From: Gammaproteobacteria bacterium
GTDB lineage: Bacteria; Pseudomonadota; Gammaproteobacteria; Pseudomonadales; Azotimanducaceae
Assembly: GCA_004357385.1 (NCBI GenBank)
Contig: SMWF01000026.1
Span: 1-64,000 of the forward strand
Length of the DNA: 64,000 bases
Direction: 5' to 3'
Shown in pieces: positions 1 to 64,000 of the stretch (its first letter is position 1; each line of letters opens with the position of its first letter). The notes under the pieces are model-generated. The model saw nothing but the letters and a program-made list of their open reading frames with translations. It had not been told where the DNA came from and made no database searches. A program made the translations under genes and the position numbers.

Positions 1-1107
1 GAGGACGAAGCCGAGCGGCGCGAGGTACTCGAATCGCTGGCAAAAGGGCGCAGCGAGGCGAAGCTGGAAGCGCGCGCAAAACTCGCCGGGTATGAGGAGG
101 AACTACCGGCATTGCGCAAGACGCTGGCCGAGCGCGAGGCGATGATCACGCAACGCGTGGCCACCATCACAGCTCTTCGGGATCAGATCGACGGTCTGGA
201 GAGCGCCAAGGCGGAAGCGGAGGGACGTGTCGTCGAGCTGACCGGTTCGCTGGTCGAACGCGACGATGCGATTGCCGAGCACGACACCGTGATGGACACG
301 ATGAATCGCACCCTCGATGCGCACAAGGGTCAGATAGAGACCCTGACCCAGCGCAACAGTCGCACCGACGATTCCCTGCGCGCCGCCGAACAAAGTATTG
401 CCGAACGTGATGCCGAGATCGCCGCCAGGGAGGCGAGCACCGGCGAAGTGCAGGGCGCCATCGAATCGCTGAAGGGTTCGCTCCGCGATCGCGACTTCAA
501 GATCGAAACTCTGCAAAGTGAGCTGACCCGGGTCACTGAACAGCTCAGTTCCAGCCGTGACGAGCTTGCCCAATCGAGTAGCACGCGCGGCCAGGACATG
601 GAGCGCCTGGAGACCCAAAGCCGTGAAGCGCAGCAGCGCGCGGCCGACCTGCAGCAAGAAAAAGAGAAGCTCGAAGCGCAGGTGTCGGCACTGGAATCGA
701 CCGCCAGCGCACACCGGCAGCGCAGCGAAGGTGTCGAACGCGACGTCGCCGACCGCGACCTCAAGATCAACGCCCTGGAAGGCAAACTGCGCGATGCCCA
801 GGGACAGATCGATTCTCTGGCAAAGGAACGGGCCGACGTCGAAGCGGCCCTGAAGGAGCACGAAGAGACGGAGCGCAACGCGTCGAACGGCGCCCAGCGT
901 CGGCCGCGTCCGCAACCCGACGCCAGCGCCGATGAATCCCGCCTGCGCGAGGCGGATCAGCGTATCAACTCGCTGGAAAACAGTATCAAAGACCGTGATT
1001 TTCGGATCGACAGCCTGCTCCAGGACGCGGCCGCCCTCGAAGCAAAACTGGAGGTGTATCGGGCCGAGGACCTGGACGACGCCGGGGCACCCGAAGGGAC
1101 CAGCTAA
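1..1107 (+). CDS. coiled-coil protein, C-terminal part (5' end outside window)
   Basis: The reading frame is open from base 1 to a TAA at 1105-1107, so only the last 368 residues are visible. Nearly the whole stretch is charged, Glu/Arg/Lys/Gln rich and heptad-like, with recurring pieces such as RDRDFKIETLQSEL, DRDLKINALEGKLRDAQ and KDRDFRIDSLLQD. This indicates a long coiled coil built from related segments that each start with a D-R-D-x-K/R-I motif. No enzymatic domain is visible. It may be the coiled-coil tail of a larger protein such as an SMC-like, polar-scaffold or glycosyltransferase-linked protein, but the missing N-terminus would decide. The stop codon lies inside a short tandem repeat. 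Function unknown. Confidence 0.8.
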   Translation, partial: EDEAERREVLESLAKGRSEAKLEARAKLAGYEEELPALRKTLAEREAMITQRVATITALRDQIDGLESAKAEAEGRVVELTGSLVERDDAIAEHDTVMDTMNRTLDAHKGQIETLTQRNSRTDDSLRAAEQSIAERDAEIAAREASTGEVQGAIESLKGSLRDRDFKIETLQSELTRVTEQLSSSRDELAQSSSTRGQDMERLETQSREAQQRAADLQQEKEKLEAQVSALESTASAHRQRSEGVERDVADRDLKINALEGKLRDAQGQIDSLAKERADVEAALKEHEETERNASNGAQRRPRPQPDASADESRLREADQRINSLENSIKDRDFRIDSLLQDAAALEAKLEVYRAEDLDDAGAPEGTS

Positions 1108-1137
1108 GCGCTAGTCGCTAAGCGCTAGTCGCTAGTC
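1103..1137. repeat. 14-bp tandem repeat at a gene end
   Basis: The unit gctaagcgctagtc occurs at 1103-1116 and 1117-1130, followed by a half copy gctagtc at 1131-1137. The TAA stop of the coiled-coil gene is in the first copy. The unit contains the palindromic core AGCGCT. Confidence 0.85.
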
Positions 1138-1148
1138 GGCCAGCCACC

Positions 1149-2120
1149 CTAATAACCCAGCTGCTTATCAATGACCCCTTCCAGCGGTTGATCCTCGCGC
1201 AGCGCCGCGAGGTTGCGAACGAACCGATCGATGTTCCGCGACGCCCGGAACTGGCTCGCGCCTGCCGTGTGCGGCGTCATCACGACGTTGTCCAATTGCC
1301 AGAGCCCGCTGTCGGCGGGTAGCGGTTCGCGCGGTGCGACATCCAAGGCGGCGCCACGGATTATCCTCTCCGACAACGCGTTGACCAGCGCCTGCTCCTG
1401 CATCACTTCGCCCCGGGTGACGTTTACCAGGTACGCGGTCGGCTTCATGCGGGCGAACGCGGACTCGTCGAACAGATCGCGGGTCGCGCGCGTCAGCGGG
1501 CAGCAGATGGCCACGACATCAGATTCCTCGAGTAACGAATCGAATCCGTCAACCCCTTCGACCACGGGGACTTCTGCGGTCGTTTCAACCGGTTCCGGAT
1601 CGACGGCTCGGCAGTGCATACCGAAGGCCGTGCCGCGCCGGGTCATGGCTTTGCCGGTACCGCCATAGCCCACGCAACCCAGCGTCAAACCGGTCAGCTC
1701 GATCTCCTGGCGGCGCATTTCCGGCCGGTGATTCCAGGCATCTGCGCCGTAGCGGTGGGCCGTGGCAAGCTGTCGGGTCAGCATCAGCAACAGCCCGAAA
1801 GCATGGTCCGCGAGATGCGGTCCAACCAACCCTTTTTCGCTGGTCAGCACGACCTCGCTGTCGCGGAACCCGGGATACAGGAACATATCGACGCCCGAGG
1901 CGATGGCATGTACCCAGCGCAAACACCGGGCCCGGGCAAACAGGGATTCCGGCACGAGGCCAAGCACCACATCGGCGTCCGCCACTTCATCGTGGGCCGC
2001 CTTCATGCCCGTCACCCGCACCTCGGCATCGGGACCTGCCGCTGCACGGATTCGTTCCAGGTCGTCGTTCGACACCTCGGGCAACGTCAGTCCCGGAATG
2101 ATCAGTACCTTCATCGCCAC
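1149..2120 (-). CDS. D-2-hydroxyacid dehydrogenase family protein
   Basis: 323 residues, close to the usual length for NAD(P)-dependent D-2-hydroxyacid dehydrogenases, which reduce 2-keto acids or oxidise D-2-hydroxyacids. The Rossmann motif is near residue 148 (GCVGYGGTGKAMTRRG). The catalytic Arg is in NVTRGEV and the His in MTPHTAGAS near the C-terminus. The substrate cannot be read from the sequence. The gene lies 2 bases downstream of a hydratase-like gene on the same strand, so the two are probably co-transcribed and act on related keto or hydroxy acids. Confidence 0.85.
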   Translation of the reverse strand: MAMKVLIIPGLTLPEVSNDDLERIRAAAGPDAEVRVTGMKAAHDEVADADVVLGLVPESLFARARCLRWVHAIASGVDMFLYPGFRDSEVVLTSEKGLVGPHLADHAFGLLLMLTRQLATAHRYGADAWNHRPEMRRQEIELTGLTLGCVGYGGTGKAMTRRGTAFGMHCRAVDPEPVETTAEVPVVEGVDGFDSLLEESDVVAICCPLTRATRDLFDESAFARMKPTAYLVNVTRGEVMQEQALVNALSERIIRGAALDVAPREPLPADSGLWQLDNVVMTPHTAGASQFRASRNIDRFVRNLAALREDQPLEGVIDKQLGY

Positions 2121-2122
2121 GT

Positions 2123-2839
2123 CTACTTGAAAGTGATCTCCACGTCGCCCAGGATTGCGCCGAATTCGCCCCGCCAGGTTGCCGGGCGCTCCACGCGCTG
2201 CCGGGTGTAGGCGCCGGTGATGACATGCTCGCCGGGTGCAAGACTGCGACCGAAGCGCGCGAGTTCCCGGGCCAGGCGCGCCAGAGACTCGAAGTGATCG
2301 TCAATGTGGCCACGTGCCGGCACCCGCTCGCGTAGTTCGTCGTCGCACAGCAGCGTCACCGTCAGCTCCTCGAGGAGCACGTCGAGATCGAAAATACCCG
2401 CGACCGGTTGTAGTGCCCCCACCACCAAACCCCACTGCGAGAGGTTGTCCGCAACCCGGGCGCCCGGCGCCGCGTCGTTGGGTAGTCGATTCTGATTGAG
2501 CTCGAAGGCGGGCGCGACGCTCGCCACAGCGCGGCGCGCATCCGCCGCGGTCACCGATTCGCCCGCCAGGGGCTCCGCCAGCACCCAGCAGAGTTCGTTC
2601 TCGACGCCCAGTCCTGGCAATCGTCGCACCACCGCACCCGAGGCGTGAACCCGGCTGGCAAGAATGAAACCAAAGGGCCGAACCCCCGCGCCGAAGGCAT
2701 CGCGCGAACGGCCGGACGTCAAGCCAAGCTTCCACCCACCCAGTTGCTCGCCTTCGGCCAGCAAGCGATCGAGCACTCCCAGGCATATCGTCTGACCGTC
2801 ATCCACATTGACCGGCGTGCTCGGCTGCAAGTCCTCCAT
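2123..2839 (-). CDS. 2-keto-4-pentenoate hydratase / fumarylacetoacetase-fold protein
   Basis: About 238 residues from the ATG at 2839 (an in-frame ATG at 2899 would add 20 unconvincing residues). The core GGWKLGLTSGRSRDAFG followed by GFILASRV and VENELCWVL matches the MhpD/fumarylacetoacetate hydrolase fold. In that fold the E-x-E-like acidic residues bind a divalent metal, and enzymes hydrate or decarboxylate 2-hydroxydienoates from ring cleavage. Here the second acidic residue is in N-E-L rather than the common E-x-E, so the metal site may differ. It is coupled with the downstream 2-hydroxyacid dehydrogenase and diverges from the amidohydrolase gene. The exact substrate is unknown. Confidence 0.75.
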   Translation of the reverse strand: MEDLQPSTPVNVDDGQTICLGVLDRLLAEGEQLGGWKLGLTSGRSRDAFGAGVRPFGFILASRVHASGAVVRRLPGLGVENELCWVLAEPLAGESVTAADARRAVASVAPAFELNQNRLPNDAAPGARVADNLSQWGLVVGALQPVAGIFDLDVLLEELTVTLLCDDELRERVPARGHIDDHFESLARLARELARFGRSLAPGEHVITGAYTRQRVERPATWRGEFGAILGDVEITFK

Positions 2840-2959
2840 GGGCCGGAGCATAGGCCAAGCCACATTCTCGCGCATCCATCGGCGTCCATCGACGCGCATC
2901 CACCGACGCGCTAATGTTGGGCGCTAACGTGAAGCGCGCCGAACTAAGAGAGGCAACCC

Positions 2960-4075
2960 ATGCGCAACGGCTATCGCGTCATCGACACCGACGCCCACCA
3001 GATGGAACCACCGGCAATGTGGGCAGACTTCATCGATCCGGCTTACGCCGACCGCGCGCCCCGATTGGGAGACCTGGGCGATGGCCGCAAGGGCATGCTC
3101 GTGGAAGGTGAGCCGGTTGCCAACCAACACGGCAACTATCCCATGGATTCCAAGGAGTGGAGCGCAGCGGTCACGGCAGCCATGCAGCGTTTCGAGCGCG
3201 CCCGCGCCGCGGGTTTCGACGCCGCATCGAGGCTGGCGGACATGGATGAACAGGGGATCGACGCCCAGGTCCTCTACCCGACGGTGGGCGGCCAGATTCT
3301 CGGCAAACCGTTTGCGGATCCGGAGTTGCTGGCGGCCTGTTGCCGGGCGTTCAACGACTGGAGTCTCGAATACTGCGAAGCGGCAACCGGGCGCCTGCGC
3401 ATGGCAGCGATGCTGCCCCTGCAATCGGTAGACCTGGCCACCGAGGAAGCTGAACGGATGGCGGCACGCGGCGCCGCCGCATTTTACCTGCGCCCGAATC
3501 CGGTGGCCGGGCGCAATCTGCACGACGCCGAATACGATCCGCTGTGGAAAACCATCGAGACCCTCGGCCGGCCGGTGTGTATCCACGACTCGGGCTCACC
3601 CTACCTCCCCTCGTTCGGCGAGCGCATGGAAACCCACACCTCGGGTCACATCATTGCGCACCCCTTCGAAGCGATGGTGGCGATGATGAGTCTCATCTGG
3701 TTTGGCGTCGTCGAGCGCTTTCCAAACCTGAAGTTCGTGCACGTGGAGGCAGACGCCGGCTGGCTGCCTTACTGGCTGCAACGCATGGAGCAGCACTACG
3801 ACTTCTCCGGCAACGCAGAACATCCGGAGCTGAAACGCCGCCCAACCGAGTACTTCAAGTCGAACTTTCTGGTGGCGTGTCGTGGTGACGAGATGACCCT
3901 GCCGGCGGCCGTGGAGTTGGTCGGCGACGACTACCTCACCTTCAACACCGATTATCCCCACCCGGACGGAACCTGGCCCGACGGCATGAGCGATCTGGAG
4001 AGCCAGCCACTGGGCCCGGAAAGCCTGCGCAAGATCTACTGGGACAACGCGGCGGAGCTGTTCGGCGCGGCCTGA
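2960..4075 (+). CDS. amidohydrolase family protein (Amidohydro_2 type)
   Basis: 371 residues. The N-terminus reads VIDTDAHQMEPP, the D-x-H metal-binding strand of the amidohydrolase TIM barrel. Further motifs are the central CIHDSG, the His of SGHIIAHPFEAM, KFVHVEADAGWLPYW, and the terminal FNTDYPHPDGTWPD, which carries the conserved Asp and His. This arrangement is typical of Zn-dependent hydrolases and decarboxylases related to ACMSD. A good ribosome site (agagaggcaaccc) precedes ATG 2960. Members degrade aromatic or cyclic intermediates, which fits the divergent hydratase and dehydrogenase genes, but no specific reaction can be assigned. Confidence 0.85.
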   Translation: MRNGYRVIDTDAHQMEPPAMWADFIDPAYADRAPRLGDLGDGRKGMLVEGEPVANQHGNYPMDSKEWSAAVTAAMQRFERARAAGFDAASRLADMDEQGIDAQVLYPTVGGQILGKPFADPELLAACCRAFNDWSLEYCEAATGRLRMAAMLPLQSVDLATEEAERMAARGAAAFYLRPNPVAGRNLHDAEYDPLWKTIETLGRPVCIHDSGSPYLPSFGERMETHTSGHIIAHPFEAMVAMMSLIWFGVVERFPNLKFVHVEADAGWLPYWLQRMEQHYDFSGNAEHPELKRRPTEYFKSNFLVACRGDEMTLPAAVELVGDDYLTFNTDYPHPDGTWPDGMSDLESQPLGPESLRKIYWDNAAELFGAA

Positions 4076-4079
4076 AACT

Positions 4080-4124
4080 AAGCGCAACTATTCACCAAGC
4101 GCAACTATTCACCAAGCGCAACTA
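4080..4124. repeat. 17-bp tandem repeat downstream of an amidohydrolase gene
   Basis: The unit aagcgcaactattcacc occurs at 4080-4096 and 4097-4113, with a partial third copy aagcgcaacta at 4114-4124. It starts five bases after the stop codon of the upstream gene. Confidence 0.85.
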
Positions 4125-4155
4125 CGTGAACAGGATGTGCGTCTTCGCACCTGCT

Positions 4156-4185
4156 GTGCGCCAGTTCACGGTCCGTCTGGCGCAC
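4156..4185 (+). terminator. perfect 9-bp hairpin between two genes, possible terminator
   Basis: GTGCGCCAG (4156-4164) and CTGGCGCAC (4177-4185) are perfect inverted repeats around a 12-base loop. No T-run follows, so it may be a weak or Rho-assisted terminator, an mRNA end-protecting hairpin, or a protein site upstream of the next gene. Confidence 0.4.
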
Positions 4186-4228
4186 TGAGGCTACCTTCGT
4201 CTATCAGCAGAAGGAAAGGCTTGCAGTT

Positions 4229-5158
4229 GTGGCCTTCAGTTGCGGTCACGCCCCGGCGATGGCCCCCAATGCCCTATGCCTTTTAATGGCGAGCGTGCTG
4301 GCGCTTGCCATGTCCGCGTGCACCCACGTGCAGACTGACGACACCCCGCCGCCTGCACGACCTCACAAAGACGCGGTCGCCATCGTCGTGAGCAGCAACG
4401 CACCTGCCTATCTCAGCGTCGCCCAGGCATTGGCCGAGCGGCTCGACCGCGACTATCTGCGTTACTCGCTGAGTACCGCAAACGCGGCAGTGATCCGCGA
4501 GATCATCCAGCGGGAGGAACATCGCGAAGTCATCGCCATCGGTCACGCGGCGGCTCTCGCCGTGCAGGCCATCGGTCCTGCTCGTGTGATCTACTGTCAG
4601 GTGTTCTACGACGAAGACCTTCGCCAACAGGGGTTCCGAGGGGTTGCGGCCATTCCCACCTTTGCCATGCAGTTGGACCACTGGATGCACCTGGAGCCGG
4701 ATCTGAAGCGCATCGGCGTAGTGGTCAGCGCCAACTCCCGCGGATTAGTAGAAGAACTGAAAGCTGCGGCCAACGCGTACGGACTGGACGTGCACCACGA
4801 GGAAGTGACCTCGGACAAACAGGCGTTGTTCGTCTACCAGCGCCTGATCCCCGACATCGACGGCTTTTTGTTCCTGCCGGACACTACGGTGCTGAGCGCG
4901 TCGGTGATCCGCAGAATGATGAGTTACGGCGTCAAACACCATAAATCGATTCTGGTCTACAGCCCGATGATGTTCGAGTTGGGTGGATCGATACTGATAA
5001 CCGCCCAACCCGCCGACGTGGCCGAGCAGATCATGGCCCTGTTGGATCCGGTGCAGCGGCTGACGGCGCAGCGCCGGACGCTGACCGACGCCGCCATTAC
5101 GGTCCGCCGCGCACGGCAGGCCACGCTGGTGGCTGTTCGTGAGGAAACCCTGCCGTGA
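4229..5158 (+). CDS. ABC-type substrate-binding family lipoprotein (PF04392-like)
   Basis: 309 residues from a GTG start preceded by aaggaaagg at 4211-4219. An in-frame ATG at 4259 is an alternative. The N-terminus is a lipoprotein signal peptide with lipobox ALAMSAC, so the protein should be anchored at the periplasmic face of a membrane. The mature part has the two-lobed periplasmic-binding look of uncharacterised ABC substrate-binding proteins (AVRID... type openings such as AIVVSSNAPAYLSVAQAL, GVVVSANSRGLVEELK and GFLFLPDTTVLS). No permease or ATPase gene is nearby. Its stop overlaps the GTG start of a membrane GGDEF/EAL gene by four bases, so it probably serves as ligand sensor for that enzyme instead of as a transporter part. 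Confidence 0.75.
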   Translation: MAFSCGHAPAMAPNALCLLMASVLALAMSACTHVQTDDTPPPARPHKDAVAIVVSSNAPAYLSVAQALAERLDRDYLRYSLSTANAAVIREIIQREEHREVIAIGHAAALAVQAIGPARVIYCQVFYDEDLRQQGFRGVAAIPTFAMQLDHWMHLEPDLKRIGVVVSANSRGLVEELKAAANAYGLDVHHEEVTSDKQALFVYQRLIPDIDGFLFLPDTTVLSASVIRRMMSYGVKHHKSILVYSPMMFELGGSILITAQPADVAEQIMALLDPVQRLTAQRRTLTDAAITVRRARQATLVAVREETLP

Positions 5159-7296
5159 GCGATCGGCCAGACCCGCTACCGCGGCGAACCCTGGTTCGGG
5201 AGATTCTCCTCACCCAGCTTGGCTACGCCGTGATCGTAGGTGTGGTCGCACTGGCGTGCCTCTGGTTCGGTTCCAACTGGATCGCCCGCGACAACATGGC
5301 CGACCGCGCCATCAAGTGGGCGGAGGATCTCGACTACCTCGGTGCCGGACTCTATCTCGATGGCGACACGGAACGGTACCTGCGCATCGAAGGCTACGTT
5401 TCGAAGTTTCCCGAAATTCAGTTCGTCCGCTACTACGATGCGCAGGGCCACATGTTCCACGTCGAAGCACGCGACAACCTGATGCCCGACGCGGCGCTGC
5501 TGAGCGTCGTCCAACAGAACGAGCTCGCGGCGATCGCCCACGACGAAGCTTCGTACCAGCTGCTCCGCGATCCCGAATCTTCGCTGGTCGGAATCAGCAC
5601 AGCGATCCTGTCGGAATCGATCCGGTCGGACGGGTTGCTCGATTCCGTGACCCTCGACGATATGCAAACCACCTCGGAGGTCATCGGCTACGTCGAACTC
5701 GGACTCAACTACGGAGACTATTACGATCGACTGATCGGCAGCGTCGTTCGCGCCAGCAGCGCGGTCGCCCTGGCCTTCCTGGTGCTGGCGCTGCTGGGGC
5801 GAATTCTGCTCAGACGCGCACTGAAACCGCTTTCGGACATCGAGGGCCCGCTGCGACGGCTGGCGGAAGGCGACACCAACTTTCAGGTCGACTCGTCGCC
5901 GCACCGGGAAATCGCGGCGATTACCGACGGCCTGAACATGGCGGTCACCCGAATTCGAGAACGCGACGCCCACCTGACCCACCTGGCGAACAACGACGAC
6001 CTCACGGGTCTGCCGACCCGTCATTACTTCATGGAACTGGTGGCTCGTGAATTGCACGACCTCGGCGACAAGACCGGCGCCGTGCTGTTCGTCGACCTGG
6101 ACCAGTTCAAATACGTCAACGACACCCTCGGCCATTCCGCCGGCGACGTCATCCTGAAACAGGCCGCGGAGCGTATTCGCCGGCCGGTGCGGAGCCGCGA
6201 CACCGTGTCGCGGTTTGGTGGCGACGAGTTCGCGGTGCTGCTGTCCGGCGCGACCCGGGATGAAGCGATGGAGATCTCGGACCGGCTCATGGAATCGATG
6301 AGCGAGATGCCATTGGTGTTCGGGACGCATTCGTTCAACCTGAACTGCTGCGTCGGCATCGCCATCATCGACGGACAGAATTTCACCCCATCAGAACTGT
6401 TGGCGCAGGCGGATATGGCCTGCCAGCAGGCAAAGGACGACGGCCGCAACCGGGCGCGTGTCTACGAGCCCGATCTGGGGGCCATCGAGTCGATCAAGCT
6501 CGACATGGGATGGTCGCAGAAACTGCAATACGCGCTGAAGCACGACCTGTTCGTGTTTCACTACCAACCCATCCAGAGTCTCACCACCGGTGAGATCACC
6601 CACTTTGAAGTGCTGCTACGCATGCGGGATGGTGACGAGTTGCACCTCCCGGGCGCGTTCCTTCCCGCCGCGGACCGGTTCGGATTGATGCGCGACATCG
6701 ATCGTTGGGTGATCTCGCACGCCATCGCCAATCTGGCCTGGTTTCGCCGGCGCGACAACGAAATCCGGTTCACCATCAACCTCTCCGGGGACAGCTTCAC
6801 CGAAGGCGATCTGGTGGAGTTCATCACCACCCAACTCGAGGAACACGAGGTGCCAGCCAACGCAATCGTGCTGGAAATCACGGAGCACGTTGCCATCGGC
6901 AGCGTCAACGATGCCACGGCGCAGATCAACGAGCTCATCGCCATCGGCTGTGAATTCGCCATCGACGACTTCGGCGCCGGCTACAGCTCGCTGAACTACC
7001 TGAAGAAGTTGCCGATGCAATACATCAAAATCGATGGAACGTTCATCCAGAAGCTGACGAAAAGCAGCACGGATCAGGTAATCGTGCAGGCCATCGCGCA
7101 GATCGCCAAGGTCACCGGTAAGAAGACCGTAGCCGAGTTCGTCGAAGACGCCGCAACACTGGACCTGCTCCGCGAGTACGGCATCGACTACGCCCAGGGA
7201 AATCTGATTGGCGTTCCCGACACACGTATCGATCGGATGAGCGGTTACCCCTCGAAACCGGCCGACCTCAACTCGGTGGAATCCAACCCGGATTGA
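5155..7296 (+). CDS. membrane sensor diguanylate cyclase/phosphodiesterase (GGDEF-EAL)
   Basis: 713 residues from a GTG overlapping the upstream lipoprotein stop (GTGA). One membrane helix at about residues 20-42, a periplasmic region to about 195, a second helix at about 200-220, then a HAMP-like linker. The GGDEF domain has the intact signature RFGGDEFAV near residue 355 and an RxxD inhibitory site (RSRD) five residues before it. The C-terminal phosphodiesterase domain has EVL in place of EAL near residue 484 but keeps the leading Glu, and the loop DDFGAGYSSLNYLKKLP near 603. Both activities are therefore plausible: making and degrading cyclic di-GMP. The periplasmic domain presumably reads the neighbouring lipoprotein. 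Confidence 0.92.
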   Translation: MSDRPDPLPRRTLVREILLTQLGYAVIVGVVALACLWFGSNWIARDNMADRAIKWAEDLDYLGAGLYLDGDTERYLRIEGYVSKFPEIQFVRYYDAQGHMFHVEARDNLMPDAALLSVVQQNELAAIAHDEASYQLLRDPESSLVGISTAILSESIRSDGLLDSVTLDDMQTTSEVIGYVELGLNYGDYYDRLIGSVVRASSAVALAFLVLALLGRILLRRALKPLSDIEGPLRRLAEGDTNFQVDSSPHREIAAITDGLNMAVTRIRERDAHLTHLANNDDLTGLPTRHYFMELVARELHDLGDKTGAVLFVDLDQFKYVNDTLGHSAGDVILKQAAERIRRPVRSRDTVSRFGGDEFAVLLSGATRDEAMEISDRLMESMSEMPLVFGTHSFNLNCCVGIAIIDGQNFTPSELLAQADMACQQAKDDGRNRARVYEPDLGAIESIKLDMGWSQKLQYALKHDLFVFHYQPIQSLTTGEITHFEVLLRMRDGDELHLPGAFLPAADRFGLMRDIDRWVISHAIANLAWFRRRDNEIRFTINLSGDSFTEGDLVEFITTQLEEHEVPANAIVLEITEHVAIGSVNDATAQINELIAIGCEFAIDDFGAGYSSLNYLKKLPMQYIKIDGTFIQKLTKSSTDQVIVQAIAQIAKVTGKKTVAEFVEDAATLDLLREYGIDYAQGNLIGVPDTRIDRMSGYPSKPADLNSVESNPD

Positions 7297-7318
7297 TCGG
7301 TCCAATCCCTGTTCGCTG

Positions 7319-7347
7319 TTGCAAGCAAACGGGCTGCGCGAGATAGT
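7319..7347 (+). promoter_or_regulatory. sigma-70-like promoter for the nitroreductase gene
   Basis: TTGCAA at 7319-7324 and GATAGT at 7342-7347 are separated by 17 bases and lie about 30 bases before ATG 7378. Confidence 0.45.
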
Positions 7348-7377
7348 CTGCGGCCCTTCAAGACACGGAAGACCCTG

Positions 7378-8025
7378 ATGACGGATCCGAGTAACGCAGC
7401 CGACTTGTCGCTGTTCGACGCGCTGTACAACTGCCGCGCCATGCGCCGCCTCAAGCCGGACGAGGTGCCCGAGGAACTGTTGATTAAACTCATCGATGCG
7501 GCCAACCAGGCGCCAAGCGGCTCCAATGCCCAACGCGCCCGCTGGATCGTCGTGCGGGATGCGGAACAACGCGCCAAGCTGGCGGCGCTGAACAAGACCG
7601 CGGTAGAAGCATACGTGGGCCCCAGCGCGGGCCGGCCCGCGGAGTTGCCACACCATTCGGCCGAAAAGCGCGGACGCATGCTGGCTTCGGTGATGTGGCA
7701 AGCCGAACACATGGCGGAAATCCCCGCCCTGGTGATCGCCTGTTTTCAGTTCGACGAAGCAGTGGATGCGGCGGCCGCGTCCCGGGCCGGTGGCTCAATC
7801 TGGCCTGGGGTGCAAAACCTGCTCCTCGCGGCGCGGGCTTTGGGTCTGGGCGCCGCACCCACCACGCTGGGGCTGGCGGATCGCACCGCGGCTAAGCAGG
7901 TGCTCGGCCTGCCCGATGACATGGAGGCGTTCTGCCTGATCCCGGTGGGCTATCCGATGGGCAGATTCGGGCCGGTTACACGGTTGCCGGTGGAAGAAAC
8001 GATGCGCTGGGACCGCTGGCAATGA
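7378..8025 (+). CDS. nitroreductase family protein
   Basis: 215 residues, the usual size of FMN-dependent nitroreductase-fold oxidoreductases. The N-terminal CRAMRRLKPDEVPEELL and the FMN-contacting NQAPSGSNAQ match the family, as does the late GLGAAPTTL segment. Such enzymes use NAD(P)H to reduce nitro, quinone or enone substrates. A ribosome site (ggaagaccctg) precedes ATG 7378. The stop overlaps the start of the epoxide-hydrolase-like gene by four bases (ATGA), so the two are translationally coupled and probably act in one degradation or detoxification route. Confidence 0.88.
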   Translation: MTDPSNAADLSLFDALYNCRAMRRLKPDEVPEELLIKLIDAANQAPSGSNAQRARWIVVRDAEQRAKLAALNKTAVEAYVGPSAGRPAELPHHSAEKRGRMLASVMWQAEHMAEIPALVIACFQFDEAVDAAAASRAGGSIWPGVQNLLLAARALGLGAAPTTLGLADRTAAKQVLGLPDDMEAFCLIPVGYPMGRFGPVTRLPVEETMRWDRWQ

Positions 8026-9044
8026 GCAGCACCCCGGCGACTACCGAACACACCATCCAGACCGGCGGGCACACCACCTTCTACCTGGCCGCCGGTCCCG
8101 AGGACGCTCCCCTGGTGATCTTCGTGCATGGCTGGCCGGAACTGTCGCTGAGCTGGCGCCATCAACTGCCGGCGCTGGCGGAGTTCGGGTTCCGCTGTGT
8201 TGCGCCAGACATGCGCGGCTACGGGCGTTCCAGCGTGTACGACCGGCACGAAGATTACGCCCAGGAGCTGATCGTGGCCGACATGGTCGGGCTGCTCGAG
8301 CAACTGGGGTCCGAACGCGCCGTGTGGGTGGGCCACGACTGGGGCAGCCCGACCGTGTGGAACATTGCGAGCCATCATCCTGAGCGCTGCGTGGCCGTGG
8401 CGAACCTGTGCGTACCGTACCGCACCCTGGAATGCGGCCTGGACGCGCTGGTCGCCCTGGTCGATCGCTCGGTGTATCCCGAAGACGAATTTCCTGCCGG
8501 TCAGTGGGACTATCAGTACTTCTATCAGGAGCATTTCGCCAGGGCGACGGCTGAAATGGATGCAAATCCCTACAACACGGCCAAGCTGTTGTTTCGCAAG
8601 GGCGATCCGGCCGGTCGTGGCAGCCCCACGTTGACCGCAATGATCCGGCGTAACGGCGGCTGGTTCGGCGGCGCCGACGAGGCACCTGATCTGCCCCGGG
8701 ATGACGACGTGGTCAGCGAAGCGGACCTCACCGTGTACGCAGAGGCGCTGTCCCGAAACGGCTTCTTCGGCGCGAACTCCTACTATATGAATCACGCCGC
8801 CAACGCGGCCTACGCGAATCGCTCGGTCAATGGCGGCCGGCTCGACATGCCAGTGTTGTTCATCGGTGCCGCCTATGACTACACCTGCGAGACAGCCACC
8901 TCACCGCTGGCCGGACCGATGCGCGAACTGTGCAGCGACCTGAGCGAAGCCGAGTGCGAATCGGGGCACTGGATGGCTCAGGAGAAACCGGCGCAGGTGA
9001 ACGCCGCGTTACAGCAATGGCTGGCGTCCAATCCGCGCACTTAG
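8022..9044 (+). CDS. alpha/beta hydrolase, epoxide hydrolase-like
   Basis: 340 residues with the hallmark order of soluble epoxide hydrolases: oxyanion-hole motif HGWPE near residue 37, nucleophile elbow GHDWGS (Asp nucleophile instead of Ser) near 108, and catalytic His in SGHWMAQEKP close to the end. The Asp nucleophile and HGWPE favour epoxide hydrolase over haloalkane dehalogenase or esterase. It is coupled by ATGA to the nitroreductase gene. Its end overlaps, tail to tail, the last four bases of the oppositely transcribed LLM oxidoreductase gene. Confidence 0.87.
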   Translation: MSSTPATTEHTIQTGGHTTFYLAAGPEDAPLVIFVHGWPELSLSWRHQLPALAEFGFRCVAPDMRGYGRSSVYDRHEDYAQELIVADMVGLLEQLGSERAVWVGHDWGSPTVWNIASHHPERCVAVANLCVPYRTLECGLDALVALVDRSVYPEDEFPAGQWDYQYFYQEHFARATAEMDANPYNTAKLLFRKGDPAGRGSPTLTAMIRRNGGWFGGADEAPDLPRDDDVVSEADLTVYAEALSRNGFFGANSYYMNHAANAAYANRSVNGGRLDMPVLFIGAAYDYTCETATSPLAGPMRELCSDLSEAECESGHWMAQEKPAQVNAALQQWLASNPRT

Positions 9045-9910
9045 AGTTCGGCGTAGCGCTCGATCACCTCGCGCCAGTCGACTGCTTCCTCCGGGCTACC
9101 GATGCTGGCGCCCATGCCCGGCATCGGCGTCACGGGTACCAGAACGCGCCCCACCCCCAATTCGGCAAGCCGCGGAATATCGTCCGGATCCTCCGGAACG
9201 CTGGTCGTAATCTCGAGCGCATCCGGGTCGCGATCGGCCGCCGCCGCGGAATCCCGGGCCAGCTGAATCAACTCCGGCGAGATACCGCGAGCCGGGAAGA
9301 ATCCGTCACCCAGACGACCCGCCCGGCGCGCCGCGGCCTTGGAATGCCCGCCGATGATGACCGGCACGGACCCGCTCACCGGCTGCGGCCGGCAGTAGGC
9401 GCGCTGGAAGCTCACAAAGTCACCCTCGAAGGTCGGGGCATCCTCGCCCCACAGACAGCGCAGCGCCGCCACGTACTCATCGGTTCGGGCACCCCGATCT
9501 TCAAAAGGCACGCCGATCGCTTCGAATTCTTCCTTCAGCCAGCCAACGCCGATGCCGAGCAACACGCGACCGCCGGACATCACGTCCAGTGTTGCGATCT
9601 GCTTGGCCACCACGACGACGCTGTGCTGAGGCAGAATCAATATCCCCGTACCCAGCTTGATGGTGGTGGTGGCTGCCGCCACATAGGCCATCCAGATCAG
9701 CGGATCCGGCAGCGGGAAATCGTGTGCCCCGCCAGCCATTTTGCCGTCCGGGGAGTATGGGTACGCCGACTGGTAGCCCTCCGGGACCACCGTATGCTCC
9801 ACCGTCCAGGCGGATTCGAACCCGGCTTCTTCGCCAGCCTGAACCAGCGCAATCGCCTTGGCCGGGTCCGTGTAGCGGCCCGTGTTGCAGTAGCGCATTC
9901 CGAATTTCAT
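9041..9910 (-). CDS. LLM class oxidoreductase, predicted F420-dependent
   Basis: 289 residues with the luciferase-like monooxygenase barrel: EEAGFESAWTVEHTVVP, IKLGTGILILPQHSVVVVAKQIATLD, GIGVGWLKEEFEAIGVPFEDRG and VPVIIGGHSKAAARRAGRLGDGF. These segments correspond to the actinobacterial F420-dependent LLM subfamily. Whether F420 or FMN is used cannot be proved from sequence. A strong ribosome site (gaggaggctg) precedes ATG 9910. A paralogue with the same motif order lies at 41394-42254. Confidence 0.85.
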   Translation of the reverse strand: MKFGMRYCNTGRYTDPAKAIALVQAGEEAGFESAWTVEHTVVPEGYQSAYPYSPDGKMAGGAHDFPLPDPLIWMAYVAAATTTIKLGTGILILPQHSVVVVAKQIATLDVMSGGRVLLGIGVGWLKEEFEAIGVPFEDRGARTDEYVAALRCLWGEDAPTFEGDFVSFQRAYCRPQPVSGSVPVIIGGHSKAAARRAGRLGDGFFPARGISPELIQLARDSAAAADRDPDALEITTSVPEDPDDIPRLAELGVGRVLVPVTPMPGMGASIGSPEEAVDWREVIERYAEL

Positions 9911-9939
9911 CAGCCTCCTCGCGTGCTGGATCGGCAGGT

Positions 9940-11166
9940 TCAGAACATATTGGCGCAGGTCGGTCGACGCCGGGTCGAGAACAGCTGATCGATCTCGAGG
10001 AGACGCTCCGGACGCGCAACGCGCATCCGGCCCATCCGAGCCAGCCAGGATGCGCTGGTGTGACCGGACACCAGCCCCGCCAGGGCTGATGGATCGAGCT
10101 CGATGTCCACCTCGGCTGAATCCGCGAGCCGTTCGACCTCGACCTCGGCCCCACCGCTGGCCACGCGATAACAGCCGTCGTTCCAGCTACAGATGTCATC
10201 ATTGACCACACCCAGGGTTACCTCCCCGGGCCAGTCGTAGCCGCGTGCGCGCAGCGCGTCCTCGACGTCGACGATCCGTAGCCAGATGCCATCGCCGGTC
10301 CGACGCTGCAACATGCGCGGCTCCAACATCATTGCCGGGGCGGGATCGTCTTCGGGCACCCGGTACCAGCGGATCCGGTTGGCCAGATCGTGGCCCGCCA
10401 GGTACTCCCAGATGCCACGGTAGCCGTCGATGTCGATCCAGCCGAAGTCGAATACCTCCAGCACCTGATCCGCTTCCGGCGTGGTATCCAACTCCTGCCA
10501 CTTGCTGCGATAGATGCAGTAAGCCGTGGGCACCTCGTCCGGGTCGTAGTAGACCGCGGCATAGAGTTTCTGGTTGGGTGGGGCGCGGAACATCAGCTGC
10601 CAAAGCTCGTCACCACGATGCAGCAGCCCACTGCCATCCGCGGTATAGCGTCGGTAGATCTCTCGAAGCGCCGGCAACGCACCGTCTTTATCGAGCAGTT
10701 TCGTGTGCCCCGGCGCCCGCTCACCGAATTGAAAACGGACGTAGCGTGGTTCGACGTCGTATTCAACGAAGGTCGTGCCGAGCCCGTAGCCGAAACGCTG
10801 GTAGATGGCCCCCATCGACGCCCAGAGAATTGAAATGGGTACGCCGTTGTCCTTGCTCTGGTGCAACAGACGGCTGATCAGCTCCCGAACGATGCCGCGG
10901 CGCCGGTAGCCCGGGTCCGTCGACACCAGCGTGACCCCGTCGGCGAGCACGCCGTTGCCGTTGAAGCGCATCTTGAACGGATACTGACCGGACGTCGCCA
11001 CCGGTCTGGCACCATCGAAGGCGCACAACGTCCACTCCGGACGGATCGGCTCCGGTCGCTCGGGATCCGGCGGTTCATTGTTCGCAAACGCGTAGCTCGG
11101 CACCTTCATCAGCGCCTCCATCTCATCCGCCGTGGCGGCGCGGATTTCCAGATTGGTTCCCTTCAC
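9940..11166 (-). CDS. Eis-like GNAT N-acetyltransferase with sterol-carrier-like C-terminal domain
   Basis: 408 residues from GTG 11166, chosen because AAGGAG sits seven bases upstream. Longer in-frame starts run into unrelated sequence. The N-terminal GNAT domain has the acetyl-CoA loop PGYRRRGIVRELISRLL and FGYGLGTTFVEYDV. A second GNAT-like part and a C-terminal SCP2-like domain follow, the three-domain plan of Eis. In mycobacterial Eis the C-terminal Phe carboxylate takes part in catalysis. This protein also ends in Phe (CANMF). Eis acetylates amines of aminoglycosides and peptides. The native substrate here is unknown. Confidence 0.85.
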   Translation of the reverse strand: MKGTNLEIRAATADEMEALMKVPSYAFANNEPPDPERPEPIRPEWTLCAFDGARPVATSGQYPFKMRFNGNGVLADGVTLVSTDPGYRRRGIVRELISRLLHQSKDNGVPISILWASMGAIYQRFGYGLGTTFVEYDVEPRYVRFQFGERAPGHTKLLDKDGALPALREIYRRYTADGSGLLHRGDELWQLMFRAPPNQKLYAAVYYDPDEVPTAYCIYRSKWQELDTTPEADQVLEVFDFGWIDIDGYRGIWEYLAGHDLANRIRWYRVPEDDPAPAMMLEPRMLQRRTGDGIWLRIVDVEDALRARGYDWPGEVTLGVVNDDICSWNDGCYRVASGGAEVEVERLADSAEVDIELDPSALAGLVSGHTSASWLARMGRMRVARPERLLEIDQLFSTRRRPTCANMF

Positions 11167-11283
11167 GCTCTCTCTCCTTGGTGCGTGTCGATGGTTGGGG
11201 CGCACATGGTAAAGGGACCGGTAAGGATTGTCGCCGGCACCGCAATCTGAAAGGATCAGGTTCCCGGCCCCAAGAATCCGCCA

Positions 11284-12339
11284 ATGCTCGACGTTCTCTT
11301 TACCATCGCAATGCTGGCGCTGGCGCTGTGGGTGTTCAGCCGGTTCTATCTTGCGGGTCCGGACCTGAGTGCTTACGACCAACCGGTCGGAACTCCGGTG
11401 ATCTCGGAAGCCCAGGTCAGCCCCGCGCACGAAGGAACGGTCGAGTTCATCCGCAGTAAGGGCCTCGCCGGTTCCGGAGGCGGCCGCGCGGCCTTGCAGA
11501 ACCTCAGGGACGCACACGCCGCAGCCCTGCCGCGCTTCCCTTGCGACGCCGAGATCACACCCGTGGACGTCGATGGGGTGCCGGGCGAATGGGTACTGGC
11601 GACCGGTGCCAATCCGCAACACCGGTTGCTGTATCTGCACGGCGGCGCATTCATCCTCGGCAGCCCGGCGACCCACCGGGGTATCACTTCGGCCCTGTCC
11701 CTCAATGCGGGCGCCGCGGTGTTAGCCATCGACTACCGGCTGCGCCCCGAGCATCCGCATAGCGCGTCCATCGCTGATTGTCAGACGGCGTATCGCTGGA
11801 TCCTCGAACATGGGCCCGACGGCGGGTCCCAAGCCGATGCATTGTTCGTCGCCGGTGACTCCGCGGGTGGCATGCTTACCCTGATGTTGATCGCGTGGGC
11901 GCGCGATCAGGGTCTGCGCCCCGTCAATGCCGCAGCGGCGCTTGCACCGGCAACGAATACCACCGGTGGGGCCCCGAGCATGGTGACCAATGTCGACACA
12001 GACCCTTACCTGGGCCCGGGTCTGGGCAAGTTCACTCGCATTCCTCGTACGGTGACCTTGCTGCTGCAGTGGGCGCTGCTGCGCATGCGCCCCTGCGACC
12101 CCATGGTCTCACCGATATTCGGCGATCTGGCCGGGCTGCCTCCCCTGCTGATTCAGGCGAGCGAAGCGGAGATGCTGATCGACGATTGCCGACGCTACGC
12201 CAACAAAGCGGTCGCGTCGGGTTCCCCGGTGATCCTCCAGACCTGGCCAAAGCTGGTGCACGTCTGGCACATGTTCGGCCAACCGGAGTCAGACGACGCG
12301 TTGCGCCGAATCGGCGAGTTCTTGTTACAGCACACCTGA
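11284..12339 (+). CDS. alpha/beta hydrolase, hormone-sensitive-lipase family esterase
   Basis: 351 residues. A hydrophobic N-terminal helix (MLDVLFTIAMLALALWVF) suggests a membrane anchor. The HSL-family signature HGGAFILGSP (oxyanion hole) is near residue 119, the nucleophile in GDSAGGML near 194, and the His in LVHVWHMF near the end, with a late Asp in the SEAEMLIDD region. It likely hydrolyses short-chain esters or lactones. It diverges from the Eis-like gene. Its last 15 bases overlap the end of the convergent CDF transporter gene. Confidence 0.87.
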   Translation: MLDVLFTIAMLALALWVFSRFYLAGPDLSAYDQPVGTPVISEAQVSPAHEGTVEFIRSKGLAGSGGGRAALQNLRDAHAAALPRFPCDAEITPVDVDGVPGEWVLATGANPQHRLLYLHGGAFILGSPATHRGITSALSLNAGAAVLAIDYRLRPEHPHSASIADCQTAYRWILEHGPDGGSQADALFVAGDSAGGMLTLMLIAWARDQGLRPVNAAAALAPATNTTGGAPSMVTNVDTDPYLGPGLGKFTRIPRTVTLLLQWALLRMRPCDPMVSPIFGDLAGLPPLLIQASEAEMLIDDCRRYANKAVASGSPVILQTWPKLVHVWHMFGQPESDDALRRIGEFLLQHT

Positions 12340-13266
12340 GCCGATTCCAGAGCGCCTACGAATAGAAAGAGATTCCGCCTCCACGAAGACCTTTTTGACG
12401 TCGGGGAACTCCTCGCGAATGCGCCGATCGAGTCCCTCGATCGCATATTCGAGTTGCTCGATGGCAACGGTGTCTTCGAACTCCAGGCTCAACGTCACCA
12501 GTACATACTCGGGACCCATGTGCATGGTGAGCACTTCGTTCACCCGCACCACGATGTCCAGGGAAGCGGCGATGCGCTTGATCCCGGCAACCACTTCCGG
12601 GCGCGCGCCTTCCCCGATGAGCAGTCCCTTGGTTTCGTACGCAAGCCAGAGTGCTGCACCGCCGAGAATCGTCCCGATAACCACCGAGGCCATGCCATCG
12701 TACAACCCGTTGCCCGTGAGCTGCGTCATCCCCACTCCAGCAAACGCGACCACGAGCCCGAGCAGCGCGGCGCTGTCCTCGAACAGCACCACGAACAATG
12801 TCGGATCCTTACCGGTGCGTACCGCCTGGAAGTACCCCTGGCGGCCCTTGGCCTTGCCGAACGCGGTGAACGCGAACCACCAGGCGCCGGCCTCGAACAG
12901 GACCGCCAGACTCAGCACCACGTAGTTGATGAGCGGATTGACCAACTCCGCGGGCCGCAGGATGTGTTGCACCCCCTGGTAGATCGACACCCCGGCACCC
13001 ACGGCGAAGATCAGGATGGCCACCACGAAGCTCCAGAAGTAGATTTCCTTGCCGTGGCCGAACGGAAAGTTCTCGTCAGCGGGCTGCCTGGCGCGCCTCA
13101 GACCGTGCAGCAGCAGCAATTGGTTGCCGGTATCGACCAGGGAGTGAATCCCCTCGGAGGCCATGGCGGAACTGCCGGTCATCGAAGCTGCCACAAACTT
13201 CGTCAGCGCGATCAGCGAGTTACCGGCCAATGCGGCGTAGATCACTTTCTTGGTGTCACCCGCCAC
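12325..13266 (-). CDS. cation diffusion facilitator family transporter
   Basis: 313 residues from a GTG start with gaggaccattc upstream. Family motifs are the metal-binding H-x3-D in SEGIHSLVDTGNQ on the second helix and YDGMASVVIG on the fifth. A C-terminal cytoplasmic regulatory domain follows, containing VVRVNEVLTMHMGPEYVLV. CDF proteins export Zn, Fe, Mn or Co ions by proton exchange. The metal is not predictable with confidence. The gene diverges from an OmpA-family gene. Confidence 0.9.
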   Translation of the reverse strand: MAGDTKKVIYAALAGNSLIALTKFVAASMTGSSAMASEGIHSLVDTGNQLLLLHGLRRARQPADENFPFGHGKEIYFWSFVVAILIFAVGAGVSIYQGVQHILRPAELVNPLINYVVLSLAVLFEAGAWWFAFTAFGKAKGRQGYFQAVRTGKDPTLFVVLFEDSAALLGLVVAFAGVGMTQLTGNGLYDGMASVVIGTILGGAALWLAYETKGLLIGEGARPEVVAGIKRIAASLDIVVRVNEVLTMHMGPEYVLVTLSLEFEDTVAIEQLEYAIEGLDRRIREEFPDVKKVFVEAESLSIRRRSGIGSGVL

Positions 13267-13444
13267 GAATGGTCCTCATCCGAATAGTCCGCTCAGCCTA
13301 TCAAAAAGGGCCCCAAGCGTAGTTTTTTGCGCCAGCTCACGTTTCCCGTGTGGCAAGGATCGCAACTTGCGCAGCGCCGTCCGCGTATCGTGACATGTGA
13401 AAGAAATCCCGGTTGCGGGACTCGATGAGTAAGGGACGACTGAC

Positions 13445-14905
13445 ATGAAAACCCACGCTGCTATCCTCTTCCTGTTGACGTTTCTGCTGCTGCCGTGTGC
13501 CGCGCAGGCCAACACACTCGCGCTGACCAACATGCGCGGACCGCTGTTCGAGGACGTCGACCGCTCGCTGGCCCACGCCCGGGAACTCAGTGCCGACGTG
13601 CTCGCGCCGACCAGTTACAACCGTGCCATGAGCTACTATCAGCGGGCTGAGGCCAAACTGACCCGGGCCGGCAGCATTGAATCGATCCGCAAGAACCTGC
13701 AACGGGCCGAGGATTACTTCCTCAAAGCCAGCGCCGCAGCGGAGGTTGCCCAGGCGGCCTTCGAAACCACGATCAGGGCCCGCAACGACGCACACAGTGC
13801 CGACGCGCTCAACTACGCAACGCGAAGCTGGGACGCGGCAGAGTTGAATTTCTCCGAAGCCACGCGGCGCATGGAACAGGGCAGCATCAAATATGCCCAG
13901 CGCTACGCAGAGAAAGCCGAACTCGGCTATCGCGAGGCGGAACTCGAAGCGATCAAGGTCAACTATCTGAGCGAGACCAAGACGCTGCTCAAACAAGCGG
14001 ATGAACTGCGCGCCGATAAATACGCGCCCGTGTCATTCGCCCGCGCCTCTGAGTTGCTGCGGATCGCCGAAACCGAGCTGAACTCGAACCGGTACGACAC
14101 CGATCGCCCCCGCAGCCTGGCGCTGGACGCCAAGCACAATGCCAGGCACGCAATCTACGTGTCCCGGCTGACACGCAAGCTGCGTGCTCGCGCCACGTCC
14201 CTGGAGGCAATTCTGCTGGACTGGGAAACGGCCCTGCGCGAACTCGGCGCGGTCCTGGACCAACCGATCTACTTCGACGAGGGCGAAGATCAGGCCGTCG
14301 CCCAGCTGCTGGCCGCAATGCGCAGCGTCATCGCCCAACAAGACCAGGCACTCCAGGAGCTCGAAGACAATCGCGCCCAGGTCAGGGCTCTGAACGCCGA
14401 ACTCGCTTCCCTGCACGAGCGGCTGGGCGGAGAAAACGAAACGATCGCCAAGCTGAGCGAGCTGCTGGATAAGCAGAAACGCCATCGTCAACGGTTTGCA
14501 TCGCTGGAGTCCATGTTCGCCGAGAACCAGGCAAGCGTGATGCGCAAAGGCGGCGACGTGATCATCCGTATGATCGGTCTGAATTTCGACAGCGGCGATG
14601 CCGCGCTGAAACCGCAACACGATGCGTTGTTGAAAATTCTCGAAGACGCCATCTCGACGTTTCCGGAAAGCAAGGTGGTCGTCGAGGGCCATACCGACGC
14701 CTTCGGCTCGGATGCGCAGAACCTCCAGTTGTCCCAGGCACGCGCCGATTCCGTGGTGTACTACCTGCTGAACAACATGCCGATATCACCCGCCAACCTG
14801 AGCTCCATAGGCTATGGAGAATCACGCCCGGCTGCGAACAATGAAACGGCCGCAGGGCGAACCCGCAACCGCCGTATCGACGTGGTGATTTACCCTAGCT
14901 GGTAA
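13445..14905 (+). CDS. OmpA family protein with DUF4398-like N-terminal region
   Basis: 486 residues. A signal peptide ending in AAQA directs export. The central portion, about residues 30-370, is helical and coiled, rich in Ala, Glu and Arg, with a DUF4398-like start (ADVLAPTSYNRAMSYYQRAE). The C-terminal 110 residues form an OmpA-like peptidoglycan-binding domain: VVVEGHTDAFGSDAQN, LSQARADSVVYYL and TRNRRIDVVIYPSW. The predicted role is a periplasmic envelope protein that contacts peptidoglycan. The stop lies three bases from the end of the opposite hypothetical gene. Confidence 0.88.
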   Translation: MKTHAAILFLLTFLLLPCAAQANTLALTNMRGPLFEDVDRSLAHARELSADVLAPTSYNRAMSYYQRAEAKLTRAGSIESIRKNLQRAEDYFLKASAAAEVAQAAFETTIRARNDAHSADALNYATRSWDAAELNFSEATRRMEQGSIKYAQRYAEKAELGYREAELEAIKVNYLSETKTLLKQADELRADKYAPVSFARASELLRIAETELNSNRYDTDRPRSLALDAKHNARHAIYVSRLTRKLRARATSLEAILLDWETALRELGAVLDQPIYFDEGEDQAVAQLLAAMRSVIAQQDQALQELEDNRAQVRALNAELASLHERLGGENETIAKLSELLDKQKRHRQRFASLESMFAENQASVMRKGGDVIIRMIGLNFDSGDAALKPQHDALLKILEDAISTFPESKVVVEGHTDAFGSDAQNLQLSQARADSVVYYLLNNMPISPANLSSIGYGESRPAANNETAAGRTRNRRIDVVIYPSW

Positions 14906-14908
14906 CGC

Positions 14909-15571
14909 TTAGATACGACGCCCGTGCCACGCCTCGATTGCGCTTCGCACGTCGGAGTGATCGACCATTAAGGGTACGCATTCCGCCGCAAAGGCATCGA
15001 CGAAGCGTCGGCTTGAATAGGGTGGGGTCTCAACCAGATACGCACAGATTCCACGAAAGCTGACGCTGGAGAAATAGACCGGCGAACCGCCGGCATTGGG
15101 AACCCGTTTCAATACCCAATCCCCCTTGCTTCGGCTGCCAGGAGCCTTCAGGAACAATGCGTCGATCGATCCGTCGGTACCTTCAGCGGCAACCTGTCTC
15201 CATTCTCTGGAGCGACGCGTGCCACACACCCCGAAGGACGGATCGCCCGCCAGTGTGTCGAGCCAGACGCGCAACTGCTCCACATCGCTGGGCGGGACGG
15301 TTCGTCCTGACGCGCGACGTTCTTCGATTCCTTCCGGCGGTGGCGCCAGCCGGGAGATTTCTTCCGCCAGGATCGAATACCCCGAGTGCCGAAGTTCGTC
15401 CAGCAGACTGGGCGAAAAGCTCAACCCCTCCGCCAGTCGTTTCTTGCAGAGCGAGTTGTTGTCAATCGTCCCGCCAATGCCACCCGCGGCACGCCAGACG
15501 ATCCGACAGCGCTGGCCATCAGTGTTCAGGAATGCAGTGGTTTTCGGCCAATGCAGATCGAAATTGTGCAT
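14909..15571 (-). CDS. hypothetical protein
   Basis: About 220 residues from ATG 15571, chosen because gggag lies eight bases upstream. An in-frame GTG at 15607 adds 12 residues and has no ribosome site. No signal peptide or membrane helix. I do not recognise the family. The protein has a polar middle part with SRLAPPPEGIEERRASG and a more hydrophobic C-terminal part. Its composition and codon use look coding, and no other frame competes well. It converges on the OmpA-family gene and follows the CFA-synthase-like gene on the same strand after a gap of about 170 bases. Confidence 0.6.
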   Translation of the reverse strand: MHNFDLHWPKTTAFLNTDGQRCRIVWRAAGGIGGTIDNNSLCKKRLAEGLSFSPSLLDELRHSGYSILAEEISRLAPPPEGIEERRASGRTVPPSDVEQLRVWLDTLAGDPSFGVCGTRRSREWRQVAAEGTDGSIDALFLKAPGSRSKGDWVLKRVPNAGGSPVYFSSVSFRGICAYLVETPPYSSRRFVDAFAAECVPLMVDHSDVRSAIEAWHGRRI

Positions 15572-15740
15572 GGGTCGTGCTCCCAGGAGCTCAGTCCTTT
15601 CGATCACAAGTTAACTCGTTGCGGGGCCCGAGGTCTGCGGCAAACTTCTCATCCGACACACCACCGCGAGGAATTACCAACGGCGTCACGAGATCCTTGT
15701 GAACTCGTTCAGCTGAGACGATGCTTGTCCGGTGCGGCCG

Positions 15741-17060
15741 TCAGCCCGTCATGGAGTCGGCCGAACCGCCGTCGGCCCGCGTCCGATACATGTAGTCACG
15801 GGTCAGCGGTACCGTATTGTCGTTGGCGCGCGCGAACAGAACCTGAAACAACTGCAGGTTGCCCATCAGAAACGCGGCACTGGAACCCGCCAGATACAAC
15901 CGCCAGGCGCGCACGAAATTTTCGTCGAATTTCGCGGCCGTCTCGTCTGCAACCGATTCGAAGCGCAACCACCACTCTCGACAGGTGCGGGCATAGTGCA
16001 GGCGCAAGTTCTCCACATCGAGCACCGAGAATCCGACCGGCTCGAACACGTCCATTATCTGGGCGAGGCTCGGCACGCTGCCGCCCGGGAAAATATTGCG
16101 CTCTATCCACGGATTGAGCGATTCAGACCAGCTGCGGCCAATGGAATGTACCAGCCCACGCCCCCCTTCCTTGAGCGTCCGGTCGATCGTGTGCCCCAGC
16201 ACGGGAAAGTTCTTCAACCCAACATGCTCGAGCATGCCGATGGAGACGAACGCATCGAAGTCACCGCACGCATTGCGATAGTCGTCTTCGACGAAGGTAA
16301 CCCGATCTTCCAGGCCTTCCACCCGCGTGCGCTCGTTGGCATACACGATCTGCTCGTGGGAAATGTTGTAGGCCGTCACCTCGACGCCATAGTTGCGCGC
16401 CATGTAGCGTGCCAGCGAACCCCACCCACAACCGGTCTCCAGAACCCGCTGGCCTTCCTTCAGCTCCAGCTTCCGGCAGACATGATCCATCTTTGCGAGC
16501 TGAGCTTGTTCGAGCGTCGTGGCCGAATCCGGAAAGTACGCGCAGGTGTACGACATTTCGTCGTCCAGCCACCGCGAATAGAATTCGTTGCCGAGATCGT
16601 AATGGCTGTGAATATTTTCCTTCGCTTTCAGCTTCGACGTGCCGCGTGGCCGATACACCCGGTTGATGAACCTCCGGCGCATCGAATTGGGCGGCATCGC
16701 ACGCCTGTTAGCTGAAGCGAGCTCGACGAGAACGTCGATCGGATCGCCCTCCATCGTTATGCTGCCGTCGACATAACCATCGGCGAATGTCATTTCTGGT
16801 GAACTACAGATTCTGAACAGGGTTGCACGGTTCGGAAACGTCAGCGCTCCCACGGCACTCATGCCCGGATCATGGACAGCTTCACCGTCCCAGAGGGAAA
16901 ATCGAACCTTGGGCCTGCCAACGACCCGCACCATTGCGCCAAGCAGCCAACGATCGAACCCCGTCGGGCTGGATACCATGCGCCGCATCCGTCTTTTTTC
17001 CACCAGGCGACCCGAACGATCTGTGGTCAGGTGAATTTCTTCGTTGGCCATGCCACTCAT
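15741..17060 (-). CDS. cyclopropane-fatty-acyl-phospholipid synthase family SAM methyltransferase
   Basis: 439 residues. The N-terminal SCP2-like portion is followed by HSHYDLGNEFYSRWLDDEMSYT, a hallmark of CFA synthases. The SAM-binding motif is LETGCGWGSLARYMA, with VEDDYRN and SIGMLEHVG after it and the C-terminal helical region. These enzymes transfer a methylene or methyl group from SAM to double bonds of membrane phospholipids. The start ATG overlaps the stop of the upstream flavoprotein gene by four bases (ATGA), so the two are coupled and probably modify the same lipid. Confidence 0.88.
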   Translation of the reverse strand: MSGMANEEIHLTTDRSGRLVEKRRMRRMVSSPTGFDRWLLGAMVRVVGRPKVRFSLWDGEAVHDPGMSAVGALTFPNRATLFRICSSPEMTFADGYVDGSITMEGDPIDVLVELASANRRAMPPNSMRRRFINRVYRPRGTSKLKAKENIHSHYDLGNEFYSRWLDDEMSYTCAYFPDSATTLEQAQLAKMDHVCRKLELKEGQRVLETGCGWGSLARYMARNYGVEVTAYNISHEQIVYANERTRVEGLEDRVTFVEDDYRNACGDFDAFVSIGMLEHVGLKNFPVLGHTIDRTLKEGGRGLVHSIGRSWSESLNPWIERNIFPGGSVPSLAQIMDVFEPVGFSVLDVENLRLHYARTCREWWLRFESVADETAAKFDENFVRAWRLYLAGSSAAFLMGNLQLFQVLFARANDNTVPLTRDYMYRTRADGGSADSMTG

Positions 17061-18079
17061 ATCGCTCCCTCATTCACTTCCAGGACCCCCAGCCGTCGGC
17101 GCAGGAACCGCTCCAGCCACTTCGACAGGCGCCGCTCTCGACCGAACATCGTCGGCAAGCTGAAGAAATCGAGATGCTCGAGCGAGTATTCGGCACCGGT
17201 CAAGATCGCCTGGGCGGCAAGTCTGCCACTGGCAACAGCCGGACCAATTCCTTCACCGAGGTCCCGGGTCGCCAGTCCCACCGCATCGCCGACGATAAAG
17301 GCATTGTCCACCCGCACGGTTCCCAGATGATCCCGCAGAAAATAGCTGTAGCCCTTCGGGGCGTACTGCACCTCACCCACGGAACCCTCCTGGTCTAACA
17401 GATCCATATGGTGGTGCCAGTGGGTTTTGATGTCCTGGCCCGAATCCTTCAGCGCCTCGGCCACTCCGCCAACACCACAATTCAGGAATCCATCGGCCTT
17501 TGGCACGTACCAGGCATAGCCTGGCAACCCCTTGCGAAAGAACCAGAGATGGCAACGTTCGTCGTGCCATTCATAAGGGAATTCGTGTTCGAAGGTCGTG
17601 GTCTGCATACCCTTCGAGCGCGGATTCTGATCGCGAAACAGGGATCGATACACGGGGCACCGTGTGCCGCCCGCACCGACCAGATAGCGGGCACGATATT
17701 GGCCGTCGATCACGTAGTCGCCGTCATCCCCGGCAATTTCGCGAACGGTATGTCGATGAACAACGGCACCGCTGCGCTTGAGCAGGTAGTCGTCGAGCTC
17801 GCAGCGCCTTATCGAGTGCTGAACGGTGTTCAGTCTGAACTTCAAGCCGCGGATGTGCATGACCAGATGATCGAAGGTATTGAAGCGGTGTGGATAGCTG
17901 GACGGATCGAGTTCCAGATCCGCGACCGCCTCCGGGGTGATCCAGCCGGCGCACAATTTCGTGCGCGGAAACTCGTCGCGTTCGAGCACACCCACCGCGA
18001 AACCGCCCTGTACCAGTTCGCGCGCGCAGGTTGACCCAGCCGGGCCCCCACCGACTATCAGAACATCGTAGGACTGCAT
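17057..18079 (-). CDS. geranylgeranyl reductase family FAD-dependent oxidoreductase
   Basis: 340 residues. The N-terminal dinucleotide motif VLIVGGGPAGSTCARELVQGG binds FAD, and LCAGWITPEAV and AFIVGDAVGLATRDLGEGIGPAVASGR (shown in parts) are the middle and third flavin contacts of the geranylgeranyl reductase / digeranylgeranylglycerophospholipid reductase group. Family members reduce isoprenoid or other lipid double bonds. A good ribosome site (gagggataggttgtc) precedes ATG 18079, and a promoter lies about 60 bases upstream. It is translationally coupled to the downstream CFA-synthase-like gene. Confidence 0.85.
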   Translation of the reverse strand: MQSYDVLIVGGGPAGSTCARELVQGGFAVGVLERDEFPRTKLCAGWITPEAVADLELDPSSYPHRFNTFDHLVMHIRGLKFRLNTVQHSIRRCELDDYLLKRSGAVVHRHTVREIAGDDGDYVIDGQYRARYLVGAGGTRCPVYRSLFRDQNPRSKGMQTTTFEHEFPYEWHDERCHLWFFRKGLPGYAWYVPKADGFLNCGVGGVAEALKDSGQDIKTHWHHHMDLLDQEGSVGEVQYAPKGYSYFLRDHLGTVRVDNAFIVGDAVGLATRDLGEGIGPAVASGRLAAQAILTGAEYSLEHLDFFSLPTMFGRERRLSKWLERFLRRRLGVLEVNEGAI

Positions 18080-18134
18080 GACAACCTATCCCTCAACCCC
18101 ATTCTGCCAGACCGCAAACTGCAGAAGATCGAGA

Positions 18135-18163
18135 ATAGTGTAAGCGCGTTGCACGAATGTCAA
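18135..18163 (-). promoter_or_regulatory. sigma-70-like promoter of the flavoprotein / CFA-synthase operon
   Basis: On the minus strand TTGACA (18163-18158) and CACTAT (18140-18135) are separated by 17 bases. This places transcription start about 50 bases before ATG 18079. Confidence 0.5.
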
Positions 18164-18194
18164 AGTATGGGCAACGCATGGACGCGCTCCACGA

Positions 18195-18214
18195 CGCGCG
18201 CGGCGCCGCGCGCG
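18195..18214. repeat. perfect 20-bp GC palindrome after the MOSC gene
   Basis: The two arms cgcgcgcggc and gccgcgcgcg are exact reverse complements with no loop. The palindrome starts five bases past the stop of the minus-strand MOSC gene and could end that transcript as an RNA hairpin. No T-run follows. Confidence 0.5.
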
Positions 18215-18219
18215 CTGAC

Positions 18220-18768
18220 TCAGTGGTCAACTTTGCGGATAAGGTCGCCCTGGTGAACTTCACCTTCCTCGATCACCATCGCATGGACACCGCGCAGCCT
18301 ATGCCGTGCACCCTCGCCCATGTTGACGAACTTCACGGCATCGACGCCAAACCGGGCGGCGAATTTCGAGCAACCCGTGTGCGGCTCCGCGGTGATCTCC
18401 ACGACCGTATCGCCGATCGCGAGACGCTGTCCGACGCCAAGGTTGGCTTCACTCAGATCCAGATCCACGAACAGCTGATCGCCAGCCAGCGGCCAACGCT
18501 CGCGGCCGCCGGAAATAAGCTGCGCGCAGCGCGCGTTCATCAGGGTGAGCTGGGTTTGTGGGTCCGGCGTTACCCCTGTATCGAGGTATCCCTCGCGCCA
18601 GTCGTCGCCCTCGCAGCCGCGCTCCGTCGTCAGCTGGCAGGACTCGAGCACCCGGCGCTCGTCGGTGGCCGGACGGATCACGATCATCTCGAGCCGGCCT
18701 TCGTCGTTCGGCGACGCCTTAATCTCGGCAAGTCCAGCTTGCAACTGCTCGGGGGTCAGATGTTCCAT
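18220..18768 (-). CDS. MOSC domain-containing protein
   Basis: 182 residues. The MOSC core is visible as RGCEGDDWREGYLD, LFVDLDLSEANLGVGQRLAIGDTVVEI (read in parts) and the conserved Cys in HTGCSKFAARFG. MOSC domains carry a sulfur-transfer Cys or bind molybdenum cofactor, as in YiiM-type reductases and the Moco sulfurase C-terminal domain. A clear ribosome site (aggagaactg) precedes ATG 18768. It follows the amidase gene by 27 bases. A molybdenum hydroxylase is encoded at 29-32 kb, but a link is speculative. Confidence 0.85.
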   Translation of the reverse strand: MEHLTPEQLQAGLAEIKASPNDEGRLEMIVIRPATDERRVLESCQLTTERGCEGDDWREGYLDTGVTPDPQTQLTLMNARCAQLISGGRERWPLAGDQLFVDLDLSEANLGVGQRLAIGDTVVEITAEPHTGCSKFAARFGVDAVKFVNMGEGARHRLRGVHAMVIEEGEVHQGDLIRKVDH

Positions 18769-18795
18769 CAGTTCTCCTGTCGTTTCAGCGTCGAC

Positions 18796-20241
18796 TCAAT
18801 GACCACCCAGCGAGGGCCGCCGTTCGAACCAGGGCTGCACCTGCTCCAGTTGAGCCGCGAGTTGCAGCAGCGTCAGGTCCGCCCCGACCCGACCCACAAA
18901 CTGTACGCCGACGGGAAGATCCCCCTCCGTCCAGAACAACGGCACCGAGATGGCAGGCTGGCCCGTCGCATTCTGCAGATTCGTGAAGCCCCAGAAGTTT
19001 CGGAATCTCTCACCGTAGCTGCTCTGATCGTCGTCCCGGGTATCGAGCCAGCCGAGCGGCACCGGCGGGCTCACCAGGGTCGGGGTCAGCATCAGATCAT
19101 AGCGCTGATGAAAGTCGGCCACGACGCGCGCGGTGCGATGCAGGACCTGTATCGCCTTCACGTATTCGGTACCCGTAACCGCACGCCCATACTCGAGGGT
19201 CTGGCGGGTTGCCGCCTCGATGTCATCGGTTGCAAGCTCGCGCCCGAGCACGGTCAGCCGCGTATCAATCTGGTACGCCACGTTCGCAGCCACGATGACG
19301 CCGGTCGCTGTCAGCAATTCCCTCCGGTCGAAATCGGGGCTCGCTTCCTGCACGTGATGTCCCAGGGATTCGCACAGTGCCGCCGCATGTCGAGCGGCCT
19401 CGACACAGGCAGGGTCGGCGTCGACGCCGGTCAGGGGCGCCAGATCCAGAGCAATGCGCAAGGCGCCCGGAGCATCCGCGCAGGCTGCCAGATAGGACCC
19501 ATCGAACGCCGGCGCGAAATACGGATCGCCCTGAAGCGGCCCGTGGGTTGCGTCGAGAAACGCAGCACTGTCGCGCACCGTGCGAGACACGACGTGACCG
19601 ATGGACATACCTCCCCAGCCTTCGCCGACATCGGGCCCCACCGGGTTGCGGGCACGGGTTGGTTTCAGACCCACCAGCGCACAGCACGCCGCGGGGATCC
19701 GAATGGAGCCGCCCCCGTCTGTGGCATGGGCTGCCGGTACGATCCCCGCGGCAACCGCCGCACCGGCACCACCGCTGGAGCCGCCGGTGGTGTGTTCTAG
19801 GTTCCACGGGTTGCGGCAGGGTCCGTAAAGCGCTGGTTCGGTAGTGGTGGTCAGCCCAAATTCCGGCGTATTGGTGCGTCCGAACAGCAACAACCCCGCA
19901 GCGTGGTAGCGCCTGACCAGTTCAGCGTCGTGATCGGGGACGAAGTCAGCGAATAGCCGGCTGCCCGAGGTGCTCGGCAGACCCCGCTGGTAGACGATGT
20001 CCTTGATCAGAAAAGGCACGCCCGCCAGGGGCGAGTCTGGCAGCGATTCGGCGGCCCGCTGGCGTGCGACGTCGTCGCATCGCTGGACCACAGCATTCAA
20101 CGTCGGGTTGTGGGCATCGGTGCGTTCGATCGCTTCGTCCAACACCTCCGCGGCGCTCACTTCACCCGCCGCGATGAGCCCGGCGAGGCCCAACGCATCG
20201 TAGTTCTCGTAATCGGCGAAACCGCCCATGCCGCGCCCCAT
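18796..20241 (-). CDS. amidase (amidase signature family)
   Basis: About 481 residues from ATG 20241 (ATG 20229 is equally possible). The Ser-cisSer-Lys triad is in place: Lys in PFLIKDIVY, the Gly/Ser-rich signature [14 protein letters not shown] with cis-Ser and nucleophile Ser following in [20 protein letters not shown]. Such enzymes hydrolyse linear or aryl amides. Longer in-frame starts back to 20442 cross the divergent promoter and the selenoprotein start, so I reject them. A minus-strand TATACT at 20266-20261 supports the shorter start. Confidence 0.87.
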
Positions 20242-20260
20242 GGAATCCCGAAAGGCGCGC

Positions 20261-20300
20261 AGTATAGGCTTGGCCGCAACCACCGTCCCACTGCTATAGT
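20261..20300. promoter_or_regulatory. divergent promoter region, amidase / selenoprotein
   Basis: A plus-strand -10 TATAGT lies at 20295-20300, with a weak -35 TTGGCC at 20270-20275 (19-base spacer). A minus-strand -10 TATACT lies at 20266-20261. The plus element predicts transcription starting near 20307, after the ATG at 20303. This supports ATG 20327 as the translation start of the selenoprotein. Confidence 0.45.
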
Positions 20301-20326
20301 CCATGACGGTGAGATTGGGGGATACC

Positions 20327-21475
20327 ATGAAGCGACTTTTCGGACGACTCGTTGGAGCAACGCTGATGTTGGCCGCGCCTGGCCTGGCCATCGGCAGCGC
20401 TACCGTGCTGTACCAGGACCACACCATCAACGTTGCCGACACCCTGGCAGACCCTAACGACCTGTGGATTCAGCCGAGCGAACTGACCCGCGTGAACGGT
20501 TTCGAACTGAAGCCAGAAGGGGCCTGCATCGACGATATCTGCGTGCCGGTGAAACAGAACGAAGACAGCGAAATCTTCATCACCCGGGGCGACACCCGGT
20601 GGTTCAACGTGACCGAACTGGCCCGCCGCCTGCAGCAACCCTTCGTCGCCGACTACGATGCGGCGATCTGGAGCTTCGGGGCGGTCCCCGCAACGCGTGC
20701 CAGCTTCCTGCAGAAAGGCGTCGCCCCGGACTTCGCGCTGCAAGACCGGCGTGGTCGCGAGGTCACCCTGGCGGATTACGACGGCATGAAGGTCTTGTTG
20801 CTGACCTGGGCCTCGTGGTGAGGCTGCCGTTTTGACCTGTCAGGTTGGCAGGCTGTTTACGAAGATCTGGAAGACGAGAATTTCATCATCATCGCCGCCG
20901 CCCAGGACACGGGCGGAGAAGCCGTTGCCGGGACCTGGTACGACCAGGCCAAGGCCACCTATGTAACGCTGGTGGACACCAATCACACGATCAGCTCGTT
21001 GTACGATCTGGTCAATGTGCCGTCCGCCGTGTGGATTGACGAGCAGGGCCAGGTGCTGCGCATCGACGAAGGGGCCTACGCCACGGTTCACAAAATGGGA
21101 GAGTTCGAGTTCGGCCGCGACGACTACGCGCCCATGGTGGTCGATTGGGTACGCAACGGGCCGGACAGTCGCTATGTTGCCGACGCGAAGGCGGCGACGA
21201 GCCGGCTGACGCCAAAGACAGCCGAGGCGGCACGCGCCGAACCCGCCTTCAAACTCGGCGTTTACTTCCATTCCCGAGGCGATGGGGCGAAGGCAGATCA
21301 ATACTGGGAGCAGGCTCAGGCGTTGAACCCGGATAGCTGGAACTACGCGCGCCAGGACTGGTCGTTTACACCCGAGCAAGCCAATGCCAACTGGGCCGAA
21401 AAATTCGAAAGTCTCGAGGGTAAACCCTACTACAAGCCTATAGCGGGGCTGGACAGCCCGGGCGGCGAAGGCTGA
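20327..21475 (+). CDS. exported thioredoxin-like selenoprotein, Sec encoded by in-frame TGA at 20819-20821
   Basis: 382 residues if the TGA at 20819-20821 is read as selenocysteine (residue 165). The frame upstream and downstream of this TGA is the same and reads W-A-S-W-U-G-C-R-F-D-L-S-G-W, the active site of a TlpA/ResA-like thioredoxin fold. Strands before it (VTLADYDGMKVLLLTWAS) and after it (NFIIIAAAQDTGG, VPSAVWIDEQGQVLRIDEG) complete that fold. The redox motif is U-G-C (Sec165, Cys167), one residue shorter than CxxC. A signal peptide (residues 1-21) predicts a periplasmic location. Residues 22-140 form an extra N-terminal domain, and the tail has a TPR-like segment (AYFHSRGDGAKADQYWEQA style). 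GGGGGA before ATG 20327 sets the start. Convergent with a second Sec gene. Confidence 0.85.
20822..20854 (+). promoter_or_regulatory. SECIS-like hairpin for the thioredoxin-like selenoprotein
   Basis: Just after the TGA, CTGCC (20824-20828) pairs with GGCAG (20847-20851), and GACC (20834-20837) pairs with GGTT (20843-20846, one G-T pair). A GTTTT bulge lies on the 5' side and the apical loop is TGTCA (20838-20842). The loop begins 17 bases after the TGA and has a G at its second position. Both agree with known bacterial SECIS rules (loop about 16-37 bases downstream, early G). Confidence 0.7.
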
Positions 21476-21507
21476 GGGAACGACTCAACCTTCGCCTTCT
21501 ATTCATT
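21464..21507 (+). terminator. terminator of the thioredoxin-like selenoprotein gene
   Basis: GGCGAAGG (21464-21471) pairs with CCTTCGCC (21489-21496) and, past one mismatch, TGAG with CTCA, around a 7-base loop. The pyrimidine/T-rich tract ttctattcatt follows. The stem includes the stop codon TGA at 21473-21475, and it separates the gene from the convergent peroxidase gene. Confidence 0.65.
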
Positions 21508-21524
21508 CCAGGAGGTCGCTTTCC

Positions 21525-22004
21525 CTACAGGTGCTCAGGAAGCGCCTCCGCGATCGCCTCGGGAGTGGTCGTGGGACCGTACCGAGCGACGACTGACCCG
21601 TCCCGACCGACCAGGAACTTGGTGAAGTTCCAGGGGATGTCGGTTTTGCCTTCGTCATCGGCCTGTTCGGCCTTGAGATACTTGTACAGATCGCAAGCGC
21701 CGTCGCCATTGACCTCGATCTTGGCGAACATCGGGAACCCCACGCCGTATTTAGACGTCGCGAACTCCAGGATCTGTTCGTTGCTGCCCGGCTCCTGAGC
21801 ACCGAACTGGTTACAGGGAAAGCCGAGCACCGTAAAACCCTTGGCTTCGTTGTCTTCGTGTAGTGTCCGCAGACCTGCGTACTGGGGCGTCATCCCTCAT
21901 TTACTGGCGACGTTGACGATGAGGCAGACCTTGTCCTCGTAATCAGACAGGCGGACCGTGTCACCGGTGATGCTCTGCATTTCGAAATCGTGAATTCCCG
22001 CCAT
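21525..22004 (-). CDS. glutathione peroxidase, selenoprotein (Sec encoded by in-frame TGA at 21899-21897)
   Basis: 159 residues including selenocysteine at residue 36, the usual length of bacterial glutathione peroxidases. From ATG 22004 (aggag seven bases upstream) the frame reads GIHDFEMQSITGDTVRLSDY, then the strand CLIVNVASK, TGA, G-M-T-P-Q-Y-A-G-L. TGA is at the peroxidatic position. The rest of the catalytic tetrad is present: Gln in FPCNQFGAQEPG, and Trp and Asn in DIPWNFTKFLVG. The enzyme should reduce hydrogen peroxide or lipid hydroperoxides with thiols. Without Sec decoding only the last 122 residues from an internal ATG would be called. It lies 29 bases after the serine hydrolase gene on the same strand and may share its transcript. 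Confidence 0.9.
21865..21882 (-). promoter_or_regulatory. SECIS-like hairpin for the glutathione peroxidase
   Basis: On the minus strand CGCA and TGCG pair around loop GGTC, extended by GT/AC beyond an A-G mismatch. The loop begins 22 bases after the TGA. The apical sequence GCAGGTCTGC equals the apex of the E. coli fdhF SECIS as I recall it, including the loop G recognised by SelB. Confidence 0.75.
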
Positions 22005-22033
22005 GTCATTCTCCTGCTCTCGGTATCGCGAAG

Positions 22034-23239
22034 TTAGTCCACCAGCGCCTGATAGACCAGGGCCTTGAGCTGACGTCGGATCGGGTAGGACGAGGACGGG
22101 ATGAGCTGAGTCATGAACAGCACCGTCAGATCCTCGACCGGGTCGATCCAGAAATAGGTGCTGGCGGCACCGCCCCAGGCGTAGTCGCCCGCGGAATCGA
22201 GCACGTTCGCCGCTGCGGGATCGATGACCACGGAAAAACCCAGGCCAAAACCTATGCCTTCGTATGGGGTCTCGCTGAACACGGCTTGACCCATGTCTTT
22301 GAGGTCCTGATGTCCCGGCAGGTGATTCATCGTCATGTACTCAACCGTCTTTCGGCCCAGCAACCTCGCGCCGTCGAACTGGCCCTTGCCGCGCAACATC
22401 TGCGTGAAGCGATGATAGTCATCCACGGTGGAAACCATGCCGCCGCCGCCCGAGACGAACGTCGGTCGCTCGAGATAATGGCTCGTCTGAGGATCATCCT
22501 GCAGCTTGCAGGTATCCGTTTCAGGCACGCGGTCATAGCAAGCTGCGAAGCGCTCGACCTGCCCCTGACGCACTGCGAACGCCGAATCCACCATGCCCAG
22601 CGGCCCGGTAATGTGCTCGGCGATGTAGTCATCCAGCGCCTGGTCGGCAAACAGCTGCACCAGATAGCCCAGGACATCAGTCGATACGCCATAGTTCCAG
22701 CGCGTGCCCGGCGAGAACTTCAGCGGAACCTCCGCCAACATCTCGATCAGGTCATCGAGCGTACCTTGAGTGCGCAGCTCGCCCTGGCCACGCGCCCGGT
22801 ACATCGCGTCCACCGGATGGGCGTACTGGAACCCGTACACCAACCCCGAGGTGTGGGTGAACAGATCCTTGATGGTCATGGCCCGCTCTGGATCGGCCAC
22901 CTCGAAGTCGTGTTCGTCACCCCCGGCGAACACCTTGAGATCCTTCCAGGCAGGAATGTATTTCGCCACCGGGTCATCGAGCTGAAAGTGCCCTTTTTCG
23001 TACAGCATCATCAGCGCAACGCTGGTGATCGGTTTGGTCATCGAGTAAATCCGGAAGATCGTGTCCCGGCGCATTGGCTTGCTGCGTTCGACGTCCATTT
23101 CACCGCAGCTCAGAAACAGCGCTTCTTCCCCGCGTCGCGACACCAGGCACGCATATCCCGGCAACTTGGAATCGTCGACATAGCCCGCCATGAAGTTCTG
23201 GACGTAGTCGAGTTTCGAGCTGGAAAAACCAAGGGGCAT
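22034..23239 (-). CDS. serine hydrolase, beta-lactamase class C / esterase EstB-like
   Basis: 401 residues. The nucleophile motif S-x-x-K is in IYSMTKPITSVALMM near residue 67, and the Tyr motif in WNYGVSTDVLGYLVQ near 180. The family includes class C beta-lactamases, D-aminopeptidases and esterases. No signal peptide is visible, which argues for a cytoplasmic esterase over a periplasmic beta-lactamase. A paralogue with the same motifs lies at 24585-25793. Precedes the selenium-dependent peroxidase gene by 29 bases. Confidence 0.85.
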   Translation of the reverse strand: MPLGFSSSKLDYVQNFMAGYVDDSKLPGYACLVSRRGEEALFLSCGEMDVERSKPMRRDTIFRIYSMTKPITSVALMMLYEKGHFQLDDPVAKYIPAWKDLKVFAGGDEHDFEVADPERAMTIKDLFTHTSGLVYGFQYAHPVDAMYRARGQGELRTQGTLDDLIEMLAEVPLKFSPGTRWNYGVSTDVLGYLVQLFADQALDDYIAEHITGPLGMVDSAFAVRQGQVERFAACYDRVPETDTCKLQDDPQTSHYLERPTFVSGGGGMVSTVDDYHRFTQMLRGKGQFDGARLLGRKTVEYMTMNHLPGHQDLKDMGQAVFSETPYEGIGFGLGFSVVIDPAAANVLDSAGDYAWGGAASTYFWIDPVEDLTVLFMTQLIPSSSYPIRRQLKALVYQALVD

Positions 23240-23339
23240 TGGGGCTCCTGGCGATGGTTCCTGGCGCTGGAAAGGATCGCGTACGATACCCGAAACGGGC
23301 GGTGCGAACCGACGAACCGAGGGGCCAACCCCAGCGTGC

Positions 23340-24569
23340 CTAACGGTGGAATCGGTCCGGGCTGAACGGCGCCGGATCGAACCGCGGTTGCCGGCCCAGC
23401 ACGGCGTCGCAGATCAACTGTCCGGTGACCGCCGCCGTGGTCAAGCCGATATGGTGATGGCCGAATGCCGCGTACACCATCGATCCGTGCCGCAGCGGCC
23501 CGATGGCTGGCAGGAAATCGGGCAACGTCGGCCTGCTGCCACGCCAGCGGTTGCGAAGGGGGCTCAACACCGGACCGAACAAGCGCCGCGCCTGGCGCTC
23601 GAGAATATCCGTCCGGCGCCAGTCCGGGGCTGCTTCGGCCCGCGCGAACTCAACGGTACCCGCAATACGCAGTTCGCCGTCCAGGGGCGTCGCCATGAAT
23701 CCGCGGCCGGCAATGGCCACCGGCGCGGCCAACCCGTCGACCGGGTCGAAACCGACGTGATATCCCATTTCCACCGCCAGGGGCACGGTACAACCCAGCG
23801 GTGCGCACAGTTCCGCGGAACGCCATCCGGCGGCGATCACCACCCGGGATGCATCCAGGCGCCAGTTCTGGGCGGTCAGGGTCACGCCGGTTTCGTTCAT
23901 CGAAAGCCGCTCGACGCGCCGGGTGTGAAGTGTTCCTCCCGCCGCGCAAAACGCGGTCGCCAGCGTCTCTACCAGACGACGCGGGTTCAACACGTGCGCC
24001 GTGTCGGGGTGATAGAGCCCCCGATAGACCGGCGCCAGCGCCGGCAGGCGCGCGGCGACCTCGCGCCCGTGCAGATCCTGCGCGGCGACGCCCCGTTCGC
24101 GCATGACGCGACGCTGAATCTTTCCCTTTGCGTAGTGGCGCGGCGTTTCGTACGCAAGGTAACTGCCCGCGCGCACCAACAGTTCACCCGCCGCACAGCT
24201 CTCGAGTTCCTCGATCCACGCGCTGACGGCGCCGCGAACGAGATTGGCCAGCGCAATGGAGCCCCGTTCCACGGCCGCGGGCCGACTGGCCCAGGCCATG
24301 CGGAGCATCCACCCGGCCAGGCCCGGCACCCGGGTAGGTTTCAGGTACAAGGGGCTGTCCGGATCGCCGAGCATCGCGGGCAATCCACGCAACACATCCG
24401 GGCGCGCCAGGGGGAGCACATGGTCCACGGCGATCACCCCGGCGTTGCCATGGGAGCACCCTGCCCCCGGCAGTTCCGGATCGAGCACTACCACCTGCTG
24501 GCCGGCGCGCTGCAAGGCACGCGCGCACGCCATACCGACGACGCCGGCACCCACCACCGCGATGGTCAT
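23340..24569 (-). CDS. FAD-dependent oxidoreductase, D-amino acid dehydrogenase (DadA)-like
   Basis: 409 residues. The N-terminal FAD motif is IAVVGAGVVGMACARALQ, followed by the DadA-like GCSHGNAGVI. Later family segments are the Arg/Tyr-containing GYHVGFDP and the C-terminal GHHHIGLTTAAVTGQLI. Members deaminate D-amino acids or other amines and pass electrons to the respiratory chain. It stands between two serine hydrolase genes on the same strand with short gaps. One could imagine D-amino acids released by those hydrolases, but this is inference. Confidence 0.83.
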   Translation of the reverse strand: MTIAVVGAGVVGMACARALQRAGQQVVVLDPELPGAGCSHGNAGVIAVDHVLPLARPDVLRGLPAMLGDPDSPLYLKPTRVPGLAGWMLRMAWASRPAAVERGSIALANLVRGAVSAWIEELESCAAGELLVRAGSYLAYETPRHYAKGKIQRRVMRERGVAAQDLHGREVAARLPALAPVYRGLYHPDTAHVLNPRRLVETLATAFCAAGGTLHTRRVERLSMNETGVTLTAQNWRLDASRVVIAAGWRSAELCAPLGCTVPLAVEMGYHVGFDPVDGLAAPVAIAGRGFMATPLDGELRIAGTVEFARAEAAPDWRRTDILERQARRLFGPVLSPLRNRWRGSRPTLPDFLPAIGPLRHGSMVYAAFGHHHIGLTTAAVTGQLICDAVLGRQPRFDPAPFSPDRFHR

Positions 24570-24584
24570 GCGCGCATCATCGGT

Positions 24585-25793
24585 TTAGTCCTGGCCAGCG
24601 ATCTGGTAGGCAAGACGCTTGAAATCGGCGGAGAATGGGTGCAGGAATCCAGGCATGCGCTGAGTGAAGCACATCATGGTCAGGTTCGCCTTCGGCGCCA
24701 TGCATGAGTGGGTTCCCGCAATGCCGCCCCAGTGATATTCACCCTGGGCACCCGGGGGTTCGTCCTGCGCAAGCGACTCCTTGAGCGCGAAGCCCAGACC
24801 GAAGGTGGTGCCGGGCAATTCCATCACGAAGCGCACCCGTGCCCCGGACGGCAGCCGGTTGGTGCGCATCAACGTCAGGGTCTCCGGTTGCAGCAGGCGC
24901 GCGCCGTTCCATTCACCTCCGTTGACCAGCATGCGTACGAAGCTGAGATAGTCGGATGCCGTCGACACCAGCCCATGCCCCCCGGGCTCGAAGCTCGGCG
25001 GGTCGCTGAAGCTGGTTTCGTACGGGTCGTCCACTTTGACCAGCCCGCCCTGCATCGGCTGCAGCATGTCCGTGGGCGCGTACATCGCCGTGAAGCGATC
25101 ACGCTTTTTCTCGGGCACGAAGAAATCCGTGTCGTGCATGCCGAGCGGGTCGAGAATCCTCCTTTTCAGAAACGCGCTGAACTTCTCTCCCGACCAGACC
25201 TCCACCAGGCGCGCGAGGATGTCCGTCGAAAAACTGTAGCGCCAGCGCGTTCCCGGCTGATCGGCGAGTGGCAGATCTGCGAGCCGTGCCACCAGACTCT
25301 CGAGATTTTTGATCGCGCCAGTGAGGCCCGCGAGGCCGGCCTGAGCGTACCCCTGGTCGATCACCGAGGTGGGATCCACGAAGCCGTACGAGAATCCGGC
25401 ACTGTGACTCATCAGATGGGCGATGGTCGGTTCAAGCTTCAGCGGCTCGACCACCTCGATGCTGTCCGCGTCGCCACGCAACACGCTGAGGTTCGCAAGC
25501 AACGGCAGGTGCTTCGCCAGGGGGTCATCCAGGGCAAACTTACCCTCTTCGTAGAGCATCATCGCGGCAACCGAGGTGACCAGCTTAGTGTTCGAGTAGA
25601 CCCGGAAAATCGCGTCACCGGTGAGCGGACGCTTGCTCTCGAGATCCATGTAGCCGTACGTCTTGAAGTCCAGCACGTCCAGGCCACGCATGATCAGCGT
25701 GTTGCAACAGGACAGGATGTTCTCGTCCACATAGAACTGCATGCGCTCGTGAATGGGGGAGAAATCGAGGTCGGAAGCAACGATATCGATCAT
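24585..25793 (-). CDS. serine hydrolase, beta-lactamase / esterase family
   Basis: 402 residues from ATG 25793. Longer in-frame starts run antisense through the start of the NhaC gene and lack family similarity. The S-x-x-K motif is in VYSNTKLVTSVAAMM near residue 70 and the Tyr motif in WRYSFSTDILARLVE. Conserved late features include HWGGIAGTHSCMAPK. It is a paralogue of the gene at 22034-23239 and diverges from the antiporter gene. The ribosome site is weak (cgggacacc), so the exact start is uncertain. Confidence 0.82.
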   Translation of the reverse strand: MIDIVASDLDFSPIHERMQFYVDENILSCCNTLIMRGLDVLDFKTYGYMDLESKRPLTGDAIFRVYSNTKLVTSVAAMMLYEEGKFALDDPLAKHLPLLANLSVLRGDADSIEVVEPLKLEPTIAHLMSHSAGFSYGFVDPTSVIDQGYAQAGLAGLTGAIKNLESLVARLADLPLADQPGTRWRYSFSTDILARLVEVWSGEKFSAFLKRRILDPLGMHDTDFFVPEKKRDRFTAMYAPTDMLQPMQGGLVKVDDPYETSFSDPPSFEPGGHGLVSTASDYLSFVRMLVNGGEWNGARLLQPETLTLMRTNRLPSGARVRFVMELPGTTFGLGFALKESLAQDEPPGAQGEYHWGGIAGTHSCMAPKANLTMMCFTQRMPGFLHPFSADFKRLAYQIAGQD

Positions 25794-25902
25794 GGGGTGA
25801 TAGGTGTCCCGAAAGATGATGGATGTCCAGATCTTTCCGGGCGGCGTTGGGAAAGGGGCGGCATTGTAGCCGACACGACGCCTTTTCGTCTGGCGTTGTG
25901 GG

Positions 25903-27402
25903 GTGGCGGCAGCTAGTGTTCGCTGGGTGAGCGACGCGCCGACATCCGACGCCCCTGTCGATGCCCGGAGGCCAGGACTGGCGGTCAGCCTCGCTCCATT
26001 GCTCACGTTGATCGGTCTGCTCGCGCTGAACGTCTATTTGTTCGGCGACGACGCACTTTCCGGGCCTCACCAGATCGCATTGCTGGTGAGCGCCGGGCTT
26101 ACCGCCGCACTGGCGATTCGAATCGGGGTGCGGTGGCTCGACATCCAGGACGCGATCGTCGCCAGCATCGGCATCGCCGTCCCGGCCATTCTCATCCTGC
26201 TGATGGTGGGTGCGCTGTCCGGCACCTGGCTGGTGAGCGGCATCGTGCCAGCAATGATCTACTACGGACTGCACCTTCTGAACCCGGCGATCTTTCTGTT
26301 CGCCGCCTGCATCATCGGCGCCGTGATCTCGCTGGCCACGGGGAGCTCCTGGACTACGTCGGCAACGGTTGGGATCGCGCTGATGGGGATCGGCCGGGCA
26401 CTGGGCATTCACGAAGGAATGATCGCGGGCGCGGTGCTTTCGGGCGCCTATTTCGGTGACAAACTCTCGCCGCTGTCGGACACCACCAACCTCGCCGCGG
26501 GCGTCGGCGGGATCGATCTGTTCACGCACATCCGTTACCTGGTCTACACCACGGGACCCTCGATCAGCATCGCGCTGCTGGGCTACCTCGCCCTCGGACT
26601 GTTCGGCGGCACCGGTGGCGGGCAGGTCGACAATCAGCTTCTCTATGACGCGCTGAATGCCCGATTCGATATCAGCTTGTGGCTGATGCTGGTTCCAGCA
26701 CTGGTGATCTATATGATCGTGCGGCGCGTGCCGGCACTGCCAGCCATCTTCGTCGGTGCGCTGCTCGGCGCTGTCGCGGCGCTCATCGCGCAGCCGGAGG
26801 TGGTGCTGCTGGCTGCTCCGACCGCCGGCAACGCGGCCGCGTACACCGGCATCATGACCGCGATGTTCGGCGAGGTCGCGATCGCCACCGGACACCCGGT
26901 GCTGGACGAACTGCTCCACTCGAAAGGCATGGCGGGGATGCTGCCCACGATCTGGCTGATCCTCTCGGCGATGGTATTCGGCGGCACCATGGAGGCCGGT
27001 GGGTTTCTCAAGCGCATCACCAACGCTCTGCTGGGGCGGGTTCGCTCCGATGGATCGCTGATTGCGGCCACCACAGGAACGTGCCTCACAGCCAATGCCA
27101 CGGCCTCGGATCAATACCTGGCGATCGTGGTGCCCGGGCGGATGTTTGCCAACGCGTTCCGCGAGCGCGGGCTGGCACCCCAGAACCTGACCCGGACCCT
27201 GGAGGACGCAGGGACCGTGACCTCGGTGTTGATTCCCTGGAATACCTGCGGTGCGTTCCACGCCGGAGTGCTCGGCGTGGCGACGTTCAGCTACGCGCCG
27301 TTCGCATTCTTCTGCCTGCTGAGTCCCTTCATGACGCTGCTGTTCGGGTACCGTGGCTTTCGCCTGGCGCGCACCGAGGCCCAATCAAAGGCTGATCCAT
27401 GA
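25903..27402 (+). CDS. Na+/H+ antiporter NhaC family protein
   Basis: 499 residues from GTG 25903, or 491 from GTG 25927. About eleven hydrophobic helices. NhaC signatures are SSWTTSATVGIALMGIG and the transport-site loop GDKLSPLSDTTNLAAG. The second half repeats the topology, with LTANATASDQY and IPWNTCGAFHAGVLG. Family members exchange Na+ for H+, or exchange organic acids such as malate and lactate. It overlaps the following peptidase gene by four bases (ATGA), so peptide or amino acid uptake linked to a sodium gradient is possible. Confidence 0.9.
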   Translation: MAAASVRWVSDAPTSDAPVDARRPGLAVSLAPLLTLIGLLALNVYLFGDDALSGPHQIALLVSAGLTAALAIRIGVRWLDIQDAIVASIGIAVPAILILLMVGALSGTWLVSGIVPAMIYYGLHLLNPAIFLFAACIIGAVISLATGSSWTTSATVGIALMGIGRALGIHEGMIAGAVLSGAYFGDKLSPLSDTTNLAAGVGGIDLFTHIRYLVYTTGPSISIALLGYLALGLFGGTGGGQVDNQLLYDALNARFDISLWLMLVPALVIYMIVRRVPALPAIFVGALLGAVAALIAQPEVVLLAAPTAGNAAAYTGIMTAMFGEVAIATGHPVLDELLHSKGMAGMLPTIWLILSAMVFGGTMEAGGFLKRITNALLGRVRSDGSLIAATTGTCLTANATASDQYLAIVVPGRMFANAFRERGLAPQNLTRTLEDAGTVTSVLIPWNTCGAFHAGVLGVATFSYAPFAFFCLLSPFMTLLFGYRGFRLARTEAQSKADP

Positions 27403-29081
27403 AACCCGTGGCACACGGGCTCGCAATCGCTCTCGCCACGGGTCTCGTTGCGCTGAGCAGCTGCGTACCGCCGGATCCTTCGGACACTCGTGTCATCAGC
27501 ACAGCAATGGAAAAGGCCGCGCAGCGAATTACCGGGCCGCTCATTCGGGAGGTCGTGGCGGAGATCGCCAGCGATGCTTATCAGGGCCGAGCCCCGGGCA
27601 CCGACGGCGATCGCATGACTCGCGACTACCTGAGCGCGCGGCTACGCGACGCCGGACTCGCCCCGGGCGCGAACGGCAGCTGGCAACAACTATTCAAGCT
27701 GATCGGCGTCACCGCCGCCCAGCCTGAGTCCTGGACATTCCATCACGAGGGCACCGAAACGCGAATTGCCCAGCACGACGAATTCATCGCAGCCAGCGGC
27801 CTGCAGGCCCCTGTGGCTGCATTGAACGAGGCGGAACTGGTGTTTGTCGGCTACGGAATATCAGCACCCGAGTACGGGTGGGACGACTACGCGGGCCGCA
27901 ACCTGAAAGGCAAGGTGCTGGTCATGCTGAACAACGATCCGCACTGGGATCCGGAACTGTTCGCCGGCGAACGTCGCCTCTACTACGGCCGCTGGATGTA
28001 CAAGTACGAAACCGCCGCAGCCAGGGGCGCGGCCGGCGCGATCATCATCCATACGACCGAATCAGCCGGTTACCCATGGCGCGTCATTCAGTCGTCGTTT
28101 TCCGGCCGCCGCTTCGAACTCCCGCAACGCGACGGGCCGCGTCTTGCGATCAAAGCATGGATGACAAGCACCGCCGTTGCCCGTCTGGTGGCGACGGCCG
28201 GTTTCGAGCTCGACGAACTGATCCAGCATGCCCGGCATCGGGAGTTCACTCCAATTCCGCTGGGCATCACGACGTCACTGACCCTGCGCAACGCCCTCAG
28301 CGCCGTGGAGAGCGGCAACGTGGTCGGCCAGCTGCGCGGCAGCGATCCCAAGCTTGCCGGGCAACTGGTGATCTATACGGCGCATCACGACCACATTGGT
28401 GTGCGCAGCGGACCGCAGGGTGATCAGATTTACAACGGCGCGCTGGACAATGCCAGCGGCACCGCGATGGTGATGGCTATCGCCGAAGCGTTCGCGGCAT
28501 TGCCACGAGCCCCGCGACGCTCCGTACAATTCATCTTCGTGGGCGCGGAAGAGCAGGGACTGCTCGGCTCGCAGTACTACGCCGAAAACCCCTCGGTGGC
28601 GCCGGGTCAAATTGCTGCGAACATCAATTTCGACGTCGGCAGCAACAGCGGTCGGGCCAGCGACGTGGTCTACATCGGTTTGGGCCGGTCGAGCCTCGAC
28701 GCGATCGCACAGCGGGTGGCGGATCACCAGCAGCGGACGCTGAAGCCGGACCCGGACCCCGGCAAGGGCCTGTTCTACCGGTCAGATCAGTTCAACTTCG
28801 CACGCATCGGCGTGCCCGCGCTGTATATACGGGGCGGCCGTGACATCATCGGCCACCCGGGCAGGGGGGAGGCGCGGGCGGCAGCGTACCTCGCCAATCA
28901 CTACCATCAACCCAGCGACGAACTGACCGACGACTGGAACTTCGATGGCATGGTCGATGATGCGCAGTTCGGTTTCCTGGCGGGTCTGCTGATCGCCAAC
29001 GCTGATGAGCTACCCACCTGGAATTCCGGCGACGAGTTCGAGGCGGCGCGCAAGGCCGCCCTGAGGCGCCTCACCGACTGA
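27399..29081 (+). CDS. M28 family metallopeptidase, lipoprotein
   Basis: 560 residues. The signal peptide ends in a lipobox (LVALSSC), so the enzyme is likely membrane anchored outside the cytoplasm. A PA-like insert (KGKVLVMLNNDPHWD and beyond) is followed by the M28 di-zinc site: His in YTAHHDHIGV, bridging Asp in NGALDNASGTAM, catalytic Glu pair in VGAEEQGLLGS, and the late His in NHYHQPSDEL. M28 peptidases release N-terminal amino acids. It is coupled to the NhaC-type antiporter by ATGA and ends one base from the convergent molybdenum hydroxylase gene. Confidence 0.9.
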   Translation: MKPVAHGLAIALATGLVALSSCVPPDPSDTRVISTAMEKAAQRITGPLIREVVAEIASDAYQGRAPGTDGDRMTRDYLSARLRDAGLAPGANGSWQQLFKLIGVTAAQPESWTFHHEGTETRIAQHDEFIAASGLQAPVAALNEAELVFVGYGISAPEYGWDDYAGRNLKGKVLVMLNNDPHWDPELFAGERRLYYGRWMYKYETAAARGAAGAIIIHTTESAGYPWRVIQSSFSGRRFELPQRDGPRLAIKAWMTSTAVARLVATAGFELDELIQHARHREFTPIPLGITTSLTLRNALSAVESGNVVGQLRGSDPKLAGQLVIYTAHHDHIGVRSGPQGDQIYNGALDNASGTAMVMAIAEAFAALPRAPRRSVQFIFVGAEEQGLLGSQYYAENPSVAPGQIAANINFDVGSNSGRASDVVYIGLGRSSLDAIAQRVADHQQRTLKPDPDPGKGLFYRSDQFNFARIGVPALYIRGGRDIIGHPGRGEARAAAYLANHYHQPSDELTDDWNFDGMVDDAQFGFLAGLLIANADELPTWNSGDEFEAARKAALRRLTD

Positions 29082-31289
29082 TCAGGCGTCGCCAGGTCCG
29101 GCGGCCGTACGCCGGAGACGTTCCGGGGTCATCGGCAGGTCGCGCAGCCGCAGTCCGGTGGCGGCGAACACCGCATTGCCCAGCGCCGCGGCGGTTGGGC
29201 CCTGGGTCGCTTCACCGGCCCCCAGCGAGGGCTCCTCAGGCCGATCGATCAGCACGGTCATCACCTCCGGCACTTCGCTGAAGCGCAGAATCGGGTAGCT
29301 GTCCCAATCCGTCGAGGTGACCCCGTCGCGCCCGAATTCGACCGCCTCCTTCAAGGTCCAACTCAGCGACTGGACGGCGCCCCCTTCCAACTGATTGACC
29401 AGCCCGTCGGGGTCGATCACCTGGCCGGCATCGGCGGCGATCCAGACCTGCTCCGCGCTGATGGTGGCGCTGTCGGGATCGACAGCTACCTGCACGACCA
29501 CCGCCGCATAGGACGCCTGATTCTTGTATCGCGCGACGGCCACACCGCGGCCACGGCTCGGTTTCGTGTATGTGCACGTGCCCGTGCCCGTGCCCGTGCC
29601 CGGAGAAGGGCAGTCGAGTCCACCGGCCAGCGCAACGACGCGCTCGAGAACCGCCCGCGCCCGGCGGTCGTCCAGGTGGTTCATTCGGAACTCCACCGGG
29701 TCGTGGCCAGCGGCCAGCGCCAATTCATCCATGAACGATTCGATCGCGAACACGTTTGCGTGAGCACCCAGTGCTCGCAGCGACGATGTACGCAGGGGGC
29801 TGTCGGCGACGAATCGTTTCACGACGCGCGGCGCGTGCAGCGCGTAAATCGGCCACGCATTGCGGTGGATACCCACCTCGGCCCGCAACGCCGGTCGCGG
29901 TACTGCGCGTGGTATCGGTTCGGCAAGATGTCCTGCGGCAAGCAGGTTCAAACCGTCCCCACCTGGCATCGGCCGTCCCATGTGGGTGAATCCCCAGACG
30001 TCGTGCGACCATCCACAGATGCGACCTCGTTCATCCAGCGCAGCTTCCATACGCACGTGGGCCGCCGGACCATAGGGTTCCCACTGATGTTCCTGCTGGC
30101 GGGTCCATTGCAGCATTACCGGCCGCCCCGGCAGCGCTCGAGCGCAGAGCGCGGCATCCAAGGCAACGTCGTCAGCACCGTTGTGGCCGTAGCAACCCGC
30201 GCCCGCGGTATGCACGACGCTGATCTTGTCCGTATCCATCCGGAGTGCGCGCGCCAGACAGCCGCGCAGCAGCTCGATACCTTGACTGTGCGACCAGACC
30301 GTCAGATGGCCATCCAGATTCAGCAGCGCGACGGCCGCCGAGGGCGCCAACGATGCATGCATGAGGTATGGCCGCGAGTATTCTGCAACCACGCGGCGAG
30401 CGCCCAGGGGCCAGGTGAGCGGGGGAACTTCGGCCTCAACAGGCACTCCCTCGCGCAGCGGAAACGCGGCACTTTCGTTGGCCACGAGATAGGCGGAGAG
30501 ATCTGCAACTTCCGGCAGGCGCTCTGCATCGTGCCAGCGCGCCGCCGCGCTGGCGCGCCCGGCGATACGAATCGCGTCGTACTCGGATTCGGCCAGCACG
30601 GCCAGAAAACTGCCGTCGACCACCACGCCCAGCAACCCGGGTTCACGCTCGATCCGGCTGCGATCGAACCGCGCCAGGCGGTGGTTCGGGCCGGGCGGAC
30701 GAATCACCCGCGCATGACAGAGCCCGGTCAGTTCGAGGTCCTGCAGGAATACCCCGGCGCCGCGCAGTTTGGGTTCGAGGTCAACCCGCAGCATGCCTCG
30801 GCCTACCCACCGATGCTCGGTCGGTGAGCGTTCCGGCGCCAGCTCATCGATGGTGGTTCCAAAATCGCGGCCGCCCTGCAGTTCCCAGATCGAGACCGTC
30901 TGATTGCCCCCGGGCGCACTGATGATTCCATCCGCGATATCCAGCGTCGCGACATCCGCGTCGAGTACTGTGGCGGCCTGTGCCAGCAACAGACGCCGGG
31001 CCCAGGCACCGGCCTGACGCAGCGCAGCGCCACTCTGCTCGATGGACATCGACCCCGCGGTGACCAGCTCGTTCGGCGCGACCCCGGTACGGGTGACGGC
31101 CACCCGCACCCGGACCGGTTCGACGCCCAGTTCATCCGCAAGGATCAACGTGAGCGCGGTCAGAATGCCCTGGCCGAGCTCGACCTTGCCGGTGCGCAAG
31201 GTGACGGTTGCTTCCGCGTCGATTGTGAGCCATTGGTCCAGCTCCGGGTTACGGACCAGCGATGGGGGCAGCTCCGCTCGATCAGCCAT
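29082..31289 (-). CDS. xanthine dehydrogenase family protein, molybdopterin-binding subunit (IorB/CoxL-like)
   Basis: 735 residues from ATG 31289, which overlaps the end of the iron-sulfur subunit gene by eight bases. A longer frame to 31412 lies inside that gene. Moco-domain landmarks are VTLRTGKVELGQGILTAL, the GVFLQDL hinge, SLRALGAHANVF (the family is usually SMRAPG) and the C-terminal GAGEATQGPTAAALGNAVFAATG (in parts), which holds the catalytic Glu. The FAD subunit is absent, as in the two-subunit isoquinoline 1-oxidoreductase type. It hydroxylates N-heterocycles or oxidises aldehydes. No signal peptide is seen at this start. A hexamer repeat in the gene encodes a Gly-Thr run. Confidence 0.88.
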   Translation of the reverse strand: MADRAELPPSLVRNPELDQWLTIDAEATVTLRTGKVELGQGILTALTLILADELGVEPVRVRVAVTRTGVAPNELVTAGSMSIEQSGAALRQAGAWARRLLLAQAATVLDADVATLDIADGIISAPGGNQTVSIWELQGGRDFGTTIDELAPERSPTEHRWVGRGMLRVDLEPKLRGAGVFLQDLELTGLCHARVIRPPGPNHRLARFDRSRIEREPGLLGVVVDGSFLAVLAESEYDAIRIAGRASAAARWHDAERLPEVADLSAYLVANESAAFPLREGVPVEAEVPPLTWPLGARRVVAEYSRPYLMHASLAPSAAVALLNLDGHLTVWSHSQGIELLRGCLARALRMDTDKISVVHTAGAGCYGHNGADDVALDAALCARALPGRPVMLQWTRQQEHQWEPYGPAAHVRMEAALDERGRICGWSHDVWGFTHMGRPMPGGDGLNLLAAGHLAEPIPRAVPRPALRAEVGIHRNAWPIYALHAPRVVKRFVADSPLRTSSLRALGAHANVFAIESFMDELALAAGHDPVEFRMNHLDDRRARAVLERVVALAGGLDCPSPGTGTGTGTCTYTKPSRGRGVAVARYKNQASYAAVVVQVAVDPDSATISAEQVWIAADAGQVIDPDGLVNQLEGGAVQSLSWTLKEAVEFGRDGVTSTDWDSYPILRFSEVPEVMTVLIDRPEEPSLGAGEATQGPTAAALGNAVFAATGLRLRDLPMTPERLRRTAAGPGDA
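29578..29601. repeat. hexanucleotide repeat (gtgccc x4) inside the Mo-subunit gene
   Basis: Four consecutive gtgccc units are preceded by the related gtgcac. Read on the minus strand they encode an alternating Gly-Thr stretch (GTGTGTGTCTYT). Being a multiple of three, copy-number changes would preserve the frame. Confidence 0.85.
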
Positions 31290-31731
31290 TCGCCGACAAC
31301 TCGCAGAACGCGTTGAGGATTCTCGGCTGCGCGCCACAGCGACACAGGTGGTCGTCCAGCGCGATTTGAATTTCCCGCCTGCTCGGTCGTGGATTGGCGT
31401 CAAACAGCGCACGTGCCGCGATCAGGATGCCGGACAGGCAATAACCGCACTGGGCCGCGTTGTGGTCGAGCAACGCCTGTTGAATTGGGTGCAGGGTTTC
31501 GTTCGCGAACCCTTCCAGGGTCACCAGCGACATTCCTTCGAACTCGCCCACGGTGCGCCGACAACTGAACTCAGGTGCACCGTCTACCAGCACCTTGCAG
31601 GCGCCGCACTGCTCCAGGCCACAGCCGAGTTTTACGCTTTTGAGGCCGAGCGCATCACGCAGGACATGCAGTAAGGGCACGTTGCGATCTACATCGAGTT
31701 CGTGGGACACGCCGTTGACAATGACGCGCAT
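31282..31731 (-). CDS. (2Fe-2S)-binding subunit of a molybdenum hydroxylase
   Basis: 149 residues. The N-terminal plant-type ferredoxin cluster is in CGLEQCGACKVLVDG with the distal Cys in FSCRRTV. The second cluster domain has CGYCLSGILIAA and DDHLCRCGAQPRI. This is the standard small subunit that carries electrons from the molybdenum centre. It overlaps the following Mo-subunit gene by eight bases and the preceding DNA polymerase II gene by one base, so all three look like one transcript. Confidence 0.93.
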   Translation of the reverse strand: MRVIVNGVSHELDVDRNVPLLHVLRDALGLKSVKLGCGLEQCGACKVLVDGAPEFSCRRTVGEFEGMSLVTLEGFANETLHPIQQALLDHNAAQCGYCLSGILIAARALFDANPRPSRREIQIALDDHLCRCGAQPRILNAFCELSANG

Positions 31732-34052
31732 CAGAACAATCCCATCTGACGGTCATCGCCCACCACCTGCGCGAAATCGAGGCCAAGCGTGCCGAGTACG
31801 GGTTCCGCCACCGGCAGGATCTGTTTCTGTACGTAGTGCTCCCGATCCGGTTCGTGCTGAAGATTATCCAGCGGTTCGGGACCGGCAACGGTGATTAGAT
31901 AAGACACGATGCGACCTACGTCACCCGATTTTCGCGCCGCGACGACGTGCGGTGGCGAAGTGGCCGTGTATTGCGCCGGTGGCTTGCGCAAACCCTTTCG
32001 GTAGACCAGCAAATCGTCCAACGCACCCTCACGAACCTGTCGCACCACATCGAACAGATAGTCGGTGACGTCCTGGTCGTCGAACAGACGATAGTACAGT
32101 TCGCGTTGCACCTGCTTTGCCAATTGCGTCCAGTCACGGCGCACGACTTCCATGCCAACGAACTCCACGGCATCGGGATCGCAGCCCTGAACGAGTCCCG
32201 CATAGCGCTTGCGGGCCCCACCCGCGCCATGCCGCACGGAGGGCAGGAACAGTTTCGTGTACAGCTTCTCGAATTCGAGTTCCAGGTGGCTCTCGACCCG
32301 CCAGCGCTGCCCGACCAGCTCCGCAAGCTCTCGTGTACAGCGCTGCGCCAGCTCCGCACCGAGCGGTCCGGCCGCGGTTGCGTCGCTGAGTCCCGAGGCA
32401 ACGAAAACGCTGTCCGTATCCCCGTAAAGCACCTCGTATCCACAGCGTTCGAACCAGTCTTTAGACCACCGCAACAGAAACCGGCCCTGCCCGGTAATGG
32501 CGTTGGCGATGTCCGGATTGTGGAACCGGCATGCCGGTGTGCCGAGCACCCCGTAGAACGAGTTCATCAGGATTTTGATGGCCTGTGATGCAACCTCGTC
32601 GCCACTACGCTTGGCGGCCTCACGCTGTGGAAACAGCGCTTCGAGCATGGCGGGCAGGATGCCGGGTTCCCGCCGAAACGAGGCTCCCGGCAGCTCGATG
32701 CGATCTTCCGCGTCGGAGGGGTTGCCCAGGTAACCCAGGGGGTCGATGTTGAAGGTACGAATGATGCTCGGATACAGACTTTTGAAATCGAACACCCAGA
32801 CATTCTCGTGAATGCCGGTGACCGGTTCGAAGACGTGACCCCCCGACTGGGCTTCGAACACGCGCGAATCGTCCGATCGAACGGTGGGTGCGACGTAACC
32901 CCTGGGTCCCAGCGCGGCGAGATAGAGGAAATCGAAGGATGCAATGCTGGCGGCAACGCGGTCCGGAGTCATCCCAGTGAGTGCACTGCGGGCAAAGGCG
33001 AGGCGAATCAGGTTCAGCTCATCAACGATTTCCCGCACCAACCGCGCATCGGTGCGGGCATACCGGGCGAAGCCCTCCAGGTCGTGCTGATAGCGGTGCA
33101 TGATCTCGCCGGCCCGATCGACAACGTCGCCATCCAGCGCCTTGCCTTCGCCAAGCACCTGCCGGCCAACCGCGTCGAGGGAGTAATCGTCCATCCGCAC
33201 GAACGCGCCGCGCAGCAGGTCGATGCCATCGAGCACCACCCGACCGGGCACGTTGGCGCTGCCACTGCCGAAGTAGCCCTGGGCGGCCCGCAAGCGCAAC
33301 TCGCCCTTACCGCGGCCCAGCTCGAAGGGATGCCCGACACGCGCAGCGATGCGCGCCAGCACGGTCAGATCGAAGTCGATCACGTTCCAACCGGTCAGCA
33401 CGTCCGGATCGAGTTCGGCGATCCGGTCGCAAAATGCATCGAGCGTCTGCCATTCGTCCGGATAGCCGCGGGCCTGCTCGGGCATTTCCCGGTTCCGCGG
33501 GTCGCAGATGAGTACTTCGTCAGCCCCGCAGCCGTACAGGGAAATGGCCAACAGTTGCTGGGCCTTGGCGTCGGTCTCTATGTCGAACGATAGAACGCGC
33601 GGTTCTATCTCGAGCGTCGCCGCGCTCACCTGCGGGTCGTCGAACACCCAGGTGGTGCCTTGGCCCGGCTGCGCCTCGCCCTCGATCAGACACGCGCCCC
33701 GAATGCTACGGTCGATCAGATAGCGAACGGCGAAGCGTACATCGGCTTCGAAGGTCGCCACGCCCTGATGGTGCAGCCGGTCGCGGATGGGCGGTGTATC
33801 CGAGGGAACGCGCACCTCGACCCGGCTCACCGGCTCACCGGCAAAACTGCGCAGCTCGGTCTCCAGCACGGGCCGATCGCTGAGTTCCGCCGCCAACTGG
33901 GCATCGCCGCTGCGTACGTAAAAGTGCGGCCGCTGCCGATGATCGCGGATGAGAAACGTCGCCCCGTCGTCCATCCGTCCATAGAGATGAACTACCGGCG
34001 TCCCGCTGAAGATCCGGTAATCCGCCTGGAGGATGACGCCGCGGGTCTGCAT
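31731..34052 (-). CDS. polB: DNA polymerase II (family B)
   Basis: 773 residues, close to 783 in E. coli. N-terminal exonuclease motifs are intact: Exo I LSFDIETDA, Exo II LTGWNVIDFDL and Exo III YARTDARLV. Polymerase motifs are also intact: region II DFKSLYPSIIRTFNIDP, region III KILMNSFYGVLG and region I YGDTDSVFV. The enzyme does proofreading DNA synthesis and lesion restart. No LexA box is obvious upstream by eye. It ends one base into the start of the iron-sulfur subunit gene, an unusual neighbour for a repair polymerase. Confidence 0.95.
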   Translation of the reverse strand: MQTRGVILQADYRIFSGTPVVHLYGRMDDGATFLIRDHRQRPHFYVRSGDAQLAAELSDRPVLETELRSFAGEPVSRVEVRVPSDTPPIRDRLHHQGVATFEADVRFAVRYLIDRSIRGACLIEGEAQPGQGTTWVFDDPQVSAATLEIEPRVLSFDIETDAKAQQLLAISLYGCGADEVLICDPRNREMPEQARGYPDEWQTLDAFCDRIAELDPDVLTGWNVIDFDLTVLARIAARVGHPFELGRGKGELRLRAAQGYFGSGSANVPGRVVLDGIDLLRGAFVRMDDYSLDAVGRQVLGEGKALDGDVVDRAGEIMHRYQHDLEGFARYARTDARLVREIVDELNLIRLAFARSALTGMTPDRVAASIASFDFLYLAALGPRGYVAPTVRSDDSRVFEAQSGGHVFEPVTGIHENVWVFDFKSLYPSIIRTFNIDPLGYLGNPSDAEDRIELPGASFRREPGILPAMLEALFPQREAAKRSGDEVASQAIKILMNSFYGVLGTPACRFHNPDIANAITGQGRFLLRWSKDWFERCGYEVLYGDTDSVFVASGLSDATAAGPLGAELAQRCTRELAELVGQRWRVESHLELEFEKLYTKLFLPSVRHGAGGARKRYAGLVQGCDPDAVEFVGMEVVRRDWTQLAKQVQRELYYRLFDDQDVTDYLFDVVRQVREGALDDLLVYRKGLRKPPAQYTATSPPHVVAARKSGDVGRIVSYLITVAGPEPLDNLQHEPDREHYVQKQILPVAEPVLGTLGLDFAQVVGDDRQMGLF

Positions 34053-34076
34053 TTTCAGGATTCCCGCGCGGCGCGG

Positions 34077-34859
34077 TCAGACGCCCTCGATGGCGTGGAT
34101 TCGTTTCCAGGTTGCTCCGGGCAGCCAGCGGCGCATGCGCCAGGCGAGCCGGGAGCCGCGCCCCGGAAATACGAACAGGTCATTGCGCTCGAGCCCAGCA
34201 TCGATTGCATCCAGCACGTCCTGGGGTTCCAGAGGTGCTCCCTGGTCGAAAATCTTTGGCCAGACGGTGGCCCGGGCCTGGTCCAGCAACGGCGTTTTCA
34301 CGGGCGGAGGACAGACGCACAGGATGTTCACGTTGCTGTCCTGGTGTTCATGAGCCAGCACTTCGGTGAATGCGACCACCGCAAATTTCGACGCACCGTA
34401 GGCCGCCATGTAAATCAACGGAATCCAGCCCGCCAGCGAGGCGAAGTTGATCAGCTCGCCCCGGTTGCGCTCGAGCAACCCTGGCAGGGTCGCCTTGGTG
34501 ACGTTGACCACGCCGTTGTAGTTGACGGCCATGGTTCGATGGAAGAGTTCCACCTCCTGATCGACGACTCTGCCAAGCGGCATGATGGCCGCCGCGTTGT
34601 ACACCCGCCGGATCGGACCCAGGGATGATTCCGTTTCGGTGACCGCTGCAACCACGGCGTCGTAGTCCGTGACATCGACGTGAAACGTACGGATGTTCTG
34701 GTGCTGCTCGGCGGTTTCCAGCAAGCCGGCTTCGTTGACATCAAGCGCTGCGACGCGATGCCCGGCATCCGCCAGCTGGCGCGCGGCCAGTCGGCCCATG
34801 CCGCTGCCAGCGCCGGTGATCAGGATCGATTCGTCCCGCGATCCGGCCTCATTGGTCAT
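34077..34859 (-). CDS. SDR family NAD(P)-dependent oxidoreductase
   Basis: 260 residues. The coenzyme motif is ITGAGSGMGRLAARQLADAG (TGxxxGxG), the structural YNAAAIMP corresponds to NNAG, and the catalytic Tyr and Lys are in YGASKFAVVAF with Ser in INFASLAGW. The C-terminal part resembles SDRs that act on lipids or sterols, but the substrate cannot be defined. It precedes polB on the same strand by 24 bases and diverges from an amidohydrolase gene. Confidence 0.88.
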   Translation of the reverse strand: MTNEAGSRDESILITGAGSGMGRLAARQLADAGHRVAALDVNEAGLLETAEQHQNIRTFHVDVTDYDAVVAAVTETESSLGPIRRVYNAAAIMPLGRVVDQEVELFHRTMAVNYNGVVNVTKATLPGLLERNRGELINFASLAGWIPLIYMAAYGASKFAVVAFTEVLAHEHQDSNVNILCVCPPPVKTPLLDQARATVWPKIFDQGAPLEPQDVLDAIDAGLERNDLFVFPGRGSRLAWRMRRWLPGATWKRIHAIEGV

Positions 34860-34963
34860 TTCGTTTTCACTCCCGCGCTCCTGGTCCCTGCAGGCGATGC
34901 TAATGCCTCTCGGCGGAGTGACTCAAGCTTGTTAGGGTAAGACATGATTCGACGGAGATCGCC

Positions 34964-35977
34964 ATGAGCATTCCAACCCCGGGCTCCCAGGAGTGGCTGG
35001 ATCAGGTCACCGAGCCGATCATCGAACCCGACCGGCGGATCATCGACCCGCACCACCACCTGTGGGACCGGCACGACATCGGCAGCTACCTGCTCGAGAA
35101 TCTGTGGGCCGACACCGATTCCGGACACCACATCGAGAAGACCGTATTCGTCGAATGCGGCGCGAGCTACCGACCCGACGGTCCCGAGCACCTGATGCCC
35201 ATCGGGGAAACCGAGTTCGTTGCGCGCATCGCCGCCGACAGTGCCGCCGGCGCCCCGGGCCAGGCCCGCATCGCCGCGATCGTGGCACGGGCCGACCTGC
35301 GCCTCGGCGCGCAGCTGATCGACGTACTGGACGCCCACGAACACGCCGGTGGCGGTCTGTTCCGCGGCATCCGTCACACCGGCGCCCGCGATTCCAATCG
35401 CGAGGTACTGATGGGCCGCGCGTTCGCGCCGGAGGGTCTGTATGCCGACCCGGAATTTCGCGCGGGGGTACAGACGCTGGGTACCCGCGGCATGAGCTAC
35501 GACACCTGGCACTATCACCACCAGAATCCCGACTTCGCCGAACTGGCGCGGGCCTGCCCAGGCACCACGATCATTCTCGACCATTTCGGCACGCCGCTCG
35601 GCGTCGGCCCGTACGCCGACCGCAGAGCCGAGATCTTTGCAGCCTGGAAGCACGACATCGCTGCAATCGCTGAATTGCCCAACGTAATCGCCAAGCTGGG
35701 TGGCCTGGCGATGCACATCAACGGCTTCGGCTGGCATGCGCGCGAGCGACCCGCGACCTCTGATGAGTTTGTCGAGGCCCAGCGCCCTTACTACGAACAT
35801 ACGATCGAGTGTTTCGGACCGGAGCGATGCATGTTCGAGAGTAATTTTCCGGTCGACCGGATGTCGCTGTCCTACCCCGTGCTGTGGAACGCCTTGAAGA
35901 AGATCGCAGCCGGTTATTCCGAAGATGAACAGGACGCGATGTTCTACCGCACCGCCGCGCGCGTGTATCGGATCTGA
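34964..35977 (+). CDS. amidohydrolase family protein
   Basis: 337 residues. The metal-binding strand is IIDPHHHLWDRHD near residue 27, and further barrel motifs are GIRHTGARD, TIILDHFGTPLG and the late MFESNFPVDRMSLSY with the conserved Asp. The pattern fits the Amidohydro_2 lactonase/decarboxylase group (COG3618-like). A good ribosome site (ggagatcgcc) precedes ATG 34964. The stop overlaps by one base the start of a membrane protein gene. Only distantly similar to the amidohydrolase at 2960-4075. Confidence 0.85.
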   Translation: MSIPTPGSQEWLDQVTEPIIEPDRRIIDPHHHLWDRHDIGSYLLENLWADTDSGHHIEKTVFVECGASYRPDGPEHLMPIGETEFVARIAADSAAGAPGQARIAAIVARADLRLGAQLIDVLDAHEHAGGGLFRGIRHTGARDSNREVLMGRAFAPEGLYADPEFRAGVQTLGTRGMSYDTWHYHHQNPDFAELARACPGTTIILDHFGTPLGVGPYADRRAEIFAAWKHDIAAIAELPNVIAKLGGLAMHINGFGWHARERPATSDEFVEAQRPYYEHTIECFGPERCMFESNFPVDRMSLSYPVLWNALKKIAAGYSEDEQDAMFYRTAARVYRI

Positions 35978-36990
35978 TGAGATCCGCGGACACGGGATCG
36001 CGCATCTGGCTGCTGGCGCTGGTCCCCGACGTCAGGGGCGGCCGCTGGATCAGCGGGTTACTGATCTTTGCGGCACTGATTGCGATGTTCTCGGCAGCGG
36101 GGGTGTTCTCCGCCGACGCGTCGGACTATGCGAGCCCCGGAGTGTCGCTGTTCTTCGCCGCGATTCTGGGCTACATCATCCCGGTCGTTCATTTTATCAG
36201 CGAGCGCGCGCAAACCGCGCTGGAAGATCTGGCCGGGCCACTGGGGCTGGATGCCAAAAGCCTAGCGGAACAAACGCGGCGCGTGTCCCATCGCTCCCGC
36301 CGCTGGACGCTGCTGTGGGCGTCCGCCGGGATCATCGCCGGGGGCGCCCACAATGTGCTGTTGCTCAGCTCCGTTGACACCACGCTCGCGGGCGGCCTGG
36401 ATTCGCTGGGCGTCTCGAATCTGATCGGCGGGGCGCTGGTCTGGATCGTCATGACCTTCGCAATAACGAGCCTGGTCGAAATCGCAGGCCAGTTCAATCG
36501 GCTTGCCCACAACGCCGAAGTGGATCTTCTGAATCCGACGGCACTGACGCCGTTCGGCCGGATGGCGGTGATCTCGACCCTGGCAATGATAGGCGCGCAG
36601 GCGGCATTCCCACTCATGTGGATCGACCAGATCTCCAGCGCCGTCACCATGGTTCCGGGGCTGATTGCGACTGCCGTACCGATGGTGCTGATGTTCGCGC
36701 TGCCCGTCTGGCCGGTGCATCGGCGAATCGCCGCTGCCAAACGCGCGGAGCTGCAGCGTATCCACGGTTGGATCGAAGCGGCGCGCGGGGTCGGTACCGC
36801 CGGCCCCGAGGAGCCAGAAGCGCTAGCGCGACTCGCCCCGCTACTGAGCTATCGCAACGAGATCGAGCACCTCTCGGAGTGGCCCTTCAACGCCACGCTG
36901 CTGACCCGGCTGGGGTTCTACCTGATCATTCCGCCGCTGACCTGGCTGGGCGCAGCCCTGATGGAGATCGTTCTCCAGGACGTCGTGTGA
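35977..36990 (+). CDS. hypothetical multi-pass membrane protein
   Basis: 337 residues with about six to seven hydrophobic segments, including ISGLLIFAALIAMFSAAGVF, FFAAILGYIIPVVHFI, LIGGALVWIVMTFAI and LIATAVPMVLMFALPVW. Between helices 2 and 3 lies a charged cytoplasmic-type loop. The protein ends in a hydrophobic helix (LIIPPLTWLGAALMEIVL). I do not recognise the family. It is coupled to the upstream amidohydrolase by a one-base overlap (TGATG), which suggests a shared role. Confidence 0.7.
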   Translation: MRSADTGSRIWLLALVPDVRGGRWISGLLIFAALIAMFSAAGVFSADASDYASPGVSLFFAAILGYIIPVVHFISERAQTALEDLAGPLGLDAKSLAEQTRRVSHRSRRWTLLWASAGIIAGGAHNVLLLSSVDTTLAGGLDSLGVSNLIGGALVWIVMTFAITSLVEIAGQFNRLAHNAEVDLLNPTALTPFGRMAVISTLAMIGAQAAFPLMWIDQISSAVTMVPGLIATAVPMVLMFALPVWPVHRRIAAAKRAELQRIHGWIEAARGVGTAGPEEPEALARLAPLLSYRNEIEHLSEWPFNATLLTRLGFYLIIPPLTWLGAALMEIVLQDVV

Positions 36991-37213
36991 GCAGCGTTGG
37001 CGATGTTGCCAGCGAACCGGACGCAATGTCTCGCCTTATGCGCTGCCCTTCTTTGAGCGTGACCGATATGAACATTCAGCCTTAGCAGCGCGTATCGAGT
37101 GCGCCCCACCCAGCGTATCATCACGTTGGGCGGCGGTGTCTCGCAGCAGTATTTAGTCGATAAATATGGAAGATACTACGAACGAACGCTGACAGTCCCG
37201 CCGCCCACTTCAT

Positions 37214-39463
37214 TCAGTTCCCAGCGTCCACCTGCCACAACTTCGTAGCGCTTTCGATAGTTCCGGTCAGATTGTCCAGGGTCCCGGCGATGCGTCGGAC
37301 CGCCTCATCAACAGCGTCGAACTCGCGCTGCTCGATCGCCTCGCGCAACGCCGGTAGGGTCTTGGCCCCATAGCCGGTGTAGTACCCAGGCGCATAAAGC
37401 TGATGCCGGTACCAGGGTCGTGACCGCAGGCCGCGTTCGTCCAGCAGCGTGCGTTCGCTCTTGAACAACAATTGGTTGAGCTGTGTTCGACGCCTGTCGT
37501 CGAGCGTGCCTGCGGCGGCCGCATCCCCATACGCCGCACTCGCCGAGGTCAGGGCCGCCACGGCGTTGTGCAGCGGCGCAAAGTTCAGGTACGGAACGGG
37601 GTCTTCCCGGCGCGGCGCGCCGAGCGCTTCCCGCGGATCCAGCGCGAGCCTGAACGTGCCGTCGTCAATCATGCCGTTGCGCTCGAGCGTGTCTTCGCGA
37701 AGTTTTTCCACCAGTTCGGCTATTTCGTCGACGTAGCTCTCGATGTTGTCCGCGAGCGCGCTGAAGTCGAACGGCAGAATCTCGGCGTTGGCCATGCGCA
37801 ACGTCGCGCGACCCGCAACCTGGGCAAGCGCGACACCGTAGTGGAACCCTGGGTCTCCGAAACGCGTGTAGTGTGCAAAGGTGTCGTACAGGCTGTGGTA
37901 GCTGCCGCCAGCGTTCTCTCCACCAAAGCCGAGGTTCGCCGATGCAATGCCCAGGTGCTGCAGAAACGGCGTGTAGTCGGATCCCGATCCCAGCGGGGCG
38001 AGCCGTAGCACGCCGCGCTCATTCAGTTCTGCCTGCTGCTTCACACTGCCATTGAGCTTTACCCAGGCCGCGACCCGTTCGGCCACGGAAACGCCCGTCT
38101 GGGGATCGACGACATCCGCGGCGATCTGCGCAAGAAACGGTTGCAGTGTCCCGCTCCCGCCCATCCGCAGGAAACCGCGGCCACTCCCGTCGGTGTTGAA
38201 GTACACGACCGCCTTGCGGGTCAGCTCGCGCGCGTGTTCTTCGACCCACTCGGTCGAACCGATCAGGCCGGGCTCCTCCGCGTCCCACGCCGCATAGACG
38301 ATGGTCCGCGCCGGTCCCGGGAATTGCGCCGCGACCGCTTTCGCCTCAGCCAGCAACGCCACCAGACCGGAGATCGGATCGCCCGCACCGTGATTCCAGG
38401 CATCGTGGTGGTTGCCACGCATGATCCACTCATCCGGAATAACACGACCGGGCAACGTGGCGATCACATTGCGCGCCTCAACCCGATCCCAGTTGAACTC
38501 CACTTCGAGCCGCACCTTGGCGGGGCCCGGGCCGAGGTGATAGGTAATCGGCAACGCACCGCGCCAGTCCGCGGGCGCAACCGGCCCTGCAAGGGCTTCG
38601 AGCAGCGGTTGCGCATCGGCATAGGAGATCGGCAGCACCGGAATCTTCGCGACCACCGGGGAGTCCGCCACGTCCAATCGGCGCGCCCTGCCCGTCGCCG
38701 CGACGCCCGGTGTCAGCACATCGCCGGCGAACACGGGTAGTTCCATGACGCTGCCGCGCTGTACCCCGCTTGGATGTTTGAACGCACCACGCGGATAGAC
38801 ATCACCCCGCGCGTAGCCATCGTCCGCCGGGTCGGAGTAGATGATTGTCCCGATCGCCCCATGGTCTGCCGCGAGCTTGGGTTTGATGCCACGCCATGCT
38901 CGGCCATAGCGGGCGATGACCACCTTGCCCGCGACGTCGATCCCGAACCGTTCGAGCTGCTCGTAGTCTTCCTGCACGCCATAGTTGACGAACACCAGCT
39001 CGGCGGTGACGTCACCGTTCGGGGAAAAGGCATTGTAGGGCGGCAGCACTTCGTCCGACGCGGTGCTCTGATCCTCTGCGATCGGCATCTCGTCTAACGA
39101 CGCTTCAAAGGAGGTCGGTTCGAGCAGCCTCAAGCGGCGCCGCTTCGGCGTCGGAAACAGCACGTCGTAGCGCGCCAGCCGAACCTGGTAGCCCCATTGC
39201 TCGAACAACCCCGCCAGATAGTCGACGTTGGCCTGGCCGTGCGCGGAACCGACGTGATGCGGTCGTTCGCTCAGCGTGCGCATCCAGCGCTCGAGATCCG
39301 CCGGATCCAGCAGTGCATCGTAGCTTGCTTCCAGGGCGCGCTGCGCCTGCGACTCCGCGGCGCCGAACCCCAACAGACGATCACCGGCCCAACCGGCATC
39401 ACAGAACGACCCTAGCGCGGCCCACACCACCCACACCACCCACCCGGAGGAGTTTGACATCAC
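37214..39463 (-). CDS. M28 family metallopeptidase, glutamate carboxypeptidase II / transferrin-receptor-like
   Basis: 749 residues from GTG 39463 or ATG 39460. The N-terminus is a signal peptide with cleavage near DAGWAG. A protease-associated domain (KVVIARYGRAWRGIKPK) is inserted before the di-zinc catalytic domain. Metal ligands and catalytic Glu are His and Asp in GNHHDAWNHGAGDPISG, WDAEEPGLIGS, FNTDGSGRG and the late SYHSLYDTF. A C-terminal helical dimerisation-type domain completes the GCPII plan. It should act in the periplasm or outside the cell as a carboxypeptidase or aminopeptidase. The 223-base gap after the preceding membrane protein gene shows no clear features. Confidence 0.9.
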   Translation of the reverse strand: MMSNSSGWVVWVVWAALGSFCDAGWAGDRLLGFGAAESQAQRALEASYDALLDPADLERWMRTLSERPHHVGSAHGQANVDYLAGLFEQWGYQVRLARYDVLFPTPKRRRLRLLEPTSFEASLDEMPIAEDQSTASDEVLPPYNAFSPNGDVTAELVFVNYGVQEDYEQLERFGIDVAGKVVIARYGRAWRGIKPKLAADHGAIGTIIYSDPADDGYARGDVYPRGAFKHPSGVQRGSVMELPVFAGDVLTPGVAATGRARRLDVADSPVVAKIPVLPISYADAQPLLEALAGPVAPADWRGALPITYHLGPGPAKVRLEVEFNWDRVEARNVIATLPGRVIPDEWIMRGNHHDAWNHGAGDPISGLVALLAEAKAVAAQFPGPARTIVYAAWDAEEPGLIGSTEWVEEHARELTRKAVVYFNTDGSGRGFLRMGGSGTLQPFLAQIAADVVDPQTGVSVAERVAAWVKLNGSVKQQAELNERGVLRLAPLGSGSDYTPFLQHLGIASANLGFGGENAGGSYHSLYDTFAHYTRFGDPGFHYGVALAQVAGRATLRMANAEILPFDFSALADNIESYVDEIAELVEKLREDTLERNGMIDDGTFRLALDPREALGAPRREDPVPYLNFAPLHNAVAALTSASAAYGDAAAAGTLDDRRRTQLNQLLFKSERTLLDERGLRSRPWYRHQLYAPGYYTGYGAKTLPALREAIEQREFDAVDEAVRRIAGTLDNLTGTIESATKLWQVDAGN
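39421..39445. repeat. 9-bp repeat in the signal-peptide region of the M28 peptidase
   Basis: cccacacca occurs twice in tandem (39421-39438), followed by cccaccc. On the minus strand it encodes the repeated Trp-Val-Val of the signal peptide (WVVWVVW). Confidence 0.8.
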
Positions 39464-39600
39464 CCGAACTCAACGAAGAAACCGAGTTGAGGTTGTACAC
39501 AAATTAGTTCCGAGCCACCAGCGCCGCCTCGTGGCCTTCGAAAACGCGATGCGCGCTTGTGCGAGGTCGCCCCCTCGGTAGGTGGTGGGAATGGTGAGCG

Positions 39601-40350
39601 TCAGTTCGGCTTGCGGAACAGCAGTGTGAATCGATCGGTGTTGCCGGTCACGCTTTTGCGCCCGACTTCGTATCGCAATTCGTCGTCCGGGCGGTAATGC
39701 AGACCCGAGAAATCCACCAGCTCGAAACCCACCGCCTGAATCTCTTTGATCATCCGAACCGGGTCCATCCGCCGCCAGGATTCCGCCGTGTCTTGCGCGT
39801 TGTGCCGCAAGGTGTGATCCACCACGCCGTAGTGACCACCGGCTTTGAGTGCCTGGAACGACGCCCGGTTCATCACCTCGCGACCCTGCTCGCTGAAGTT
39901 GTGCAGATTGCGGAAGGTCAGCACGAGATCGACGTCGCGCACCTCGAAATCGAGCACTGCCAGATCGAGGCGACGCCCCTGACGATCGAACGTGTTGTCC
40001 AGCTCCACCAATTTCACATGAGCGTAGGGCGCCTTCTTCAGCAACTCCTCAACGCCCGTGGTGCCCAGCGCCACATACAGGCTGCCATGCTCCTCCAGCA
40101 GCGGGGCGAGAATTTTTGTGTACCAGCCGCCACCCGGGACCAATTCGAGAACCCGCATGTCCTCGCGCAGACCGAAAAACTGAAGCGTTTCGAGGGGCTT
40201 GCGGTTGGCATCGCGGGCCCGCTCCGCGGGACTTCGATCACTCGAGTCGATCGCCGTGGCCAGTTGCTCCTCAAACGTTGCCGCATGGCCAAACCCCGCC
40301 GCCAGACACCACACCAATGCCCAGCCAACTCTCAGTAACACGCCACCCAT
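39601..40350 (-). CDS. exported class I SAM-dependent methyltransferase
   Basis: 249 residues. A signal peptide ends near GFGHA, which predicts export, as in other periplasmic methyltransferase-like proteins of this group. The fold motifs are RVLELVPGGGWYTKILAPLL (motif I), VLTFRNLHNFSEQG and GGHYGVVDHTLR. The SAM-binding GxGxG is PGGGWYT here. It diverges from the HIT-family gene. SAM is not normally found in the periplasm, so the catalytic role is unclear. Confidence 0.8.
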   Translation of the reverse strand: MGGVLLRVGWALVWCLAAGFGHAATFEEQLATAIDSSDRSPAERARDANRKPLETLQFFGLREDMRVLELVPGGGWYTKILAPLLEEHGSLYVALGTTGVEELLKKAPYAHVKLVELDNTFDRQGRRLDLAVLDFEVRDVDLVLTFRNLHNFSEQGREVMNRASFQALKAGGHYGVVDHTLRHNAQDTAESWRRMDPVRMIKEIQAVGFELVDFSGLHYRPDDELRYEVGRKSVTGNTDRFTLLFRKPN

Positions 40351-40403
40351 AACCCCGCGCCTCCTGGTCCAGTTGAAAAGGACGCGGATGCTAACATGCG
40401 CTC

Positions 40404-40847
40404 ATGGGTGCCGACGCTCGCGATTACGACCCGGACAATCCGTTCGCAAAGATCCTGCGGGGCGAGGCCCGCTCCCATATCGTCCACGAGGACGACCATT
40501 GCATGGCATTCATGGATCTGATGCCGCAGACCCCCGGCCATACCCTGATCATTCCACGAACCCCGGCTGCCGAGATCTTCGAACTGCCAGCGGGCGATCT
40601 TGCCCAGGTCATGATGCTCACCCAGCGTATCGCCAAGGCCGTGCGTCAGGTATTCGACCCTCCGGGCCTGATGATTGTGCAATTGAATGGCGCGCTCGCG
40701 GGCCAGACCGTGTTCCACCTTCATTTCCACGTCATTCCGCGCTTTAAGGGGTTGGACATGAAACTGCACGCACGCGTCGTCGAACACGCCGATGTACTGG
40801 ACGGACATGCCGAGCGTCTGCGCGAAGCCATGATGCAGATACCCTGA
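40404..40847 (+). CDS. HIT family protein
   Basis: 147 residues. The opening NPFAKILRGEARSHIVHEDD and the histidine triad HLHFHVIPRF place it in the Hint/PKCI branch of HIT nucleotide hydrolases, which cleave nucleoside phosphoramidates such as AMP-lysine. The triad is H-L-H-F-H-V. The protein is cytoplasmic and similar in length to other bacterial HIT proteins. Confidence 0.92.
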   Translation: MGADARDYDPDNPFAKILRGEARSHIVHEDDHCMAFMDLMPQTPGHTLIIPRTPAAEIFELPAGDLAQVMMLTQRIAKAVRQVFDPPGLMIVQLNGALAGQTVFHLHFHVIPRFKGLDMKLHARVVEHADVLDGHAERLREAMMQIP

Positions 40848-40924
40848 CCTCACGACCTTCGAGATCATTGCCACGACAACCTCCCGGGGCGACCATTGCC
40901 GTACGCGAACTCGCAGAGACAGCC

Positions 40925-41248
40925 ATGAAAAACGTATTCCTGACCCTGGCGATCATCGGCGCCCTGGTTCCTTTCTACTTCTTTGAGCAACACTTCCGGC
41001 TGAACGGCTACGGCCTGGCCGACTTCATTGCCGGTATTTTCGCCACGCCCGCCGCCAGCGGGTTCACTGCGGATCTGCTGATCACCTCGCTGGCGTTCTG
41101 GATCTACATGTTCAGCGCGCGCTCGGGCGGCACGCGTGTCCCGAATCCCTGGCCGTTCGTCGCCCTCAACCTGTTGATCGGCTTGTCCTGCGCCCTCCCG
41201 GCATACCTTTACGTACGCCTTAGAGCAGCCGCCACCGTACCCGCATGA
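40925..41248 (+). CDS. DUF2834 domain-containing membrane protein
   Basis: 107 residues from ATG 40925 (an in-frame ATG at 40868 would add a polar stretch without a ribosome site). Three hydrophobic helices: VFLTLAIIGALVPFYFF, FTADLLITSLAFWIYMF and PFVALNLLIGLSCALPAYLY. This matches the small three- or four-helix DUF2834 family of unknown function. It follows the HIT gene on the same strand after 77 bases. Confidence 0.75.
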   Translation: MKNVFLTLAIIGALVPFYFFEQHFRLNGYGLADFIAGIFATPAASGFTADLLITSLAFWIYMFSARSGGTRVPNPWPFVALNLLIGLSCALPAYLYVRLRAAATVPA

Positions 41249-41393
41249 GCCACGGCGACGTTCAGGGACCCGCTGCGCGATTGGCGTCTATCGCGCGTGG
41301 TCTACAGCTGGATCTGTCCGGCCTGCGTGCAATGGGTCCTGCGTCCGGTATACAGTCCTCTTCCTTTGCGCATCGCCAGAGCGAGGATTCACC

Positions 41394-42254
41394 ATGAAGA
41401 TTGGTCTCATTCCGGTAAACATCGGGGTCGAATCCGCCGAACAGATGATTGGTCTGGCCCAGCTGGCGGAAGCCTCGGGCTACGAGTCGGTGTGGACCTT
41501 CGAACACGTGATCATTCCGCTGGACTATGACTCGAAGTACCCCTACAACGACACCGGGAAGATGGGCGCAGACCCCGAGGCGAACCTGGTCGATCCGCTG
41601 ATAGCCCTGACCGCGATCGCCGCGAACACCAAGACCATTCGCCTCGGCACCGGGGTCAACATTCTCTCCCAGGTCAACCCGCTGCTGCTGGCCAAGCAGG
41701 CCGCCAGCCTCGACATGCTGTCGAACGGCCGGTTCATGCTGGGTGTCGGGATCGGCTGGCTGCGCGAAGAATTCGACGCCATGGGAACGCCCTTCGAGCG
41801 CCGCGGGGCGCGCTTCGACGACTACGTCGTTGCGATGCGCAAAATCTGGTCGGGCGAGGTGGTGGAACACCAAAGCGATTTCCTCAACTGGCACGGCTTC
41901 AAGAGCTATCCAGTACCCACCCAGAAGCCCGGCGTGCCGATCATCATGGGCGGCAACAAAGGCAAGATCTTCGAGCGCATCGCAACGCTGGGCGACGGCT
42001 GGTTCGCACCGGCGAGCTCGCCCGACGAGCTGTCCCCGTTCCTGGAGCCGCTGAAGGCGGCGTGCGCGGCCGCCGGCCGCGATTACGCCAGTATTGAGAT
42101 CACCGCGATGTGGCCCGGCCAGGGCGGCGTGGAGGCCGTCAATGCCTTCGCTGAACTCGGCGTGTCACGCCTGGTGGTGCCGATCATGGCGCTGGGTGCG
42201 GACCCGGCTGCCGGCATCCAACGCCTCGGCGAGGACGTCATCGCTAAGCTCTAG
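41394..42254 (+). CDS. LLM class oxidoreductase, predicted F420-dependent
   Basis: 286 residues. Motifs match the protein encoded at 9041-9910: SGYESVWTFEHVIIP, IRLGTGVNILSQVNPLLLAKQAASLD, GVGIGWLREEFDAMGTPFERRG and VPIIMGGNKGKIFERIATLGDGWFAP (in parts). The ribosome site gaggattcacc precedes ATG 41394. The pair may have arisen by duplication. The cofactor (F420 or FMN) and substrate are unknown. Confidence 0.85.
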   Translation: MKIGLIPVNIGVESAEQMIGLAQLAEASGYESVWTFEHVIIPLDYDSKYPYNDTGKMGADPEANLVDPLIALTAIAANTKTIRLGTGVNILSQVNPLLLAKQAASLDMLSNGRFMLGVGIGWLREEFDAMGTPFERRGARFDDYVVAMRKIWSGEVVEHQSDFLNWHGFKSYPVPTQKPGVPIIMGGNKGKIFERIATLGDGWFAPASSPDELSPFLEPLKAACAAAGRDYASIEITAMWPGQGGVEAVNAFAELGVSRLVVPIMALGADPAAGIQRLGEDVIAKL

Positions 42255-42289
42255 CCAATAGCCAGCCGGTGCCGGTGAAAGAAGGGAGA

Positions 42290-42340
42290 CCCCAGGCGAG
42301 GGAGGACAAGGGAACGAGCATCCTGGGGCCCCCTATGGGG
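42290..42340 (+). terminator. GC hairpins after the second LLM gene, possible terminator
   Basis: CCCCAGG (42290-42296) pairs with CCTGGGG (42322-42328) around a long purine-rich loop, and CCCC TAT GGGG (42330-42340) forms a second short hairpin before agacgtttta. This is the convergent end between the LLM gene and the adenosine-deaminase-like gene. Confidence 0.35.
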
Positions 42341-42395
42341 AGACGTTTTAACGCGCCCAACCTGAACCGCACCTGAATGCACAACCCCCGGATAC

Positions 42396-43862
42396 CTACT
42401 CCCGGAAACCTTCAGCCAGCGATGCTTCGAAGGCGGCGAAACGTGTTTCCAGTTCTGACCGCTGAATGGCTTTGAGTTCCGCGGGCAGAAACGCATGGTT
42501 GATGCAGTTGCGCACCAGCCGTTTCAAGTCTGCATAGCCAAGGTTGTAGCGGCGGACCGCGGCGACGTACTCCATGGTGAGGTTACTTCGGCTCACGCCT
42601 TCGTCGTCGGTACAAACACACAGCGGCACTCCCGCGCGCCGATACAGGTCGAAGGGATGATCCTCATCGGCGATACCGAGAATCGCCTCGCTGCTGGACA
42701 GGCTGACCTCGACCAGAATCTGCTGTGCCCGCATCTGCTCCAGCAGACCGACCAGGTCGCGTTCCCAGGCAACGGAGGTGCCGTGACCTATACGCCGGGC
42801 ATGGCCCTCGTCGATGGACCGACGAACGCGATCCCACATCGGTTCGACCGGCGATTCACGTAGCGACAACTCACCCGCGTGCAAGGTCATCGGAGGCTCA
42901 CCCAACCGCCGCCAGAGGAAATCGAGAATGCGCATCTGCGCGTCGAACTGACGCCGTGCGCTGGGCAGGTCTTCCGGCGCGACCATGTTCACGGCAACAA
43001 TCCGCTCATCTGCGTTGACCGCCGTCATGAACAGCACCGCGGCGACGAAGAATGTCTCGAGGCTTCCTGCTCGGTCGAGCTGCGGAATGTAGCGCACCAT
43101 GGGCGCCCGTTCGGGCGGCAGGTTGTGCTCGTCCTGAAGCAGCGTCAGTGCATCCACCTCCCACGCGTCGAGTTCCCGGGTGAACGCCGCCGCGACCTCG
43201 AGGTCACGGGTCAGCCCGGCAAACGGGGCAAAGCTGCCTTCCAGATCGTTCAGATCCAGGCCCCGGTAGGCGCCCCGGAACTTCGCCACCACCTCCACCG
43301 GCGCCGTGGTCACCATCATTTCCAGGTACTGCACGTTCTGGTAGGCGTTGCGCGCCATCACTTCCGCCAGCATCTCGCCGACGCTGCGTCCGGCCGTTCC
43401 GATCCGCGTGAAGGCCGCGAAGAAATGGTCGTGGCCGCTCGCCGCATTCGGATGCCAACCGCGCATGCTGATCGCGTTGCGGAAAGCCACGATCAACTCG
43501 GGGTCTGCTTCGAACGTGCCCATGCTGACCGTATTCGGGCCTTCCTCGTCCGTAAAACCAAGGGTGACGGTATCGAACATCTTGCCGTTGCGCCGCGCGG
43601 AATCCATGAGGTAGTCGCTGTAAGTAGCGCCGCTGATGTGGTTGTGAAGGTCGGCCCCCTTTGGCATCCGCCGCAGGAACGCGATGAGTTCCGGCGTGGA
43701 CCTGCGGGCCAACGCGAAGCGTGCCGCAGGATCCAGACTGCCCGCTGCCCAGAAGGGCTGGCCCACGTCGACCGGAAGGGTCGGCGATGCGACCTGACAG
43801 CCGCTCAATGCCGCGCTGCTCAGCGCCGCGAAGACGCAGCAGAAACCAATCCACATTCGCAT
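42396..43862 (-). CDS. adenosine deaminase-like metallohydrolase, lipoprotein
   Basis: 488 residues from ATG 43862, chosen because gaggtggg is just upstream and the N-terminus is then a lipoprotein signal peptide with lipobox ALSGC. An earlier in-frame start would overlap the acetolactate-synthase-like gene. Zinc and catalytic residues of the ADA family are all visible: HxH in GADLHNHISGATYSDY, LHAGE, His in RIGHGTSVAW and the Asp pair in CTDDEGVSRS. It resembles the secreted ADGF/CECR1-like branch more than cytoplasmic Add. It probably deaminates adenosine or a related purine at the cell envelope. Confidence 0.85.
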   Translation of the reverse strand: MRMWIGFCCVFAALSSAALSGCQVASPTLPVDVGQPFWAAGSLDPAARFALARRSTPELIAFLRRMPKGADLHNHISGATYSDYLMDSARRNGKMFDTVTLGFTDEEGPNTVSMGTFEADPELIVAFRNAISMRGWHPNAASGHDHFFAAFTRIGTAGRSVGEMLAEVMARNAYQNVQYLEMMVTTAPVEVVAKFRGAYRGLDLNDLEGSFAPFAGLTRDLEVAAAFTRELDAWEVDALTLLQDEHNLPPERAPMVRYIPQLDRAGSLETFFVAAVLFMTAVNADERIVAVNMVAPEDLPSARRQFDAQMRILDFLWRRLGEPPMTLHAGELSLRESPVEPMWDRVRRSIDEGHARRIGHGTSVAWERDLVGLLEQMRAQQILVEVSLSSSEAILGIADEDHPFDLYRRAGVPLCVCTDDEGVSRSNLTMEYVAAVRRYNLGYADLKRLVRNCINHAFLPAELKAIQRSELETRFAAFEASLAEGFRE

Positions 43863-43998
43863 TATCCCACCTCTATTGCAGCCACCGGCGCGCCGCAACC
43901 ACGAGCATGCCACAGCGTCCGACCGGGGTGTAACATCACCACTCAGCGGCGCGATCCAACCGTTCGCATGATCGTTCACGAAAGAGGGAAGGGCCAGA

Positions 43999-45651
43999 AT
44001 GAAAGCGTCGGACCTGTTCGTCAGGTGCCTCGAGGCGGAGGGAATCGAGTACATATTCGGCGTCCCGGGCGAGGAGAACGCCGACTTCATGATGTCGCTG
44101 GAGGGTTCTTCCATCCGCTTCGTGCTGACCCGGCATGAGCAGGGCGCGGCGTTCATGGCTGAAATCTACGGGCGCCTGACCGGTAACCCCGCCTGTTGCC
44201 TCGGCACCCTCGGCCCCGGCGCCACCAACCTGATCACCGGCGTAGCCGATGCAAACATGGACCGGGCACCGATGCTGGTGCTGACCGGACAGGCCGACAC
44301 CCAACGTCTGCACAAAGAATCGCATCAGGTGATGGACGTCGTCCGGATGTTTGAACCCGTCACCAAGTGGGCGGAGACCGTCCGGCATCCCCACACGATC
44401 CCGGAACTCGTGCGCAAGGCCGTGCGCGTAGCCCGCACCGAAAAACCCGGTGCCGTTCACCTGGAGCTTCCGGAGGATCTGGCCAAGCTCGACACCGATG
44501 CGCAACCGATCGCACCGCGCCGGTTCCGCCGCTCGGTACCGGACGAAAAGATCATCAACCGCGCCTTGGATCTGATTCGCAGCGCCCGCCGACCGGTGAT
44601 TCTGGCCGGCAACGGCTGCATCCGCCGACGCGCGAGCAAGCAGCTACGGTTGCTCTGCGAGAAGACCGGGATCGGCGTGATCAGCACGTTCATGGCCAAG
44701 GGTTGCGTCGACATGGACGCCGACTACTGCCTCTACACCGTGGGCCTCGGCTCCAAGGACCGGATCAATCTGATCCTCGACGATGCCGACCTGGTGATCA
44801 CCCTGGGGTTCGACATGGTCGAATATCACCCACGGCTGTGGAATCCGGACGGCGACAAACGGATCATCCACGCAGATTTCCTGCCCGCCGAGATCGACGC
44901 GCTCTATCACCCCGAGGTGGAGGTGATCGGCGACCTTGCGCATGCCCTGTGGATGATCAACGAGGCAGTGGACGCCAGAGTCGGCGCCGCCGAGTTCGAC
45001 TTCACGCGGCAGCATTCGATCCGCGCAGAGATGTGGGCCGACATTTCGGAACACGCAGACGACGATACCGAAGGCAGCATCCGTCCTCAGAAAGCGGTAT
45101 GGGATGTCCGTCAGGTGCTGGGGCCCAAGGACATACTGCTGTCCGACGTCGGCGCCCACAAGATGTGGATCGCCCGGCACTACCACTGCCATGAACCCAA
45201 CACCTGCCTGATCCCGAACGGATTCTGCTCCATGGGTTTCGCGCTGCCCGGCGCCATCGCGGCGCATCTGGTCGACCCGGACCGAAAGGTCCTGGCCATC
45301 GCCGGCGATGCCGGCGTGCTGATGAACGTCCAGGAAATGGAGACCGCGCGCCGCCTGGACAGCGACATCGTGGTGATGGTGTGGGAGGACGGCGAGTACG
45401 GGCTGATCGCCTGGAAGCAGGACAACGAGTTCGGCAGACACACCGACCTGGCCTTCGGCAATCCGGACTGGCTGGGGCTGGCTGCCGCGTTCGGCTGGGC
45501 GGGCCACTATTGTCCGAACAGCCGCGACCTCCAAGCGACCCTGAGGACCGCGTTAGCGGAACCCGGGCCCAGCCTGGTAGTCATCCCGATCGATTACCGC
45601 GAGAACCAGCTGCTCACCCGGAAACTGGGCGAGATCACCGTCTCGAGTTGA
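43999..45651 (+). CDS. thiamine-diphosphate enzyme, acetolactate synthase large-subunit-like
   Basis: 550 residues. The activating Glu is in RHEQGAAFMAEIYGRLTG near residue 50, after IFGVPGEENADFM. The ThDP-binding motif GDAGVLMNVQEMETARRLD (GDG...N type, here GDA) lies near residue 435. AHS-type synthases make acetolactate from pyruvate. The gene has no regulatory small subunit next to it, so it may be a catabolic enzyme or belong to another ThDP family such as sulfoacetaldehyde acetyltransferase or glyoxylate carboligase. A strong ribosome site (gggaagggccaga) precedes ATG 43999. Confidence 0.85.
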   Translation: MKASDLFVRCLEAEGIEYIFGVPGEENADFMMSLEGSSIRFVLTRHEQGAAFMAEIYGRLTGNPACCLGTLGPGATNLITGVADANMDRAPMLVLTGQADTQRLHKESHQVMDVVRMFEPVTKWAETVRHPHTIPELVRKAVRVARTEKPGAVHLELPEDLAKLDTDAQPIAPRRFRRSVPDEKIINRALDLIRSARRPVILAGNGCIRRRASKQLRLLCEKTGIGVISTFMAKGCVDMDADYCLYTVGLGSKDRINLILDDADLVITLGFDMVEYHPRLWNPDGDKRIIHADFLPAEIDALYHPEVEVIGDLAHALWMINEAVDARVGAAEFDFTRQHSIRAEMWADISEHADDDTEGSIRPQKAVWDVRQVLGPKDILLSDVGAHKMWIARHYHCHEPNTCLIPNGFCSMGFALPGAIAAHLVDPDRKVLAIAGDAGVLMNVQEMETARRLDSDIVVMVWEDGEYGLIAWKQDNEFGRHTDLAFGNPDWLGLAAAFGWAGHYCPNSRDLQATLRTALAEPGPSLVVIPIDYRENQLLTRKLGEITVSS

Positions 45652-45679
45652 TCGACCCAAGGCCACCAGCGGTCTGCAG

Positions 45680-46114
45680 CTAGGCTTGACCGCGAATGTA
45701 GTGCTGCAACTGATCGATGGTGAACGCCTGCTCGTCGATGATCTCGGAGAACAGGTCGCGGGTCGACAACATGCCGACCACGACGCCTTCCTCCACCACG
45801 ACCAGATGCCGGATGTGATGCTCGTTCATCAGGCCGACGCAGTCTTCGACGTGATCACGTGGAGAGACTGAGACCACGTCGCGGGTCATGATTTCCGACA
45901 CCCGGGTCTGCTTCGAGGACTTGTCCTCCAGGATCACCTTCCGTGCGTAATCCCGTTCCGACACGATGCCGACCATCTGCCCGTCGAGCATCACCGGCAG
46001 CGCACCCACGTGCCGGTCGGCCATCATGCTGATCGCCTCGTATACCGTATCGATCGGCCCGATCGAGAAAACATCGTCCCCCTTGTGATGCAGTACGTCC
46101 CTGACGGTTTTCAT
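45680..46114 (-). CDS. CBS domain-containing protein
   Basis: 144 residues from ATG 46114 with ggagaaccaacc upstream. Two CBS motifs fill the protein: VYEAISMMADRHVGALPVMLDGQMVGIVSERDYARKV (read in parts) and VEDCVGLMNEHHIRHLVVVEEGVVVGMLSTRDLF (in parts). Paired CBS modules bind AMP, ATP or similar nucleotides and act as energy sensors. No effector domain is attached. It converges on the ThDP enzyme gene. Confidence 0.92.
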   Translation of the reverse strand: MKTVRDVLHHKGDDVFSIGPIDTVYEAISMMADRHVGALPVMLDGQMVGIVSERDYARKVILEDKSSKQTRVSEIMTRDVVSVSPRDHVEDCVGLMNEHHIRHLVVVEEGVVVGMLSTRDLFSEIIDEQAFTIDQLQHYIRGQA

Positions 46115-46181
46115 GGTTGGTTCTCCGTGGGATCCCGTTCCATTCTGCGACGGCCAGGGGAGGTGGGACAACGAACGGAGG

Positions 46182-46187
46182 GTTATA
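46182..46187 (-). promoter_or_regulatory. candidate -10 of the CBS gene
   Basis: A minus-strand TATAAC lies about 70 bases before ATG 46114. No convincing -35 at 16-18 bases upstream was found. The rest of the 215-base gap to the sulfotransferase gene holds only this and the terminator. Confidence 0.3.
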
Positions 46188-46274
46188 AGGTCACGCGAGC
46201 TAAGACGTTTTTCGTTTGAGTCAATATCGGCGGGCCATTGGCGAGGGATTTGCTAGCGTTGATCGGCGCGGCAA

Positions 46275-46314
46275 CGAAAAAAGAGCCCGTTTTCCGGTTG
46301 TCGGCATGGGCTTT
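46275..46314 (-). terminator. Rho-independent terminator of the TPR-sulfotransferase gene
   Basis: On the minus strand AAAGCCC and GGGCT pair around an 18- to 20-base loop, followed by CTTTTTTCG. This lies 16 bases after the stop at 46330. Confidence 0.7.
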
Positions 46315-46329
46315 GATACCCCAATCAGA

Positions 46330-48330
46330 CTACCGGTATGCCTCCAGGGCGTGCCCCAGGGCGTCTTTCAGCGGGTCCAGAAATGCATCGTAATTCCGCC
46401 AGCGGTCCAGCCCGTCTCGATAGAGCGGCTGCCGCACCTGTTCCGAACTCGCGGTTGGTATCGAACGCTGGGTCTCGTAAAACTTCAGACACGCGGCCTC
46501 GAAGGGCAGATTGCAGAACTCGAGCAGCCGTCGAACCTGCACCTCGGGGTCGGTGACCACGTCCTCATACTGCACCCGTAGCACCCGACCCGGCAGGACC
46601 GTGTCCCAATGGTCCATGAGTTCGACATAATCCCGGTAGTACCGACCCAGCTCTTCGAGGTCATAGCTGAATGTCTGTCCTGCGGCGAAGAGCTGGGTGT
46701 AGCCGCTAAAGCAACAGGCCAGCGGGTGCCGGCGTGCATCGATGATGCGGGCGTTCGGCAGGATCAGGTGGATCAACCCCACATGGCTGAAGTTGTTGGG
46801 CATTTTGTCGACGAAGAACGGCTCTGTGTTGCGCTGAACGCGGGTTCGCTCGAGGTATTCGCGCCCCAACGCGAGCAAGCGCGCATTCGTCATGCTGCCC
46901 AGCGCCGCCGGATACAGCGGCGGGTCCGCGCGCCTCTTTCTGGCATTCAACCGCCGAGCGATGCTGATGAGTTCCGGAAGCTCCTTGGTGCCTTCGATCT
47001 GGGAGTGACTGGCCAGGATCTGCTCCAGCAGGGTGGATCCCGCCCGCGGTAGCCCCACGACGAAGATCGGGTCCGGATCTTCAACTCCTGTCGGCCCACG
47101 CTCCGCAAGCCACTGCGCGGTGAAGAAAGACTTCAGGCGCTCGCAATCGTCATGGAATCGTGCCGCGCCCCAGCGCACTGTCTTCCGCTTGGCTGCGTTG
47201 CCCTTCTGGTAATAGTCGAACGCAGCCTCGTGTTCCCCGCGACGCTCCAGCGCCGCGCCCAACGCGAAGCAGAGGTGGACGTGGTCTTCAGCATCGAGGC
47301 CCGACGATTCGACCCGGTCGCGCATCACCCGTACCTCGGCATCATCGAAGGTGAACGTCTTCAGGTTTGCCAGACTGAAGTAGGCCTCACCCAGACCCGG
47401 TTCGAGCTCGATCGCAGTTCGGTACGCCGCGATCCCATCAGTTTGCCGACCGACGGTCTTCAATGCGTGACCATAACTCATCTGCGCTTTGGCTTGTCTC
47501 GGGTACTGGCGGAGTACACGTTCATAGATTTCGATTGCCTCGTCGAACTCGCCCACCTGGCCAAGCACCGCCGCTCTCAACAGTTCATCGTTTGGATTGC
47601 CGGGATCTTCGGCGAGGATTCGATCCAGCTCGTGAAGCGCTCGCTCGTACTTCAGCCGTTTGTAGAGCACGAACGCGTACAAACGCCTGGCCATATGGTA
47701 ATTGGACGCAAGTTCGAGGCAGCGCTCAAGCAACGCTTCTGCATCCGGATACTGATCCAGACGCACGCCAATATCGGCCAGCAAGCGCATCGCGGAGACA
47801 TCGGTCGGATGCCTCTTGAGGTAGTCCCGACAGAGCTGCTCAGCCCGCGCCATTTCACCCGCGGCGAGGTGCCTGGCCGTTTGCATCAGGTCGGGGTGTC
47901 GCGCCGTAATTGCCAGATGCCGGTGGAACGCTTCTCGACTTCCTTCGTCGTCGCCCTGCAGCGCCAACAACTCGCTCAAGGCGTTCCAGGCACGCGGCAG
48001 ATCGGGATTGAGCGCGACCGTCTCGCGTAGCGCGGCAACAGCCTCCGGTCCGCGGCCAATCGACCCCAGGGTCAATCCCCGTTCAAGGTGTGCCTGCGCA
48101 TATTCCGGCCTGCGCTGCAGGCATTGGTCGAGGCAGGCGAGCGCTCCTTCGAGGTTACCCTGCAAGCGGCGCGCGCGCGCCAACATCAGCAACCCATTGG
48201 GGTCCCCGGGAATTGCTTTCAGGATCTCCTGTGCCTGGGACTCGGCACGCGCCGGATCACCACGCAGCAGCGCAGCGCCCTGCTTGAGGGCGGCTTTCAG
48301 ATTGCCTGTCGTTGAGTCGTTCTCTGCCAC
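46330..48330 (-). CDS. TPR-repeat sulfotransferase
   Basis: 666 residues from GTG 48330 (gggattttcgag upstream). Earlier frames lie within aceE. Residues 1-380 are tandem tetratricopeptide repeats, for example GNLEGALACLDQCLQRRPEYAQAHLERG (in parts) and GDPNGLLMLARARRLQGN. The C-terminal 290 residues are a PAPS-dependent sulfotransferase: 5'-phosphate loop FVVGLPRAGSTLLEQILASH, then VDKMPNNFSHVGLIHLILPNARIIDARRHPLACCFSGY (in parts) with the 3'-phosphate-binding region. It transfers a sulfo group from PAPS to an unknown protein or glycan. It follows aceE by 34 bases and has a Rho-independent terminator. Confidence 0.88.
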   Translation of the reverse strand: MAENDSTTGNLKAALKQGAALLRGDPARAESQAQEILKAIPGDPNGLLMLARARRLQGNLEGALACLDQCLQRRPEYAQAHLERGLTLGSIGRGPEAVAALRETVALNPDLPRAWNALSELLALQGDDEGSREAFHRHLAITARHPDLMQTARHLAAGEMARAEQLCRDYLKRHPTDVSAMRLLADIGVRLDQYPDAEALLERCLELASNYHMARRLYAFVLYKRLKYERALHELDRILAEDPGNPNDELLRAAVLGQVGEFDEAIEIYERVLRQYPRQAKAQMSYGHALKTVGRQTDGIAAYRTAIELEPGLGEAYFSLANLKTFTFDDAEVRVMRDRVESSGLDAEDHVHLCFALGAALERRGEHEAAFDYYQKGNAAKRKTVRWGAARFHDDCERLKSFFTAQWLAERGPTGVEDPDPIFVVGLPRAGSTLLEQILASHSQIEGTKELPELISIARRLNARKRRADPPLYPAALGSMTNARLLALGREYLERTRVQRNTEPFFVDKMPNNFSHVGLIHLILPNARIIDARRHPLACCFSGYTQLFAAGQTFSYDLEELGRYYRDYVELMDHWDTVLPGRVLRVQYEDVVTDPEVQVRRLLEFCNLPFEAACLKFYETQRSIPTASSEQVRQPLYRDGLDRWRNYDAFLDPLKDALGHALEAYR

Positions 48331-48364
48331 CTCGAAAATCCCGTTTCGCCTCACCCGATGCCGC

Positions 48365-51070
48365 TCAGAACGTCCCGGGGTCCGCCTTGGACAAATCCAA
48401 CCCGGCGGAAGCCGCGTAGTCCTTCGCAGCGGCTGCCGAACCCCGATTGCAGTCGGCAAGCGTTGCCAGGGCGGCATAGGTGATCCAAGCCGCGGAGACT
48501 TCAAAGTGACCACGCAGATCCGCGCGCGATTCACTGAGGCCGAAGCCATCGGTCCCAAGCACCGTATACGGACCCGGCACCCAGCGGCCGACCGACAACG
48601 GCAACGCCTTCATGTAGTCACTGGCCGCAACGAAGATACCTTTCGTCTCAGCGAGCACCTCGGACAGGTAGGGCGATTCAGATTCGCCACTTTCGCCACC
48701 GAGCAGTTGGCGGCGCTCGACGGCCAGGGCGTCGCGCGCGAGTTCGTTGTAGCTCGTTACGCTCCAGACACTCACCGAGATGCCCCGCGTTTCCAGCACG
48801 TCGGCCGCCATCAGCACCTCGTCCATGATGGCGCCGCTGCCAAACAGGTTGACGGTACCCGGACCCGCGGACTCGCTCTTGCGGAATGGATAGATACCGC
48901 GCGTGATGCCTTCCTCGACACTCCTTCTCACGGCCGCGGCCCCCGCGCCACGCCCCGGCATGGCGGGCATGACGTAGTTCTGATTGCTGAGGGTCAGGTA
49001 GTAGAAGACATCTTCATGATCGTGATACATGCGCCGAATGCCATCGCGGACGATCACGGCCAGCTCGAAGGCAAACGCGGGGTCGTAACTGATGAGGTTG
49101 GGCACGGTGCCGGCCACCAGATGCGAGTGGCCATCCTGGTGCTGCACGCCTTCCCCGTTGAGGGTCGTTCGCCCTGCCGTGCCACCCAGCAGAAAGCCCT
49201 TGCACAGCATGTCGCCACAGGACCAGATCATGTCCCCGACCCGCTGAAAACCGAACATCGAGTAGAAGATGTAGAACGGAATCATCGGCAATCCGTAGTT
49301 CGCATAGGCGGTGCCGGCCGCAAGGAACGAAGCCATCGCGCCGGTTTCGCAGATGCCTTCCTGCAGCACCTGGCCCTGTTCCGACTCCCGATAGGGCGCG
49401 ATGCTGCCCTCGTCGACCGGCCGATAGTGCTGGCCCTCGGGCGAGTAGATCCCGGCCTGGCTGAACAGCCCGTCCATGCCAAAGGTACGGGCTTCGTCCG
49501 GGACAATGGGCACAATGAAGCGACCGATGCGCTCGTCGCGCATTAATTTCGAGAGCAAGCGCACCATGGCCATGGTCGTCGACACCTTACGTTTACCGCT
49601 GCCGTCGAGCATGTCCTTGAAAAACTTCAGTGGCGGCGCCTTGAGACGCTCGCAACGTACCTCGCGCACCGGCAGATAACCTCCCAGCGCCTGCCGGTGC
49701 TCTTTGAGGTAACGGATCTCCGGAGCGTCGTCGGCCGGGCGATAAAACCGCGCCGCCGCGATGTCCTCATCGGACAGTGGGATGTCCAATCGCTTAGCGA
49801 GTTCGCGGCGCTCGGCGGCGCTGAGGTCCTTTTTCTGATGGACCGTGTTGCGACCCTCGGCGTTCGGCCCGAGCCCGTCTCCCTTGACCGTTTTCAGCAA
49901 CACCACGCAGGGTTTGCCGCGAATCTCGGACGCCTGCTTCAGGGCCGCGTAGATTTTCCGATGATCCTGACCACCGCGTTTGATCGAACGAATGTCTTCG
50001 TTGCTGAGGGTCTTCATCAGGTCGCGCAGCTCCGGCGCATTCTCGACCCAGTGTTCCCTCACCACATCACCCGAGGACACCGTGTACATCTGGTAGTCAC
50101 CGTCCACAGCCTGTTCCATGCGCCGCTGCAAAGCGCCGGTGACGTCGCGTTCGAGGAGCGCATCCCAGCCACCGCCCCAGATCACCTTGATGACATGCCA
50201 GTCGGCGCCGCGGAACGTTCGTTCCAACTCCTGGATAATCTTGCCATTGCCGCGCACCGGGCCATCGAGCCGCTGCAGGTTGCAGTTGATCAGCAGCACC
50301 AGGTTATCGAGGCCCTCCCGGGCGGCAATGTTGATGGTGCCCGCGACCTCCGGCTCGTCGGACTCGCCATCGCCAATGAACGTCCAGATCTTGCCGCCGC
50401 GGGTGGTCTTCAATCCGCGACGTTCGAGATACTTTGCAAACCGCGCCTGATAGATGGCGCTGGGTGTAGAGAGTCCCATGCTCGCGGTCGGCATCTGCCA
50501 GAACCAGCGCATGCGCCGCGGATGCGGATAGGACGGCAATCCGCCTCCATCGGCAAGCTCGCGCCGAAAGTTCGCCAACTGCGATTCGGTCAAACGCCCT
50601 TCGAGAAACGCCCGGGCATAGACCCCGGGCGCCGCGTGCGCCTGGAAATGAACCTGGTCGCCCCCGTAGTGCTCGGATTTAGCCCGAAACAGATGATTGA
50701 AACCCACTTCCATCATCGTGGCCGCAGACAGATAGGTGGCCATGTGCCCGCCTACGTCGGAGCCGCTGTCGTACGCCTGCAGCACCATCGCTACCGCGTT
50801 CCAGCGAATGATGTTGCCGATCCGAGTTTCCAGCTCCACGTCGCCCGGGTATTCCGGCTGCTCCGCCAATCCAATGGTGTTCCGGTATGGGGTGTTCAGG
50901 GCAGCATCGGTAACCACCAGACCGGCACGGGAAGCGTGCTGCTGGAGTTGCTCGAGCAGTTCCTTGGCCTTTTCGGGTCCACGTTCGCGCACCACCGAAT
51001 CCAGTGCGTCGAGCCATTCCGTCAGCTCGTCTCGCCAGCCCTCGACTGGTGTGCCACGCGCCTGCACCAT
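48365..51070 (-). CDS. aceE: pyruvate dehydrogenase E1 component, homodimeric type
   Basis: 901 residues from ATG 51070 (ccgaggtttccaggc upstream). E. coli AceE has 887. Signatures: ALNTPYRNTIG, GDVELETRIGNIIRWNA, HMATYLSAATMMEVGFNHLF, ThDP site GDGESDEPEVAGTINIAAREG (in parts) and the C-terminal LGTDGFGLSESRADLRGHFEV (in parts). It decarboxylates pyruvate and acetylates the lipoyl groups of E2. No aceF or lpd gene is adjacent. The downstream gene is the TPR-sulfotransferase. It diverges from an alpha/beta hydrolase. Confidence 0.95.
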   Translation of the reverse strand: MVQARGTPVEGWRDELTEWLDALDSVVRERGPEKAKELLEQLQQHASRAGLVVTDAALNTPYRNTIGLAEQPEYPGDVELETRIGNIIRWNAVAMVLQAYDSGSDVGGHMATYLSAATMMEVGFNHLFRAKSEHYGGDQVHFQAHAAPGVYARAFLEGRLTESQLANFRRELADGGGLPSYPHPRRMRWFWQMPTASMGLSTPSAIYQARFAKYLERRGLKTTRGGKIWTFIGDGESDEPEVAGTINIAAREGLDNLVLLINCNLQRLDGPVRGNGKIIQELERTFRGADWHVIKVIWGGGWDALLERDVTGALQRRMEQAVDGDYQMYTVSSGDVVREHWVENAPELRDLMKTLSNEDIRSIKRGGQDHRKIYAALKQASEIRGKPCVVLLKTVKGDGLGPNAEGRNTVHQKKDLSAAERRELAKRLDIPLSDEDIAAARFYRPADDAPEIRYLKEHRQALGGYLPVREVRCERLKAPPLKFFKDMLDGSGKRKVSTTMAMVRLLSKLMRDERIGRFIVPIVPDEARTFGMDGLFSQAGIYSPEGQHYRPVDEGSIAPYRESEQGQVLQEGICETGAMASFLAAGTAYANYGLPMIPFYIFYSMFGFQRVGDMIWSCGDMLCKGFLLGGTAGRTTLNGEGVQHQDGHSHLVAGTVPNLISYDPAFAFELAVIVRDGIRRMYHDHEDVFYYLTLSNQNYVMPAMPGRGAGAAAVRRSVEEGITRGIYPFRKSESAGPGTVNLFGSGAIMDEVLMAADVLETRGISVSVWSVTSYNELARDALAVERRQLLGGESGESESPYLSEVLAETKGIFVAASDYMKALPLSVGRWVPGPYTVLGTDGFGLSESRADLRGHFEVSAAWITYAALATLADCNRGSAAAAKDYAASAGLDLSKADPGTF

Positions 51071-51184
51071 GCCTGGAAACCTCGGGAAACGGGCCGCAAA
51101 GCATAATCGATAGTGCGAAATCAATCATTTACCCACCCCATCGATTGTGCTACTCCTTACCAAACCCACTATCCAGGGTATCCC

Positions 51185-52009
51185 TTGAAGGTCACTGAAG
51201 CTCACCAGCGCCTCCAAAGCATAGATGCCAGCACGGCCACGCCGCCATCGACGCTGCTCGCACTGGCGGAGGGGTGGCGCGCGATGCTTGAAGCATCCAC
51301 CCTGATTTCGACGCTTCCCCTGCTCAACACGCTGCCCAAGGGCGATGGCCACCCGGTGTACGTGATTCCGGGGTTCATGGCGGACAGCCAGTCGACCGGG
51401 ATGTTGCGCCGCTGGCTCGAGCGAATGGGCTACGACGCCATGTCCTGGGGTCTGGGGCGGAACCTGGGTCCCCGCGGTGATCTGCAGCAACGCATGGTGG
51501 AATCCGTAGCGCAAATCGCCGACCACTACGCGCAGCCGGTATCGCTGATCGGCCAGAGCCTGGGCGGAGTGTTTGCCCGGGAGATCGCCAAAACAAGGCC
51601 CGATCACGTGCGTCAGGTGATCACTCTGGCCGCACCGTTCGGCCAGACGGCAAGCAACGGTACCTCTCCGGCGGTCATGCGCCTGTTCGAGCTGGCCAGC
51701 GGCCAGAATGCCGACGACTTGCGAAGCGCTATGGGCGATCTGCAGAGTCCTCCTCCGGTTCCTTCGACATCGATATTCAGCAAAACGGACGGCATTGCGA
51801 ACTGGAAAACCTGCATCGAGCAGGAGAGCGACACCACTGAAAACATCGAAGTGTTCGGCAGCCACTGCGGCATGGGGTTCAACCCAGCGGTCTACTACAT
51901 CATCGCCGACCGACTCTCCCAGGCACCGGGCGAGTGGCGGAAATTCGATCACAAGGGGCTGAGTTGCATGTTCCTGCCGCACTCCCGGGTCGCAGCCAAG
52001 GCTGCGTGA
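51185..52009 (+). CDS. alpha/beta hydrolase (lipase-like, membrane-associated)
   Basis: About 274 residues from TTG 51185, preceded by cagggtatccc. A GTG at 51113 would extend it by 24 residues into the aceE promoter area. The fold shows PVYVIPGFMADSQSTGMLRRW, a nucleophile elbow SLIGQSLGGVFAREIA with Ser, and the C-terminal GSHCGMGFNPAVYYIIADRL with the His. It is probably an esterase or a lipase-like protein (PGAP1-type opening). Substrate unknown. Confidence 0.75.
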   Translation: MKVTEAHQRLQSIDASTATPPSTLLALAEGWRAMLEASTLISTLPLLNTLPKGDGHPVYVIPGFMADSQSTGMLRRWLERMGYDAMSWGLGRNLGPRGDLQQRMVESVAQIADHYAQPVSLIGQSLGGVFAREIAKTRPDHVRQVITLAAPFGQTASNGTSPAVMRLFELASGQNADDLRSAMGDLQSPPPVPSTSIFSKTDGIANWKTCIEQESDTTENIEVFGSHCGMGFNPAVYYIIADRLSQAPGEWRKFDHKGLSCMFLPHSRVAAKAA

Positions 52010-52056
52010 TCTCAGGCAGGGCAGCCAAGGCGGCCTGATCAGTCCCGCGAACCCCG

Positions 52057-52317
52057 CTAATCGGGGGCCTCTTCGGGGCCATCGCCGCGTCCGGGGTTCA
52101 CGAGATTAGTTACCAGCTTCTGATAAGCCTCAAACGACTGCATGCCGCCCTCCACGAGCGCACGCATCATGCTCGGCAGCAACGAACCGTCCAAACCCTT
52201 CTCGATCTGACGGCTGAGCGCCTCCACGATCAGGTCCTGGGCCGGGGTGAAGTCCGGCAAGCCAAACAGGCGTCGCAGCTCCTCCGGCGATAGGTCGACA
52301 TCAATGCTGATCTTCAT
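52057..52317 (-). CDS. DUF6489-like small protein
   Basis: 86 residues: MKISIDVDLSPEELRRLFGL, then a helical, acidic tail (EEAPD). The opening matches the small DUF6489 family, which tends to lie next to PHA and phasin-related genes. No membrane segment. It diverges from phaR. Function unknown. Confidence 0.7.
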   Translation of the reverse strand: MKISIDVDLSPEELRRLFGLPDFTPAQDLIVEALSRQIEKGLDGSLLPSMMRALVEGGMQSFEAYQKLVTNLVNPGRGDGPEEAPD

Positions 52318-52428
52318 CTGCTGGGTCTCCGAAAATCGTCAGCGCAGGTGCGCACAAATGCACAGTGCGCAAATCGCGTACCGCCGTTAGAATGCATCGC
52401 ATCGTAACCGGACGGCGGGCCTGCTGCA

Positions 52429-52968
52429 TTGCGGATTCTGAAGAAATACCCGAATCGCCGGCTCTACGACACCCAGGAAAGCGTGTACGTCACCCTCGAA
52501 GACGTGCGCATGATGGTCCTCGAAAAGAGCCCCCTTCAGATCCTCGATTCGAAGTCCGGCAAAGACCTCACTCGATCCGTGCTGTTGCAGATCATTTCGG
52601 AACAGGAAGCCGAGGGCCATGAGCCACTGCTGACCGACAAAGTGCTGCAACAGATCATCCGGTTCTATGGCGACAGCATGCAGGGAGTGCTTAGCCGCTA
52701 CATCGAACAGAGCATCATGACCTTCCTCGATCAGCAGGAGATGTACCAGCGCCGGATGCGCGAGGTACTGAACGCGAATCCGATCAAGCTGATGCAGCGT
52801 CTGGCGGATCAGAACATCAGCTTTCTCCGCTCAGTGCTGCAGCCGGGAGAAACCTCGGAGCGTCAATCCAAAGTCTCCGACCAACCGGACGAATCATCAG
52901 ATTCGAAAACCGAACAATCGATCGATAATGACCAATCGATCGTTCGTCCTTCGGAGGATCAGTCCTAA
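52429..52968 (+). CDS. phaR: polyhydroxyalkanoate synthesis repressor PhaR
   Basis: 179 residues from TTG 52429. The N-terminal DNA- and PHB-binding domain is the conserved ILKKYPNRRLYDTQESVYVTLEDVRMM (in parts), followed by the PHB-accumulation regulatory region (LLQIISEQEAEGHEPLL, YGDSMQGVLSRYIEQS). PhaR represses phasin and PHA genes until polymer titrates it. The Ser/Asp/Gln-rich tail is variable. The PHA synthase genes are not in this window. Confidence 0.93.
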   Translation: MRILKKYPNRRLYDTQESVYVTLEDVRMMVLEKSPLQILDSKSGKDLTRSVLLQIISEQEAEGHEPLLTDKVLQQIIRFYGDSMQGVLSRYIEQSIMTFLDQQEMYQRRMREVLNANPIKLMQRLADQNISFLRSVLQPGETSERQSKVSDQPDESSDSKTEQSIDNDQSIVRPSEDQS

Positions 52969-53089
52969 GACGAAAGATTGTGAGCCAAATCCCACTGACC
53001 AGGTGACCGGATCGTGCTTCTTGCGCGGAAGTGATTACTCACTTCGAGTATCCGACGAGGACCCAGACGATCCACCGGAGAAATAGGAA

Positions 53090-55330
53090 ATGACCCGATC
53101 GTGGCCCGGGACAATCCCCCAGATTCTTTCGCTGCTGATGAGCTTGAGTTTGTTCTCAGGGTGCGCGGACGATGCTCAGGACCCACCGCAAGCTGCAGCC
53201 GTGAAGGTATCCGAGACGGATCCCATCGCAGAATCCATCCGCATGCGAACGGCGACGCTGGACGGGGCCCGCATCGCCAATGCCGATGCGGAGCCGCAGA
53301 ACTGGCTGGCCCACGGGCGCGACTACGCCGAGCAGCGTTTTTCGCCGCTGGAGAAGATCAACGCCGACAACGTGGCGCAACTGGGGCTCGCCTGGTCCTT
53401 CGATACTGGCACCATGCGTGGCCTGGAAGCCACACCGATCATCGTCGACGGAGTGATGTTCACCACCGGCTCCTGGAGCCTGGTCTACGCCCACGACGCG
53501 AAGACCGGTGAGTTGCTCTGGAAGTACGACCCCCAAGTCCCCCGCGCCTGGGGTCGCAACGCGTGCTGCGACGTCGTGAACCGGGGCGTCGCGGTCTGGA
53601 AGGGCAAGGTCTACGTTGGCAGCCTCGATGGGCGATTGATCGCCCTGGACGCGGGAACGGGCGCCGTACTCTGGGACGTCATGACCATCGATACCAGCCG
53701 TCCGTATACCATTACCGGAGCCCCACGGGTGGTCAAAGACCTGGTGATCATCGGCAACGGTGGCGCCGAATATGGCGTGCGCGGCTACATCACCGCCTAC
53801 GATGCGGCTACCGGCGAACAGCGCTGGCGTTTTTTCACGGTTCCCGGAAATCCGGCCGAACCCTTTGAGGGAGCACATCTGGAGCGTGCCGCAGCGACCT
53901 GGCGCGGCAGCAAATGGTGGGAGATCGGCGGCGGTGGCACCGTATGGGACTCAATGGCCTACGACCCCGGGCTCGACCTGCTGTACATTGGCACCGGCAA
54001 CGGCTCGCCCTGGAATCGTTACATCCGCAGCCCTGGTGGCGGCGACAACCTCTATCTGTCCTCAATCGTGGCCATCAGCCCGGACGACGGCGCGATGGTC
54101 TGGTTCTATCAGACCACGCCGGGTGACACCTGGGACTACACCGCGACGCAACACATGATTCTGGCGGACCTCGACATTGATGGCAGCCCCCGCAAAGTCA
54201 TCATGCAGGCCCCAAAGAACGGCTTTTTCTATGTCATCGACCGAACCAACGGTGAATTCATATCAGCGGAAGCCTACGTACCCGTCACCTGGGCACTGCG
54301 CATCGACCGGGAAACCGGGCGGCCCATCGAGAACCCGGAAGCGAACTATGCGAACGAACCCAAGCTGATCAGACCGTCCTACTTCGGGGGCCACAACTGG
54401 CATCCCATGAGCTACAACCCGATCACCGGGCTTGTCTATATCCCGGCGCTCGACCTGCCGATGCTGTACGCCCAGGCAGAAGAGTTCGTCTATAAACCGA
54501 AAGAAAAAAACCTGGGTATCGATGCGGCGGCTACCGCGCCGCCGGATGATCCGGACGAGCTGGTCGCAGCCCTCCAAGGCGTCCGCGGGCACCTCGCGGC
54601 CTGGGACCCGGTCGCGCAACGAGAAGTCTGGCGCGTGCAGCACGCCACCTCCTGGAACGGCGGCCTGCTATCCACCGCAGGCAACCTGGTGTTTCAGGGA
54701 CGCTCCGACGGTCAGTTCGCGGCCTACCGGGCCGACGACGGCACGTTGCTGTGGGAATTCCCCGTTCACACCGGGATCATCGCACCCCCGGTCAGCTATG
54801 GCATCGAAGGCGAACAGTACATTGCCGTGATCGCAGGGTGGGGGGGCGCGTTCGCGAACGCATCCGGCGTGCCGAAACATCGCAACAATGTGCTCCGGGC
54901 CGGGCGTCTGCTGTCGTTCAAGCTGGGGGGCACCGAACAGTTGCCTGTGCCCAACCTGACCTTCGTCAATCTGCCACCCGTTCCCGACCTCCAGGCGAGT
55001 GAAACGCAACTCACCCAAGGCAAGGCGGACTATCAGGAATACTGTTCCGCCTGCCACGGCAGCGGTGCGGTGTCCAGCGGATCGAATCCGGATCTGCGTT
55101 ACATGAGCGCCGCAACGCATGCCAGCTGGGATGCGATTGTGCGCGGCGGCGCATACACCGGGAAAGGCATGGTGAGCTTTGCGCACGTGCTCGACGAAGC
55201 GGCAAGCGAGGCCCTGCACGCCTATGTGATCAAGCGGAACCGAGACAGCGTGGTGCTGTGTCAATCGGATTATCCGAAGAACTATCCCGAGGTTCTGGAG
55301 ACCGCCTGCATCCGGCGAGAAGTGAGATAG
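53090..55330 (+). CDS. PQQ-dependent alcohol dehydrogenase, quinohaemoprotein
   Basis: 746 residues. A signal peptide with lipobox LFSGC anchors it in the periplasm. The eight-blade propeller carries WLAHGRDYAEQRFSPLEKIN, the adjacent Cys pair GRNACCDVVNRGVAVW next to PQQ, and the catalytic Asp in TPGDTWDYTATQHM. A C-terminal cytochrome c domain has CSACHGS with a later Met (GKGMVSFAHV) as sixth ligand. It oxidises primary alcohols and passes electrons via haem c. An aggaa ribosome site precedes ATG 53090. PQQ synthesis genes are elsewhere. The gene is single, between phaR and the dsbA block. Confidence 0.93.
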   Translation: MTRSWPGTIPQILSLLMSLSLFSGCADDAQDPPQAAAVKVSETDPIAESIRMRTATLDGARIANADAEPQNWLAHGRDYAEQRFSPLEKINADNVAQLGLAWSFDTGTMRGLEATPIIVDGVMFTTGSWSLVYAHDAKTGELLWKYDPQVPRAWGRNACCDVVNRGVAVWKGKVYVGSLDGRLIALDAGTGAVLWDVMTIDTSRPYTITGAPRVVKDLVIIGNGGAEYGVRGYITAYDAATGEQRWRFFTVPGNPAEPFEGAHLERAAATWRGSKWWEIGGGGTVWDSMAYDPGLDLLYIGTGNGSPWNRYIRSPGGGDNLYLSSIVAISPDDGAMVWFYQTTPGDTWDYTATQHMILADLDIDGSPRKVIMQAPKNGFFYVIDRTNGEFISAEAYVPVTWALRIDRETGRPIENPEANYANEPKLIRPSYFGGHNWHPMSYNPITGLVYIPALDLPMLYAQAEEFVYKPKEKNLGIDAAATAPPDDPDELVAALQGVRGHLAAWDPVAQREVWRVQHATSWNGGLLSTAGNLVFQGRSDGQFAAYRADDGTLLWEFPVHTGIIAPPVSYGIEGEQYIAVIAGWGGAFANASGVPKHRNNVLRAGRLLSFKLGGTEQLPVPNLTFVNLPPVPDLQASETQLTQGKADYQEYCSACHGSGAVSSGSNPDLRYMSAATHASWDAIVRGGAYTGKGMVSFAHVLDEAASEALHAYVIKRNRDSVVLCQSDYPKNYPEVLETACIRREVR

Positions 55331-55374
55331 CAGCGCTAGAGAACCGCGTTGCCAACCCGGGCTGCCGGCAGCGA

Positions 55375-56385
55375 TCAGCTGGCCAGCGGCACCGGTGCCT
55401 GCATCGCACCCGGGTTCGGCCCCAGGCCCAGGGTGACGGCAATCGGACAATGGTCCGACAGCTGGCATTCGAGCACTTCGTAGCGCTCAATGGTCAAGCT
55501 CGGGGTCGCCAGGACATGATCGAGCGCCACTGACGGTCGCCAGCTCGGATAAGTGGGTTGGATGTCTTCCGCCGGGACGAGCCCCGAATCGGCAAGCGGC
55601 GAGTGGTACAGCAACTCGCTGAGGTGGCTGTTCATGTCGCCCATGACGACCACGTAGGGTTCACCGACGATCAGATCGCGCACATAGGACAGCTGTTGCT
55701 TACGTGACCGGTCTCCCAGCGACAGGTGCAAAAGCACCAGGACGATTTCGATCTCGCGGTATGAGAATCGCGTGACAATCGCGCCCCGGCCGCGAATGGC
55801 ACCCGGCAGCTTGTGATCTTCGAGGACTCTCGGCGCCACGCGGCACAACAAACCATTACCATGCTGGGCCAGCGGGCCCAGGTTGCGGTTCAACTGCGTA
55901 TACCAGTAAGGAAACTGGGCACGGTACGCGAGATATTCCACCTGGTCGACGAATCCGGAGCGCAGGCTGCCACCATCGACCTCCTGCAGCGCCACGACGT
56001 CATAGTCCTGCACCAGATCTGCAATCCGCCGCAAGTTGTCGGCACGGGCGCCATGGGGCAACACCTGCTTCCACCCCTTGGTGACGTAGTGACGATACTT
56101 GCGGGTGCCGATTCCAGTCTGGATGTTGAAGCTCAGCAGTCTGAGCCCTGAGTCTGCAGGAGACCGCGTCAGCCCCCCAGGGTTGACTGCCACGACGGCG
56201 CTGGTTGAACGGGCTTCGGCCCGCCACGGTCCCCGACGCATCCGTTTGTACAATCGCGCTTCGCCTGCTCGTTCCCGCGCTCTGAATACCATCGGTTCAA
56301 GTCGACCACTAACACTGGCTCCGAGTCTAGCAAGCGCTGCACGTCTCGACTGTGGCGTGGCCAGCATTTTGCCGGGTCCGTTCAC
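55375..56385 (-). CDS. endonuclease/exonuclease/phosphatase family protein
   Basis: 336 residues. The nuclease motifs are LLSFNIQTGIGT, VALQEVDGG, GDMNSHLSELLYHS, VALDHVLATPS and LSDHCPIAVTL, the full EEP catalytic set. Residues 1-90 are basic and less conserved. Its start overlaps the dsbA stop by four bases (ATGA). Pseudomonas has a similar gene at this place in the dsbA-polA block. Its substrate (DNA, RNA or phospholipid head group) is undefined. Confidence 0.88.
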   Translation of the reverse strand: MNGPGKMLATPQSRRAALARLGASVSGRLEPMVFRARERAGEARLYKRMRRGPWRAEARSTSAVVAVNPGGLTRSPADSGLRLLSFNIQTGIGTRKYRHYVTKGWKQVLPHGARADNLRRIADLVQDYDVVALQEVDGGSLRSGFVDQVEYLAYRAQFPYWYTQLNRNLGPLAQHGNGLLCRVAPRVLEDHKLPGAIRGRGAIVTRFSYREIEIVLVLLHLSLGDRSRKQQLSYVRDLIVGEPYVVVMGDMNSHLSELLYHSPLADSGLVPAEDIQPTYPSWRPSVALDHVLATPSLTIERYEVLECQLSDHCPIAVTLGLGPNPGAMQAPVPLAS

Positions 56386-57038
56386 GACCCGGCCGACCCG
56401 GCCGCGAGTTCCGCGGTCGCATCGTCACCGCGCTCTTTCGCTATGAGATAGTCAACGACCTGGAGCATATTCGCGGAGCCACCCGCCATCCGCCCATCCA
56501 CGCGATACTTACCGTTAACGATCAGGCTTGGGACGCCCGTCACACGATAGGCGCGTCCACGAGCGCTTGCCTGCGCTACTTTACTGCGCACACCGAAGGA
56601 CGAGAATACTTTGGCGAACTGCACCGGGTCGACCTCAGCCTGTTCGTAAAACAATTCGGCAAGCACCTCCGGATCCCGTACATCCTTGCCGGTCACGTGA
56701 ATCGCCTCGAACAGCGCGCCATGCACCTGAGCGGTCACCTCGAGCGCCTCGGCCGCGTAGTACGTCTGGGCCAGTTGCTCCCAAGTCGGATTGAATATCG
56801 CCGGGAAACGCCTGAAATCCACGCCGGTGCCTTGCTGGGCGACCCAGGTCGCAAGCAGGGGCTCGAAGTCGTAACAGTGCACACAGGCGTAGCTGAACAC
56901 CTCCACCACTTCGATAGCGTCGTTGTTCGCGGTCTGGACCGGTACCGGCAAGGGTTGATAGTGCACGCCCGCTTCGTACGGTTGCGCGTGCGCCCCGACT
57001 GTCAGTGCCAGCAGGAAGATGCCTGCGACCGCTTTCAT
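56382..57038 (-). CDS. dsbA: thiol:disulfide interchange protein DsbA
   Basis: 218 residues from ATG 57038 (gaggaactgagt upstream). The signal peptide is MKAVAGIFLLALTVGAHAQ. The redox site is VEVFSYACVHCYDFEPLLA, CVHC where the classic motif is CPHC, with the cis-Pro loop VTGVPSLIVNGKY. It oxidises cysteines of exported proteins. The Pro-to-Val change in the dipeptide should make it somewhat less oxidising but is common in gammaproteobacterial DsbA. It follows the cytochrome c4 gene on the same strand. Confidence 0.94.
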   Translation of the reverse strand: MKAVAGIFLLALTVGAHAQPYEAGVHYQPLPVPVQTANNDAIEVVEVFSYACVHCYDFEPLLATWVAQQGTGVDFRRFPAIFNPTWEQLAQTYYAAEALEVTAQVHGALFEAIHVTGKDVRDPEVLAELFYEQAEVDPVQFAKVFSSFGVRSKVAQASARGRAYRVTGVPSLIVNGKYRVDGRMAGGSANMLQVVDYLIAKERGDDATAELAAGSAGS

Positions 57039-57109
57039 ACTCAGTTCCTCGCGCGTTTGACCGACCCGAAACGGGGCGCGCAACGTTTTTAGACCCAGAC
57101 CACGACCAA

Positions 57110-57712
57110 TTAGTGCAGACCGCGCAGGTAATTTGCAACCGCTTTGATTTCCCCGTCGTTCAGATTGGCCGCCACGTCACGCATCATCCCACCGTAGTCG
57201 TCGTCGGTGGTCCGTTCGCCCTCTCGGTAGGCGGTGAGTTGTGCCACGACATAGTCGACCGGTTGACCCGAAATGTGCGGATATCCCGCCGGCGAATTGC
57301 CGCCACCACTCGGCGCATGGCAGGCGATGCACGCGGCAACTCCCTTGGCGGCTATTCCAGCGCGGTAGATCGACTCGCCCTGAGCGAGGGTTGCTTCCTC
57401 GGCCTGACCGGTGGCCAGCGGCAGCGCCGCAAAGTGTGCGGCGAGTTGCGCCAGTTGCTCGCGGCCCAGGTGATTCAGCTGCCCCGTCATCAAAGGCACC
57501 GTGCGCGCGCCCGACTTGATCAGTTCCAGCTGGCGCAGCAGGTAGCGCTGGTTCTGGCCGCCCAGATTTGCCGACCCAGGCAACGAGGCAGCTCCGTCCA
57601 TACCATGGCAGGCGATACACGGCAGCGTAAGCGTCGACACGTCCGGCTCGGCCGCGCCGGCAAGGCCAACGAAGCTGAGCGCGATCGCGCACAGGAAAAC
57701 TCTCAAACGCAT
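57110..57712 (-). CDS. dihaem cytochrome c4
   Basis: About 200 residues from ATG 57712. A signal peptide (to GLAGAAEP) precedes two cytochrome c domains, each with CIACH (LPCIACHGMDG and AACIACHAPSGGG) and distal Met ligands. Cytochrome c4 carries electrons in the periplasm to terminal oxidases. The gene order cytochrome c4, dsbA, EEP nuclease matches Pseudomonas. It diverges from engB. Confidence 0.93.
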   Translation of the reverse strand: MRLRVFLCAIALSFVGLAGAAEPDVSTLTLPCIACHGMDGAASLPGSANLGGQNQRYLLRQLELIKSGARTVPLMTGQLNHLGREQLAQLAAHFAALPLATGQAEEATLAQGESIYRAGIAAKGVAACIACHAPSGGGNSPAGYPHISGQPVDYVVAQLTAYREGERTTDDDYGGMMRDVAANLNDGEIKAVANYLRGLH

Positions 57713-57802
57713 CGGTTGTACTCGGTTGCGGACGGCCCCGGGGCACACCAAGCCGTATGCTAGACTTTGCGGCCGCCCAGGGCGCGCGGATTATATAACA
57801 TC

Positions 57803-58468
57803 GTGGTCGAAAAGGGGGCTCGCCCCGATGTTCCCCAGGAGCTCTCCCCGAGGCGCATCCCCGAGCGAATCGAGGCCGAGTTCATCACCAGCGCGGCAAG
57901 CCTCAGCCAGTGCCCGCGCGACGAGCTGCCGGAAGTTGCGGTGGCGGGTCGCTCGAATGCCGGCAAGTCGAGCGTGCTGAACCGGATCACGGGCAATCGC
58001 CGGTTGGCCCGCACAAGCAAAACCCCGGGCCGCACCCAACTGTTGAATTTCTTCGCGACCCGGCCGGGCGGACGCCTGGTCGATCTTCCCGGGTACGGCT
58101 TTGCAAAGGTGTCCCGGGACAAACGCCAGACCTGGCAACAACACGTGGAAGACTACCTGTCGCGCCGCGACAATCTCATCGGCATGCTGTTGGTCATGGA
58201 CATTCGCCACCCGTTTCAGCCCTTCGACCAGCAATTGATCGGGTGGGCCGGGCAATCGCAACTGGCGCTGCACATTCTGCTGAACAAGGCGGACAAGCTG
58301 AAGTACGGTGCACGCGTGCGCGCGCTGCGCGCCGCCGAACAACGCCTCGCCGCGTCCTCTGGGGCCCCTGGTTCGGAGGGCGCGACCGTGCAGGTGTTCT
58401 CGGCCAGCAACGGGTTGGGCAACGAGCAGGCGATCGAGTGGCTGACGAAACGTCTGACCCTTCCTTGA
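57803..58468 (+). CDS. engB: ribosome biogenesis GTP-binding protein EngB (YihA/YsxC)
   Basis: About 221 residues from GTG 57803. A TTG at 57767 is possible but adds an odd segment. GTPase motifs are G1 VAGRSNAGKSSVLN, G2/G3 TSKTPGRTQLLNFF and DLPGYGFAK, and G4 NKADK. It works in 50S subunit assembly. The start region holds the divergent promoters with the cytochrome c4 gene (TATAAC at 57794-57799 is a -10-like element). Confidence 0.92.
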   Translation: MVEKGARPDVPQELSPRRIPERIEAEFITSAASLSQCPRDELPEVAVAGRSNAGKSSVLNRITGNRRLARTSKTPGRTQLLNFFATRPGGRLVDLPGYGFAKVSRDKRQTWQQHVEDYLSRRDNLIGMLLVMDIRHPFQPFDQQLIGWAGQSQLALHILLNKADKLKYGARVRALRAAEQRLAASSGAPGSEGATVQVFSASNGLGNEQAIEWLTKRLTLP

Positions 58469-58488
58469 GAAACGCGCTTGAGAAAAAC

Positions 58489-58518
58489 GCCCCGGCCCGA
58501 GGTTGGGCGGACCGGGGC
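58489..58518. terminator. GC hairpin between convergent engB and polA
   Basis: GCCCCGG (58489-58495) and CCGGGGC (58512-58518) are inverted repeats around a 16-base loop. No T-run follows on either strand, so it is a weak call. The rest of the 242-base gap holds the 25-bp repeat and nothing else I recognise. Confidence 0.4.
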
Positions 58519-58639
58519 AGGCTCTCCGGGCCGTCGGGGCGTGGCGCCGGAGCAGATCATCAACCGGAGATATGGGGATAGGTTCGGTGATGTCTGATAT
58601 GCCTGACGATTCAGACCACGAATTCATCCCTTGGTTCAA

Positions 58640-58688
58640 CAGGGTACCGCCAGCGGGACCGGGCCAGGGTACCGCCAGCGGGACCGGG
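58640..58688. repeat. two tandem copies of a 25-bp unit
   Basis: A unit starting cagggtaccgccagc and ending gggaccggg occurs at 58640-58663 and again at 58665-58688, in the engB-polA convergent gap. Confidence 0.85.
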
Positions 58689-58710
58689 GCCGTCCCGCGA
58701 GCGACAACAA

Positions 58711-61401
58711 TCAGTGGGCCTCGTCCCAGTTGTCGCCGCAACCCACGTCCACCACCAATGGCACCTCGAGCTGCGCCGCTGACTCCATTCGTTCCCGCAC
58801 CCCCGCGCTGAGGGCTTCGACGTCCTGTTGCGCGACCTCGAATACGAGTTCGTCATGCACCTGCATGATCATCTGCGCATCCAGCGACGCATCTTCCAGC
58901 CAGCGGTCGACGCTGACCATGGCCCGTTTGATGATATCTGCCGCGGTGCCTTGCATCGGTGCATTGATGGCGGTGCGCTCAGCAGCCTGGCGCCGCATGC
59001 CGTTCCTGGCATTGATCTCCGGCAGGTACAGGCGACGTCCGAATACGGTGGCGACAAAACCGTCGCTCCGGGCTTGCTCACGAATCTGCTCCATGTAATC
59101 GCGCACGCCCGGGTACCGGGCGAAGTAGCGGTCAATGTACTCCTGCGCCACGCCCCGGCTCACCCCGAGCTGACGTCCCAGCCCGAAGGCCGACATTCCG
59201 TAAATCAGCCCGAAGTTGATTGCCTTGGCGCTGCGCCGCTGGTCTGCATCCACCGCATCGAGGCTGCAACCAAACACCTCGGCGGCGGTGGCACGGTGCA
59301 CGTCCAGGTTGTCCGCAAACGCCGTACGCAGCCCGGAGTCTCCCGACAAATGCGCCATGATGCGCAGCTCGATCTGTGAATAGTCGGCCGCCAGCAGCTG
59401 GTGGCCTTCCGCGGCGACGAAGGCCCGGCGAATCTTTCGCCCTTCCGCAGTTCGAATGGGGATGTTCTGCAGGTTCGGATCGGTCGATGACAGCCGGCCC
59501 GTGGCCGCTACCGCCTGGCGGTAGGAGGTATGAATTCGCCCTGTCTCAGGATTGATCTGCAGCGGCAGCTTGTCCGTGTACGTCGATTTGAGCTTGGCCA
59601 GCCCCCGATACTCGAGGATGATCCGCGGCAGCTCGTAGTCCAGTGCCAGTTCCTGGAGCACCGGCTCGGCCGTGGAGGGTTTGCCGCCGGGAGTTTTCTT
59701 CAGCACGGGCAGGCCCAGCTTGTCGTAGAAAATCGACTGCAGTTGCTTGGTCGAGTCGAGGTTGAACTGCTCGTCTGCAGCCGCCCAGGCTTGTTCCGCA
59801 AGTTCGCTGAGCCGGCTACCGATTTCCTCACCCTGCCGGATCAGCAAGCTGCCATCCACGCGCGCTCCCGCGCGTTCCACTCGAGACAGCACCGGCAGCA
59901 ACGGCAATTCGATGTCTTCGAAGACGCTCTTCAGCGACGCATGAGCTGCCAGTTTGGGCCACAGCGTTTCGTGCAACCTGAGCGTGATGGCGGCGTGTTC
60001 GGCCGCATACGGTGCAGCGGTTTCGATGGGGACGTCGTTGAAGCTCAGCTGCTTTGCGCCTTTACCCGCGACGTCCTCGTAATGAATCGTCCTGGCACCG
60101 AGGTAGCGCTCAGCGAGGTCATCCGTTTCGTGACGGGTGGCAACGCTATCGAGTACGTAGGACTCGAGCATGGTGTCGAACTCGATTCCGACCAGCTCGA
60201 TGTCATAGCGTGCGAGCACGTTCTTGGCGTACTTCAGGTTCTGGCCGATCTTGCCGATCTGTGGATCTTCCAACAGCGGCTTGAGCCGATCCAAGAGGTC
60301 CTCGAGCGCGATTTGGTCCGGTGCTCCTGGATAGTCGTGGCCCACCGGTACGTAGGCAGCGTGGTCCGCTTCAACCGCGAAGGACACGCCCACCAGCTCC
60401 GCCCGCATGTAATCGATGCTGGTGGTCTGGGTATCGAAAGCAAACCGGCCCGTGGTCCGGATTTTCTCGAGCCAGCCCTCCAGGGTGCTCAGATCCGTCA
60501 CCGTTTCATATTCGGCGGTCGTTGCCGCGGTCGCCGTTTCCGGCCCCTCCCCACCCAACTCACCGATCCAGCTGCGGAACTCGTAGGTCTCGAACAGGTC
60601 CCGTAAGGTCTGCCGGTCCGCATCCCGCGGCGCCAGGTCTTCGATCGTAAGACCAATCTCGACATCGCATTTGATGGTGGTCAGTTGCCGCGACAGAGGC
60701 AGTAGTTCGAGCGAAGCGCGGAGATTTTCTCCCACCTTGCCGCCCACCTCATCGGCTTTGGCCATCACCTCATCGAGAGAACCGTACAGATTCAGCCACT
60801 TCGCAGCAGTCTTCGGCCCCACTTTTGGAACGCCTGGGATATTGTCCGAACTGTCCCCCATCAGGGCCAGATAATCGATAATAAGTTCCGGCGGCACACC
60901 GAATTTCTCGATCACGCCGTCTCGATCCATCGTGGTCTCGGACATGGTGTTGACCAGCGTGACGTGCGGGCTGACGAGTTGCGCCATGTCTTTGTCCGAG
61001 GTGGAGATCACCGTGTCCTGCCGGGCGGCAGTCGCCTGGAACGCAAGCGTTCCGATGACATCGTCGGCCTCGACGCCCTCGACGACCAGCAGCGGAATTC
61101 CCATGGCGCGGATGATTTCGTGTATGGGTTGAATCTGCACCCGCATGTCGTCTTCCATGGCGGGCCGATTAGCCTTGTACTCGGGATACAGATCGTCGCG
61201 AAATGTCTTGCCCTTTGGGTCGAAAATCACCGCGATGGCGCTGCCCGGATAATCCTTGGCAAGTTTGCGCAGCATCGCGATCACACCCCGAATCGCCCCC
61301 GTGGGATGGCCTTCGGTCGTGGTCAGCGGCGGCAGAGCGTGGTAGGCGCGAAACAAATAGGAAGAACCGTCGACCAGGATCAGAGGTTTGTGGTGGGCCA
61401 T
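58711..61401 (-). CDS. polA: DNA polymerase I, with degenerate 3'-5' exonuclease site
   Basis: 896 residues from ATG 61401. Frames further upstream are antisense to the DUF2782 gene. The N-terminal 5' nuclease domain (ILVDGSSYLFRAYHALPPL, DKDMAQLVS) and the polymerase motifs (DYSQIELRIMAHLSGD, RRSAKAINFGLIYGMSAFG, MQVHDELVFEV) are intact. In the 3'-5' exonuclease domain three catalytic acids of E. coli Pol I are replaced: FAFDTQT (E357 is Q325 here), QNLKYA (D424 is A392) and YAAEHA (D501 is H469). Only D355 (D323) remains. Proofreading by this enzyme is therefore probably lost. It lies in the conserved engB-polA-thrB block. Confidence 0.95.
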   Translation of the reverse strand: MAHHKPLILVDGSSYLFRAYHALPPLTTTEGHPTGAIRGVIAMLRKLAKDYPGSAIAVIFDPKGKTFRDDLYPEYKANRPAMEDDMRVQIQPIHEIIRAMGIPLLVVEGVEADDVIGTLAFQATAARQDTVISTSDKDMAQLVSPHVTLVNTMSETTMDRDGVIEKFGVPPELIIDYLALMGDSSDNIPGVPKVGPKTAAKWLNLYGSLDEVMAKADEVGGKVGENLRASLELLPLSRQLTTIKCDVEIGLTIEDLAPRDADRQTLRDLFETYEFRSWIGELGGEGPETATAATTAEYETVTDLSTLEGWLEKIRTTGRFAFDTQTTSIDYMRAELVGVSFAVEADHAAYVPVGHDYPGAPDQIALEDLLDRLKPLLEDPQIGKIGQNLKYAKNVLARYDIELVGIEFDTMLESYVLDSVATRHETDDLAERYLGARTIHYEDVAGKGAKQLSFNDVPIETAAPYAAEHAAITLRLHETLWPKLAAHASLKSVFEDIELPLLPVLSRVERAGARVDGSLLIRQGEEIGSRLSELAEQAWAAADEQFNLDSTKQLQSIFYDKLGLPVLKKTPGGKPSTAEPVLQELALDYELPRIILEYRGLAKLKSTYTDKLPLQINPETGRIHTSYRQAVAATGRLSSTDPNLQNIPIRTAEGRKIRRAFVAAEGHQLLAADYSQIELRIMAHLSGDSGLRTAFADNLDVHRATAAEVFGCSLDAVDADQRRSAKAINFGLIYGMSAFGLGRQLGVSRGVAQEYIDRYFARYPGVRDYMEQIREQARSDGFVATVFGRRLYLPEINARNGMRRQAAERTAINAPMQGTAADIIKRAMVSVDRWLEDASLDAQMIMQVHDELVFEVAQQDVEALSAGVRERMESAAQLEVPLVVDVGCGDNWDEAH

Positions 61402-61468
61402 GAATTGGGTCAAAATGCGATTTTTCGGCGACTCTACCACAGCATTTCCAAGTCCGTGGCCAGATCCC

Positions 61469-61750
61469 GTGATTAGATCTTTCGCGATACTCACGACCCT
61501 ACTCCTCACGAGCCTGTCGGTCGGGGCAGCCGAGTCGGATCGCCGTCTGCGCGGCCCGGACGTTACCATCATCGAAAGCGAACGACGCACCATCTACGAG
61601 TACCGGCAGGCCGGCCAGCTGCGCATGATCAAAGTCGTGCCATCCTTCGGCAAGCCCTACTACCTCGTCCCAGCAGATGAAACTCGCGGATTTGGTGATC
61701 TCGAACGCGCGGACATGCTGATTCCACGCTGGACGATCATCGAGTTCTGA
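61469..61750 (+). CDS. DUF2782 domain-containing periplasmic protein
   Basis: 93 residues from GTG 61469. A signal peptide (IRSFAILTTLLLTSLSVGAA) is followed by the conserved IIESERRTIYEYRQAGQLRMIKVVP core (in parts). This small family of unknown function lies between polA and thrB in Pseudomonas as well. Alternative in-frame starts at 61388 and 61415 would overlap or abut the polA start. The stop is six bases before thrB, so the two are probably co-transcribed. Confidence 0.8.
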   Translation: MIRSFAILTTLLLTSLSVGAAESDRRLRGPDVTIIESERRTIYEYRQAGQLRMIKVVPSFGKPYYLVPADETRGFGDLERADMLIPRWTIIEF

Positions 61751-61755
61751 CCCCG

Positions 61756-62727
61756 ATGACAGCCATCACTCCACTCACCGAGAACGACCTCGAAGCACTG
61801 CTGTCCCGCTACTCGCTCACCGGATTACAGCGTTTCTGGCCAGCGACCAACGGTATCGAAAACAGCAACTACTTCATTCGCCTGGCCGGCGACGGGGAGT
61901 GTCAGGAGCTGGTGCTCACGATGCTCGAGCGCCCTCCCCATGCCGGCGATCTGCTGGTGCCGCTGCTGGACCACTGTGATGCCGCGGGCTTGCCGATCGC
62001 GCGAGTGGTACGAAACCGATTTGGCGATGCCAACGATGAAATCAATGGCAAGCCCACCATTCTCTCACCGCGCCTGTGCGGACAACACATCCTCAATCCC
62101 ACCCTGCGGCACTGTGAATCTGTAGGGCAATTTCTGGCGCGCTTCCACCTGGTGGCGAAACCCATGGCCGTCGAAGCCCCCGTTTATCCCCGGGATACGC
62201 GCTGGCTGGCGCGAACCGCCGAAGCGGTCCAGCCAAACGCTCGCTTCGCCGATGGCGAACTGCTGAATGCCGCGCTCACCACGGTCACTTCGCTGCTCGA
62301 CAGGTCAGATGCGGCGAATCTGCCGCACGGGATCATCCACGGCGATCTGTTTCGCGACAACGTCCTGTTCACCGAGCGCGGCTTGAGCGGCGTGCTGGAT
62401 TTTCATCACGCCGCTGCCGGTAGCTGGATCTACGATGTGGCGGTCGCTGCGAACGACTGGTGCAGCGTCGGCGACGGTACGCTCGACAGTGAGCGGGTCA
62501 TGTCACTACTGCGCAGTTATCACCGAGTGCGTCCGCTGCAACTGCCGGAACTCTGGTTCTTTCCGGTATTCGCCTTGTACGCCGCGCTGGTCTTCTGGTT
62601 GTCGCGTCTCGAGGGGCTGCGCAGCGCCGACGAACGTGGCCGCACCAAAAACCCGGATGAGTTCCGTCGGATCGTCCAGGGACACATGAACCGGTTCTTC
62701 TATCTGGACCCGCGCCTGCTGCACTGA
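61756..62727 (+). CDS. thrB: homoserine kinase (APH-fold, ThrB type 2)
   Basis: 323 residues. Kinase features: NGIENSNYFIRL as the nucleotide loop, IIHGDLFRDNVLF as the catalytic Asp loop, and VLDFHHAAAGSWIYDVAVAANDW (in parts). It phosphorylates homoserine on the way to threonine, and it is the choline-kinase-fold type, not the GHMP type of E. coli. It is six bases after the DUF2782 gene and converges on egtD. Confidence 0.93.
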   Translation: MTAITPLTENDLEALLSRYSLTGLQRFWPATNGIENSNYFIRLAGDGECQELVLTMLERPPHAGDLLVPLLDHCDAAGLPIARVVRNRFGDANDEINGKPTILSPRLCGQHILNPTLRHCESVGQFLARFHLVAKPMAVEAPVYPRDTRWLARTAEAVQPNARFADGELLNAALTTVTSLLDRSDAANLPHGIIHGDLFRDNVLFTERGLSGVLDFHHAAAGSWIYDVAVAANDWCSVGDGTLDSERVMSLLRSYHRVRPLQLPELWFFPVFALYAALVFWLSRLEGLRSADERGRTKNPDEFRRIVQGHMNRFFYLDPRLLH

Positions 62728-62746
62728 CCGACAGACGCGCGCGGTC

Positions 62747-63724
62747 TCAGACTACGCGGTACAGCGTAACCGCGAACCAATCTCGCGCATCGGTCCAGCG
62801 CTGCTGAACCGTGAAGTTGGCGCGCCGGGCCACCACATCGAACTCCTCTGGTGCATATTTGTACGAGTTCTCGGTATGCAACGCCTCACCTTCGGCAAAC
62901 TCGATGCGCGTCCCGGCAACGTTCACCTGCTGAGCTCTGGTACTTATCAGGTGCATCTCAACGCGTCCAAGTTGCGCATCGTAACGCGCCTGGTGTTCGA
63001 AGGCGGCGGGATCGAAGTTCGCGCCCAGAACGTCGTTGATGTGACGCAGCACGTTGCGATTGAACTGCGCGGTAACGCCACCCGGATCGTCATAGGCGCG
63101 CTGCAGCAGCGCCGGATCTTTCTGGGTGTCCACGCCGATCAGCAGGGCGCCGCCGGGACCGACCACCTTGGCGATTTCCTCGAGGAACGTGATCGCATCG
63201 GCAGGCTCGAAGTTACCCACACTGGAACCCGGGAAGAACGCGACCCGGCGGTGTCCATTGGCCACGTCCGGCAACGGCAACGCGCTGCTGTAATCCGCGC
63301 AGGTTGGATAGATGTCGAGCCAGTCGAATTCCATCGCCAGCGCTCGCGATGCTTCCAGCAGATGGTTCCGGGAGATATCGACGGGCATGTAACCCACCGG
63401 GCGCAAGGCCTCCAACAGAATCCGAATCTTCACACTCGCGCCGCTTCCGTATTCGATCAGGAACGACTCGGCACCCACTGCCTCGGCGATCGATTGACGG
63501 TGCTCCTCCAGGATCGCCACCTCGGTGCGGGTCAGGTAATAGTCCTCCAACGCGGTTATCTGCTCGAACAGCGCCGAACCACGCTCGTCGTAGAAAAATT
63601 TCGGGGGTAGGGCTTTCGGGACGGCCGCCAGGCCAGCCAACACCTCCGCGCGCATATCGACCTGACCCGGCTTCAGATCAATGAGTGTCAGCGCCGCGCC
63701 GTTTTCGTTCGCGCGATCCGTCAC
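62747..63724 (-). CDS. egtD: L-histidine N-alpha-methyltransferase EgtD
   Basis: 325 residues from GTG 63724, which overlaps the egtB stop by four bases (GTGA). An in-frame ATG at 63763 lies within egtB. Features: [29 protein letters not shown] (in parts), [20 protein letters not shown] as the SAM site, and [19 protein letters not shown]. It trimethylates histidine to hercynine, the first step of ergothioneine synthesis. Coupled to egtB. Confidence 0.94.
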
Positions 63725-64000
63725 CCTGGATCCCGCGCAAGTCTCAGGCCCGAGAACTGCCACTGATCGCCCGGACAGAAAAAGTTCCGATACGAGGCCC
63801 TGACATGCCCTTCGGGCGTCGCGCAGGAACCCCCGCGCAACACCATCTGACCGCTCATGAATTTACCGTTGTACTCACCCAGGGCGCCGCCACCCTGTTG
63901 ATATCCCGGATAGGGCGCATAGCTGCTGGAGGTCCATTCCCAGACGTCTCCGAACAGCTGGCGCAATCCTTTACCGGTCGCCGAGGTTGGCGTCAGCAGA
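63721..64000 (-). CDS. egtB: ergothioneine biosynthesis protein EgtB, C-terminal part
   Basis: The reading frame is open to the window edge, so only the last 92 residues are seen. They show the FGE-sulfatase-like domain end: [47 protein letters not shown] (in parts) and GLRLARD. EgtB is an iron oxygenase that joins cysteine or gamma-glutamylcysteine sulfur to hercynine. With egtD downstream and overlapping, this is the ergothioneine operon. SenA of selenoneine synthesis is a close relative. The visible part does not tell them apart, but the egtD partner favours EgtB. Confidence 0.88.

Follow-up and report, generated by a model that had tools for sequence, protein, structure and literature searches.

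Organization of the locus

The window, that is, the whole stretch of 64,000 nucleotides analysed here, carries a putative selenoprotein gene on the forward strand at 20327–21475, which was delimited with the help of homologues and encodes 382 residues followed by a stop. Re-reading of the 382-residue frame (20327–21472) revealed a single internal TGA at 20819–20821, corresponding to residue 165 in the translated context LLLTWASW-U-GCRFDL, and both the coordinates of this sole interruption and the motif W-A-S-W-U-G-C-R at the redox position agree with those given in an earlier, sequence-only reading of this DNA. The terminal stop of the gene is also TGA. The likely start is the ATG at 20327, which has GGGGGA upstream, and another in-frame ATG is present at 20303. 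Gene calling with table 11 cuts the gene into 20303–20821 and 20972–21475, a split that the same reading had anticipated. In many genomes a single continuous protein is homologous to the sequence on either side of the TGA, and on this basis 20327–21475 is identified as a real gene, far beyond a chance open frame.

A glutathione peroxidase gene is positioned on the reverse strand at 22004–21525, with a TGA at 21899–21897 in the context NVASK-U-GMTPQY, and is likely a second selenoprotein gene, convergent with the first. Since its selenocysteine codon is TGA, gene callers start it after its active site. The best hairpin for this gene under the rules for bacterial selenocysteine insertion sequences (bSECIS) is weak (-6.1 kcal/mol).

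Genomic context analyses revealed that the flanking genes differ among relatives, and no conserved neighbourhood that would name a partner was found. When the neighbours of the window gene were sought beside its relatives, hits were confined to two of them: L006, which has a distant amidase, and L002, which has a serine hydrolase. Searches for relatives in viral contigs and in plasmids returned none.

Conservation and decoding of the internal TGA

Homologues were collected from genome contigs (L002–L008) and from genome searches, and each was read through the codon in question; only full-length homologues were counted, as the whole-genome search also listed many unrelated thioredoxin-domain proteins. 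The codon of residue 165 is TGA in 25 distinct full-length sequences from 20 genomes, the window's own included, and encodes cysteine (TGC) in five sequences (L080, L082, L083, L084 and L088) from four genomes. The sequence-only reading had proposed a search for Cys or Sec at this position, and had named homologues ending there as evidence against a selenoprotein; the homologues run through the codon. Identity to the window protein is 51–67% for the nearest group of TGA homologues and 28–38% for the distant ones, and the homologue tree places the Cys forms on two separate branches. The wider family is not confined to one phylum, as an Acidimicrobiia metagenome-assembled genome carries a TGA-containing member (L008; JAJEDQ010000241.1, 4929–5948). 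In addition, a member with 51% identity (L004; DUDC01000106.1, 995–2131) lies on a contig binned as Planctomycetaceae in an otherwise proteobacterial clade, which may reflect either horizontal transfer or mis-binning.

The genome of the window contains selA (548 bits), selB (406 bits), a tRNA-Sec gene (selC, 71 bits) and selD, all above their curated cut-offs, and thus the full gene set whose presence the sequence-only reading had suggested checking; selA, selB and selC are located together on contig C91. Two selD homologues above the cut-off were observed in this genome, at G000:C114:3862-4764 (L056) and G000:C22:4450-5187 (L055). The former sits within a frame of 745 amino acids that may be a fusion such as Ndh-SelD, and fusions of this kind are on record (PMC2398784). 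Across the family, selA was found in all 20 genomes with the TGA form (13 + 7 examined) and was missing from each of the four Cys-form genomes searched for it (G769, G771, G825 and G849). The exact p value for this sorting is about 9e-5 if the genomes are independent, and serves only as a guide since they are partly related. Completeness is 90% or more for three of the Cys-form genomes and 83% for G825, so the missing selA in G825 is weak evidence if taken alone. Because selA separates the Sec from the Cys forms exactly, they offer a clean comparison for learning what advantage selenium confers on a redox site of the CXC type.

A bSECIS-type hairpin, CCUGUC-AGGUU-GGCAGG, is predicted on the forward strand at 20836–20852, inside the coding sequence and conserved in the family. 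The published bSECIS model (PMC13188914) includes a loop of 3–9 nt with a G in one of its first two places, a stem of 4–16 bp, a spacing of 16–37 nt and a minimum free energy (MFE) of -7.5 kcal/mol or lower. With 6 bp, the loop AGGUU and a spacing of 20 nt from the UGA, the conserved hairpin agrees with the loop, stem and spacing rules, and its energy in the window, -7.3 kcal/mol when folded alone, is just short of the limit. At least four inner pairs together with an NG[GU] loop were observed in all 25 Sec sequences vs one of the five Cys sequences, and RNAalifold, run on 12 and on 25 sequences, chose the 20-nt hairpin unprompted. In five Sec sequences a paired silent change, CUG/CAG to UUG/CAA, replaces a C-G pair with a U-A pair formed by the silent sites of one Leu and one Gln codon. 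Part of the clade keeps only 4 bp of this hairpin. Most of its pairs are invariant, one slid control has a higher covariation score, and for the small Cys set, too, the pairs outscore shuffles; the conservation of the stem could derive largely from the conserved protein around W174-Q175, which includes an invariant Trp codon. An Rfam search at the site gave no match. The comparisons thus provide good support for the 20-nt hairpin on loop and position, and modest support on covariation.

Taken together, the homologues and the genome content make it very probable that TGA 165 is read as selenocysteine and that the gene encodes a selenoprotein. Standard gene calling does stop the frame at this TGA, as it would at a real stop in a decayed pseudogene or at a sequencing error, but this explanation is refuted by the conserved TGA/Cys pairing at one codon over 25 and five sequences; both halves are conserved and the Sec machinery co-occurs, so that its probability is close to nil. 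Reassignment of TGA, or its readthrough as Trp or another residue, fits a frame that is open provided that TGA is sense, and yet the homologues that lack the TGA carry Cys there and never Trp, the gene itself terminates with TGA, and the genome holds a full Sec apparatus; we regard this reading as very improbable, if slightly less so than a pseudogene. A further question concerns which structure directs insertion. The hairpin named in the sequence-only reading, with its loop 17 bases downstream of the TGA, does exist (probably GACCU-GUC-AGGUU; spacing 17, GUC loop, -12.9), and in the window the MFE belongs to a longer competing structure (-16.3); both are more stable there than the short hairpin, and one of them might be the true, window-specific SECIS. 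However, the 17-nt hairpin is not the one conserved in the family, and the long fold was rejected as a conserved SECIS, as, across 12 homologues, only 73% of its cells are paired and compensatory pairs are lacking. Given also the unprompted choice of RNAalifold, a window-specific element appears rather unlikely, and the short conserved hairpin is the preferred candidate.

Domain architecture and predicted export

The N-terminus of the predicted protein (residues about 1–25; 20327–20401, forward strand) resembles a signal peptide, as had been proposed, in terms of both hydropathy and comparison with homologues: it is basic, then hydrophobic and Ala-rich, with a peak hydropathy of 2.18. Similar N-termini were observed in seven of the 13 members of the window's clade (the window, L002–L005, L072 and L073), and are absent from L074–L079 of the same clade. 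The window protein is therefore probably exported, as judged from its N-terminus. The predicted exported branch formed by these seven members is likely mis-annotated, because gene calling splits the gene and its score against NCBI's model for this group stays under the threshold.

Three further regions follow in the forward-strand frame: a beta-rich N-terminal domain (residues 22–126; 20390–20704), recognized in the alignment and the structural model, an AhpC-TSA/ResA-like thioredoxin-fold domain (about residues 132–249; 20720–21073) and a C-terminal helical, TPR-like tail (residues 264–382; 21116–21472). The thioredoxin fold with a U-x-C motif described in the sequence-only reading is borne out by a match of AhpC-TSA (PF00578) to residues 133–243 (52.6 bits vs a cut-off of 26) and by the structure comparisons, and the extra domains on both sides of it are likewise supported. 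The model built from 12 homologues (mean pLDDT 82.6) matched 1st9 and 4nmu with a Z score of 17.9 and an rmsd of 1.9–2.0 over 136–139 residues. In all 30 homologous sequences the active site is UGC or CGC, one residue shorter than CXXC, and C67, C72, C167 and P232 (in an N-V-P loop) are invariant.

The N-terminal domain, which holds the invariant C67-x4-C72, was modelled alone with a pLDDT of 93.5, and its two cysteines are predicted to lie on successive strands. No Pfam family matched this domain, and Foldseek gave no match under E 0.001; its best VIA-align Z score, 6.3 to 5h3k, may reflect only a common arrangement. A copper-amine-oxidase-N1-like fold had been suspected from the sequence pattern, and support for it was not found. 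As for the proposed TPR-like tail, the TPR_2 match is sub-threshold in the window itself (15.2 bits vs a cut-off of 27), whereas 24 of the 30 homologues match at E <= 0.1 and the model is helical in this region.

Proposed mechanism

We propose that SelB, with Sec-tRNA(Sec), would read TGA 20819 as selenocysteine, directed by the short hairpin 20 nt downstream within the coding sequence, a decoding route that is strongly supported by the sequence data. The exported chain would then consist of the beta-rich CX4C N-terminal domain, a ResA/TlpA-like U-G-C thioredoxin domain and the helical TPR-like tail. The selenolate of Sec165, at the start of helix 1, may attack a periplasmic substrate at a disulfide or at an oxidised thiol, and Cys167 would resolve the mixed selenenylsulfide to form a U165-C167 bond, which a donor would re-reduce, possibly through the invariant C67/C72. 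The latter pair may serve either as a structural disulfide or as a relay. From fold and motif, an exported thiol/selenol-disulfide oxidoreductase with disulfide-exchange chemistry is a reasonably likely assignment. A more specific proposal, put forward tentatively and with more doubt than confidence, is that the window gene represents an exported, so far all-Sec WAxxUGC subfamily in which a periplasmic U-G-C site and a CX4C dithiol cooperate, making it a two-centre extracytoplasmic selenoenzyme that gene callers cut in half.

The main alternative for the chemistry is a Sec-dependent peroxidase, like a peroxiredoxin or a glutathione peroxidase, in which Sec165 would reduce peroxides and Cys167 would resolve the selenenic acid; the protein would be a selenoprotein in this case too. 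The domain family bears the names AhpC/TSA and Redoxin, peroxiredoxin structures match the model with Z scores of about 15–16, a gene for a probable Sec-containing glutathione peroxidase adjoins the window gene, and the group was named 'Prx-like (UGC-containing)' in earlier papers (PMC2398784). Against this, the peroxiredoxin motif PxxxTxxC is missing, with L158 and A162 at the places of P and T, and the Pfam glutathione peroxidase family (GSHPx) reaches only 18.7 vs a cut-off of 27. In addition, the highest structure scores belong to ResA/TlpA-type proteins, and P232 of the N-V-P loop, at the place of the cis-proline of thiol-disulfide oxidoreductases, is invariant. A peroxidase is accordingly a minority reading, unlikely but worth keeping in view, and disulfide exchange is favoured over peroxide reduction because PxxxTxxC is absent and GSHPx falls below its cut-off. 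Publications on redox motifs of the CXC type and on selenoproteins of the periplasm offered nothing decisive.

Relationship to known selenoproteins and thioredoxin-fold families

The sequence-only reading knew of no described protein with this full architecture, and that statement does not hold. NCBIfam NF041054 (WAxxUGC_long, 'ResA-like WAxxUGC motif-containing protein') aligns with residues 47–361 of 382 (E 1.2e-76; model positions 7–333 of 354), almost the whole chain, and 'Prx-like (UGC-containing)' selenoproteins were reported in 2008 in the Global Ocean Sampling study (PMC2398784), with UGC-containing Prx/TlpA-like selenoproteins also appearing in reviews of 2022 and 2026 (PMC9312934, PMC13188914). 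By motif and domain, the window gene belongs to this described group and is no novel type of system. Its own genome also holds a paralogue (G000:C129:13508-14593; L059/L066) that scores 507 bits against NF041054, well above the cut-off of that model, has the motif WAPY-U-GC, also encoded with TGA, and apparently lacks a signal peptide.

Comparison with NF041054 revealed the same WAxxUGC motif and the same domain order as in the window protein. The two differ in that the window scores 258.4 bits, below the curated cut-off of 300 (clade members tested gave 232–258), and belongs to a separate clade of 13 sequences with 100/100 support, all 13 of them Sec forms, outside which the over-cutoff members are placed; moreover, the signal-like N-terminus is absent from those over-cutoff members. 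We therefore describe the window gene as a probably exported relative of NF041054, outside that equivalog by its own cut-off. With the UGC-containing Prx/TlpA-like selenoproteins (PMC2398784, PMC9312934, PMC13188914) it has in common, as far as these are described, PF00578 and a Sec in UGC; the passages on this group name the motif and the domain, to which the window protein would add export, the CX4C N-terminal domain and the tail. Finally, its predicted model has the fold of ResA, TlpA and CcmG-DsbE (Z 17–18 over about 138 residues), and both have the active site on helix 1 and the invariant proline of the N-V-P loop, whereas the window protein carries U-G-C in place of CXXC, one residue shorter, and has additional N- and C-terminal domains.
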